64,000 nucleotides of DNA. It comes from Lineus longissimus. Its lineage: Eukaryota > Nemertea > Pilidiophora > Heteronemertea > Lineidae. Where the stretch lies: NCBI RefSeq assembly GCF_910592395.1, contig NC_088311.1, forward strand, positions 24,646,646 to 24,710,645, in the 5' to 3' direction. The translations under genes and the position numbers were made by a program. The notes below the pieces were generated by a model. It saw only the letters and a program-made list of their open reading frames with translations. It was not told the origin of the DNA and searched no databases. Below, piece after piece: positions 1-64,000 of this stretch. Numbering within the stretch: the first letter of the stretch is position 1; every line of letters begins with the position of its first letter.

Positions 1-150
1 TGGGCGCATCATCAGTCGAAAGCCGTGAAGTGACTCGGACTGTTTTAAATTTGTATTCAGTGTCGACAGGCAGTTAACTACATGTATGTTAGCTACTAAC
101 AGGTTAATGTTTTTATAACTAATTCTGTTTTGTCCTATTGTACAATTCAG

Positions 151-2046
151 GTTTGACGGGGGGCAGTGCCACGTCTGGTTTTAACTTTGGTTCACAAGGC
201 TCCACCCCAACCTTCGGCCAGAGTAACAGCTCATCCAGCACGCCAACATTCGGACAGAGTGCCACCAACCCAACGACAAGTGCAGCATTCAACTTAGGAG
301 GATCTGCCAATCCATTGCCTGTCGCCTCTAGTACTGCAACATTCAATTTTGGTGCGCCAGTCTCCACATCTGCAACTCCTGGGTTTGGATTTGGTCAGTC
401 GGCCAGTTCAGCAAATCCTACTGCCACACCGGCATTAACTGGTGGATTCAACTTCAGCCAAAGCACTACAAAGCCATCTACAACTGCTTCGTTTAGTTTT
501 GGGCAGACGGCAACAACACAGGCCACTACCAGTGCTGCGCCGGGAGGATTTGCTTTTGGTCAGAGTACCAGTGGTGCTGCCCAGTCGGCCAGCACAACGT
601 CCACGTTCACTTTTGGAGCGACTGCTACAACTAAAGGTAAGTCTGTCATCAGACTCAATAAAAAGTTGGATTTGTTTATCCTTATGAATAGTTGCAATCA
701 TATTTGCTGAAAGTGCTGGCTTTTTTTGGTTATCAAGAGCCCAAGAGAAATATTGTTACCCTGGACATGCTGGAGGTCCTATCTTTGGTTCAGAGGAAGC
801 TACTGAATCACTAGAATCTCTATTTAAACAGTTTGTTACTACTATCACCAGCATTTGATGTTCACACCGATCGCCTCTTTCAGCCCCATCATTTGGTGGT
901 TTTAATGCAGCGCCGGCCCAGCAAGCTGCTGCCCCGGCCTTTGGAGCTGCCACAGCACCATCCTTCGGTCAACAACAATCCTCAGCACCAATGCCTTTCG
1001 GGACTCCGAATACCGCAGTAACTTTCGGGGGACAAAGTACTGGCACTTCCTTTAGTCAGGCCACCCCAGCTTTTGGTGCGACCGCCCCAGGTCCAACGCC
1101 AGCGTTTGGTTCTGCTGCTACTGCCTTGCCAACATTCGGTGCCACTGCTACTAAAACTCTGACAGCAGCTCCAGCCTTTGGTGCAGGATCTACAGGTTTC
1201 GGTGTCCAGGCAACTCCAGCCCCTGCATTTGGTGCACCGGCTACTACAGCCAACTCTTGTAAGTACGATTCCCCAGAGAGTAGAGACAGACTGATGCCGA
1301 CTCACTGCCGTACGGCAGTCTTGGTGGTCACTCATAAAATGCATAAAACCAAACCTTGCCAAAACAATAGCAGTAACATCTTAATAGAAGCACGGTTGAA
1401 AAAGCTATTGGAACTGTGACCAAATCAGAAGTATTGCTGGGCCCCACTTTCATCTCACGCATCATCTTCTTTCAGCTGGTTTCAACTTCAGCCAATCAGC
1501 CCAAACAGGAGCATTCAACTTTGCAGCCCAACAGCAGCAGGCCACGTCTGCCCCCTTCCAGTTTGGCGCCAACAAACCAACACAACCCACCCCAGTGGCT
1601 AGCCAGCCGACAGCAACTTCAGGATTCAACTTTACTCCCAACATGAGCTTCGGGGGACCTGCTGCACCTGCTACGCCACAACCTTTCCAGTTTGGGTAAG
1701 TTGGCAAACCTCTAGTGATTCTGCTATCTGCTCATATAAAGCTCACTTTATCCTTTCGGATTGCTTCCCATTTATATTCTTTCTTTGAAGAGCATCTGAA
1801 GCGTAAAGTGTCTTGCTCAAGGACACTAAATCATATGATGGTTGTACCTGAAATTGGACCAATGAAGTATTGAAATACTTTTGAAATGAATTCAGAAGTT
1901 TGTGTCAATTGCTGAATAGCGGCTTTCTGTGTTTCAGTGCTGCTCCTGCACCCAGTACGGATGGCAACCCGTTCAGTGTCAGCGTGACTCCCAACATTGC
2001 TGGTAGAAAAATCAAGAGGGCTACACGGAAGTTGAAAGGACGGTAG
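151..2046 (+). CDS. NUP153: FG-repeat nucleoporin, C-terminal part (NUP153-like), 5' truncated by window
   Basis: Four coding exons are visible: 151-636, 884-1258, 1476-1695 and 1938-2046 (stop TAG 2044-2046), encoding about 395 residues. Every junction is a good AG/GT site and the phases agree. The protein is low-complexity Ser/Thr/Ala/Gly/Pro/Gln sequence studded with FG dipeptides (FGQS, FNFG, FGFG, AFGA), the signature of phenylalanine-glycine nucleoporins that form the nuclear-pore permeability barrier and bind importins. The extreme C-terminus is basic (GRKIKRATRKLKGR). It resembles the basic tail I recall for vertebrate NUP153 and is unlike the POM121 end, hence the name. The N-terminal half, including the zinc fingers that would settle NUP153, lies outside the window. 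The FG-nucleoporin class is nearly certain; the exact paralogue is an inference. Confidence 0.72.
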
Positions 2047-5000
2047 GATTGACTGTCAGCAACAGCTAACCTGTGATGAATAGAGAGCATATCTAGGAGG
2101 ATCAATGGACAAGTGTCGCCTCGGGAGATGGATTACGCAGTAAGTTAAGGGAAAAATTGAATGCTGTAAGTCAACAAATGTTTGTCTACTGTGAAGTAAA
2201 AGGGTTGTGGCTGATGTGTTTGTCTGACTTGATTAAAGTATAATGGGATTGTGTAACCAGCTAGGAATAAAAGGTTGCTCAACAATGGTATGACGTCACA
2301 CCTAGGTAAGGACATATTATCTAGACAATTGGTCAGATTAAGTTATAAGGAGAGATTCAGTTGGAAGAGTATAGCTAACTGTTGTAGAAGATTGAAGAAA
2401 AATATGACCATGACTGCCAAAACAGGCTGTAATGTTTGCAATACGGCCATTGTGAGTGAGTGGGGGTTAAAATGGCTTTAATTACAAATACCAAGAGAAA
2501 AGAACCAAGACAAATCTTGTTTGTTAAAAGAGAATGGACGTTTTGAATCGGGTCAAGTTGTGAGAAACGTTGCCAGCAGGATGTCCTGGGCGTGGGGTGT
2601 AAATAGGTCACTTGGGCTTGAATTCTTACAGGTTTAATGCCAAGTTGAACAAACCATTGTTACTTGTTACGCCACAGTTGTTGATATATTCTCGTGTGGC
2701 TGACAACTCTCCTTTGAAATCTCATGAACGAGAAAGAGTGCTCCGTACAGGGCTCCTCTACCCCTTGAAAACAATATCAAGACCATTGACTGGCATTGTA
2801 GAAATGGGTAGGAACCCTGTATTTAAGTACTCTCATCGCTAATTCTTTGTATTCTGGACGACCCGGACCAGTTATAATTCCTGAATTCAAACCCAACAAC
2901 AAACTGCGGTCAACAAAGCTGACTATGTCCAATGGCTGAATCCGCTGAACTTTCTAATGCGCATTTGGACAAAAGGTGCTAAAGCCATATAATGTAAATT
3001 GTTATTAATGTTTCATACATTCCGCTAGCTTTACGAGTCTTAATCGGTTTGTTCTTCCATCGACATACGAGGCCGTTGGCTGCAGACGTCACATGTTGTG
3101 GCTGTAAATAGATGTATGCTGTTTTAACTTAATATCAGTACGAGGCTGATGTCAGTGTCTTGGCTTCATTAGTTTTCTTAATGAAGTAATGGTTTCCGTG
3201 ACTGTTGAAATGAATCGTTGGAACTCTGTCAAGCATTACCAAGGCATGTATTACTCCATTGTTGAGGGCTTTTATAAGACACTGATATTATCCTCATCAG
3301 GGACGCTTGGTATACCGCTCGATCATATGGACAGACATTTTCAGACCAGATTCAATATTTGAAGCAATGGTGGTTGTAAGTGTCTTTCCTCTCCATGTGA
3401 TAGTGCTGTGTGTTCTTGTGCAAGTTGAGTAGTCAAGGCTATCCTTCTTGCCGTAATATTTAACACAATCATTGTGCTACTCACAAACTGAATGAGACGG
3501 AAGAAAACTGTTGATTTTTCACAACGAACAATGCTCAATTCCTGTTGTTATGTATCATAACTGTTAAAATCTAAAATTAGTCATTTTTTGCGATAACTTC
3601 AAAAAGATGCGATAGCCCTGAATGCAATAATTTATCTATGTGTTATTGGAAACAAACATTTGGTTATTTCATCCTTCTGGTACAATCGGAGCTCTCTTGA
3701 TTCTAGCCATCAGATTACATATTTCCAAACCAAGTCTTGTGTACATTCATTCATTCTGTGTAAAGGACTTCGATATTTAAATGATATTTTTTTTAATCTG
3801 ATGGCCTGGCCTGGGTGGATCTTTTGTATTTGGATTTGAACATTCATTAGATGGTTGTTTCCTCAGAACAAAGTTTTAAATTGGCGTGCTGCATTTGTAT
3901 AGGAGTGTATAAAAATATTGTCAGATGTCTAAGTTTTCAGGTTGTAATGTAGCCACTGCAGTTGCCATTTAGGCGTGTGTTTGTAAATAAATTGTGATAT
4001 GCGATTGTGGAAGAGGAAAAATATCAAATCCAGGATAAAATTATGCAAGTTATCAAAGACCTGAAAGATTAGACTGTGATGTTGGGGACTTTTCCTGTAG
4101 AGTTTGGCATCAAAACTATATCTTGGCATTCTTAATGTCTCTGTTAACTTTATAGAGACACTTGTAAGGTTTCTCGAAAGGAAATTTTGAAATTTGCTAT
4201 TGCTTTTGCTTGGTGGTAAATATGAAGCCAGGGACGACAAAATAATAATGATACCTCAGTTGAGCACCTCGACACTCCTGTGTACTAACATAGCACCGTT
4301 GTTTACTGTCCATGGTCGCCCGTTTGCCATCGATGAACACTTCATCTCTTGAGATCATATTGGGGCGCTAAAATTATGAACCCTCAGGTTTGATTGATTT
4401 ATATGTCAACTTATTCCTCTGCTTTGATGAAGAGCCTCTTCCCATTACCAGTAGATTTAAACAATGATCATGCCATGTGAATACATGATTTGGAGGTCTG
4501 CAAAAATAATGATTATCTAAACTGTGATCTGATAATGTTGAGGGAATTTTTGCCCGACGATGGAAAAGTCCTCACAAAATAATGATGTTTATGTAGTGAT
4601 TGTCTTTTATATCTAGAAAGTTACGATGCTTTCATAAAGATTATGGGATGGCTGGTTTGCCGGAGGAGAACACGATTCAATTTTACCTCTCAATAAATAC
4701 GATGACGTAATGTAGAATAACAAGTGAAGAAAATTTATGCCGGTCTCAATTTTCCTTCGAATTGCATCATGCCATCCCATATCTTACTTGGACGTCTTTG
4801 TGTAAAATACCATAAGTTTTGCATAAATATGATCCAAGTGAAGCTATTTATTTTGTATGTATCTGAATCTTGCACTGAAAATGTCCAGGATAAACCACAT
4901 GCTGCTGTAAATAGACTTTGATTTAAAGAATGAATGTTTGTCTGTTTGTATGAGTGTGCTAAAATCCTGTAAACTTCAAATTTCAGGTGTGAGTGAATTG

Positions 5001-6544
5001 TAAAATGTACATATTATTTCCTGTGTCGATACCTTCAGTTTTACTTTAGTTAAAGTACTAAGTGAATATGTTATGTAAGTTTACCGAGTTGGCCTTACAA
5101 AAGCTGATGCCTTGGTAGATTTCAAGTGGTTGTAATATGGTTTTAGTCCTTGTCACCTCTGCCGTTGCATTCTTTCCGTTTTAACATCTCAGAAAAAAAG
5201 AGAAAAATGTTAGCCTGAAGCCTTTATCAAAACTAAAGGGAAAACTTGTTTCCATTTCTTTATTCTTAAAAGTATCTTAGTGCCTGGCTGTTTTTCTCAT
5301 CTTAAAAAGCAAGAATTTCTGTCCTCGTGGACTTCTCCTTTTTCTTGTTGCACAAAAGGAGGTAAATTTCGATGTTTATGTTGGGGCCGTTCGGGTGTGT
5401 GCACTGTTCCTCTGATTAAATGTTCCTTATCCAGCCTTGCAAATACTTCACAAGAAGACATTGTTACAAAAGGCCTGAATATGGCCACTGGGCATATCTT
5501 GGGAAGACAAAAGTCACTTTACACATGGAACATAGATCTTGTCAACTAGGTCTCAGGGTCTGCTTTATATTTGCCAGTCATTTCTGATTTGATTAGAGAT
5601 TGTGTACTGCTTCAGAGCTGCTGTTGTTTGTTTCCTTATAGCTGGTAATTGACCAATCTTTCACATCTTCCCAGGATGTGCTCCTATGACAGGGCTTGAG
5701 ATGATCACTATGGGATGTTTGCATATGCACCGAATGGCTCCTTTTCCTCTGTATGCGTGACTGTTGTTAAATACTAAAGCATGTGGTTTGATTCTGGTCA
5801 CCAGCACATTCTCTTCCAGGAGGGAAGGGGTATTAATACATTTTTCTCATTTGATGGAAGACAATGTGCAAATGTAAATGGATCATATAAATAAAAGGTT
5901 GTAATGAAATACATGCTTGTTTTGTTTTCATGTTTTTGTCATCACTTGATGTTTCTTGTCTCGGATCTACAAGACACCAACCAGTACAGGCGCGAGAGAC
6001 AGCTGCCAAACTTGGACAAGTCAAGAATGACTATATATTAAATGTGTGTCTTGTATCAACCAGTCTGTCGATATTGGTGATTGTAGAAAGCTGAATTGGT
6101 ACTCCGATGGCAACCATCTGTCTGCCTTGTTTTTGTTGATTTCCACGCCATGGTGAACTATCAGCACCACCCCTCCTGGAGGATACGGTTTCAGAGTCCA
6201 AATCGGTTGTGAGGACAACTTTCTCTGGTCTCTACCATAGTGTCTATTCGTATTCAAATCTTTCATGATCAAAACACACGGCATGATCCTGTCGCTGGAG
6301 TATCCTTTAATAATGTAGCAACAATCACAACCTCGCACCACAGACATAGTAGGTCACAACCACATGCCCAGGTGGAAGACGGCACAAAGAAGTCCAAACT
6401 GTACCATCCCAAATACATAACGGGCAAGTCCTTTGTCAAAACCTATTCACAATTCCAGATACATGTAGTTGTGATGCTCATGTATGAAATTGGTGTGATT
6501 CAATCCAAATTCTGTCTACATCTATAAATGACACTAAGTGCAAA
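2047..6544. other. 3'UTR of the nucleoporin gene plus intergenic DNA
   Basis: No conserved coding exon can be supported in these 4.5 kb. Short open frames (for example 2612-2842 and 5280-5549) show no recognisable protein. Candidate AATAAA-type signals for the upstream gene occur near 2265, 3985, 4692 and 5890, but sequence alone does not say which is used. The DNA is AT-rich and otherwise featureless. The next gene (EIF2D) converges on this stretch from the right, so the region is a tail-to-tail intergenic space. Confidence 0.5.
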
Positions 6545-6555
6545 ACTAAATGCAT

Positions 6556-6565
6556 CAACTTTTAT
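6556..6565 (-). terminator. Poly(A) signal of EIF2D
   Basis: On the minus strand this reads ATGAATAAAAGT, containing the canonical AATAAA hexamer about 225 bp downstream of the EIF2D stop codon at 6789-6791. It is the first such hexamer seen after the stop, so EIF2D transcripts probably end near 6540. Confidence 0.55.
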
Positions 6566-6788
6566 TCATAACTTAAATTTGACAGTTTCGTCCATTTTCA
6601 ACATCAAGTTGAAAATGTCCTCCATATCACTGTTGTGACCGTCTCTAAGCAGCACATACATATTCAGTCATTTTCACATTGAGATACCACGAAAGAATGA
6701 ATGTTTTGGTGAACATCAAGGTTCCCCAATCAATGGATCTTTGTATCAAACTCTCTTGTCCTGAGCCTCCACTCGTGTGGCAAGGTCC

Positions 6789-9700
6789 TTATCTTTTCTT
6801 CTTTCCTTTTGGAGCCTTTTCTAATCCTTGTAAGTATTTCTTATTCAGTTGATATTTGTCTGAAAAAAATTACAATTTAATCAAGGTTTACTAGAGACAA
6901 ATCTCAGATCAGGGGCCCAGTCTTTGTACAACATTGTTATTCTAGTTAACAACTTTTACTTTTTGACTATGGATCGAAACTATCAGCAGCAGACTAAAGT
7001 GTGAGGATTGTCCAAAGAGAGAAAGATATCTTCAATCCACGTCTTTGACAAAACCCAATGTGAGGTGTTAACACAACTCATCCACGTCATCACAAAGAAT
7101 AGCGCCTCCTATAAACAACATACATTTGTAAAGATACTAACAAGCAAAAGGTTACACCGTCCGCCAAATTCATGGAACTTCAATGAAACCTACCTGCTAA
7201 TAATTCTGCTACAAAGTTGATTTGATTTCCCTGGACGAGAACCTGCATGCCTTGTGCCTTCCCCGGCAGTGAACTGACTGATGTGCTACACGCTACTCCA
7301 ATCTGAACCTCGTGTGCAAACTGCTTCGGACTGATACCAAACTGTTCAAGATTCTCGATCAAGGTCACCTGAAGTAAAACGAGTGAAATATATAAACACA
7401 TGAGAGTAAATGAGATATATACTGTACTGAGATATAATGCAAACGGTAGAAGACAACCTGTCACACCCACACCATCATTTTCAAGAATCTTGTCAAAGAG
7501 GACACCTCTCGATACATGTAGAAGTCACCTAACAAAGTCTGTTTTGTCCTTTGTAAACTCAACGACGTCCACCAAAACTGGTCAACTTGAATCCTTCATA
7601 CGTACAGCATATGTTGCCAGATTTCGAAGGTTGCTTGTATTGCTTTGGCTCCAGTAAACCGATCAGCGGAAGAAAAGACATAGAAAAGGTATGTGAATTA
7701 CAAGTCCATCAACAACCACCCAACAGAACTGTACCTTTTTATTTCCACCCCTCTGTGCTATCATGAAAGTGACAGGTTCCACCTTGCCCTTCTTGACGAC
7801 TGGTTTCTCCCCTGGGTACGTCATCTGATGCATTGGGGACATCTTCTCAAGACACCTGCAATCAAGAGTGAATTACAATAACGACTCCGCCATTCCCAGC
7901 TAAACGAAGGTAGGTAGTTCTCTAATTCATAGAGCCTAACTAGTACACCATTCTGAACCAATAACTATCAGAGCACAACACGAGTTACTGTATAAACAAG
8001 ACGACAAGTAGATATTTACCTCTTGATTAACTCGTCATATCGCACACTTGTAGCTCCTTCACTTCTAAACAACACATCTGTGAGAACAGGATCCAAAATC
8101 ACTTTTCTGAAAAAAGATGAAAACAACAACTAAGCATCAGTGAGGACTGAAGGAGAACACCAAGTCAGGTTAACACCGGCGAAGTGGGGGAAATTTAGTT
8201 TAGAACAACCAGTCCCAGGTGTCGGTGCTCTTGCATTTTCAAAGCACTAAACTCCAACGTGACAGGGTCAATTTACAAAATGAACAAGAGAACGTACCCT
8301 TTATTTTCCTGATCCTTCAGCTCCTCGTCCTTCACGTAACCTGTTATAGCCTTCCTCACATCTGACAGCATCAACGCTGAACCCTTCTTGTAACCAACCA
8401 ATGAGAACAAGGGTAACACAGCTGCTGATACACCAAACATGTCGACAATCTCTGGCGGTACGTAAGGTTTTTCATCATCTGGTTCGTCATCTTCTTCTTC
8501 TTCAGGAAGATCTGGGACGGTGAATGACCTCAGGCTGAGAACATAATAATATGGTTAGCTCCTCTCTCTCTCTTCATGCTCTGCCTGTATTCTGGAAGCA
8601 CTGTCGAACAGCGAATAGGGGGTTTGACCGATAATCTAAGATCATGGCTAGGCCAATGCAACTCTGTATAATCTCAACTGGCTTGAAATGTCTACTCCTT
8701 GGTCTCTATAGAAAGGTTTTTGGATGAGACTCTGGCGATTGTAAAGCGCTTTGAGAATACCATACAAAGCACAAAAGCATAAGATCATGGCCTGGCCAAC
8801 TCTGTATTGTCTCAACAAGCTTGAAATGGCCAAGCGTATCACAACATGTGCACTCCTTGGTTTCTACTGCTATTAAGGAATGCATCAAAGACAGTAAACT
8901 TACTCAGGGTGAGCTCTATTGACGGCAGTGACACTTTCAACACCTTTAGAAAGTTCCTTTACCCCTAAGAGATTTCTCTTCTCCATTTCTTGAAGAAACT
9001 TTGACAACTGAAAAACAAAGGCAGTCATTGGTGATCATGATGAGAACCTTTTACGGCAGAAACTTTGGCCACAACAAAAACGTGCTGAAGTATAAGAAGT
9101 TGAACTGACCTTTTTATAACTAGACTTTTTCAGATCTAAGTCTTTACCACGACTGAAATGAAATGAAAAGCAGCGAATTAGAATATTTCTTCCTGTTTAA
9201 CATGAGAAGGTTCCTTGAACACCTTCCAGGCATTTATCTAAGTATACTCCTATCGTGATTATCATTTTGAACAAACCTGTACCGACAGCAACGAGGACTT
9301 TGTGGAATATTATATGATGAAGACTCGAACCAAAGATGTTCTAAAGAGATAGGTCAATAGTCTAGGTATCCAACTGAAACCGCTTTACTCAATCTTGTCC
9401 TTGAAAGAGAGAAATAGGGAACATAAAAGCTATGCTTACCAACAAGGTACCATATGTAATCGAAATAATTTACTGGTAAGAATTGGATAATCGGTTTTCT
9501 TTATGGTAGCTTTCAGAGAGTGTAAAAGCGAGTCATATAGCAGCTTGTCCATTTGTTCTGAAAGGTAAACGAAAACTAGCATCAAGTATTAGCATCAATG
9601 GGTTGCTTCAATGAGGCTGTCATATTCTGTGTTTGCCCCTAGGTGGTCAAGCCTATCACTGCCGTTCCTAATAGGCCCAGTGCCTCAACTCTAGCTTACG

Positions 9701-12459
9701 TGCCAGTCAAGTTGGGTGCTAATCAGGTTCATTTGCCTAGGGAAGCCCGTCTCCAGCCAGGGAGAGGAGTGCATTGAAAGCTACTGTCCTATTGAGGCCC
9801 TGACATTCTCCAGCCAGGGAGAGGAGTGCATTGAAAGCTACTGTCCTATTGAGGCCCTGACATGGGCACTAGTTAAATGGCATCTTGGTTAGCCGTTAGC
9901 CCTCCGTGGAACAAGTGTTAACTCACCTGTTTCAGATAATGGTTCCTCCACATAGGCAGCCTCAGCCTCTCCCTGAATATCACTCATATCTTCAGCAGCA
10001 CCGTTACCACAAGCACCACCAGCACCAGCACCAGCACACATAGCACCACTTTCCAATGAAATGATATCATCGTCTGGAGTCTCGGACACATTATTTTCTA
10101 AAGATAAAGTGCTCAAGTGTCTCGTCGTTTCTTCAATCACAGAATCTACAGCAGATGCTCCTGGTAATGCTACGTCTGCTTCTTCTACTTTTATGTCTGC
10201 TCCACCTCCATTCAATGTCGTTCCTGATGACTCAGCATCTTCTTTTAGCCCAGATTCCAAACCACCATCTGTTACATTCTCATCAACCTGTATTGCCCCA
10301 CCCAATTCTGGTGGATTGCTCTTGTCTCCATGGGCCCTAAACAAATCAACAGGAGTCTTATAGTAAAATCTTCTTAACCAATTTTGACTCGTGTCAGTCT
10401 CTGAAAGAGCTCATAGAATGTAATGTAATGTTTATATTTATATAGCGCTAATCAGTAAAGACTGCTCAAGCGCTTACCCTGGTCTCCACAGAAATCAATC
10501 AGGGGTTTCACGGAGCAACCAGAAGGTGCTCACTTGAGCTCGACCAGTAGGGGAACTAAGCAGTGACTGGGCCGGGAGTCAAACCCACGACCTCCTGATC
10601 ATGAGGCCGACTCTCTTCCACTGCGCTACCGCCTCAAGTTAGTACCAACAAGCAAGGCTTTAAAAGTGGTTCACCTTTCCTTGGTGTTTCAGGATGTTGA
10701 TGGCTACCATACTCAAGATAGGATTACAGTCGTACATGGAGACCGTTGTCAAACAACTTTAAGTGCAGAGTAAAACTAAAATTTAAACTAAACGTATGTG
10801 TTTATGTTCTTCATCTCAACCTACCATAACTGGTCCTTGTAAACATGGTAGAGCATGACTCCCTTTCCTCTCATGGCGCTAAGGTACATATCACTGCCCG
10901 ACATCGCTGTCTTACCAATGGCAATAGGTGCCCTGGAAAATGGAATATTCAAAAGTGAAAAATAACATCACAAATCAAGTTAGTCATTTAGCCAGAATTC
11001 TGGGCTGGATGCGATGAAAGACTGTAAAGAAAGGCCTATTGTTCCATCATGACAGCTGCCTTTGCATTTTCCTCTGCATTTCATTACTATCACTACCTGA
11101 TTCAGATGCCAGAAGACACCCAGAATTTCCAAAAATTCTATACTTGTTAGGACACTTACTTATTAGGTAGAAGATTCACTGAAGCAGGAGTTCCTTTATC
11201 CAAATGTTTGAAGGTCTCTGGAGTGACTGGACCCTTCACTATGACACCAGGAAGCATCAGATCTGAAACACACATGCATACTCGGGTAAGCCAACATTTT
11301 CAGTATGAATTATGTGTACATGTATGTTCACCCTTTGGTTTCTACTGAAAGGTTTTTGAATTTGGGAACAAATGTAAAGCGCTTAAGAAAGTGCAGTCAT
11401 ACAGTGTAGAGCCGGTAATAAGAACTTAAGCATGTATCATTAAGCAACTAAGAGTAGCATCCCCCCCGGAAAGGATGCTGGTCCAATGTAGATCACCTCA
11501 ATGGTGATAGGTGAGGTAAAAAGTATTTACCTGCTCCTTTTTGCAGACGCTGGATGACAGGCGCCCACGTTGTAAACACTGGCAAAAGATCTGGGAATTT
11601 CCACAACGTGTACACTGAAAAGAAGACAACCGTCATCATCATCATATCTTGACCACTTTATCTCACCTCAAGATAATGAAGGAAATAATACTTCTAAAGT
11701 TGGAAGCAAGTACTAATCATTTCAATTCCACTTCTTTAGTTCTAATTGCATGTGTAATCTGCTATTTCATTAACTCATGCCCACCTGTAGGATAAACCAC
11801 TCGGTCCACCTCAAAGAAGATGGGATTCTTCTTCAAAACATAAACCATGACATTATCTTCAGAGTGTGTGAAAATCTTCATCACCGACATCTCCTCTTTG
11901 TTGGGCACAAGATCACGAAGCTCATCTTCGGTCAAATCCACAAACTGACTCTTGATTTCTGCTCGGAGTTTTTTCCTGAAAGGAAAGTTTATGGTTAGGT
12001 AACAGTTCCGCTCGTGTAATCTTCAAGTCACCCATCATCATCAGTCATATCGCCAGGCTGCTCGTGACTTCATGTTGCCCTGTTGTTACACCACGACATT
12101 TCTGTACGTGGAGAGGTGGTTTTGCCTGAAACTTTAGCCTATCATCATGAGATGATGATAATGGAAGGCACGAGTCAAGATAAGATGTGCTGAGATTTGG
12201 ACAACAGACGGACAACTTTGAGCTGGGTCTGTTCAGGGCCTTTCTAGGGCTGCACATCTATTTTGTGGCAACTGGCTTGAGATTTGTGAGAGATCCTGAG
12301 ATTGAAATGTGAGATTGTGACTGTGACTGAGTTGATCTCCACTCCAGTCCATCATATCATCACATATGATGCATGCATATTCTTTCTACCCAAATAAATT
12401 CACCTGTCAGAACTTCTGATTGCTGATTGGGACTTGACTCTAAATGGCTTATGAAACAT
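6789..12459 (-). CDS. EIF2D: Eukaryotic translation initiation factor 2D (eIF2D, ligatin), complete
   Basis: Fourteen exons in transcript order: 12404-12459, 11785-11975, 11531-11614, 11160-11262, 10825-10932, 9927-10336, 9440-9557, 9110-9152, 8904-9007, 8298-8534, 8020-8106, 7735-7855, 7194-7368, 6789-6859. They total 1908 nt, giving 635 residues (human about 584). eIF2D delivers tRNA to the 40S P site without GTP and helps recycle post-termination 40S subunits. The start is ATG 12457-12459; MFIKPFRVKS followed by SDRKKLRAEI matches the conserved N-terminus. Next come the PUA region (KFPDLLPVFTTW; AIGKTAMS), a variable acidic linker (about residues 181-317, mostly the 410-nt exon), a winged-helix/SWIB-like part (KKSSYKKLSKFLQ) and the C-terminal SUI1 domain (EQFGISPKQFAHEVQ) ending in a lysine-rich tail. 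The linker is longer than in human. The gene is head-to-head with SPEF2. Confidence 0.95.
8640..8875. repeat. Interspersed repeat fragment, two diverged copies in an EIF2D intron
   Basis: Two related blocks follow one another: AGATCATGGC(T/C)(A/T)GGCCAA then an ACTCTGTAT motif, TGAAATG and a CTCCTTGGT(C/T)TCTA motif, at about 8640-8710 and 8783-8870. Between them lies TTGTAAAGCGCTTTGAGAA, a type of 3' tail often seen on invertebrate non-LTR elements or SINEs. A third relative is at 11328-11395. I infer a decayed interspersed repeat; the family cannot be named without a library search. Confidence 0.45.
9750..9863. repeat. Two-copy 57-bp tandem duplication in an EIF2D intron
   Basis: The block beginning TCTCCAGCCAGGGAGAGGAG occurs at 9750-9806 and again at 9807-9863, essentially identical. 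It lies in the intron between the acidic-linker exon and the following exon and touches no splice site. Confidence 0.85.
10417..10638 (-). mobile_element. tRNA-derived SINE
   Basis: Read on the minus strand the element starts at about 10638 with a tRNA-like head. An A-box-like TAGCGCAGTGG is followed about 35 bp later by a B-box-like GGTTTGACTCC, the spacing of an internal RNA polymerase III promoter. A tRNA-unrelated body of about 130 bp follows, then a tail AGCGCTATATAAATATA ending in ATTACATTACAT short repeats, typical of SINE 3' ends copied by a partner LINE. It sits in the EIF2D intron between 10336 and 10825, antisense to the + strand and co-directional with EIF2D. No clear target-site duplication was found. 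Confidence 0.75.
11328..11400. repeat. Third copy of the repeat seen at 8640-8875
   Basis: CCTTTGGTTTCTACTGAAAGG, then TTTTTGAA, then ATGTAAAGCGCTTAAGAAA repeats the arrangement at about 8697-8757 (CCTTGGTCTCTATAGAAAGG, TTTTTGGATG, TTGTAAAGCGCTTTGAGAA). It lies within an EIF2D intron. Confidence 0.4.
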
Positions 12460-12587
12460 TCTTGCGAGTCACACTGTAAAAATCCTGACCAGACCAAGGA
12501 ATATTACAGAAATTTACAAAAACAGCTAGCTGCACAAAACCAAAAACAGCTGGTACAGAACTTTCTCAGGGTCAATTTTGGGTCAAG

Positions 12588-13566
12588 GTCAATCTCCCGG
12601 GCGCCGGGTCAAATGTCCAATTTACATGCACCCGCTGAAATTGTGCCACAGTTTGATCCATTCTCCAAGCGTCGTCAACGGAGATCACTCGACCTACATC
12701 AACAAGGTTGAATGAGGCTTGTCAGTGATGGTCACCGTTGACGACGCTTGGAGAATGGATCAAACTGTGGCAGAGGGACTATGGTCTCATTAGGGAGGTT
12801 TTTTTGTATTCATGCGCGGCCAACCCGTAACCGTAGTTCCTTAAAAATCATTGATTTCTCGTCCTCACAGTATGTCAGTGTTGATTCAGCAGTTGTTTTG
12901 GCGAAGACATGTTTTTTTTGAGTTTCTGAAACCTAGAGCGCTACTCAATAGGCGGTTAACAAGAAACACCGCATTTACTGTTGTTGCCGACTTATGCGTA
13001 CACTGAACTTGGGATGTGCGTCGGCCCCGTGTTGAAATGCCGTCTCAGTGCCAGTTGGTGCGTTTTTCGCTGATTTGTGCAAAATTCAACATATCTCAAA
13101 AGTTCAATGGTTGACCCTTGATTTTTTTTATTTTTGTGTAGCGTTAGCAACTGTCTTTCATGGGGAATGGTCACTGTAAGAATTATTCAGGAAGAAATGT
13201 ATAATATTTGGGGATTTTCGTGATTGTCCGGCCCAATTGGCAATATTGCCATTTGGGATGGTGAACAGAGCTAGGAGCAAATGCGACGCTTATGATTTAT
13301 TTAAAGAAATAAAATGCCCGATTTAACATCCTGCAGAATCAGGGGAATCGGGCGTTTCCAGTGACATACAACACAAATTGGTTGTCCTCATGCAATCACT
13401 TTGGAAACGCATTTTAAAATAGATGTTACGTCCTGTTAATGGGGCACGTCATCATCGCGTACAATTGGGAAAAACTCCCTAACGAGACCTATATAACAAT
13501 TTCAGCGGGTGCATGTAAATTGGACATTTGGCCCGGCGGCGCGGCCCGGCGCCTGGGAGATTGGGT
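12588..13566. mobile_element. Foldback / terminal-inverted-repeat element (MITE-like), non-coding
   Basis: The ends are inverted repeats. A 35-bp perfectly matching core lies at 12610-12644 and, inverted, at 13496-13530. It is flanked outward by a matching CAATCTCCC(G/A)GGCGCCGGG segment; the right copy carries about 11 extra GC-rich bases. Inward, GGTCTC(A/G)TTAGGGAG at about 12783-12797 pairs with its inverse at about 13472-13486, so the inverted arms run about 90-100 bp once a nested insertion in the left arm is removed. The interior has no recognisable transposase, so this would be a non-autonomous element. No target-site duplication was confirmed. Confidence 0.7.
12645..12771. repeat. 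127-bp hairpin with perfect 37-bp arms, nested in the foldback element
   Basis: Positions 12645-12681 and 12735-12771 are exact reverse complements, starting GCCACAGTTTGATCCATTCT on one arm and ending in its inverse on the other, with a 53-bp loop. The right arm of the surrounding element lacks this block, so it looks like a secondary insertion into the left arm. Confidence 0.85.
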
Positions 13567-13880
13567 CAGCAGGTGCGCGGGTCGATCTAAAATGCAAACC
13601 AAAAATTGCTTTCCCTTCAAATTATATTTTTAATGCCAAAGACGAAGTACTTTTCTTTCACAAAACTTAAGTGCAAAGCCGTTGGTCCATAACATTTGTT
13701 GAATTATAAATTTACCGTGTAAAACAAACCTTTCTTGATAAAAGGCATCGTCGAAACACCGTCGGCATCATTTCATCTGAAGTCGCATTTTCTCTGACCC
13801 ACACCTTGGTGATGATTGTAAACATCATGGTGGATCCGATTTGCTGACATTAATACTGCAGTAAGAAATTAAACAAGAAG

Positions 13881-16800
13881 ATGACACATATATTATGTAC
13901 CTGGCTCAATGATGAGCTACAGATTTCAAAGGATATAGGTATGTTCAGGGCTAAAAATGGACTTGCTTTGGAGGTGCAAAAAAGGAATCTGGTTACTGAA
14001 CTGACTGACTGAGTCTGAGCCGAGTGAACACCTCCATTCATATCGAGACTCATCTCATGCATGTCATGCATGCATGGATTGGATGGGATAGATGGGATGG
14101 ATGAATGGATTGATGCGAATTGCAGTGCATGATTTTGACACTGTCGGTCACAGGAAGGCATGATATACATATGACACTTCGGTCCTGGATATGACGTCGC
14201 CGATCTGGTACGGTTTGCGCAACTACAAAAAAATCATGCACAATCAGGCCAGGTGTGCAACGCAGAGTTTCTTGACTTTGTGTTTGAAGGAGATATGCAT
14301 CAGAGGTCATGCTCAAACTGTACCATACTCTTATCTGGGACTACAGTTCCTAAGTGTCGTATTGAATCAGTGAATGAGTGAATCATGATGATCATGATGA
14401 TGATGTTAACGTTGTTAAAATTGTGTTCATGTTGGTCGACGAGAGGTTTAGAAATGCAGACAATTAGGCCTACTTATTTCTATAAAAATGAGTCAATACT
14501 AGTATTCATCTAAATGAAAATAAATGATGTTTTTGTTGTTTCATTTTAGATGCCAACAACTTTGCACGGGAGTGTGCCACCGGATATATCATTGGAGACG
14601 TGCTACGCCACTATGGGTTGCAAGATGATTTTAACCTTTTCTCTCAGAGCACGTAAGCAGAATTAATCTCTTTTAAGAAAGGAGGTGGGGGAGGGGTCAG
14701 TGTAGGTTCTTCACTTCAGTCCATCAGAGTACCCATGAAAAAAATCGGGCAGAACCAAGATCCAGAGAAAAGAGGGCCATCACTTTTCAGAATTTCGTGG
14801 TCAAACTCAAACATTTTTCTGTATGGGGAGTCTGGGATTACTAATTAGTCCTTTGATCCCTACATGAGAATGGTTCATTGTTTATATTCTTTGAACACGG
14901 TTCATTAGGCAACACTGTCATTGGTGTAACTGAATCAGTATCACTATCAATTATGTCATTGTCTCTGATTAATATGAAAATTAGTTTCAAGTTTTGCTCT
15001 TCTTTGTTTCAGCACCACTGACTCTAAGGTCAACAATTTTACTCGACTTGAGCCAACATTACATCTCCTTGAGGTCCCATTTGACACCAACATTGCAAAT
15101 GATATCATGCGAGAGAAACCAGGAGTTGCCACCAGACTGATGTACCAGATGTTTGTATCTCTTCATCGCAAAGAGAAAAATAACCTGACTGGTGTTGCCA
15201 TGGAAACAATGCGTCCAGCTGCCCCTGTCAAATTAGAGGCCGTCGAGAGTCAAATGTACAAAGAGGTAGGAAATTGTTCTCATTCGTTTGCTTTCACACA
15301 TTTCTAAAGAATGGTAGGCTTTACGCTACTGGTATCAATCCAGTGATCTACTGGTCACTTTTTGGCAAATTGGGACATGTTGATCATGAGATATACGCAG
15401 TGAATCTATTTCTCTATACTAGTACACACTTACGGTGTAAATTACTCCCTTTATCAAGATATAATTTGTGTCTTAAAGTGACTTCTGCACTACCGTCAAC
15501 TGCCGAATTTTCATGTAACGTGTCGTCTCAAATTGTTTTCACCCCAACGTCTTCATATTTCTCATTCTGCACATGTTTCTTCCTTCTGTTATGATCAGGA
15601 TGAGGTAAGCTTGTCAGTGCATGCATCACCTTGCTCTATACAGTGTATAGCGGCTATTTGTGAATTGTTCCCTCTTCCAGTTCCAGAATCCAGTTTTTGA
15701 AACTTGGTTATGACCAAAGTGTTCATAAAAATATGTTCCAATTTCTTGCAAGAATTAATCCTAGTTGCATGTTATGTTGCTGATTTTGATTTTAAGCTGT
15801 TGCAGAGTCATGGGTTACATCAATATCCAGTCATTGCTTTGCGTTTTATGAAGTGAAATGGATGTTGCATGATTCTTAAAATTACTGCATAGTACTTCAT
15901 GTAACAGCTACACTTCCCCTTTGAAATGTTTCAAAGGTTAATGAATGAGATCTTCATGTACATATTGGTACACTGCTCGTCTATTTTGAAATGCATGTGG
16001 TGTATTACTAATTAGAACAAAACTTTAGCATTCCACTGGCACAAAAACTCAATGCTCTCCTTGTCTGGTTTTTATCAACCTTCCTATGTACAGTTCTATT
16101 TTGTATATTAGTGGTGTCAGTGAGCAATATCTTCTATGTATGTGTCTGCCTGGCCCTTATCAATGAAATGTGAAGTCAGACATAAGGTCCTATCCTCCCA
16201 AGCTCCCAAATAATTGTTGTCATGGTACTCTCAGCAGTCACGGACTGTTGTCCTTGTTTTTCCCCACAGTTTGATTGGTCCTAGAGCTTCAAATGGCATG
16301 CAGTGAAAGACCTCCCTTGGCAGACACCTCTGTTAGTAGGACACCCTGTCTAATAGAGATAGGGATTTTGGTTCCAAAGGGGTCAGTTCCATACATTTTG
16401 ACCTATGTTATCAGGACACCTCTCTTTAAAGGGGAGCATTTGTCAGTCCAAAGCCTTTAATAGGAGGTTCTAGTGTACTTTGATTCCTAAACCAAGACTT
16501 TTGAACCTTCCAGAGATTGAAGCACATGACCCCACGTCAGACTGATCTGAACCTCGAAGCCCTGGTGTCTCGCTTCCACGAGAAACAAATCGAGATGGAA
16601 TCGGTTGCATTCAAGGACAGGTTTGAAGAGCAACAAAGACAGAAAGAGAAACTGATGAGGGAGAGGCAAGCAAGACTGGAGAGGTCCAAACAGCAGAAGG
16701 CGATGCAGAGTGAAATCATGGCAAAGATTGAGTAAGTTGATACACCTGGTTTGACAGGAAAGATTCTGTTGGCATCAGCAACATTGTCTCCGTCCCCTCA

Positions 16801-19800
16801 ACTATGGTACACTGATTTCCACTGTATGTTTATTGTTGATTAACGTGTATGGGTACATTCTTTCCAGGTCTGCAACAGTAGAGATCCCAAAGCCACCTCC
16901 CAACAAGACAGCCAAGGCTATCGCTCAGAGGCGCCATTACAGGAAACTGGTCGAAGCTGAGGTAACTTAACGATGACGTGTTGATCAGTCCCTTTGTCCA
17001 TTCATCTTACAGAAAAGAAACCATTTTCACCTTCATATTGTTTCATTGTGTTTTTGTTAGGATGACACCTTCCTCAGAGCGGAATGTTGTCATTTACAGA
17101 ACCAGAATGAGAATCATGATAGTATTTGTTGACAGACATGAAAACCCTGTAGGCGCATTTTCATCAGCAGCAGATGTCAGGCTGTAGGTCTCTGGTGTAA
17201 TTTGTTATGTTAAGATTTCTGCTTCTTCTGTTTTCCCAGATGAAAAGCTTGCCATTTTATAATGATTCGTCTTTGCAGAATACAAAACAGAGTATCTGGG
17301 AATTTGAAGAGCGCATGAAAATGGTTTTACCCCCATCAAAACCCTTTGAAGAAACTGTCGGGTAAGTTTAGTTTTTGGTCCATTTTGGTTCCTGCTGCGG
17401 TTGCCCTTGGCCAATTTTGGAACTACAGTACTATTAGTAGTAGTAGTTCTTCATGAAGGTCACGTGAGAAACTGACAAACATTGTCCTGTGAAAATCACC
17501 AATGTGGGACCAAAATGAGTTTCCATGATGTTGAAGCTGTCCTATTGGCAGAGATGTCCACTGGGGGAGGTTTTACTTGAAGGGTGAATCAAACTCAGTC
17601 AAACCTCCATCAAAATATCCATTGTTATTTGAATGACTGTCTTACTTTGCGCTCCAGTGATGGTATAGTGACAACACAAGAGCCCAAAGACCCTCTTGAG
17701 TACATCAAGGTACAATCGAATGACGAGTACATCGGGAAGATCAAAAGACGTCTGCAGGAGGATGCGTCTGCCCGCGCTGAGAGAGAGAAGCGGAGGAGGA
17801 AGGTCCTGGTTGACCAGCTCAAGTCTCATGAGGCACAAGAGGTAGGCGAACATTCCACTGTTTCTAGAGTTTCTGAAGTGATCAGATTGGGATTACCATC
17901 TTGCCCGTCTTTTTATTTCAGGAGGCAAGACGAGAAGAAATGCTGGTGAACCGCTTGATGCGTCAGTCTCAACAGGAGCGTAGGATTGCCGTCCAGCTGC
18001 TGCAGACGCGACACGAGAAGGAGATCGTCAGGAGGAATCGTATCTTTCGGGAGAAGCAGTATGAGGAGAGGCGGATGAAAGACTTCGTTGATGCTCTGGA
18101 CAGAGAAGCTGTAAGTCCGACACTGGTTGTAGCATTAGATATCCTGGCTTAAGAGAGGAGTCAGGCAAGTTACTGCTTGTCTTCACTGAAGTTATTCTGC
18201 TGTTTCTAACTGTTCATACTTCATGTGTTTGCTAAGTTGCAAATTGAGGGTCAGGCCCAAGCAAATAAGCTTCAACTGGAATTCCTGCAATGTCCTTTGA
18301 TACATTTACTTAATACCGGGACATATTTGTATTTCAGGAAGTTGCTCGCTTGGCTAAGATTGAATACGAAGAGCAGACATTGAAGGACAAGGATCTACAT
18401 GATCAGATCGCGGCCGAACGGGCGCAGGCCAAGTACCAGAAACATTATGATACTTGCATGGACGTGGTTAATGATATGGTGGACTTCACAAGCAAGGTGG
18501 CTGAGTACAGGGAACTCACTGAAGAGTAGGTTGGGTTTTGATGATATCTGAAGATTGGTGAAATTAAAGGAGATACTATTTAATATCTCTGCAAGTGTGC
18601 TCTGCCTGTTGAGGACAATTCAGCAACCAGACAAGAGTAGAACTGCATGTTAATTCCTTCATTTTGTTAGCTGAAGCTGATTTCTCTCCTTGCTCTCTTT
18701 AAGGCTGATTCCTCCCAAGCTGTTCCGGGAATGGAAAGCATTGTTCACAGAAGGCAAGCCACTCTATGAAGTGCCTGCTGAAACAGAGGAGACCATGGAT
18801 GAGGTGACCCCTGAACAAGTCCTAGAGGAGGAGAGGCAGCAACTCCTTGATGAGGGAGACTTCATGGAATACAAGGTTAGGGACCGTTGTACAGGTGATC
18901 GAGATGGTTTGGTTCCTCCAAAGTTTGTCAAAAGCAGCCCGGGCTATTGCTTTCCTTCTCTTCAGGTCACCTTCGCCTGAGTCCATCATTGCTATTGCCT
19001 ACTTCATCCAATAGGCTTTTGGTTTCTCAACGAGACGTCCAATGTATGTTCCTGTGCTGATTACCTCACTTGATTGCTGAATGACAATGACTGGTTTATA
19101 TTTTTCTCCAGGAAATGATAGGAGAATGGAATCCGCCCGAAGGCAGTGAGATCACCACACCTCCAAGGAACAATCCTGTTGTTGGTCATGTCGTCCAGAG
19201 GCTATTTAACATTGTCTACCCTCCGACAGTAAGTACAATTACAATATTTCAATGACCTTGTTTACAGGCATTGATCAAGTATAGGAAAATCAAATTAGAG
19301 TATAATACAACTCATGGTCACCAAAATTCGCCATGGAGATGAAACTGTGTTACCAATTCAACCTCAGATGAGAACCCACTATATCTCATCTGTCTTCATG
19401 AGGTCTTACTAAGCTTTAGTTAATGATTGTCACAAGAAATACCAGCTCTGTTGCTGCCTAGAGGTCTAATGTCTTTCCTAATGTAAGTCACCATTATCTC
19501 CTGCAGTCATGTATAATTGTGTTCTTTCAGCCTCCCCCTCCCCCACCTGAGTTCCCTCCATTCCCAATCAAGGCGTGTGTCCTCGGGAAAGTCTTCAGTG
19601 GAAAGACGACTTGTGTCAAAGTCTTAGCTGAGAGTAAGTATTGTTGATGGAAAGTCTTCAGTGGAAAGACGACTTGTGTCAAAGTCTTAGCTGAGAGTAA
19701 GTATTGTTGATGGAAACATGCATTCTGTCCCCGATTTCTCTAATGCCACCACCCCGGTAACGCGACCATTCAACCTCGGTCCCATGAGTGGTTGTAATAC

Positions 19801-22800
19801 CGGGGTTCCACTGTACATGTATATGTATTATTCAGTACAATCAAAAGGTCTTTGGAGTGCATAGGTCAGACTGGGCTTCTTATTTCAGCCAAGTGTAAAC
19901 TCACGAGGATTGATGGGACATCTATCATTGTTTTCCAGATCATCGTCTGCGAGTGTTGAATACTGATGAGTTGGTAGCGGAGGCAATCGAGGCAAACAGG
20001 AACGGGGAAATAGAAGAGCTTGAAGAAGAACCGGTCGAAGAGGCAAAGAGTGAACTGATGATGGCAGAGTCGTTCACGGATGCTGCTAAAACTGGAACTC
20101 CAGCGGAGCCTGGGACTACACCGGGGACAGCTGCTACGGAGAAGTCGTCTGCTGAGGATAGTAACAAGGTCCAGGAGCAGCAGGAGGCAACTGAGGAGGC
20201 TCCTGATGAGAAGAAAGATGAGGGAACTGAAAAAAGTAAGCTTGGTTGTGGATTTTATGACTTCTCCTACAGTATTGTGACTGGCAATTGTAACCCTCTC
20301 AAAATTGTCTCTGTTTAAGGAATTAACACCACCTGGCACTTCTCTCTACTAAAAGCAAAACCACTTTAGAATTGAAAAATATTGTTGACGAGTTGTTTCA
20401 AAATCGTGTTGTTCTTACTGTTCCAGCTGATCCTGAGAAGCCTATCTCAGATAAAGCTGAATCTGAACTTGCACCTGGTACAGCGGAGGAAGTCTTGAGC
20501 ACAGCAAAATCGGTCAAGTCGGTTACCTCAAAGAGATCGGTGAAGCCTCCAAAACCACAGCCGACTGCCCGAGCCAAACTAGGATTAAAGGCGTCCAAGT
20601 TCTTGAAGAAGGGAAAACCTGTGGATGATCAGTGTGTTGTGGAGATCCTCACGGAAGCTATCAGACGTATTCCAGAGGGCACTGGATGGGTGATCGACGG
20701 GTTCCCTACCACCTACAGCCAGGCAAAACTCCTCGAGAAAGCCTTAAGTGGTTTCGATGGACCGGATAAGTCCAAGTCCAGTATCAAACTCACAGAGGGG
20801 AAAAAGGGGAAGAAATCTACCCTTGCGCCTGACCCTCGCCCTCCACCACCACCAGCTGAACCAACCAGTGGTATCAACGTCGTTGTTGTCTTTGATATCC
20901 CCGATGAGCTGGCGATGAAGAGGTCAGCTGGACGGACTTGTAAGTTGAATGATTATCTATTATTAACTTATCCAAGCTAAGCTGTGATATCTTATGAGGG
21001 ATTGTAGCCAAGGGAGCCTGAAGCCTGGGAGCCTCAAAGGCCGTGGGTGTGAGCTGACAAAAAAAGGTGATCAAAGATAAAACAAAATTTCACAGGGAAG
21101 ACAACAATGTTCTTTTCAATTTCTTTCTTTGATTTGCAGGCGCGATTCAAGCAGACGAGACATATCAGCAGGAGTTCAAGCCCCCACCAGAGGGCAGTGC
21201 GACAGGCATCGGTAAACAAGAGAGAGTCATCCCTGTGGAGGATCCAGCCCATGACCAGGAGCAGATTCAACATAGGTATGGTTAAAACCATTTTCTTCTC
21301 CTTCTTCTTTGTGTTCAACTGGTCAAACTTTTACACTGTTGGTCCTCAAGTACGTGGCAGTGTGACGCTCATGTTCTCATCAAGGGCTGACTTGAAGAGG
21401 TTACAACTTGTTGTGTCCCTTGCAGAGGTATTCATTTTCTATACACTTCTTTCTGAAATTTCATCCACATCACATTTTCCACCTTCATAACATTAATAAT
21501 CATAGTCTGCCTGTTGTCTTACAGAATCACTGGCTTCCTGGATGCCTGGCCAAAGCTGGAGAAATGGTTCAACAAGTTTGGAATCCTGAAGAATATAGAT
21601 GCAACGTTAGCAGAGGATGTGCTGTATCTTGAGGTGGAGACAGTTCTCGAGGATACATTGAAGAAGTTACAGGGTGTAGAGGAGGAGGAGTCAATGCCAG
21701 TAGAAGTTACCACAGAAGAAGTCAAAGAGGAACCACCAGTAAGGTTTTAGAGTATTGGTCTTCTTTAGCATAATAAGTACTATGGAACCTGTCCGATCCT
21801 CAAGACCATTACCATGACACCATCTCATTGTTGTATCTAATGGCTTCAGAAGTTGTCATCCTATTTGATCTGTCGGAAGCTGTCCGCTTTGTTCCGAGTC
21901 GTTGCATAGGGCACAAGATGTCCGCTTTGTTCCGAGTCGTTGCATAGGGCACAAGATGTCCGCTTTGTTCCGAGTCGTTGCATAGTGCACAAGATGTCCG
22001 CTTTGTTCTGAGTCGTTGCATCCCCAAGGGCACAAGATGTTGTTGCTTATCTAATGACTGTATTTGTTTGTCTAGCCTGAGCCTGCTCCAGTTGAAGAAC
22101 CCTCAGTTGAGCCACCAAAGGAAGAAGAACGCAAGGGCTCCAGACCTAGCTCTAAGAAGTCAAGATCCGGTTCTGGAGGGAAGCGCTCTGGCTCTCGCGG
22201 CTCTGGGAAAGAATCACCTGGCCGCAGCAAGTCACCGAAAGGCAAAGACAAGAGTGCATCACCTAAACGCAAGAAATCAGCCGAGTCAGGCAAGAAAAGT
22301 GCCAAAGGAAGCCGGGGATCATCACCTAAATCTCCAAAACGTGGTCGATCTGGGAAGAAAGGGAAGTCACCAGAACCGGAGCCCGAGCCAGAACCGGAGG
22401 TGCCTGCCGGTCCTCCGCCTCCAGAGCCAGGCTCGGAGGAATGGGAGTACGTGGACCTGCTTATTGAAGACCAACTGGCTGAGGTCTTGGCACCGTATTG
22501 GGAGGCGGTCGAAAACACTTACGTTGCCAGCAGTAAATCATCGTTCAGGAAGATTAGGGATGAGCGGGAGATGATTATCAGATACTTCTACCAGATCAGA
22601 CAAGATTTCATGCAGTTTCTCAAGCGGCCAGATCATAAACAGGAGTTTGTCACCCAGTGGCAGAAGGTAAGAGATAGTCCAAAAACAGTGCTCAGGTATT
22701 TTCAAACTGAGTTAGTTTCTTGTGGCAAAGCATTGTTCCCCTTTGATATCAATGTTGTTCTCAGTCAAGTAAACCAAGATTATTTTTCATTAAAGGCATC

Positions 22801-25800
22801 GATATTCTAAAAAAGGTATGATGTTGAAGTCATGAAAAGGTCAACCATCATAAAGATCTGTCACTCAGCCATATGTGATTCCACCTCATCTGCTTCCCGT
22901 ATACCCTATTAACCAAATTTACAACTGATTTCATTTCACCAGGAATACAATGAGGTACCCGATGACATGCGGGAGGATGAAGAGACGAGAGCGGAGCTGC
23001 ATGAGCGAGTTGATGATCTCCGTGAGAGGCTGTGGAGCATATGTGACGAGAGGAAGGAACAAGCTGAGGAGGAGAGGAACTCAATCATGAGTGACGGCTG
23101 GCTGGATGATCGACTCGGCATACTCAGTAACTTTTACATCACACTTATGCAGGTACAGTTATAATCTTACTGTCTAACTTTGCATGGTGTATTTAATTTT
23201 CGATTTCAGTCTCAGAAAATTTGCCTAAACCTTCGTGATTCTCAAACCATCCCTCTGAGGCAAGGAATACTCACTGATGATGCCATTGTCTCACCTATTG
23301 TATTGCTAGCATACGAGATTTTGAACGTCTGCCACACTTTAAGAAAATATGTCATTAGTCATAGAGCCAGTGACACCTGATTCCCAACTCTTCTTGATAA
23401 TTTTGACTTCTAGGGAGAATTAGATCGGTTCCAGGACACACTAAGGATGATGAAGGACTACTATCGTGGAATGGAAGGCCATATTCCTGATGAACTCAAA
23501 GAAGAATACAGTAGAATACCCTTGATAGAGGTGAGTTTCTTGATACTTTTAGAACCCAATCATTCCTTTCGTCAACAAACATCTTAGAGACATCAAGTGT
23601 TCAAGCTATTGTTGGTTAGAGGTTTAACTGAATTCAGCTGACCAAGTTAGATGAAACTAGTGGAACAGGATGTGTCAAGGATTTCAATCTTGAGATCTTT
23701 TTTCAAGTGCTTTTCCTCTACATCTGCCAAAAAGAGTGGCTTACTCAGATTATCAGCTCTTTGCCTGTGCACTGATTGATGAATAATGGTGTTAACATTC
23801 AAGTAATTTCGTCACTCTAGATTCCTCCAGTTGAGAGACCAGGTTCTCCTGACAAGAGTGTAACTGGCAGTGAAGGGCCGCCTGGATCAGAAGATGCCAA
23901 GGAATCGCCACGTAAAGAGCCAAGCAAATCAGCGACCCCTACTGGCAAGAAGGGTAAAGGGAAGGAGGTGCAATCGGAGGGAGAAACAGAGGGGGAGGAA
24001 GGAGAGAAGAAACCACGGTAAGAAAGTTTTCCATTTCGATTTTTTGCCAATGTGATTAGTTTGTCCTCAGGTTTAGTAGAATGGCTGGGCAATGAAGACA
24101 TCTGGTCGGCACTAACAGGGACCTGAAACAATACTTTCCCCTCTTTATAGAGGTTTGCGATCAGTTAGCCCCTCTGAAGATTTTTAAATTTTCTGTTAAT
24201 TTTCAGCTCTTGACATGAAATTGCCACTTTGTTCATGTAATAAACCAGTTTAATACTTTATCACATATTACAGCGTAAGATACAACTCAGCAAGCCAAAT
24301 CGCGCGCTATTTCCGATATTCAAAAAAGCGCCGCATTTCACAATGGTTGTCTTATTATTGGAACATCAGGTTGGGAACTGAGCTTTGATTGGCTTTGACA
24401 GTTTATTTTTTCAGTTGACTGACAACATCTTTGTCTTTGACGCAATCACGTCTATCAGAAACAGATAGTTCGCTTTCTGTTTCTGCTATTATTCATATCC
24501 AGGACACTTCTATTTGGCACTGAAAACCAGAATTGAAAGCACAGACATGATTTGATATATTTTGCCACCTTTTACACCTTGGTTTCACTGATCTGTAGCG
24601 TGTTCCACACAGGAGTTCTGAACAACAAGTATGAATTCGTTGTGACCCACAAATGAAATCAGCTCTATCCTCCTTTACACAATGCTTTAGAGATGGAGAG
24701 GTATTCTAAAACACGTTGATGGTACTACCCCTGCATGCTTGCTGAAAGCTTTGCAACTCCAACACTCCCTTAGCATCTAGTTTTCGTCTGAATACCAGTA
24801 TTTACAATGATTTTGGGACATCTTTTGTAGCATCCCTATGGTGCCACGCCGCCCAGTTTCTCCCGATGCAAACCAAACAGGAGCGACCCCTGGTAATAAA
24901 GACAAGAAGGATAAGAAAGGAGCGAAATCAAAGGAGCGTCAGCCGGGGGCAGAGGAGAAGGAGGAACAACCGCCACCCCCTACAGATGCTGATGAGAGGC
25001 TTCTCTATGATGCTCTATGGACAGCTACTCATGGCATTACTGCCATGGTAAGTCCTCTTCTTTGTCATTGGCACTGAAGTTCATCGACTGTCCAACTGTT
25101 TTCCTGGTTGACTGTGAGGGTCGTTCGGAAATAGTCAGGAAAGTCTTCGTTGATGTGGCAGTCTGTCAGTAGCATTTCTACCAGTGATAGCTAGAGCATA
25201 CCGCTGCAGTTTATGATTTGGACTATTGATGAACTTGGATTGTTGTCAAAGTTGTGCTCTGTCTCCTAAGCACTGTTGCAACTGATATTTCTTATATCGT
25301 CAACACAATATCTGAAATGATATGCCACCTCTCTGTTTCTGCCTAATATCTCCATGATGATATGCCAAACTTTGCTGTCCATTTCAGATTGCTACAGAGG
25401 AAGCAGCAAGAGAACTAGAAGAGGAGGCTGAGAAGGAGAAAGAGGCCCAGAAAGAGAGGGAGAAAGCTGCAGCGGCTGCCAAGACCAAGGGTGGGAAAGG
25501 GAAGGGTGGAAAGAAGAGTCGGAGTCCGTCTCCCAAGAAGAAGAAGGATGCACCAGTGGCAGAGACACCTCCTCCTGCAGGTAAATATAAATATAATTCT
25601 AGCTACATTAACAACATCATGTGCAATACCTGCCTCGGTCTGGAGGACATGCTTTCTGTTATGGGTGGTAAGGTTTTGGACCAAGATTGTTACTCCCAAT
25701 CAATTGTAGATTTGTCATCAGGAGACCTCATAAAGGACAGCGTTTTATCCTAAAGTCAGGGTTCTACAGTAGTTAACTTTCTGACAAACTTGGAACTGTA

Positions 25801-28800
25801 ATTTGGTGATCATGCCATCATGTCTACTTTATTGTTCAGCTGAAGAAGAAAGTGAGGAAGAGAAGGAGAAGAAGATGATCAAAGAGAAGATGAGGGAAGA
25901 GTACTTCTTTGCTATCAAGGAGGAAGGTACGCAGTGATGTCACTCTGGAGACAAATGGTAGAGAAAAGGAGAGCTTCGTTACCGTTCTTGTAATTTCTCC
26001 ATAATAGTGTTGGCTTTCTTTTCTATGTTGCTTGACACTGACTAGTCTCTGCCTAAAAACTATTCACACTGACTACCTCTGTTATGTATCTCCGCAGAGG
26101 CATTCGAGGAGTTTCAAGGAGCTGCTCAAACAGTGCTCACTTAACTCAACCGTGAAGTTCAAAATGGCGCCAGACTAGAGTTCAAAGTCAATAAAGCTTA
26201 GATTGAGAATTGAACTCCTTAACCACCACACCACTACGCTCCCTTTTTAAACTGGATATTTGTTTGATTTGCATTTTCAGCTGAAGCCTGTAAAGTCCGA
26301 ATGAATCTTGTCAAAACAATGGGAGGTACTGTGCTGCAGGACCTGAAGGGCAAAGGAGACACCTCCTTCAAGGACATGAATGACTGGCTCGGTGCAAGGT
26401 TCCTCAGAGAAATGGAAAGGTGAGATGGCACTCACCAGTAGTGGATTACTTAGCACAGTCAGCACATCTTTTGACAACTCCATGAATATAGGCTTTGATT
26501 ACAGCCAGAATTGATTCAACAAGAAACTTAACGATCAAAAATGCAAATCTTTCTGAGGTACATGCTGACGAGTGTTGTGTTTGAAACAAGAAGATCAGAT
26601 TGAAACTTAACATTCACAATAATCACAACTTGTATCCTGGACTTGTAACTATACACTTCTTTGAGTGTCTATTCAATGTTTTATTGAATTTTTTAGCATT
26701 GATCACATGTCACAGATCATGAGAGATGCCATTGAGCATGGCGTCTCCATTAAGAATGAGCTCGTTCTGCAACAGGAAGATTTCATCATTGCATCTGTAA
26801 GTAGAAACATCAATATTGAAGGATTCTTTAAGTTCATAATTCTGTCATACACTATTGTGATTTCTGTTTTTGTGTGTAGACCTTGCAATCAAAAAATGCA
26901 TTGTTAATGTTACTTCTCACTCTGGTTATGAATGTTCCCTCTGATATCTTGATGTCAGTCCAACGAACCAGCTCTCGTAGTAATTTTGGCTTGATCCACT
27001 CTATTTCTCAAGTTTGTATTTCAAACAGACCAATCAATGTAAGAAGTCCAGGTTTCTCGATCAGTTTGACGTGTTTACTCGGACTTCCCTCCTTTCAACT
27101 TCAGGATGTGAAAGCAGTCAAGACACCCAGTCCACCTCCAACCCCTGCTCCTGTTGAACAGCCAATGCCTGAACAGTTCACTGTTGATCAACTCAACATC
27201 ATTTACAATCAGGTATGCGTGACTCTTCTAGATAGTTCATGGGCTGCCAGGATGAAAAGACTAGAAAAGACTGAAAAGACTTGTGGATGCATTGTGCTCT
27301 CTATGGAGGTATGAGTTTATGATGATGATGATCTCTTACTTTCAGTTTGTGCACATTGCACCAAGTGGTGTTCTATCCACCAAGTCCTTCATCGATATGT
27401 TCCAAGACCTCACCTCGCTGACCCACGGCATGGAGATCATGCCTGATATCTGGATGAACGTCACGCCTAATCAGCTCCAAGACATGGCTGCCATGATTTC
27501 ACCCGACTCAGAGTACATCGATTGGCGTGCATTCCTGCTCGCCGCTAGTCAGCCTTGGCCGATGCCTACTCAAGCTCAGCTGTTGGAGACGTTGGACAAG
27601 TATAAGGAGATGGATCAAAAGGAGACTGGCTTTGTGACGAGGGAACAGTTTGATAGGGTAAGCGTGGAAGCTCGGTTTATTGTTCTGATGCATTGCCATT
27701 CTAGCGATTCTGCAGAATGCTGATGAGACCCATGAATTACATTGTAACAGGTTTCAGGTATCTGAAGAGATACTGATAGCATCATAGCGTGTCCTCTCTG
27801 CAGTTCATCCATTGATTGAGATGCCATCGTATATTTGATCATGGGTTGCTGTATCGGTATATTGTTGTTTATTCATCATGTTGCCTAAAAGGTAGTGATA
27901 TTTTGGATGATACTATTCAGGTTGACTTGTGGTTTAAACCTGAGCCTCCAGTAGCGCCCGTCGAACATCAGGAGGTTGAAGCCCAAGTTAAGGTACTAGA
28001 AGGAGAAGAAGAAGTACTGGTTGAAAAAGAAGTGCTGGTTGAAGTTCAAGCTGAAGAAGAAGTTGGTGTTGAGGTGACACCTGAAATCAGTGCACCCAAA
28101 TATGACAGGATTGGGAACCTGAAGAAGGCATTCTTTGATTTCTTCCTAGATCATAGCAAGACGCCACTGCAGGTCAATTATGTCGATATGGTAAGTCACT
28201 TAAGCTTTTATTTCATATGTTTCAGTCCTTTTGGAAGAAACTGTGTTCAGTTAAGTATTTTCTTCCTCACCACTTGATCTGATTTCATCACCTGACCATG
28301 CCATGCGACATAAATTGTCCAGTTTATATCATCTGGAATTGATAGGCTTGTCTCATAAGCGTCATTTTGCTTTTCCAGCTGATGTACTTCTCTGCCGCCC
28401 CTGATCCATATGAGGGTTTCCTACGAGCTCTCTCGGTGGCATCAGGGGTTCACATGCCACGCCCACACATGCTGCAGGGACGGCAACCTAGGTGAGTGGT
28501 GAAAATGCTGAGATGTTGCAGTATACTAAATTTAGTCTGTTGGTGCTGTCCATAAGGTCTTGGACACCCTAACTATGTGAACAATGGGGGAACTTTGGTT
28601 GTGACTAAGTTGATGTGCTCTGTCTAGGGAGGCTTCAGACTTGACACCATTTTGAGATTTAATGGTGTAGTTTTAAGCCAGGCATGTGACGGTCTTGTCC
28701 TAGTTCGAGTATCATGTCTCTCCATTGAGAGTGCCACTACTTTTGATAGATAATTCTATTCTCAACTTGTATTCTAACAGTTTCAGCAGCAGTGATATGG

Positions 28801-29895
28801 ATCAAGAGAAACCACTCATTGAAGAGGAGGAGATTCCAGAGTCAGCGACGAAGGCCCAAGTACCCTTGGATGCTCTCATGCGGGTAGGTATCAAGAAAGT
28901 TACCCATTACCAGTTAGCAGTAGTCATTGATATTTTTAAACAGAAAGATGCACGTGGTTGTGACTTTGTCTTCATGTCAGCTCCTATTCAGGCACACATT
29001 GGAGCATTCTAAAATGTGGAATGATGAGAAATGAAAAGACAAATGCTGCCATGATTTCTGTTAAGAAATTGATTGCGGCAAATTTGTCATGCTACAGATA
29101 AAAAACAATTTTGAACTTTTGAGTGGTCGTGATACCGGAGTTCCACTGTATATCAAAGGCTTTACCATAAACCAGAAGTTGACTTGTAGTAAACTCATCT
29201 GTCTATGTTATTTTGCAGGTGCTTCATCACGGTGAAAGAGACAGAGGAGACAGTCACAGGTTTGCCGTAGCAACAGATCCTGAAGATGCACTCTCTGGGG
29301 TAAGAATGACGGCTTCACGAATAAAATTGTGGAGAGAACGCATCCCTGCTCGTCATTGAAATGCAAATATGGTCTGTCGTCCCTTAAACAAAGTTCTCCA
29401 AAATGTTTCTGAGAAAAGAGGTTACAAAATAATCTCATTAGAATTAGAAAGCTAGAAAATTGCTTTATTCGTAACTCGCATTTAATATTTCAACTCAATG
29501 TTCCATTTCAGGAGAGAATGTGTGGTGTCTACCAAGAACTTGGCAGTGAAAACTTAGACACCATCCAATTCAAAGTCCTCAAAGAACATCCCGTCATTCA
29601 AGACATCTTAGCAAACTTCAACAGATTCAAACAACCAGTAAGTAACATGCAGAGTATCTTTCCATTTGATGTTTAAAATTGTGGAGAGCTTGATCAGAAC
29701 AGATGACGCCACAGGTTTAAGTTATTCACTATTCTTAGGCCATTTTTGAGGAGTCCACATTCTATCCAGATGAATGGTCAATATTTTCACATTTTTTAAC
29801 AGACGGTATGTTTTTTCTTCCAGGATCTGAAATCTATTCTTGCCAGCCAAGTTGCAGATAATGTTGATGCTCATAGTACGAAGACGTTGGATTAA
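13881..29895 (+). CDS. SPEF2: Sperm flagellar protein 2 (SPEF2/KPL2), complete
   Basis: Thirty-three exons: 13881-13938, 14550-14652, 15013-15265, 16514-16731, 16868-16961, 17240-17361, 17658-17841, 17922-18110, 18338-18525, 18704-18875, 19112-19228, 19531-19633, 19939-20235, 20427-20939, 21140-21275, 21525-21738, 22076-22666, 22943-23152, 23414-23530, 23821-24017, 24831-25047, 25388-25580, 25840-25926, 26281-26419, 26697-26796, 27105-27212, 27346-27657, 27921-28190, 28379-28491, 28781-28883, 29219-29299, 29512-29637, 29824-29895. They sum to 5997 nt, 1998 residues (human about 1820). SPEF2 is a central-apparatus (C1b) protein of motile cilia and sperm flagella. Visible: an N-terminal CH-like domain (ILCTWLNDELQ), charged coiled coil (MRQSQQERRIAVQL), an adenylate-kinase-like region with Walker A GKVFSGKT at about 585-592 and WVIDGFPTT near 790, a basic low-complexity stretch in exon 17, conserved RPDHKQEFVTQWQ, and an EF-hand-like segment near the C-terminus. 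The start is supported by similarity to the human N-terminus. Confidence 0.96.
14050..14115. repeat. Simple-sequence patch (ATGCATG / GGATGGATG)
   Basis: In SPEF2 intron 1, short ATGCATGCATGG units run into GGAT/GGGAT-type repeats. It is ordinary low-complexity DNA. Confidence 0.5.
15194..15207 (+). promoter_or_regulatory. X-box-like RFX site inside SPEF2 exon 3
   Basis: GTTGCCATGGAAAC differs at one base from the textbook palindromic X-box GTTGCCATGGCAAC and fits RYYNYY-N2-RRNRAC. It lies in coding sequence (Gly-Val-Ala-Met-Glu-Thr), so coding constraint or chance could explain it. SPEF2 belongs to the ciliary class that RFX factors regulate, which is why it is listed. Confidence 0.3.
16262..16475. 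repeat. Probable interspersed repeat in SPEF2 intron 3
   Basis: The stretch contains reiterated, loosely related phrases (CAGACACCTCTGTTAGTAGGA, GGACACCCTGTCTAATAGAG, GGACACCTCTCTTTAAAGG, CCTTTAATAGGAGGTTC). That pattern is common in decayed invertebrate repeats. No coding or splice function is seen. Confidence 0.35.
19586..19711 (+). repeat. 63-bp tandem duplication spanning the 3' end of SPEF2 exon 12 and its donor
   Basis: Positions 19586-19648 are repeated exactly at 19649-19711. The unit carries most of the Walker A coding sequence, the end of exon 12 and the donor GAGA|GTAAGT. The second copy lies in the intron and supplies a second, identical donor. Reading through to it meets TGA a few codons after the normal exon end (GCT GAG AGT AAG TAT TGT TGA). 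Confidence 0.9.
21882..22039. repeat. 38-bp minisatellite, four copies, in SPEF2 intron 16
   Basis: Units beginning GTCCGCTTTGTTCCGAGTCG start at 21882, 21920, 21958 and 21996. The last carries a few changed bases (CCCCAA). The array ends only about 36 bp before the exon 17 acceptor at 22075/22076. Confidence 0.85.
26099..26144 (+). other. Candidate optional or relic SPEF2 exon
   Basis: After a good acceptor (CTCCGCAG) the sequence continues in the exon 23 phase as EAFEEFQGAAQTVLT and then stops (TAA 26142-26144). The AFEEFQ part resembles the corresponding human stretch (QFEEIATQF). No GT donor follows in a phase suiting exon 25, whereas exon 23 joins exon 25 directly in frame. It could be an alternative terminal exon giving a truncated protein, a 21-nt microexon ending at CAAG with a non-canonical donor, or a dead exon. 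Confidence 0.3.
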
Positions 29896-30338
29896 ACTAC
29901 CATTCCATTCTGCTCAAAATCTATCTAAAAATATCAACTGTCTGATGGTAATTTTTTAAATGGTTCACTAAAACACTCTTGGATATCCGTGGATATCGTC
30001 TTTTGTTAAATTATGTCAAATGTGTGACAAGTTGTTGTGAGAAACCGTCCTGTGTAACAAATTCGGCTGTCCTTCATGCCATTCCTCCAAATAATAATGA
30101 TAATTTGAAAAAATGTACAAGTCCGTCCACGAATCCCTTGACAGTATTGTTTTGTATTGTACATGGATACAGGCAGGTAGACAAAGTATGTTCAAAATCC
30201 GTCCATTATTTGTATTCAACATATTCAGAGTAAAATATTTGATTACTATATGTTTATTGAAATGAATTCCTGTACAGTCATTGTTATGTTTGAATACACA
30301 AATGAAAAACAAATTCTATTGTCTGTTGTCTGTAACAG

Positions 30339-31216
30339 TTGTCTTATTTGTCACACCACATCTGCTGGTGTCTCTGGATGATGTCTGTTGTCTTATTTGT
30401 CACACCACATCTGCTGGTGTCTCTGGATGATGTCTGTTGTCTTATGTGTCACACCACATCTGCTGGTGTCTCTGGATGATGTCTGTTGTCTTATGTGTCA
30501 CACCACATCTGGTGGTGTCTCTGGATGTTGTCTGTTGTCTTATTTGTCACACCACATCTGCTGGTGTCTCTGGAGGTTGTCTGTTGTCTTATGTGTCACA
30601 CCACATCTGCTGGTGTCTCTGGATGTTGTCTGTTGTCTTATGTGTCACACCACATCTGCTGGTGTCTCTGGATGTTGTCTGTTGTCTTATTTGTCACACC
30701 ACATCTGCTGGTGTCTCTGGATGTTGTCTGTTGTCTTATGTGTCACACCACATCTGCTGGTGTCTCTGGATGATGTCTGTTGTCTTATGTGTCACACCAC
30801 ATCTGCTGGTGTCTCTGGATGATGTCTGTTGTCTTATTTGTCACACCACATCTGCTGGTGTCTCTGGATGTTGTCTGTTGTCTTATGTGTCACACCACAC
30901 CTGCTGGTGTCTCTGGATGTTGTCTGTTGTCTTATTTGTCACACCACATCTGCTGGTGTCTCTGGATGTTGTCTGTTGTCTTATGTGTCACACCACATCT
31001 GCTGGTGTCTCTGGATGATGTCTGTTGTCTTATGTGTCACACCACATCTGCTGGTGTCTCTGGATGTTGTCTGTTGTCTTATGTGTCACACCACATCTGC
31101 TGGTGTCTCTGGATGTTGTCTGTTGTCTTATGTGTCACACCACATCTGCTGGTGTCTCTGGATGTTGTCTGTTGTCTTATTTGTCACACCACATCTGCTG
31201 GTGTCTCTGGATGTTG
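30339..31216. repeat. 49-bp minisatellite, 18 copies
   Basis: The unit starts TTGTCTTAT(T/G)TGTCACACCA and ends GTCTCTGGATG(A/T)TGTCTG. Copies start every 49 bp from 30339; the last is slightly short. Copies differ almost only at two alternating sites (TTTGTC versus TGTGTC, GATGA versus GATGT), with rare others (CTGGTGGTG, GGAGG, ACACCTG). The array begins just after the SPEF2 3' end. All three forward frames are stop-free because the unit has no stop in any frame and 49 is not a multiple of three. I treat the resulting 95-193-codon frames as spurious. Confidence 0.95.
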
Positions 31217-31369
31217 ACTTCGTGGGATTTCGCTGACCTGAAACCTAAAGCTTTCATATCCTTACTTTTCCTAAACGAAGGCTATACTGTACATTGTGAC
31301 TGGAACATTGGTCTTTGTGTAAGGACTGTGACATTACACCTCATGGTGGGTCTCTAGATATTGTGACAC

Positions 31370-31890
31370 GATTGACTTTGGGGTGTCTAGTGATTGTCAC
31401 ATTGACCATGTCCTTACTGGTTGTGACCTTGATCTTGGCATGACTATTGTTTGCGACCTTGATCTGGGTGTGTCTCTACTGGTTGTGAACTTTATTGATT
31501 ATTGGTTGTAATCTTGATCTTGGTGCATCTCTATTGGTTGTGACCTTGATCTTGGCATGTCTCTATTGGTTGTGACCTTGATCTTGGCATGTCTCTACTG
31601 GTTGTGACCTTGATCTTGGCATGTCTCCACTGGTTGCGACCTTGATCTTGGCATGTCTCTACTGGTTGCGACCTTGATCTTGGCATGTCTCTACTGGTTG
31701 CGACCTTGCTCCTTGTGTGAGGCTACTGGTTGTGACCTTGATCTTGACATGTCTCTACTGTTGTGACCTTGATCTTGGTGTGTCTCAACTGGTTGTGAAC
31801 TTGATTAGTTACTGGTTGTGACCTTGATCTTGGTGAATCTCTACTGGATGTGACCTTGATTTTGGCATGTCTCTACTGGTTGTGACCAAC
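31370..31890. repeat. Degenerate ~32-bp minisatellite
   Basis: About a dozen imperfect units carry the phrase GGTTGTGACCTTGATCTTGG followed by CATGTCTCTACT. Unit lengths vary (about 31-36 bp), and some units have lost or gained segments. It follows the 49-bp array after about 150 bp, and both arrays share GT-rich phrases such as TGTCTCT. Confidence 0.8.
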
Positions 31891-32529
31891 CTACGATAAA
31901 TTCCCAAGTCATTTTTTGGCTAAATTGATATTTTCGTCTAAGGATCAGCTCTGTACCATAAGAGTTACCTGTGGTAAACGTGCGATGTTTTATCTCCTGG
32001 GCAGGTGTGTAGGAATGTCATTGGAATAACTGCCTAACTCAAGGTGGGGACTTATTTCTTTGATTGGAGACAAACTCTCAAGTGATAAGTTGGAAAAAAT
32101 ACTACAATAACAGTTGAAGTGGATGTAAAACCCACAGGTTGAACTCATTGATATCATGCCCGAGTCATGGCTTTCTTAAATCAAATTGCCTTAGCCAGAT
32201 AGAAAACTGTCCAAGTTGCATTTGAGTATTTGTCAAACTCCCCAAGTCATCTTGACCCGTTATGTAACACCAGTACAGTAGGCCTAAGACATATATTATC
32301 AATTGCATGTTCATTGTCATGTTTAAACATATTATTCTAGTAAGCTGCAAAATAAATTTGAAATAGTTAGGAAATTAATAAGTTTTTTTTTCATTTTGCT
32401 CAGTTAGAATTCCTAGAAAATATGACTTTGGGCAATTATTTTATGGGCTATTGAGGTTTACAGGATATCACAAAACCTGCCCTGTTTTTCTCGTAGAAAT
32501 GCGCTAATCTGATATAATCATGCAATATA

Positions 32530-33200
32530 TGCGACGACGCACGTGCTCTACTGTTTGAAAACCCCGCCCAAACTGCTCTGCGCTCCCGCGCAAATGTATT
32601 CCGCTAAGCGAACCTCCGAATTTCCCCACTTGAAAATTCACTAAAGGCTAGAAAAACACTCCCCAGTTCCTGGTAAAACCCATATCTATTTCAAGACCAA
32701 ATAACAAACAGTTTTATTCGCTCCCAACAACAAAAACACCCCCACTATCTACTTGGAATCGCATAACTAATTTTAATGAGACTCGTTCCAGGCATGATTA
32801 CTGGAACGCTTTGTTGTCATGGCGCATCACCTTGGAGGGCGGCCATATTTGCCAACCTGTCGTTTGGTGAGGCCAAGATGGCCGCCAAGCCTGATAACAC
32901 AGAAATTATAACAGTCATGAAATATAGGTCATTCATATTTTCAGCGCATATGACCAAACTAAAGAAATCTGACGATATCATTTGATTGAAAATTATATGT
33001 TTATTAACTCTTATTGCAATTTTAATGTTTTGACGAATGCTAAAACTCGAAAACGATTAACTGACGCCATGATAAAATAGTTCCTTCTGCGTATGAACAC
33101 AACACCTCATTGTGTACGGAGTCTGGCAACAGTTGCCGTAGGAATAAACGCCATAGACACCGTAGCTGTGACGACTGTTGACCCGCCAACAAGACTAAGG
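32530..33200 (+). promoter_or_regulatory. Candidate RFX gene promoter and 5' non-coding exon
   Basis: This is the most CpG/GC-rich patch between SPEF2 and RFX: CGACGACGCACGTG, a GC-box-like CCCCGCCC near 32562, and YY1-like GCGGCCATATTTGCC near 32840 and CAAGATGGCCGCC near 32873. A possible donor (AACAAGACTAAG|GTGATT) ends a candidate non-coding exon at about 33200. This is inference from composition and motifs; transcript data are absent. Confidence 0.35.
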
Positions 33201-36200
33201 TGATTTTTACTTCCTATTTTGCTCTAACTTACACGCCTACTTTATCTTTACACTTTTAGTTGTAGTTTTGGTCAAATTTTGCTATGTTTGGTTGTAAAAT
33301 AGCCCAGATATTTCGATCCAAGCCCCACAGTTGTTTCGTTGCGAAGTCGGGAACATGGCGTTCCAAATTTTTGCTGTTTTTCAGGGCCGGTTTGGGGGCG
33401 AAAATGCGTTCGTTATGCTATTTTGGAGCGGTACTTTTGAAAGGTGTCAATTTCTCTGGTTACCGTAATATGTGATTAAGTAATTGACTGGGTAAAATAC
33501 CATCGGATTACAGTCGAAGTGGATAAAAGTTGCGAACTTTTGACCATGTTTATTTTGCATTTCGTCCACCGAATAAAGCGGCCTATTCAGGCTATTGAAT
33601 AGTTGAATAGCCCATTGTGTTTGATTGCTGGGGCATGTGCAGACAGACACATCTGGCGTGTTGTTGACTGGGTAGTTACCTAGCACCCATGGCCATGTCC
33701 AAGAAATTCCTTTATAGTGTCATGTCAATATTGTCTTCACAAAATTTCATGATTTGAAATTAAAGTTTGAATTTAAATCAATCGGGAAATAGAGTGACTG
33801 TGAAAAAGAAATGATGAAATGAATATTGATTGAATGATTGATTAATGATTATGATTGTGGAGGGGCGGGGGCAGCTGGAAGTTTTTGGTGTCAAATCAAT
33901 TCACCAGCTAGAAACTGAGGCAGTTCCATAATCCATAATCTCCCTCTCAGTCCTGAATAACAGAATAACCGGTTTCTTGAGTATGTCATCCCATCATGGT
34001 GCATTGCATTCATACTATTACTACTTACAAACCAGGTGTTCCCTCAATCCATTCCATGTATATGTAAGCTGCTTAAAGGGAGACTATGGTGGAAAATGTT
34101 CTGCGCATAAGCCAACTAACTATACTAATAACTATGACTATTGCCTCGAAGGAAAAAGAACTAAGAGATTTTAAAGGATGTAACTCTGCAGAAAAAAGGA
34201 TTAATTGGCCTATAATTATTTGACACCAATTTTGAAATGTACAACTACAAGGCTTTAGGAAAATAAAAACAAACCTGTATTGTTTATTATTGTATTGTTA
34301 GTCTTTTGTGTTGCTGTCATTTAGTCTCTCAACAGGTTTTAAGTCAATAATTCTATAGTATTACTGTAGTGTAAGTTTAATCGTGTTACACTGTTACCGT
34401 CTTTTTCTTGTCACAGAGGACCTTTCATTCATTCTAGGTCTAGGAGCTTCATTTGGTGATTAAAATTTACTTAAAATCACATTGACGTTGGAGCCATTCT
34501 TAAAATCAGTGCACTGAACACATTCCTGACGGTCCCCTATTTCCTCAACATTGATTACCATCTACATACGGTTGATTTAGTAGATGAAGACTGAAAAGTA
34601 TTGCCCAGTCAAGAAGCTGAATTGAAACAAATGAATTAATGCTCAGTTTGAAATTTAATCAATTTTGCATTCTCGTTTTCTCAGTGGTGCGTTTGGTTGC
34701 CTGTAACAACAATTCAGTGCAAAGTATTGGCCGTCTTTCAAGGTAGTTGGTGATCTAGGGAGTGATGCTAACTATATAAGCACAGTCATAAATATCTAGA
34801 CTAGATCTGCATGTATCGGACTTTAAATCTGACCTTGAGGCGACTTAATATTGAAATTGTACATGTAATACATGTAATATTGCACTAGTGTAGGTTTTAA
34901 AAAAAGGAAGTTTCCGTCTTTTAAAACCTTTACACAACCACCACCCCACCATTGGAGGGTTCCAAAATAAGATGAGGGGATGATGTTGGTGAGGGCTATT
35001 GGTCTGGAGCACTAAAATGCATGACTTCACAGGCAATTGTACATAAAATCTTACGTATTTCTTAAACAAGAGAAATTTGACGGCCCAAGAACTCCTATGT
35101 AAATGCTATATATTTATATGTACATACTTTTGAGGCCAGACATAAGACCATGCCTGCCCATCCTGTTTCTAAAACCTGCACTGATGTTGAAATAAAATAA
35201 AATGTTGTTGAAGTTGAATGGGTAAAAAATTTGCTTGCCATCTACATCCTTCCTTTCCCGAATCCTCAGTTGTAATCTAATGGTAATGTACACTTGTAAA
35301 CCAAGAAAAAGATATTGTATCTGGGAGGCTCAGTCAAATCGAACTGTGCTTAAGATTCACCATCCTATTTCCATGGAGACCAGCAAATGTATTGTGCTCG
35401 TGTAATGTCGTGGAAGGTTCCTTAGGCCTTTTAAATGGAAAAGCACAACGCCATTTCTCGTGTAGCGGTTCTTCTATGGAGATTACCAAAGCCTTAGACA
35501 TTTAGAAACCTTGTTTTCTCTCAAAACAATTAAGGTCAAACAGTGTAGACACGATTTAAGTTTCACTTTCATTATATTGCATTGATTATTTCGTGGACAA
35601 ATCTGATCATTATGTACTTTTAGATCTGTTTTTCTGGAAATAATTTAAAAGATTAGAATTTGGCTTTTGCAAAACCAACTCATCGTTAAGCAGATAGTTT
35701 GCTGCAATAGAGTATTGAACATGTTTTCACAGCCTAAAATCTAGAACACAAGGCATTGCCAACATGATTTGCAGCACTTGGTGCTGTAGATGTTGGGGCC
35801 AGGGGGGGGTTGCCCATCTAAAAATAGCCACACTGCTCTCAAGTTGGTCTGATATTGAGATAAATGGGTTAATATTTCAAACAGTAAATCCCTGTGTACA
35901 ATATGGACTCCTGACTATGAAATACCTGAAGTGTAAAATTGTTTTATGGTGTTTAAATGCATGTTCAGTTACTCGGGTTTATTATATGGTAAACTATTTT
36001 CGATGGATTGGTTGGGCATCAAATTACAATGACTACTGACGTGTTAGACAAGGTGTATTAATGGGAATGAGTCTAATCAATCTAAAACGCTGTCCGTCAA
36101 ATTCATGGCTGTGTGAAGTTCTATTGTCCCACCAGTGAAGCCAGGATTATATATCAATCACCTATTCTCATCCCAGGCTACATGAACATGTATCCCACCA

Positions 36201-37157
36201 GAAAGAATTCTGATCAGTATGCACGAGGATTGAATGATCATCGGAAATGGTTGTTGCCTAGGTAGCGCCATTGCTGTTTATTGGTTGCTATGGCCTGGGT
36301 ATCTCTCATTGCTGTCAAACTGATTAATATCAGTTGTTCGCCCATTCTCTTTAGCAATATCTACCTCCAATGTCCTGGTGGGATTTCAGCTTCGATTGTC
36401 GCTGAATTGTGCAGCTGCACATGACTGCTTTTGTTTCATGGCACTAATGTATTGTGGTATAAAAATAGGTAATTGGGCGATTGCATGATAATTTGAATTA
36501 TAAGTGACATTAAAAAGTTGGGCATGCCGCGGCTTAAGTATGAAAGTTGTTGTGTGACAGGCAATTTTTCTTGCAGCCACCGATGAGCTATGTTGTTGAG
36601 TGTGCTGTGTGCTGCAAAAAGCAATACAGTGCAGCTTTCAATTTCATATTAAAATATGTGAATAATTAGTTGTAGTCCGCAACCTTAGTCTCCAAAGGAA
36701 AGAGGACCCCTTATCCTTGCCCGTACTGTTGCAGGTCAGCTGATGTGGAAATGCTCAGTTCTTGGTATTAATTTGTGTACAGCTGTAATATGAGAAGGTC
36801 CTTCCATATGGAAATCCAATAAAGTAATGACATGCAAGAGGATAATTTTATAAAATGTTTGATCAGGTCCTTTCATGCTGGGAGCAGTTCTTAATGTATA
36901 ATCGTCATTGATTTTGCATAATGTATCTTTTTAACGGGCATGCGTGCTTGTTCTGAATCTGATGCCTGAATAATGTTTTCGATTTTTAGGAAGAAACTGT
37001 GAACTTTCTTTTCAAAAAGATACATTTCCAGGCCAATTCAGGAGCAGTCCCCATGCTATTTCAGGAGAATTTGAAGATGCTGAGATCCCACTTCTCAAGT
37101 AAAAAAAAAATATGCTAAGATGAAGTGTACGAATGAGGGGTTGTTCTCTTCTTTCAG

Positions 37158-40100
37158 CTCACGAAGAAGACCGTCGCTTTATGGCTGATCAGACCTATGT
37201 CTCGGAAATGCAGGCAATTAGCGCTAATACAGTACAGGTAAGACAAGTCCAAATTCTGTTCTGCCTGTTTTATTATAAGCATCTTCAGATTTCGTAGAAT
37301 GAAATTCAATTTCATGTGATTATTTTCGAGAATGGAAATGTTAGCAGTGTTCTGTAAGTGTAATGTGCTTGCATGACATGGTGTTGGCATAGTTCCCAAA
37401 TGACATGAATCATTGAGATTTGAGGGTGTAAGTTTAATTTTATAGTGGATTAAAAAGCATTTTGCTTGTTGCATTTTATTAAGTAAGACTTGGAACAGAA
37501 AAAAATATTTTCAAAAATTTCATGTGGTCACCACAGATTGTTTCTGAGTAATGATGACGTTTATTTCAGTTAGAAATGTACATTATCTCGATTTCCTGCG
37601 CAGTGTCGTATAATTTTGTGCCTTTTGAATTTGATTACCAACTTTTGCAGTACATCTTATCTGGCACCAATGTTTGCGGTTGCTTTCAATTGACAATTTC
37701 ATTATCATTCATACAAAATATTGTGCAATGTGGTATTACAACTGTTCGTGTAGTTGTTGCCTTTTTCACAATGCAGAACTTGGTATCAACCGCACTTTGT
37801 GGGTGTATTCACTGATGTATAGCGCACAGCCAATCAGCATTGTGTATATTGTGACTTGAATTATATGTGAAGTGAACTTCACAGAAAAAATTAAATACCA
37901 GGCATGCCAACCGAGAATGACAAAAATCCCAGTCTGACTTTCAGCAGTTTCCATTAACTTACTTAGTTCTGATTTTTAAGTTTGATTTTTTTTAAACCCC
38001 CAGTTTCAGAATGCATGCTTCCTATATTTTCAGTTAGGAATAGGATAGTCATAACATTTTAGGTGTATCATACTTTTGGAGATGTTGTTCGTGGAAGTCG
38101 AATTACTTGCTGTTACAAATATATGAATTATGAATTCTGGGTTGTGTCTAATGCATGTGCCATGTTTTGCAGCAATGGGTTGGGCATGAGGTAAAATGAA
38201 GTGTTCTCTACTTAACTTATTCCACTGATAGCCTATGACTTGAGTTGGCATGACCCCTGGCTTCTCGTTCAGCAAGCACGGGTCACCTCTTGAGAGGGTG
38301 CCCCATGTTGCCTACCAAATATGTACAATAAGCTGTCAGTGTGCAGCTAAAATACATTTGATAGAAAATTGGAACAGAGTGAAAATTGCTGTTCTGATCA
38401 TGTTTGGAATTTGAAAATTTGACTTATCTTTCAATTTTCAAATGTCTTTTTAGAATATTCTTCGTAGTTCGTATGAAAAAAAATGTACATGTGGGTTGCA
38501 TGGGAACATCCTTTTAACACTCGTTTCCTCCTCGGACGCACTTTTTCTACACGAATTGTTGACATTTTTGTTTTGACTGCGCGGTAAGGCAGGCTAATGT
38601 CTTGTTGGTATAGTTGCCATGGAAATGCTACAGTAAATCACAAAGGGCCGAAGTTTTAACAATTCGTCTCCCACTTTGCCACACTTACATGGTTGCAATG
38701 GTATTATGTCATACATGTGTCATGATTGAAGTCTGTTTGTGTCAAGTCCGATTACATACAGTACATGTTCATTCAGCTGTCGGTGGATTGTACCCCAGTT
38801 TCAGTGAATGTCGTCCCCGGGGCCATGGTACTTCATACACTTACTACATTCATACCCTAAACACCCTGCTAGAATTGTCCCTCTTGGCCTCTTTATACTA
38901 ACCAACATCAGGACAACATGATTGACAAGATCAACTTGTTCTTAGAGAGCATATTGTTATTCAAAATCCTTTTGCTTGCGCCATCTTTTCCAATGGCAAT
39001 ATTTCACAAATGTAGGCCTTAGCATGGAGGGCCTGTCCTCTTTGAGACTGCTGGCAGGAAGTTTGTTCCATCTCCATGGTGACGCTGTGTGTTGGATGTT
39101 TATTTTCCTGTTAACTTTTCCAACTGAAAGACAAAGAAAAGGATGTGTCTTTTCAGCATTGGTGTAAATGATGTGGCAAAAAATGTTATTAAAAAAAATG
39201 ATATTGTGTTCTCATTGCACGTGCACTCGAGGTCTGTTTGCTGCTCCTGCCAATCTCTCCTTCAGAGTTGCACCACAACAGGGTTTCCTTCTTCTCCCAC
39301 CCCAACACTTGGACTCCTTTGAGCAATAGATGACGTCCATGTATACTTGTACATTCATTCATCATACCAAAAATAACCACCTTATCATGTATGATATTGG
39401 TGTTCCCAACATTTTTTTTCCCAGTACTCTGTTGTGCAGGAGGAAACCTTGTGAAGTTGCATGTTGTAACACCACCAGTAAAGCTCAAGTTTCAAAATTG
39501 GTGTGCATTATAAAAGTTGTGGTGTGATATAGCTGTTGTGCGTTCTGTGTTCAATCACCTTAAAATGACGAGTCGAAAGTGCAGTTTCCATGGCACTCTG
39601 CACTTGCGGACGTGTCTGCCTATCATTCTATTTTCCACGAAAGATACATTTGCATAAAGATTACAAAAATTGTCAATCTAAGAATAATTCTGATGTTTCT
39701 TTGTAGAAGATATTTATATATAGTCAAGCATGGAAAATATAACATGTCCCCCTCCAATGTAAGTCTCTCGCTGAGAGGCTTGAAGCATCAACTCAAGTCT
39801 TGGGGAAAGAAATCAGCCAATTCCATCATTTTTTTAAAATAACCATTTCTGGCAATGTAGAGTTTTTCATGTTTTCTGTTGTCAGAAACTCCAGTTCCAC
39901 TCAAAACTTGTCAATTTATTAGACAACATGAATTTCTTCGTTCTCTACGTTCTCCTGTGTTGATCAAGGTGAAAGATTCCACTCTCATCATCTGTCTTCT
40001 ATTTCAGACTACCAGTCAGTCGACTCCACAAACGACGACGCAAGTAGTCCAGAAATCCTCCAACCAATCACAGACTGCAACGATCATACAGTCGGCACAT

Positions 40101-43100
40101 TCAGGGCAGCAGTTCATTGTTACCAGTAAGTCACACTACTCCCCCTGTAACACTGGCCCTGTATTAACACTGGTGTTGAAGAAAAGGGACTGATGAGTTT
40201 GTTGTCACTCTTGCAATACTCAGAGGTGGAATTTTGTTATCTTCAAAATCCATAATGTACAACCATTTTCTGTATATTTCATGATTTTGTAATTTGTGTG
40301 AAATGTTCACATAATTGTGGCAATTGGTCAAGTGATACATGAACAGGTGTGTCATCTTCACATAAAATGATTGCACAGTTGTGGATACATAGTCTTACTA
40401 CAATACAAGTGATTGATTCCCAGTTAACTGTATTGTTAAAAAAGACCCCCTGCTAGGCATAAAGAGAGAGTGGATGTGGTAACTAATAAACACCTTCATA
40501 GAAACCAGATGTCAGAAACCTACGATTGCTTGGTGTGTGGCTGTGACGTGCATTGGGCAAAATGGACAAAGATGACGAAATGTTTAGATTATTACTGGTA
40601 CTGGTAGAGGGGCAGTGATAACTAATCTCAGAACAACGGGTACCGGTACATGTATTTGCAAATTGAGATTGAGACAAATCCCTCTGACTTACGCCACAGA
40701 TGGAATGATATCGAAAGTTCTTATTTGAAAATGCTCTTCCATCTTTCAGCAACAGTGCCTCCAGAAAATGAACAGAGTCAAGACACTGTGACCCTGCAGG
40801 CTGCTGGCCAGACAGCTGTATACCCAACTCATGTACAGTATGTAGAAAGCCCAGATTCTACCCTATATGCAGCGACAAATGGACAAATGTAAGTGAGATC
40901 TTGTCAATGAACAATGTGCCTATGAGACCACTTGTGTAAAGTGTACATGTATGATACTATGATCAGGCCACTCCAAATACATTATATGGGACGCACACTT
41001 CTTGCCTTATAATTAGGGCTTATTTTTCTGTGATTTCATCGTGCTCATGCCAAATGTCAGTCTTTCTCATAATCATGAGACTATCACTAACTTGAGGTGT
41101 GATATCTTTTCTAAAAGGTGTTCAGGAGCAGATTTGACCATTTTATTGCCAGAAAACACTTCAGGGGGGTGGCAAATACCAGAAAGAGCCAAATTAAGTT
41201 GGGCACCCCATTTAGTGCTTTAGGTGTGCACAATGTTAAAAGCGCTGTCTATTTGGTGCAATTGAGATACCTACATTGCAATGATGTTAATACTCCCTGG
41301 TACTAAGAAGAAGGAGCAGACTAAGTCTCACTTGTTCTTGCTGTGCTTCAGTAATGAGGATTTGTACTTATGTTCAAGAAGTTACTGCATGAACTTTGAC
41401 TGCGGTTAATAGTGGTACTCGAGACGGCAGAAACATGAGTGCGAAAGCGTTTTTGGCACCTCGTATTCAGGAAAATGGAGATCAGTCGATCTCAAATACA
41501 CCTCTTTAAGTCATTAGTAAGTAGGTTTCTGGTATCTGCCACATACTGTAAACTGCTAACCTAGAAGGTCACAAGCTCTTTCCAAGAAACTTAGTACAGA
41601 CAAATATTCTGAGAATGGTGTGTCCTAGGAAAAGTGCAAAGAATACTGATAAGTGCTTAGTTAAAGCTAAGAGTTGGTCATAATTTTCTGGTGTTGTGGC
41701 CATACCTTACTTGATTATCCTGATTGAAGCAACACACAGGATTATCACTGGATTTAAATCTGTAAATGCATTTGAAATAAATGTTTTTTAAAAATTGTTT
41801 TTTTCAGGCAAAACTATCCAGAATACAGTCAGACAACAATGTACACTCCTGTGGGTAGTACGTACTATCAGACGTCTGGGACCCAGGTAAGGAGGGACAA
41901 AGTCAATGAAAACAATGGTGTCAATGCCTGGAATGATGTAAGGAGATTTTAATACTTGATCAGTGTTGTTGTCGTCCATGGAAGCACATCACTCCAAGCG
42001 TACACGCATTGTTGTTATTGTTGTTGGTTAACACTTGAGAGAACGCTCATTTCTTTGGACATTCACCAGTGATTCATCAAACCCATTTTCTTGTTGGAAA
42101 ATGGAAAAGACTTCGAAAGATATTGACTTGAAATACAATGACGGCCTACTTTTACAATAGCTTATTCATGATTGCACTGAATTATTTTCTTGTTTAGACT
42201 TATGAGTGCTTTTAGTGGAGCTTCTGTTTTTGATGTCAATTATTTTGCCACTGCTGCGGCGAAGTATGCTTTGACGCTATGATATCCCACGATTGAAATT
42301 AAGATGTAATGAGTTGGTATGACCAACTTGCTTTTCCCATAAATGTTTGGTTTGATGGTTTCTTTTGAGCTGTGTCAAATTTGTAAATAAAACAATGGTT
42401 ACAGTACTCCAAACTGGTATGCTGCCTTGCTGGTAGAAAAGAAACTAACTTGCAGAAGAACTGAAAAATATCTTTCAACAGGGAAAACTGGTGGAATATT
42501 AAATGAATGGCCAATATTTTAGTCTAAAACATGTAAAAGATTAAAGTGATGCTTTCTGCTTTTTGTCAAATATATAAGTATTGTTTTACTGTAGTCTGTA
42601 CATTGTTAGATTAGGATAAATGTTGTCTTTGATGTGGTTCTGTTCTTTGGTTGCCTTTGGGTGTTCACAAACTGAATGCGTGTTATTCATTGTAATTGTT
42701 GACTTATCATGTTGTAAAATAAACTTCATAAGTCTTGGCTGTTTTCGAAATCTGTTTGAGCTGAAACTTGTCTGCATGTTATACATGCATGGTCTCTTTC
42801 TATCATTTGGTTAACTAAAGAGTCTTGAATGAAAAAAAGCTAGCTACTAAGTTTTATGACAACTTTAGAGTTTTTGTGATGACATTTTTTTTCCTTATTT
42901 TTAGTAGAAGTGAGAATATTTTCTCATTCTTTAAAAATCATTCAGTTTAAAGTTAGTTTGACGTGCTTGATTGTACATGTATGATGTGACTGTCTCATTT
43001 CAGATGAGTTCCACAGTCACCCCCATTGGCAGTGTGCAAGGCCTCCAACAACAGATCCTGACTCATTCAGGAGGCACATACTTAGTCCAAGGGGGTACTA

Positions 43101-46100
43101 TGGATGGTGAGGGACACCCCCTGACACACACCACACGAGCATCGCCTGCGACAGTAAGTTGAAAATATGAATGGTTTACCGGTATGCTTACTTCGAACTT
43201 GTGAGTAGGAGGAATCTAATAATTCATATTTGCAGGCTGGTCTAGGTGTTGTTTGAAAAAAGATTCCAAAATGACAATCACTCAGCGAAGACCAATGTGT
43301 GATTTGACAACATTTTGCAAACCATCAGTAAAGCGGTTCTAATCTTGCACTTTAAAGAGATGGCATTTAGTGATTTCTTCATTACAAAGTAACATTGGTG
43401 AATCTATTTCGTATTATGAACCTTTCCTTATTCCACCCTTATGAACGTATGAGTCTGAGCGGATTTTTTCTGTTGTGTTCTGACCTCACAGGTCCAATGG
43501 CTTTTTGACAATTTTGAAGCAACTGATGGTGTCAGCCTTCCTCGTGGCACCCTGTACAACTTGTATTTACAACACTGTGCAGAAACTAAACAGGATGCGA
43601 TGAATGCTGCATCATTTGGAAAACTGATCCGCTCAGTGTTCTTGGGCTTAAGGACCCGTCGTTTAGGGAAAAGGTAGCCAATTTCATATGTATCTTATCG
43701 TCTTTGTTTTGTGTATTGCTTTAGGTTCAGTGGTTAATTGATAATTACGAAAATGCTGAAGGAGTGAGTCTGCCCCGAAGTACCTTGTATAACCATTATC
43801 TGCGACACTGTCATGAACAAAAAATGGACCCAATGAACCCAGCATCATTTGGAAAACTTATACGCTCAGTATTTCTTGGCCTACGGACAAGGAGATTAGG
43901 CACAAGGTACTGGAGTTTTTGCTAATCAGTTGAGCTAGTGCCAGTATAGCTCTCATCAGACATGTATTAACCTCATTAACCAACCACACCCTGTTCTCGG
44001 GAATAGAACTAGCCATCACCTGTTAGGCTAACACAGGCTAACAAACCAGACCTGATCCTGACACAACCCGGGAGGAGGGCCTGCATGTATTACAGCAAAA
44101 GCTTGGCTATACTAGAAAAAGTCCACATAACCATCATATCACTTTCATGGACAGATGGCGTTATGGCTATACAAGCACAGTGAAATGACGCATCAAAATC
44201 TTGTTGAGGTCCATAGTGAGTTGGGATCCTAAGAATTTTAGGGCCTTCTCAACTTGTAGTACTTCTTCGTCGAGCAATGCAGCGCACCCAATGAAAATTG
44301 ACCAGGATGGTCCTTACTCCTTTGGTTTTCATAGTGGTCATGTTCATTGTTGCATTTGTTTTCAAAATCTTGATATATCTTGTCCATGTCAAAGTGCATG
44401 AATTATGGACTTTAGAATCTAGATGATATTGTCATGCTAGCTCTGCAGTTCCTACCCTTGTCTGATGATATGTGCCTGGCTTAGACGTCGCATTTAGCAA
44501 GCTTGTTTTTACCCTATCGCTCTCTCAGCTGCTGCTTACTCTGTCTCCCAACTCCATCATATCTCAATCTCAGACTTCTGATCTTCCTATCACCTTCATT
44601 CACTTCACAGTAGTTTTTCAACCTTTCTCTTGGTGTTAGTATTTCACTCACTTCATTTCAGCGGGGCAGCCACTGCTGCGATTTGGCCTGTGGTATGCTG
44701 TGGTCATTCCTGTTGCTGATCACTGCTGGTCAACTGGGGGCTACCCTCAAGAGTGTATGGCCGCATCATTCAAATCTAAGTTCCATATCTGTTGGTGATG
44801 CACTCAACAAATTACACAAGTTTAACTTACCAGCAGTCTCTTGGAACATTTGACTTCCCTTCAATACCACAAGCACAAAAAGCAGTAGTGGATCCCTGCA
44901 TTAGGTTGTTACATAACAGTAACACAAAATCTAAATGCAAATTTGTTTGTATTGAAATAAATTATCATAAATGTCAACACCTGCACTATCACTTGGGTTG
45001 AAGGTAAGGGGATTGTATTTCTCACCAATTGATCTGTAATCAGTTGGTAAATACTGTACAGTTCGTTCATAGTTATAACTTGAAGTAAAATAGTGACATT
45101 TTGATGTTTATGTCTTTTTAAGCAAATAGTGATGCCCTCTTTGTTGGGTCAAGAGAATTGTTTTTCTCTATTTAAAATCTCTCAAGATGCTTTGTGTTCG
45201 CAAGCCTTGCATTGTAGCCTAACCCATGACATGCAGAGGACTTCGATCAGTATGTGGCTCAGTTCAGATGTAAAAGCAGAAAAATGACTTGTCATGTAAC
45301 CTCTGTGAGAACGTTGACATGATCATCGGGAATTTAGTTATTGTTCGACGATTATCGCTTTGACCGATTATTGTTTGTTTTTAACGACCAGCTCCTTGTA
45401 TTTATGTATGTTTGCATTGCCTGGATTGACACTGCTTCTGGCTGTAATATAGAATTGGTTTCTTACACTAGCAATCTAGGGTGAAACACATTCTCGAACA
45501 TCAGTCACAAAAAATCTGTCCTTGTGCTGTTTGGAGTCTTTATGATATCACCGATTTTCTTTCGTGATTCTGATAGTTACCACCAAAATCTATCCCATAG
45601 TTTTAGCTTCTGGACACAATGATGTCACTGTCATTGAGTCCTTAACACACACGGGTTTTCCGAAACATGTAGTGTGCCTAACCAACCCTAACCTTTTGTA
45701 CATTTACCAATTTAGGAGCTCTGTTCTCCTACCCCGACCATCAATCTCAACTTAACGTGTTGCTTCATTTTTGAAACACCGTTTTCAGGGGTAATTCCAA
45801 GTATCATTATTACGGCATCCGAATCAAGGCAACATCACCACTGAATCAGTTTACTGATGATCAGACTATGGCCATGAGGCAGCAGCCAATCAGTCAAGGC
45901 AAAAGGTAATTAGAATTGATGAATTAATGAAATATTCCATTTTGACCCACCGTTTTCAGGGGTAATTCCAAGTATTATTATTACGGCATCCGAATCAAGG
46001 CAACATCTCCATTGAATCAATTTACTGATGATCAGACAATGGCCATGCGACAGCAGCCAATCAGCCAAGGCAAAAGGTAAATTTCATGCATGTTCAAAAA

Positions 46101-49100
46101 TATCTCTACATAGTTTTAGAATATTTTTGAAGTTTCAATGCTCAGTGCCTTTTAAATCTTAATTTTTATCTGTACGTGTCTGCCTATATGTCTGCATTTA
46201 TGTCCTAAACGCATGAATAAGAATTGCTGCAGTCAAGAGTCGGAAATCTTCCCATGATTTTCTTTGACTCTGTTGGATGGTCATGATGTGTATGTCCCAT
46301 GTTGTAGAGTTGTGCTCTTACTCTCAGTTGAGTTCAAGTCCACTTGAAGATTGGTAGGCTCAGTGGATTTGTGTAACAAAAGAGCAGTCTAAATGTCTAG
46401 GGTGGTTCTCTTTAATCAAACCATGATTTTCTAGAGGCCATACTGTCTGTCTTATGTTGTACATCAAAAGTATATGCAATCAAAGAATTGATCAAAAGAG
46501 GGCTGAAAAACCCTTGAAATGGAAAAGAATTCAAAAAAATGTTCTGCTTACTGTATCTGTGCCGTTTGCATATATTGTTGGAGAAGTGAAATAACAAACT
46601 TTCAGTTTATCACAGTGCCAAGATATGGCATTCATTCAGCCAGTTTATTAGCAAATTCTTTTGGCGCTTTAATCAAGCGTATTGCTTTGACTCTAATTTG
46701 ATTACAAGTGAAGGTAAATTGTAATCATTGCCGATTTGAAAACATCAGTTTTCGATTTAGTTGTCTTGCGTAAAATGTTTCCTGTACCCAATTACTGTTG
46801 TCCCCTTGACATGAGGTAAGATGTCACTTATGGAATGGAAGTGAATTCATTGTGATAGTTTGCATGTTAGATGTTGAACAATGGATGTTAAGATGTCAAC
46901 TGAAGTAAAAGTGCTTTGTCAGATCATTGTGGTCTTTGGTACCTACATGATTAAAGTTGTAGAAATGTGTAAAGAAATCATGTAAAATTCTTGTTTTTCT
47001 TAGTAATAAAGTGATTGTTTAGTATTGGGCTTGGTGTTTAAACTAAATGCTCTACCTTGACTGTTAGGTCTAAGGAACTAAAAATGAAAGAGAATATTAT
47101 AATCGGCAAAACTGAAGAAAAAAACAACATCTTATTGTGACTGTGAACGGAAAAATGGTTTCAAACGCCTTAGCAAAACAGTCACTATGAAGATAACGAT
47201 GGATTAACTGAGATGCGTGTTATGAGAATGACTTAAATCATGTGTGTCGTCTTATCAGGTTCAAACAAGCCAATTGTAAAATGGAGGGCTCGGACGGTAC
47301 AGAGAGTTCAACGACCTCGACAACTGGGTCACATGATTCCACGTCGTCACAGCAGCAGCATCAACAGTTCCTGGGCGATGCATCGGGAGCACTGCCAAAC
47401 TTCTCTGAGATTGAGCCGTGTAATCCACTCCCCGATGGCATCTCGAAGAACGACCTGAAACTGTTGGAACAAATGTACAAGGATCATTGTGAGGTGAGTG
47501 TTGCAAAGTAGGAATGACTTTATAGTTCAATTTGTGTGAGAGAAATTCGACGAAACAGGCTGAAGATTTGATGATCCTATAAAAATGTGGCAGAAATCTA
47601 TATTGGTGATGGATGATGTTGATGTATTTGTCCTTTCATGCAGTCCATGCATCACCTTGTACAGCACTCTATCATTGTGAGTATCATCATAAGATCGAAA
47701 CTCGTACCAGCATAATTCTATAGCAATTTAATCACATCTCCTTGTTGTTTCAGGCTATGTTAGATGTTGTCGTGAATCTCCAGTTCACCCTCATTGAAAA
47801 TTTGTGGAGAACATTTTGGAGGAATCCAGAGGAGCCCAATCACAAGTAAGTGTCCTTGTTCAGGCCTTTCAGTTCAATAAAGTTCACAGCAATTTACACT
47901 GTCATGAATACCCCTGTGCCAAAATTAGGGGTGGGGTCCCTCAATTATGCTCCCAAATGCCCAATGATACAATAAGAACTCATGAAAATAACTGGGCTTT
48001 TCAGACTTGTGATCTTCTGACGTTGCTTTTCTTGTGTTTCAGTGATGCGGCCATGGAGAAGCGACTAACGAAAGACAAGCTGTTCGCCATGTGTAAATAT
48101 GAACCAGTGCAGAAGTTCATCAAGAAATCTGACTATGCTTTCTATCAGTCACTGGTGGAGGTGCTCATTCCAGATGTTCTCCGACCTATTCCAAGTTCTC
48201 TCACACAAGCCATCCGTAATTTTGCTAAAAGTCTAGAAGCCTGGTTGAAGAATGCCATGGAAGACTGTCCAGAGGAAATGTACAAAACAAAGGTAAATAG
48301 TCTCTGCTGGTATCATCGGGAGAAAGAAAACTGAACTAAAACCTGGGGAGATGTCACTCTGGAGAAGGACACTTCAAAAATGAACAAAACCACTGACTGA
48401 AGATGTTGGGTGGAAATTGCCCTCATCATGATATATGATGGCAGTAATGCTGTCAGTAAACTCTTCATAGGCAAGTAAAGGTTGTGTCCCCCGCTTCTGT
48501 TTTAAACCCAAGTACTTAAGTTGTGTTCTAAGTTGATTGATTTCCTTCCAGCTCGGGGCAGTGACAGCATTCGCTCAGACGCTGAGGCGCTACACGTCAT
48601 TGAACCACTTGGCACAGGCTGCACGTGCAGTTCTACAGAACACGTCCCAGATCAATCAGATGTTGACTGATCTGAATAGAGTAGACTTTGGAAATGTACA
48701 GGTAAGCTTATCATTTCAAAGAACAAAAGCACACTTGGGATTAAGATTTGGTTTTCTTCTTTGTGCATATTCTTGAGCTTTCAGGGTGACGGTGACTGTA
48801 AAATCATGCATGTCTGCGAGGTAACCAACTCATGATTTATGTTCCAGGAACAAGCCTCTTGGGTATGTCAGTGCGACGATGGCATTGTGACGAGACTAGA
48901 ACAAGACTTCAAAAAAACACTCCAGCAGCAGAACTCCTTGGAACAGTGGGCTGTGTGGCTTGAGGGAGTTGTCAATCAGGTCCTTAAACCACACGAAGGC
49001 AGTGCCACATTTGCCAAGGCAGCTAGACAATTTCTGCTGAAGTGGTCATTTTATAGGTGAGTAAACCACACAACAGAATCATCTTAATTGCTCTTGATTG

Positions 49101-50199
49101 TAATGAAGAACTTCATGTGAAGTAGTTCATGTGATACTTCTGTGAAATTGAGCATCAGAGTGACCAGTGGACCGAAGAACTTGAGAAGTATTCTGCAGTT
49201 ACGAGTAGTGTGTTTTGTGCTTAGAAACTTCTGGGTTATGGGTGACACACATGAGTAAGTGTTGCTACCTTGAAAGTGAGACATCCTTTAGTAAGTGTTT
49301 CATGTTGTATTCCAGTTCGATGGTGATCCGTGACCTGACCCTCCGAAGCGCTGCCAGTTTTGGATCCTTCCATCTGATCCGGCTCCTTTACGACGAGTAC
49401 ATGTTTTACCTGGTGGAACACAAAGTAGCGGCAGCAACTGGAGATACACCCATTGCAGTTATGGGCGAAGTAAGACAGGTAACATTATCTTGGCCTCTAA
49501 TCTCTTGATGGTTAGTAGGTTGCAGCAGATAGGACTTAAGATGTCCTCAGTAAGAAACTATTGGGTGTGCTGGTCGCAGATGGACTTAAGATGTCCTCAG
49601 TAAGAAACTATTGGGTGTGCTGGTCGCAGATGGACTTAAGGCAGTGACACACATCTCACCCAAGCAAAGCTATAGTCATCGAATGAACTCCAGCAACAGG
49701 AGCTCTTTGGGAATGACCTTGTTACAGCCAGTTGTGGTGAAACTTGCCCTTGGACAATGAACATACCAGAATGTTGCTATTGTGATATCTCTGAACAAAT
49801 AAGAGCGATTATATATTACAACTTATGTTTTATGTATCATGCTGTAGAACCATGATTGATTATGACCTCACTTTCTTTCAGTGCATTGACTTCAGCACTC
49901 TCCTGACTATTGGTAGCATCGATAAAGTCAGTCCGCAGCCAAACACGCGCACTATCACATTGACCGGGGCTCAGGCTCTCGCCACCAGCCACATGACCAA
50001 TGCGAGTGCCGCTGTTACTTCCACTAGCAATGCCTTCCCAATGACGCTGACCACCCAAGGTTCCTTAGGATCCAATCCCGGCACTGCCACTGTCACTGTC
50101 GTAGCCACAGGGGCCAGCACTCCAGGAACAAAGACAATAGTCGTGGTGCCTGTTTCTGCAACAGACCTCCACGCCAACAAGAAGTTGAAGACAACTTAG
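37158..50199 (+). CDS. RFX: RFX1/2/3-class winged-helix transcription factor, complete CDS, with duplicated DNA-binding-domain exons
   Basis: The CDS runs from ATG 37181 (in exon 37158-37237) through 40008-40125, 40750-40888, 41808-41886, 43004-43153, one of 43492-43673 or 43725-43906, one of 45789-45905 or 45960-46076, 47259-47493, 47754-47845, 48043-48292, 48552-48701, 48848-49056, 49316-49478 and 49882-50199 (TAG). Choosing one of each pair gives 2259 nt, 752 residues (human RFX3 about 749). Landmarks are a Gln/Thr-rich activation region with [19 protein letters not shown] just before the DNA-binding domain, the domain itself at about 182-281, then the extended RFX region ([51 protein letters not shown]), which includes dimerisation. 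The RFX4/6 and RFX5/7 classes are excluded by these sequences. RFX1-3 proteins bind X-boxes and control ciliary genes. The C-terminal about 105 residues (from CIDFSTLL) are Thr/Ala-rich and not recognised. Confidence 0.95.
38613..38626 (+). promoter_or_regulatory. X-box-like site in RFX intron 2
   Basis: GTTGCCATGGAAAT matches the X-box GTTGCCATGGCAAC at 12 of 14 positions; the final C is T, so the strict RRNRAC half-site is missed by one base. Possible autoregulation is inference. Confidence 0.25.
43492..43673 (+). CDS. RFX: RFX exon 7a: divergent alternative DNA-binding-domain exon
   Basis: 182 nt between acceptor CTCACAG and donor AAAAG|GTAGCC. It encodes the domain from [13 protein letters not shown] through [15 protein letters not shown] to the recognition-helix segment and RTRRLGKR. 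Compared with exon 7b, 14 of about 61 residues differ: SLPRG for SLPRS, NLYLQHC for [14 protein letters not shown] for HEQKMDP. The segment [19 protein letters not shown] is identical. Typical RFX1-3 proteins match 7b better, so 7a is the derived copy. Confidence 0.9.
43725..43906 (+). CDS. RFX: RFX exon 7b: canonical DNA-binding-domain exon
   Basis: 182 nt, the same length and phase as 7a, 51 bp downstream of it. It encodes [13 protein letters not shown], then [15 protein letters not shown] and RTRRLGTR, matching the residues typical of RFX1/2/3. The acceptor follows a T-rich tract ending GCTTTAG; the donor is CAAG|GTACTG. Joining 7a to 7b would give stop TAA four codons after the junction. 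Confidence 0.92.
45789..45905 (+). CDS. RFX: RFX exon 8a: wing exon with KYHYYG
   Basis: 117 nt (39 codons), acceptor CGTTTTCAG, donor AAAAG|GTAATT. It encodes [13 protein letters not shown] and onward to the QQPISQGK end of the DNA-binding domain, matching the His-containing wing of human RFX1-3. Confidence 0.93.
45960..46076 (+). CDS. RFX: RFX exon 8b: duplicate wing exon with KYYYYG
   Basis: 117 nt, same phase as 8a, 54 bp downstream. It differs from 8a at eight bases: one changes His to Tyr (CAT to TAT) and the other seven are silent (TCA/TCT, CTG/TTG, CAG/CAA, ACT/ACA, AGG/CGA, AGT/AGC). Its acceptor CCGTTTTCAG is copied from 8a, but the flanking intron sequences no longer match beyond about 12 bp. 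Confidence 0.9.
49528..49640. repeat. 50-bp tandem repeat (about 2.2 copies) in the last RFX intron
   Basis: GGACTTAAGATGTCCTCAGT, then AAGAAACTATTGGGTGTGC, recurs with a 50-bp period, followed by a partial third copy (CAGATGGACTTAAG). No splice site is affected. Confidence 0.85.
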
Positions 50200-53100
50200 T
50201 GTTCCAAGTTGAAAACAACTTGATTTCCAAAGTTGTTTCATGAATGTTCTTTACTTGGAGAATTTGTACATGTTGTGTCTTTGCATGATAACGTTCCTAT
50301 GGACTTGTTGAATATCTTTATAAGGGAAGAACTTGCAGTTTGTATGGCAGGTAACAGACTAGGAAAGTGCCATATCTAGATGTATTTGTGACCGTTTGAT
50401 TTTGGAGGGAAAGTACTGCCATCCATGCAAAGACACAATTTGTGTAAAACCTTACTGCATCCCTTTCGATGCCGGTATCTTTTAAAAAGTCTTTTTCTTT
50501 ACTGATTCATCAATTTGATGGATATTTGTAGGCTGTCAATCAAATTATTTGAAGTAGTTTGACAAAATGTTGTGTTTTGAAGAGAAATGAAGGAAATTGT
50601 TTTCTTCTCCGTAGCAGATTTCAGTTCTTCTTGCTTGTTAGCAAAATAATTGTCGCAAGTGCGCAAGTTTTTATTTTTTGAAGAGAAAAAAATAGTGAAT
50701 CATTTGAGACTAGAATTATAGATAAGATTAAATTGATTGCTAGGGAATGCAAAGTTACTCGGCAAACATGACCAGGTTTGTTTTGATGCATTGGCATTTG
50801 TCTGACGTTTTATAGAGGTTAGTAAAAGAAGCAAAGATTGTCCGGTAGCATGTCAAAATTAGATATTGTTTTCATAAGTGCCGAGTGTTTATAAAAACAT
50901 GGCTCTGCTGCAGGCGCAAATAACTTTTATATAAAATGATTGGCATACTGAAAGAGTAGCATCATAAACTAGCTCTGGGAATTTGTTTCATGTCTACCAT
51001 AACACAATCCATCGTTGTTATTTCCGAATAGACAACTGAAAATAAGTTAACATGCATGTATTTCAATGAGACAGTTCCGGTTATTAAGTCATGTTTTTGT
51101 AAACACCCTGAATAAAACAAGATACTTTCATGTGGCATTGGAAGGGTTACAGTTGACCTTATTGTTGATTTCAGTGATGGTTTTACACATTCCGCCTACT
51201 CAGGTCTTTCATGAGCTATCAATCCCACCTTGCACCACTACCACAATTTATATTCAGTTCATTTATATAGTCTGTAAAAATAATGCTCACCAAGTAAATG
51301 AATTTGCCAGTGCTTCTTTATATTTCGTGAACACAAAAGACATCGCAACTTTGGTACCTCTTGAAGTCTGTAAATACTTCTGTATAGTACTGTACATAAT
51401 CTTTTCTGGCTGATGTCTCTTCTATTCTGCACTTCTATCTAGTCTTCCCCTCATTATTGTACTTTAGTTTCGTTTGGCCATGATCAAATGCATGTTCTCA
51501 TTTCTGTGGGATCATCACAGTGACAACATCACTGAGTTAGATATCTGAGTTTCATCAAAAGTTTTGTACTCTCTCAAATTTTCAGTTTGCTACAATTTGT
51601 CAGTGTAGATAATTGAAGAACAAAAGTATGTGTTTATTTTTCAAATCACATATGTCGATACTGAATAACAATGGTGGCTTATGTTATGGGGCTGACTCAG
51701 AATTCATATGATGCCCAAATGAAAAGGTATTTACACTGGATTTGATCATGAAATGAACTTAAATGGTTAAAATGAAAATGGGGTACTTCACCTCACAGTG
51801 TCGACATTTTGGCATCACATATTTGTGAGATGGTCACTTAGCTGCTGAGGTTATTTGTAAAGATGTGAAGTTTGGCACATCCTGATGTGAGGGACCGTGT
51901 CGCACCATCAACTCATTTATCAGTTGTCGGGGCTTCAGATAAAACCTTCAAAAGAACAGCTATCAATGTTTTCAAGAATATATTCATCTACATGTATATT
52001 CGATGGTAAAAATTGACACAATGAAATGGCCTCTAACATATTTTTGGAGGTATGAATGGGTATGATTGTTATAGTCTTTTTGGGATTAAATCATTCCTTA
52101 CTCTGGTTATCTAAAGCCCTGGTGCTGCCATGAATGTGAAGAAAATTATCTTCTAGAAGGGTCTGTTAGTAAGACCTTGGTGAGGGAGACTAGGACTCGT
52201 TCTCATTTGAAGGTTGGGGCAAATGATCATTCAGCCAGCAATAATCTCTCGGAACTCTTTCTTTCTTTTGTGTCGAGTTTTGGAGACATTTAGTTCGCTG
52301 GACTGAATGACACTTGCGTGTTTACCAGATGTGCTCTTGTTAATGAAATCTGTTTCACTTCAATCTTATCTCAGACTCGTAGCCTCCCCTCTCCCCAAAC
52401 AACCCACCAACACAACTCTGTTGTACAACATTCTATTCAGGAGCATAATCATTTGTGTGGGCCTTGAGTTTTGAAGTGAAATGGATTGGGGTACATGTAA
52501 GTGAAAGAGCAATGTTGGTATTCCAAAATACTCCCCTAGGCCAGCAGTTGACGACCTTGTGGATTGATAAACAACTGGAAGAGTAAAAATGACTTGTGAG
52601 TTATAACTCTTCTGCTTTGGTTGGTAGGTTTTTTGAGAGCATCTCGCCTCCACAATTCTGCAGTTGGAGTGTTTGTACTGTTCCCTTGATGAGAAAGTCA
52701 ATGAGTAGCCTGAGGAAGTATCTCTTGGAGACCATATTTGCAAGTTGTTGAGCTTACTGGGGACCATTATACTGCTGTCATTTTAAAATGGGATTTTTTT
52801 TCCAAATCTTGTGATTTTGTGCCTATGATCTGTCGTTGTTACTGGCAACTGTCGTGAAGGAGGAATTTCTGAAATTATTTTGTGAGGAACCATGCCTTAA
52901 AATTAATGAATAATTGTTATTTGGAACAAATATGCTCATGAAGTTGTAAACATTTTAAAATTTAAACATGACTTAGTTCTCTTCATTACATCAAGAGTGG
53001 CAATATTATTGCATTATTTGCCTGTTTCTAGTTATTTTCTGGTTAAAAGATTGTCTTAGCTGATGAACTATTTGGCTGAGAATAGTCTTTATAAAAAATA

Positions 53101-56100
53101 GAAGAGATAAGATGCATTTATTTTCATAAAGTATCTGTCGGAAGTAATCGCAAGCCATGACAAGACAGACTGTAAAGATTGTAAATACTGAACTATTTTA
53201 TTGATACTTAGTGATGTCTTCGAAGTAGAGTTCATTCTCAAGGATAGTTGTACATTGCATTTTATTTATTCATCTTCTCACGGTTCGTAAAAAACTTTGA
53301 ATGGTATACAGAGTACTTTGTAAATTTGATGCCCAAGATCTATATTTATGTATTTGTAAAGTCAGTAGTGATGTCATAGGTGAAAATTGTAAGTTGTAAG
53401 TTTGTGAAAGGAGTCTCTTGTGCATACAAATTTTTCACGAAATGCTCTGCATGGCCTAGTTGTGTTGTCATCCGGTCAGATGAATTTGTCATTTTTTTTA
53501 TCAATTAATCATTCCGTATTTGACCTACTGTGAAGAGTTTTTATTGGCAGGTTATCTTATGGTTGAACATATTCCTACAATGTTTATAGATGGATCATTA
53601 TAATTCTTTAGAAAGCTTGTACCCTTTAGCAACAAGACAGCCAGGAAGTCTGTCATAGTAACTTTTCAGATTGGTGCCAAATCTACTCTCTAGGTGGCAT
53701 GACAAAATGAGTAGATCGGTCATGCCTACCATTTTGAAACGATGAATGCATGTAGTGTTGATTGGTCAAGAGAAGTTAATAATTGTGGGCATGACCAATC
53801 TGCTCATTCCCTCTTGCATGTTGTGAGTAGATAGGTTACCGGCAAAGGTCACTTCAGTTCATTTCAGTTATAATTCAGTGAAAAAGTGGTGAATGAACTA
53901 CAGTTGGTGGGACTATTTGGTTCTATATATGTACATGTATATGCTTCCTTTTCTTCCGTCCTTTTCTAGGTTGGCTGGGCTTGATCTGAACCAAAACTTG
54001 CTCAATTAAACAAGTCGACTCTTTCATGACTCATGCCTCTCTGGAGAGAAATGACTTATTTCTTCAGATATTCTCACTCCATTTGGCGTGAAAGTGTTGA
54101 CTGAAGGTGCCATGTAACCATGGTTTTGACCACTTTTGATACATAATTAACATTCAATCTCGAGGGCTTTTCTGTTTTTGTACTCTTGTCTCTTCTACGG
54201 TAAAATGGGGACAGCTGTCCCTTTCATTGTGTTCTATTCACAGTTCTTGGGGGTGTGAGCAGAGAACCATGGCAGGGGGCTAGCTGTCCCCATTTACTTT
54301 ATCTTCTGATTTGGATGAGAAATAAATGACTGATTTCATGGCTGTCTGCCTGTTGCTGAAGGGTATTTGAAATGAATTAATTCTTATGAATTATATGATA
54401 TTCATTTTAGAATTTAAACCAGTTTAAGTGGGAAAAGAAAAACATTTGACATGAATTACTTTTACTTGCGAATTTTCCCCATAGTGGCTGTAACTTATGC
54501 TGGAAATCGCATAACATGGTCTTGGTGAAATATTTTTGCATTAAGGTAAATTCCATGATAATATTTGTTGCATGTTCGTACTCTATCCAATTTGTCAAAA
54601 GATGGAACTACCAGTTGTTTAGCAGATTTTCAAATGCTTCTTTCCGGATTTGAGATGTTAACTTTGGGGATGGAAAATCTTGACATTTTAACCATCTGTT
54701 CTCTTCCACTGACGTCGTCAATCTGTGAATGAAAACGAGCATAAAACCTAGGAAGAATCTTCGTACCCATCTACTGTTATCAGCCAAATTTTTGTGGGCG
54801 TTTCTACCTAAAAAAAAACCACGAGAAGCAACGCAAAAATAAAAAGGCACAAACATTTTGAGGTTGACAGTACTCAAGCTTGTTTAGCTTAAAAGGTATT
54901 GAATTTTGAAGAAGTTTTATAAGTCCGGAAAATAGCAGAGCGGTGAAGTATTCACTGTCACTGTTAATTCTTTGTGGTGTATGTGCATGACACACACATG
55001 TACAAGTGCTATATTGTCTTTGTGGGACCAGATCTTGTATTCGTGACATATGTTACTTTCCTATATATTTTCTGCAGTCTTTACCAAACAGGTGTCAAGA
55101 GTTTCTTGCACAAGTTAACAGCCCTGGAGGTCACAGCATTGTAAACTAGGTCTGTGGAGTAAAACACTTGGTTAGGATACATTCTTATAGGAAGTTATGC
55201 TGTGCTCATGCATTGTGAAAAGGTCTCCCTGCTCGTTACGTGCACACTTATAAAGTTTTGTCTTCAAAAGGAGAAGTAGTTCTAATTCTAACACGATTAT
55301 GATATTAATCGGTCATTCCTTTCAAAAACAATGAAATAATAATGAAGGGATCATGAACTCTCAAGTCTGTATAGTGTTTACAGTTGCATGTAAAGCTCGG
55401 TGATAATTTGAACAATATTGGCTTATGAAACATTCTATTCTAACCCTGGAGGTAATATGCTATAGAGAGATTGCAAGATCATTGCTTGAGCAGGACAGGC
55501 TTGTGCTGACTTTGAACATTGATTTGTGATGAGCCACAGGGCAGCACTAGTTTACCTTTTAGTGTGTACGTAAGAAGCAGGGATTAATACCTTAAGGATA
55601 AGTGTCGCAAGATAATGACAGAACAGTAATAATGAAGTTTACATAGTTCCTGTGACGATGATGGTCGTATGGGATGCATCTACAAACCATTTGACGATAC
55701 TCGGGGTTGTTCATGTATAAACAAACTCTGTAATTATGATAAGTGTCGACGTGGCATTATCTCGAGGCACTTCTCCTTTGACCAGTGTAGTTATGAAGAC
55801 ATTGACAATGTCTCTCACTTGCATTTATAGGCTGTTATGGTAATAGTCAGTGTTGTAAGCAGTGCATTGTAGATTAGGTTATCTTGTGTAATTCAGTACA
55901 TTCTCTACACATCCATAAACATTCACACCCGCCTCTCACTCTCTGTCGCGATAAGTCTGTGGGCAGCTAAACTCGGTTAAGAGGAAGTCGTTAAAAGAAA
56001 ATGATTCTGATCAATAACTCACTGAGAATTCAAAGTGTTCCGGTGGAGCTTTTGAGAAAAAAAATCTGTTGTAATGAATTTGAATATGTCACACTTAACC

Positions 56101-57575
56101 CCTTTGTTCTTGCTGGATGAACCGTTTCACCCCCATTTCCCTTTATAGACTCTTCCAGTTTAGTCTATCAAGAAAAGTGGAGGTATGATAGTCTAGTTTT
56201 GTGAAGCAATGACAAGTTATTGTTTCTGATGACAGGATTTGATCATCATTTTCTGTCATTAGAGACTCCTCACTGGACTGTCCATTGCTTCAGGCCTACA
56301 GACATTATTATATTCACGTCACTCCATGTGCAGTTGGTAGACATTTGTCTCTTGAGGACTTTGATAGATGCTACACTCGTAAAATAAAGTGAAAAATGAA
56401 GCAGCAGTTCCTTTCTGAAAGTACATTTTTAAACTGCAATGAAATGGAGCTTCTTGTTAAAATATTGCCAAAATTTGATAAGTTGCAATGTCCGCAAGGT
56501 TGTGATGCTGGATTCTATTCGGGTAGCAATGTACGATTATTTTATCAAATCATTGGAAAGTGCTGCCTACCAGCTATTGGTGTCGCGAACCAAGATACCT
56601 AAACAGAAATAATGTGAATGCTGTCATCTTCTGATGAGGCATTTTTGGGTCAGGTTAAACCTTTGATGGTGAGGTTGAATCAAAACTGAATATTTAAAAA
56701 GCAAAATGGGTTTCTTCTACTGTGCTATGAAAGTCTCCTATGAAGTCTAAAGTGCCAATGCATGCCATAGCGTTTACCAACATTATTACAGTGTAGTGTC
56801 ATTTGCTATATAGCCGTACATTTTTCAGCAAATATTGCTTCACCGAAAAGAAATGTCCTGATATTAGAGTAGAGTTGAGCTGATATCATCAGGCTATCTC
56901 TGTCGGCCAGAGTACTGGCAAAAACCCTAGTGCATGGATGAAGTATCTACTCGAGGCATATTCCCTGTTGCTAATGATAAAGAACTCTAAAATATTATCA
57001 AGAAAGAGGCTGACTAATCTCTTCTGGTCCTGATATTGAATACATGTAATTCATATCCAAATGTGGCACGGATTTCAACTCCTGTGACTTGCATGCTTTA
57101 TGGTACAACTGTGCAAACTTCTTATTCATTTCCATCCAGTTTGTGCTGTGGTGTTTTGTATGAATTGTAGGTTTTGGTGGAGTTAAGATATGTGAAAGTC
57201 TTGGTGATCTTTGAACTGATCCAACTCTTCAGCTATCTGCATCTCCGCTTGTAAACTACAGGGTCGTCTTCACCACAGCTGAAGTTTAGGTGGGGTCTTA
57301 CAACACTTGTTGCCTACAGTACCTACCTTTCTATGCATTTAATAAATATGATGTTATAAAGTGGACATGTTCAAAGCTATTTTGATGAATCAAATGTGTA
57401 TTTACATACCTAGAAGGCTATGTAGTTCTTATGTAACTTAGGCTGTTCATTGTGCAAGATGTGTATATTGTAAAAGAAAATCAATAAACCTTTTTCCACA
57501 GGATACGATTCTTTTTGTCATTGAAGAAAATGCAGGCATTGCAGCGTGCAATTGAATATCTCTCTATTAAACAGA
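50200..57575. other. RFX 3'UTR and intergenic DNA
   Basis: 7.4 kb of AT-rich DNA with no supportable exon on either strand. AATAAA hexamers on the plus strand occur at about 51112, 54320, 56382, 57341 and 57483; the last lies just before the 127-bp satellite. A long 3'UTR is possible because RFX genes often have one, but its end cannot be set here. Minus-strand open frames at 52366-52767 and 54608-55049 have no recognisable domain. Confidence 0.45.
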
Positions 57576-57582
57576 TCAGATG

Positions 57583-60045
57583 ATCAGATGGGACATCCTG
57601 TAGACAAAGTACAACTAGAGACAAACTGGGCTGGCGCAGAGACATTGGACATCTAGCTAGCAGACAACCAGGTTTTCATCACCTCACAAATAGCAGAGTC
57701 CAAGCCATGATCAGATGGGACATCCTGTAGACAAAGTACAACTAGAGACAAACTGGGCTGGCGCAGAGACATTGGACATCCAGCTAGCTGACCACAAGGT
57801 TTTCATCCCCTCAGAAACGGCAGAATCCAAGCCATGATCAGATGGGACATCCTGTAGACAAAGTACAACTAGAGACAAACTGGGCTGGCGGAGAGACATT
57901 GGACATCTAGCTAGCTGACCACAAGGTTTTCATCCCCTCAGAAACGGCGGAATCCAAGCCATGATCAGATGGGACATCCTGTAGACAAAGTACAACTAGA
58001 GACAAACTGGGCTGGCGCAGAGACATGGGACATCAAGCTAGCTGACCACAAGGTTTTCATCCCCTCACAAACGGCAGAATCCAAGCCATGATCAGATGGG
58101 ACATCCTGTAGACAAAGTACAACTAGAGACAAACTGGGCTGGCGCAGAGACATGGGGCATCTAGCTAGCTGACCACAAGGTTTTCATCCCCTCACAAACG
58201 GCAGAATCCAAGCCATGATCAGATGGGACATCCTGTAGACAAAGTACAACTAGAGACAAACTGGGCTGGCGCAGAGACATGGGACATCAAGCTAGCTGAC
58301 CACAAGGTTTTCATCACCTCACAAACGGCAGAATCCAAGCCATGATCAGATGGGACATCCTGTAGACAAAGCACAACTAGAGACAAACTGGGCTGGCGCA
58401 GAGACATGGGACATCCAGCTAGCTGACCACAAGGTTTTCATCACCTCACAAATAGCAGAGTCCAAGCCAGGATCAGATGGGACATCCTGTAGACAAAGTA
58501 CAACTAGAGACAAACTGGGCTGGCGCAGAGACATGGGACATCCAGCTAGCTGACCACAAGGTTTTCATCACCTCACAAATAGCAGAGTCCAAGCCATGAT
58601 CAGATGGGACATCCTGTAGACAAAGTACAACTAGAGACAAACTGGGCTGGCGCAGAGACATTGGACATCAAGCTAGCTGACCACAAGGTTTTCATCACCT
58701 CACAAATAGCAGAGTCCAAGCCATGATCAGATGGGACATCCTGTAGACAGAAGACAAAGCACAAATAGAGACAAACTGGGCTGGCGCAGAGACATTGGAC
58801 ATCAAGCTAGCTGACCACAAGGTTTTCATCACCTCAGAAACGGCGGAGTCCAAGCCATGATCAGATGGGACATCCTGTAGACAAAGTACAACTAGAGACA
58901 AACTGGGCTGGCGCAGAGACATGGGACATCTAGCTAGCTGACCACAAGGTTTTCATCACCTCAGAAACGGCAGAATCCAAGCCATGATCAGATGGGACAT
59001 CCTGTAGACAAAGTACAACTAGAGACAAACTGGGCTGGCGCAGAGACATTGGACATCTAGCTATCTGACCACAAGGTTTTCATCCCCTCAGAAACAGTGG
59101 AATCCAAGCCATGATCAGATGGGACATCCTGTAGACAAAGTACAACTAGAGACAAACTGGGCTGGCGCAGAGACATGGGGCATCTAGCTAGCTGACCACA
59201 AGGTTTTCATCACCTCAGAAACGGCGGAATCCAAGCCATGATCAGATGGGACATCCTGTAGACAAAGCACAACTAGAGACAAACTGGGCTGGCGCAGAGA
59301 CATTGGACATCTAGCTAGCTGACCACAAGGTTTTCATCACCTCAGAAACGGCGGAGTCCAAGCCATGATCAGATGGGACATCCTGTAGACAAAGCACAAC
59401 TAGAGACAAACTGGGCTGGCGCAGAGACATTGGACATCAAGCTAGCTGACCACAAGGTTTTCATCCCCTCAGAAACAGTGGAATCCAAGCCATGATCAGA
59501 TGGGACATCCTGTAGACAAAGTACAACTGGAGACAAACTGGGCTGGCGCAGAAACATGGGGCATCTAGCTAGCAGACAACCAGGTTTTCATCACCTCAGA
59601 AACGGCGGAATCCAAGCCATGATCAGATGGGACATCCTGTAGACAAAGTACAACTAGAGACAAACTGGGCTGGCGCAGAGACATGGGACATCAAGCTGGC
59701 AGACAACCAGGTTTTCATCACCTCACAAATAGCAGAGTCCAAGCCATGATCAGATGGGACATCCTGTAGACAGTAGACAAAGCACAAATAGAGACAAACT
59801 GGGCTGGCGCAGAGACATTGGACATCTAGCTAGCTGACCACAAGCTTTTTATCACCTCAGAAACGGCGGAGTCCAAGCCATGATCAGATGGGACATCCTG
59901 TAGACAAAGCACAAATAGAGACAAACTGGGCTGGCGCAGAGACATTGGACATCTAGCTAGCTGACCACAAGGTTTTCATCACCTCAGAAACGGCGGAGTC
60001 CAAGCCATGATTAGATGGGACATCCTGTAGACAGAGGACAACTAG
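57583..60045. repeat. 127-bp satellite/minisatellite array, about 19 copies
   Basis: The unit opens GATCAGATGGGACATCCTGT, continues AGACAAACTGGGCTGGCGCA, AGCTAGCTGACCACAAGG, TTTTCATC(A/C)CCTCA and ends GCCAT. The period is 127 bp, with two copies lengthened by an extra AGACAG/AGACAGTAG. Copies are more than 90% alike, with recurring variants (TTGGACATC versus TGGGACATC; AAACGGC versus AAATAGC) shared between non-adjacent copies. The minus strand is open for about 62 codons per unit, but 127 is not a multiple of three and no domain is seen, so these frames are taken as spurious. Confidence 0.95.
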
Positions 60046-60350
60046 AGACAACCTGCGCTGCTCAAACACATGGGGTTTCTTGCCAGCTGACTGCCGTGTT
60101 CACATTCCCTCAATGGCAGCAGATTGTAAGCCACCAGATGGGGCATCCTGAAGCTAGACAGACAACCTGCTCCTAAATGGAACAACCCAGCTCATCGACT
60201 ACTGCGTATTCATCCTCTCACAAACGAAAGGTTCTAAGCCATAATCAGATGGGACATCCTGTAGCCAAGAGACAGCCTGCGCAGAGACCTAGATAGCCGA
60301 CAGCCATGCTTGCATTCCCTCACAATGACAGATTCCAAGCCTGGATCGAC
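60046..60350. repeat. Decayed copies at the right edge of the 127-bp array
   Basis: Satellite phrases persist in diverged form: AGACAACCTGCGCTGCTC, CAGATGGGGCATCCTG, TCATCCTCTCACAAACG, CAGATGGGACATCCTGTAG, GATTCCAAGCC. Spacing remains roughly one unit, but identity falls well below that of the main array. Confidence 0.6.
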
Positions 60351-61475
60351 ATGACACATCGAGTAGAGACATCACACCCATTAGAGATGCACATGCACTC
60401 GGAGACCTCCAGAACCCGAGACGCTCGAGTGACGACAGTCTCCTCCAAGTTGTGATTTCGTCCTGAAGACACCACCTCCTAAGTGGAGAGGAGTTGTGTG
60501 TCGGACCAATGTCCCAGCTAGGGTGGAAGGTGATAAGTAAGGTTATGAGCAAGCTCATGTGTACAACGCCACTTTTGGTCGCGTGTATGAAGTCTGAAGG
60601 AAACAACATATTTTCAATAAATTTTACCCTTTATTAAATTACTTCTTTAATTTACAAAAAGGTTAATTATTTACAATAGAATGATACAGGTTTCATGCAA
60701 GTATGAACTGCAACAATACATACATGTTCATGCATTGAATTGTATTCTGTAGGTGCTACAGGTACCGAGGTTCACATTATGGAGGTCCACATGTATCTAA
60801 CTTATTCATCACCGACATCAAATAACTTATTGGTCCATTACATTGTAGATTGTGTATAAAGCACATGAAAGAAATTTCAGCCACTTGGCCCACTGAGGTG
60901 GGGTCCAAAGATCAGCACAGCTGGTGACGTTCTTGCAAGAAGTCATCAGAAGATTCGTTTGTAATCTGACCAGCTTTATGTGCTATATAGGATAGCAAAC
61001 ATTGTGTTTAAGCAAGGCCAGCAATTAGGTTCCAGTGGAGATCACAAGGTTTTGACAAAAGATTATTTAGCATGATCTATCAGTCACTACCGGTAATCCA
61101 CTCAGTGAACATACACTTCTAAAAAGTGACATTGCACCTGAATGCTTCACATTCTAAAGTGAAGCCGTGGGATTGCCTACAAACGTCCAACTTCAACTAG
61201 CACACATTCATCACACGTCATGTTATAAAACAGCCCACCAGATCACAGAGCTGCATTGCCCATGCTTAAAAGTTTAACAATACTCCAAATAAAGCCTGAC
61301 ACACTACTGAGGCCATTTGGACCAGGTTAAACTCCCTTCCAATGAGAGTGCATGTTGTATAACATCATTGTGCAATTCTGACAAAAGCTGCCCCAAGAAC
61401 TGAGATAAATCACATCTCTGCCAAATAAAAGTAAGGTCAGACTAAAATCACAGTGTTTCTACGAGACAATCACCA
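60351..61475. other. Intergenic DNA and ABCD3 3'UTR
   Basis: No coding exon is visible. On the minus strand a TTCAATAAATTT (AATAAA) reads from about 60620 only if transcribed on plus; for ABCD3 (minus) no unambiguous hexamer was identified. The ABCD3 3'UTR probably occupies an unknown part of this stretch. Confidence 0.4.
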
Positions 61476-63752
61476 TTAAGATCCAAACTCCTGCGTATCG
61501 GATGTGATTTCTTTGAATTCATACGCACCGCGGCCATCCATGTGAAGGTAATACTGCAAAATAGAAGTGAACAAATTCATATTTGCGGAATGGAGACTAG
61601 AATGTATTTGTAAACATCTCAACTTTGAACCTCTGTCTATCTAAGTGCCCTCCAGTGAACATTGAACCAATACTACTTCCTCTAAAACTAACTCAACAAG
61701 GACAAATACTGCCAAGGTACATGTACAACACTTCCTCTTTTACCCCAGGCTTTAATTCAGAACAAAGAAAACTTACAGCATGATGTTTCCAGAGTGACTT
61801 TCGATGGGAGACTGTGAAAAGTGTGATTCCAACCTGGAGAAGAAAAAATTCATCAGTTTTCAAGGAGTGATTCTAAACTTGTCTGCTCGCCCTCGACAAC
61901 TGACTTACCAAACGAACTAGTTATTTTGGTTAAGTGGTTGTCCAGTGGACAAGAAGACATTTTTAAATTTTAGTACAAGACCTATTGCAGAGCAACCGAC
62001 CAATTGCACTGGACCACAAGACACCTAATCTTTCCAACCAAGTCGCAACTAAAGTGGTTGAAAGCACAGCTGTTGTCATTGTATCGTGGACAACTGATCA
62101 ACAATGGTGCTAGTGATGAACCATTAAATCTGGCCAAGAAGCGAAAGGAAAACTCATTATGAATCCTACCTCTCTACAATGCTGGTACATGTATCCCTCG
62201 ACATCCACACTGACCGCACTGGTACACTCGTCAAGAATGGCAAACTGGGGCTTGTGGTAGAAGAGACGGGCCATCTGAAATTGGAGTGGAGAGACCATCA
62301 ACTGAAAGCCTTGGCTTGGTTGTTCAAAACCATGTTAGCCTTATAGGAGTTGTCAGTCCTGATGTGGAAAGTTTTAATAGGGTTGACAGACAAAGATAAC
62401 ATCTTTAACGGTACTTAACATAAGGATACTTAACATAATGATACTTAACATAAGGATACTTAACATAAGGATACTTAACATAATGATACTTAACATAACC
62501 ATTGGGAATAACGCATTGCATGTCAACTTACAGCGATCCTCTGCTTCTCTCCACCGCTGAGTACATCCATCCAGTCCTGGGTGGCATCCCAACCACCTTC
62601 CCTCTCCAAGATGTAGCCAAGCTGCACCTTGTCTAAGTATTCCTTCAGTTCGTCATCAGCGATGTTCTTGTTCTTCTGCTCCTTGTGATTGTCCGGGTAG
62701 ATGACTTGGTCGCGCAGGGTGCCCAGGGTCATGTAGGGCCGCTGCAAATATACAGTTCACAAACACATAAGCATGACAGTAGTGTCATTGGTTAATGTAA
62801 CTATCGAGAGGAAGAATAAGCAAATATGCTTACTTAGGGTATTCTATATAGTATGGTTAGTTGTCTGACGGAACAAAGAAAGTATTGAAGTAATATGCAA
62901 GGTCTCCACTAGCTTCAAGTTGACCCGAGGTATTTTATACATGAACTTATAATCCAACATCATGGAACCTACCCAAGGGTTGCTGACGAGATTAGCCAAA
63001 ACTTGTGACCACAACCGACTCATGTTGGTCAGAATTCCATCCATTGGCATACTAAGAGCAACATACAGCATTTTTGTCTGTAAGAATTACTGCCAACCAA
63101 ATAACACTTTGCAAAAAAACACTTTACCTGAGGTATATAGAAGAGATTGGTACCAGCAGGTTTCGTAAGCGTCCCTCCGAATAATGGCCAAAGCTGAAAG
63201 ATATAAGGAAAATTAATGAGAAATTTAGTTTCACAGTGCAAAGTTGGACTGGACTGCTATAAAAAAAGATTCTAAAGTCACACAGTTTAGTGGCTATTAG
63301 CACAAGCAGTGCTTCCATGTACTGATCAGGCAACACTCTTTCCTTGCTGCAGACCCATACCACTGGACCAGCAGCTCTAGATGGCTAGTGTGTGCAGCAG
63401 ACCCATACCACTGGACCAGCAGCTCTAGATGGCTAGTGTGTGCAGCAGACCCATACCACTGGACCAGCAGCTCTAGATGGCTAGTGTGCAGCAGACCCAT
63501 ACCACTGGACCAGCAGCTCTAGATGGCTAGTGTGTGGCAGCTCGGCCAACTCTAATGTCAATGCCTTCGCTGTCTCTGCCACATCAGACTTGAGAGTCCT
63601 TACAAGAGCAACCAGTGTTAACTCTGCTACAACACGACCCTGCATCAGAAAGGATATAATCACTTGCCGCTTACCTCTCCCAGAATCCTGAATAACGAGC
63701 TCTTTCCACACCCGTTAGGTCCACACACCAACACGTTAACACCAGACTTCAC
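61476..63752 (-). CDS. ABCD3: ABCD3 (PMP70) peroxisomal ABC half-transporter, C-terminal nucleotide-binding domain; continues beyond the window
   Basis: Six exons in transcript order: 63675-63752, 63128-63193, 62532-62741, 62170-62274, 61777-61833, 61476-61553 (stop TAA at 61476-61478). They total 594 nt, 197 residues, all in phase 0. ABCD3 imports long-chain and branched-chain acyl-CoAs and bile-acid intermediates into peroxisomes. The nucleotide-binding domain is complete in its motifs: Walker [35 protein letters not shown], the ABC signature LSGGEKQR, Walker [13 protein letters not shown], and the H-loop TVSHRKSLW. The C-terminus [10 protein letters not shown] and QEFGS is diagnostic of ABCD3 rather than ABCD1/2/4. 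The transmembrane domain lies upstream, outside the window. Confidence 0.96.
62405..62500. repeat. 15-17 bp microrepeat in an ABCD3 intron
   Basis: GATACTTAACATAA(G/T)GAT and GGTACTTAACATAAGGA units recur about six times. This is simple intronic tandem sequence. Confidence 0.8.
63351..63538. repeat. 48-bp minisatellite, four copies, in an ABCD3 intron
   Basis: Units begin AGACCCATACCACTGGACCA at 63351, 63399, 63447 and 63493 (the third unit is 46 bp) and contain CAGCTCTAGATGGCTAGTGT. They lie between the Walker A exon and the next exon. The minus-strand open frame across them is spurious. Confidence 0.9.
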
Positions 63753-64000
63753 CTGAGACAAGAACAGATTGAAATTCAGAGCCTGGCAGATATGTCAATG
63801 TAATAAGGCATTTAAGGGATGGCTGCTCCCATGAACAAATCAACTATGAGCATGGATGCAGGGAACAATGGTTGAGAATCTCATAATTCTCGTAATTCCC
63901 TCTCTAGTTGAAATCCAATCGTTTGGTTTGTAGAGGTTGCTGGACATCCCACAAGCTGCTGTGGCGGCCGAGATTATGATCCTAAATAAGGGTACGTTCA
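63753..64000. other. ABCD3 intron, no further exon seen
   Basis: Upstream of the Walker A exon on the minus strand nothing resembling the preceding ABCD3 exon is visible before the window ends. Confidence 0.5.

Follow-up and report, generated by a model that had tools for sequence, protein, structure and literature searches.

Can a single RFX gene carry two versions of each of the exons that build its DNA-binding domain, and if it does, is the transcript obliged to choose between them? The question is raised by a window of 64,000 nucleotides (the whole stretch of DNA analysed here) from the nemertean Lineus longissimus, in which an RFX-type gene on the plus strand contains two neighboring exon pairs in place of two single exons. 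The parts of the gene that bear on the question are listed below, with positions counted from the first letter of the window.

37158..50199, plus strand: RFX1/2/3-type gene, coding exons 2-15, with the stop codon in exon 15; exon 1 was not located
43004..43153, plus strand: exon 6, ending in phase 0 ahead of the DNA-binding-domain exons (gene model)
43492..43673, plus strand: exon 7a, 182 nt, variant helices 1-3 of the RFX winged helix (open reading frame, borders, PF02257 match when joined to 8a or 8b)
43674..43724, plus strand: spacer of 51 nt, with candidate yUnAy branch points 13 and 24 nt from the 5' splice site
43725..43906, plus strand: exon 7b, 182 nt, canonical helices 1-3 (part of P0003)
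45789..45905, plus strand: exon 8a, 117 nt, canonical end of the domain, SKYHYYG (open reading frame, borders)
45906..45959, plus strand: spacer of 54 nt, with candidate yUnAy branch points 14, 22 and 40 nt from the 5' splice site
45960..46076, plus strand: exon 8b, 117 nt, variant end of the domain, SKYYYYG (part of P0003)
47259..47493, plus strand: exon 9, the common downstream exon (gene model)

The identity of the gene follows from an annotated protein. The RefSeq entry "DNA-binding protein RFX2-like isoform X3" of L. longissimus, hereafter P0003, which represents a cluster of 7 sequences in the 90%-clustered database that we searched, is letter for letter the product of the window exons with 7b and 8b and two optional segments, and this match makes the gene, by its sequence, the nemertean RFX1/2/3 orthologue and 8b an annotated exon. 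Isoform X3 includes an 18-nt microexon (QWVGHE, 38173-38190) between exons 2 and 3, and it uses a second 5' splice site of exon 5 that lies 51 nt downstream (41887-41937) and adds 17 residues. Without the optional segments the product of our gene model is 749 amino acids long, and its reading frame is open in all four combinations of an exon 7 with an exon 8. The RFX winged-helix domain (PF02257) is recognized in each of the four, at 118 bits for 7b/8a, 115 for 7b/8b, 106 for 7a/8a and 103 for 7a/8b against a cut-off of 27, and the RFX BCD domain (PF25340) lies C-terminal of it in P0003 with 395 bits. Two solved chains were matched, of which RFX1 (1DP7) is the closest. Searched with the PF02257 profile, the whole genome gave 9 matches, 2 of which are exons 7a and 7b, the 7 others sitting on contigs C5, C8, C10, C14 and C19. 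All 6 of these others that could be read, the remaining C19 match having no locus, lack a 10-residue block found in RFX1/2/3, which leaves the gene in the window as the sole RFX1/2/3-type gene found. Two minisatellites flank its coding part, one upstream of exon 2 (30338-31216, period 49, 17.9 copies) and one downstream of the stop codon (57580-60060, period 127, 19.4 copies).

The first pair, 7a and 7b, had been described in an earlier note made from the letters of this DNA, and the anatomy given there stands up to measurement. The note had two adjacent exons of equal length and phase, 51 bp apart and about 77% identical as protein; the copies are in fact 182 and 182 nt long, both start in phase 0 and are separated by 51 nt, and 46 of their 60 residues agree, with 68% identity at the DNA level (124/182). 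They are plainly homologous, a tblastn search with 7a finding 7b at E = 1e-29 and its next-best match in the window at E = 1.5. As the note also stated, 7a is open throughout, and both copies have AG/GT borders with intact splice sites. The clustering of changes that it reported is real as well: helix 1, helix 2 and their loops, in residues 1-39, contain 13 of the 14 differences (hypergeometric P = 0.011), the one remaining difference is T60K just before the wing, and residues 40-59, which hold helix 3, are identical in 7a and 7b. For the helix borders within exon 7 we assume those of the RFX1 structure. The two stops that the note had predicted are both present, since a transcript with 7a and 7b together ends after R-F-S-G at a TAA four codons into 7b, and one with neither joins exon 6 to exon 8 as G-stop, with the stop at the second codon of exon 8. 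Compared with 42 distinct exon-7 sequences (drawn from the first 120 hits, with sequences that did not fit an ungapped pattern excluded and identical ones counted once), 7b is the canonical form and 7a departs from it at three positions where the set shows no variation, Y8F, H24L and T60K.

Exon 8 turns out to be paired too. The earlier note had given both starts of this exon (45789/45960) and had not described the second tandem pair that they mark. The two copies are adjacent and homologous, equal in length and phase, with intact GT/AG borders; they are identical at 109 of 117 nt (93%), and they differ in a single residue, a His in 8a that is Tyr in 8b (H67Y). Their likeness begins 20 nt upstream of the exon, where 18 of 20 nt agree, and stops at the donor, and Tandem Repeats Finder (TRF) reports the pair as an array with a period of 171 (45769-46080). 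The histidine of the SKYxY motif is kept in 318 of the 320 motifs found among the 323 proteins listed by our searches, the two exceptions being P0003 itself and P0292. Within the 64-kb window there is no third copy of exon 7 or of exon 8.

The reading frame treats the two pairs differently. Because 117 is 39 x 3, it imposes no choice between 8a and 8b, and the frame stays open in 7b+8a+8b, in 7a+8a+8b and when exon 8 is skipped. Any exclusion between the exon 8 copies would then have to come from the spacers, and these stand out: at 51 and 54 nt they are the sole introns shorter than 146 nt among the 15 that lie between exons 2 and 15. The earlier note's remark that introns here usually exceed 100 bp is borne out for this gene, whose 13 other introns over that range are 146-2770 nt long, and its scope is confined to exons 2-15. 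A PF00501 search of the genome, meant to supply intron lengths from other genes, gave 15 matches, of which 13 are long single open frames and uninformative on this point. A minimum distance of about 50 nt between the 5' splice site and the branch point has been proposed in the passages of PMC7969005 and PMC5740500 that treat it, a threshold that is mammalian and may not hold in nemerteans. With spacers of 51 and 54 nt, a branch point inside them cannot reach that distance, and the yUnAy sequences in the spacers, motif matches that are compared here with the mammalian limit, lie at 13-40 nt. Introns of 50-60 nt are spliced in some animals, and removal of the spacers may therefore be feasible. 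The donors of the duplicated exons are also unusual, in that none of the 4 has a G at position +5, versus 10 of the 11 others (Fisher P 0.0037, a value to be read with the caution that duplicated donors are not independent). The donor of 8b, GTAAAT, is also that of exon 11, an unduplicated exon. We give no weight to a TGCATG at 46087, 11 nt past the end of 8b, since this motif already occurs 49 times on the plus strand of the window versus about 15 expected from base composition. UGCAUG is an RBFOX-type site (PMC3585155).

Taken together, the anatomy of the gene and the selection on its exons best support the mutually exclusive use that the earlier note had claimed for exon 7, a claim that had left out the exon 8 half of the arrangement. 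For 7a and 7b taken by themselves we regard exclusive use as quite probable; for the fuller reading, two consecutive mutually exclusive pairs that yield up to four DNA-binding domains, we put the probability at roughly 0.6. If the fuller reading is correct, two successive tandem exon duplications would have made both DNA-binding-domain exons into mutually exclusive pairs. In each short spacer the 5' splice site and the branch point would lie too near each other for the spliceosome to act, which would prevent a 7a-7b or an 8a-8b junction, and one copy of each pair would be chosen as a result. A transcript that nevertheless contained 7a and 7b would additionally be out of frame and probably degraded, so that nonsense-mediated decay would back up steric exclusion at exon 7, while exclusion at exon 8 would depend on the spacer by itself. 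With donors that lack a G at +5 on all four copies, the choice could fall to factors specific to a tissue or a stage. This would give up to four RFX proteins with a common recognition-helix sequence and different helices 1-2, which would differ additionally by a T-to-K change adjoining the wing (exon 7) and a His-to-Tyr change after the wing (exon 8).

The alternative that survives best shares the exon 7 part of this reading and parts from it at exon 8. It holds that only exon 7 is truly mutually exclusive and that 8a/8b is a younger, nearly neutral duplication of which either copy, or both, is used without consequence. The single residue that separates 8a from 8b fits such a view, as does a length that is a multiple of three and leaves 8a+8b open, and so do further short tandem duplications in the window (9750-9863, period 57; 19586-19716, period 63; 49525-49640, period 50), all three near-perfect, which suggest that small tandem duplications may be frequent locally. 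On the other hand, 7 of the 8 nucleotide differences between compared codons of 8a and 8b are synonymous (dS 0.38, dN 0.011, dN/dS 0.03). When changes are placed at random in exon 8, one residue change at most results in 0.085% of runs with 8 changes, but in 5.4% of runs with 4. Moreover, inclusion of both copies would insert 39 extra residues inside the domain. Both exon 8 copies are thus probably maintained by selection, with a mark of purifying selection that is weaker than for 7a/7b, and we regard the neutral view of exon 8 as possible, with the odds against it.

It may also be asked whether 7a is a dead or dying duplicate, an unused exon upstream of a working 7b. Of the annotated isoforms only X3 (P0003) could be read, and it carries 7b and 8b only; the donor of 7a is GTAGCC, and invariant positions have changed in 7a. 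A comparison of nonsynonymous with synonymous change, which the earlier note had suggested for 7a, speaks against this view: synonymous sites between 7a and 7b are saturated (pS 0.81, pN 0.18), yet the frame of 7a is open, 46 of 60 residues are retained and residues 40-59 are identical. We also simulated neutral change starting from 7b, with 5000 runs at each of three levels of divergence. An open copy that had gathered no more than 14 changes arose once at 0.25 substitutions per site and never at 0.5 or 1.0. A simpler simulation that ignores multiple hits (20000 runs) gave at most 14 residue changes in 8.8% of runs with 29 nucleotide changes and in no run with 58, the observed number of differences. 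Saturation at synonymous sites, only 14 differing residues and the outcome of the neutral simulations together indicate that 7a is very probably maintained by selection as a protein-coding exon, and a dead or dying 7a is unlikely. The changes at Y8, H24 and T60 could still reflect relaxed constraint.

Homologues speak to this point weakly. Three protein searches over different length ranges gave 2883, 257 and 300 hits. The best 120 from each, with overlaps counted once, make up a list of 323 proteins, and none of the 323 is closer to 7a than to 7b. Since clustering at 90% may hide 7a isoforms of Lineus or its near relatives, and since only the best hits are listed, this is weak evidence for the absence of 7a elsewhere. 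P0274, P0237 and P0292, the nearest to such a preference, fall 2, 6 and 7 score units short, and they look like divergent RFX domains of other animals rather than 7a orthologues. P0237 is an open frame on a 954-kb contig whose divergent exon-7-like sequence is nearly as close to 7a as to 7b. A protein of Tubulanus (P0004) is of the 7b/8a type. In Branchiostoma belcheri, the rfx3 protein P0002 contains two consecutive exon-8-like segments at residues of about 275-345, a hint that exon 8 was possibly duplicated in tandem independently there and the copies joined in annotation. P0001 and P0104 also have repeated domain pieces, perhaps annotation errors.

A further possibility is that joint inclusion or skipping of a pair serves as a regulated off-switch through nonsense-mediated decay. 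Early stops created by splicing are a known means of lowering gene output, and both 7a+7b and the skipping of exon 7 produce them. Such a switch would not by itself explain the protein-like substitution pattern of 7a, and the spacer is very short for it; as the explanation of the locus we find it quite unlikely. That the duplications are assembly artefacts, uncollapsed haplotypes in particular, is very unlikely indeed, for although 8a and 8b are 93% identical and assemblies do contain local duplications, 7a and 7b are far past haplotype distance, the likeness of 8a to 8b is bounded by the 20 nt before the exon and by the donor, the 171-nt unit is far shorter than a HiFi read, and the assembly, as its description in PMC8593623 has it, was built on HiFi long reads and purged of haplotypic duplications.

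With two successive duplications as the preferred reading, the saturated synonymous sites of 7a/7b, set against a dS of 0.38 for 8a/8b, imply that the exon 7 duplication is old and the exon 8 duplication probably younger. An older and a younger exon duplication would then coexist in one gene, each with a very short spacer intron.

What the choice of copy might do to the protein can be considered from known RFX-DNA contacts. According to the part of PMC2533330 that describes them, wing W1 goes into the major groove of the DNA and helix H3 into the minor groove, with nine contact residues. The first and the third of these are Arg by the same account, except that RFX7 has Lys at both and RFX5 at the first. 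Alignment to RFX5 places the first contact residue at R18 of exon 7. The third we take, from RFX7, to be R47, and since R18 and R47 are both unaltered in 7a, 7a should still bind DNA. Tuning would likely come from S19G next to R18, T60K adjoining the wing and, in 8b, H67Y after the wing, and the choice of copy would most likely leave binding in place and shift affinity, X-box preference or dimer contacts. The RFX DNA-binding domain changes little among the listed animals, from Hydra to vertebrates. RFX factors are described in PMC4745085, in the portion that bears on this, as running the ciliary gene programme of animals. A tentative extension, which we hold to be doubtful as it stands, would make the gene a combinatorial RFX1/2/3 with two switches, in which helices 1-2 depend on the exon 7 chosen and the end of the winged helix on the exon 8 chosen. 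The four resulting domains would differ in X-box or half-site preference and serve different cell types, ciliated ones for example, an alternative through splicing to the duplicated RFX genes that vertebrates have. In such a gene splicing would take the role that gene duplication took in vertebrates, and two versions of each half of the domain would let residues outside the recognition helix be tested for X-box tuning within one protein.

How far, then, does this arrangement depart from known systems? The domain order itself, an RFX DNA-binding domain (PF02257) followed by an RFX BCD domain (PF25340), is that of human RFX1-3, where a duplicate of either domain exon is not known to us. The earlier note's statement that it knew of no RFX gene described with this arrangement is not contradicted by our limited literature searches, which covered open-licence PMC only and found, in titles and the beginnings of abstracts, no report of RFX with mutually exclusive, alternative or duplicated exons, or of RFX in Nemertea. 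Alternative DNA-binding-domain exons in one factor are already known from other families. Exons 18A and 18B of human TCF3 (E2A) are homologous. They are alternatively spliced to give E12 and E47, with slightly different DNA-binding domains and different affinities for DNA, according to the relevant part of PMC12585103; the likeness lies in alternative DNA-binding-domain exons within one transcription-factor gene, and the difference is that TCF3 has a bHLH domain and one pair, whereas the Lineus gene has an RFX winged helix and two. Another such factor is serpent of Drosophila, also an invertebrate transcription factor, whose duplicated DNA-binding-domain exon 4A/4B is spliced in a mutually exclusive manner (PMC8844375); its 4B encodes no known motif, while both Lineus copies match the RFX domain model. 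In OGDH, a vertebrate enzyme gene, the branch points were mapped to 25-41 nt from the 5' splice site, a distance that forces a choice between exons 4a and 4b (PMC7969005), whereas those of the Lineus gene are guessed from a motif only. Two mutually exclusive sets in one gene are likewise already known, from unc-32 of C. elegans (exon sets 4a-4c and 7a-7b; PMC3585155), but unc-32 encodes a proton-pump subunit, and its two sets do not divide one DNA-binding domain into neighboring halves. Set beside these systems, and within our limited literature searches, the Lineus gene would be the first RFX case found and the sole case found in which two adjacent pairs split one DNA-binding domain between them.
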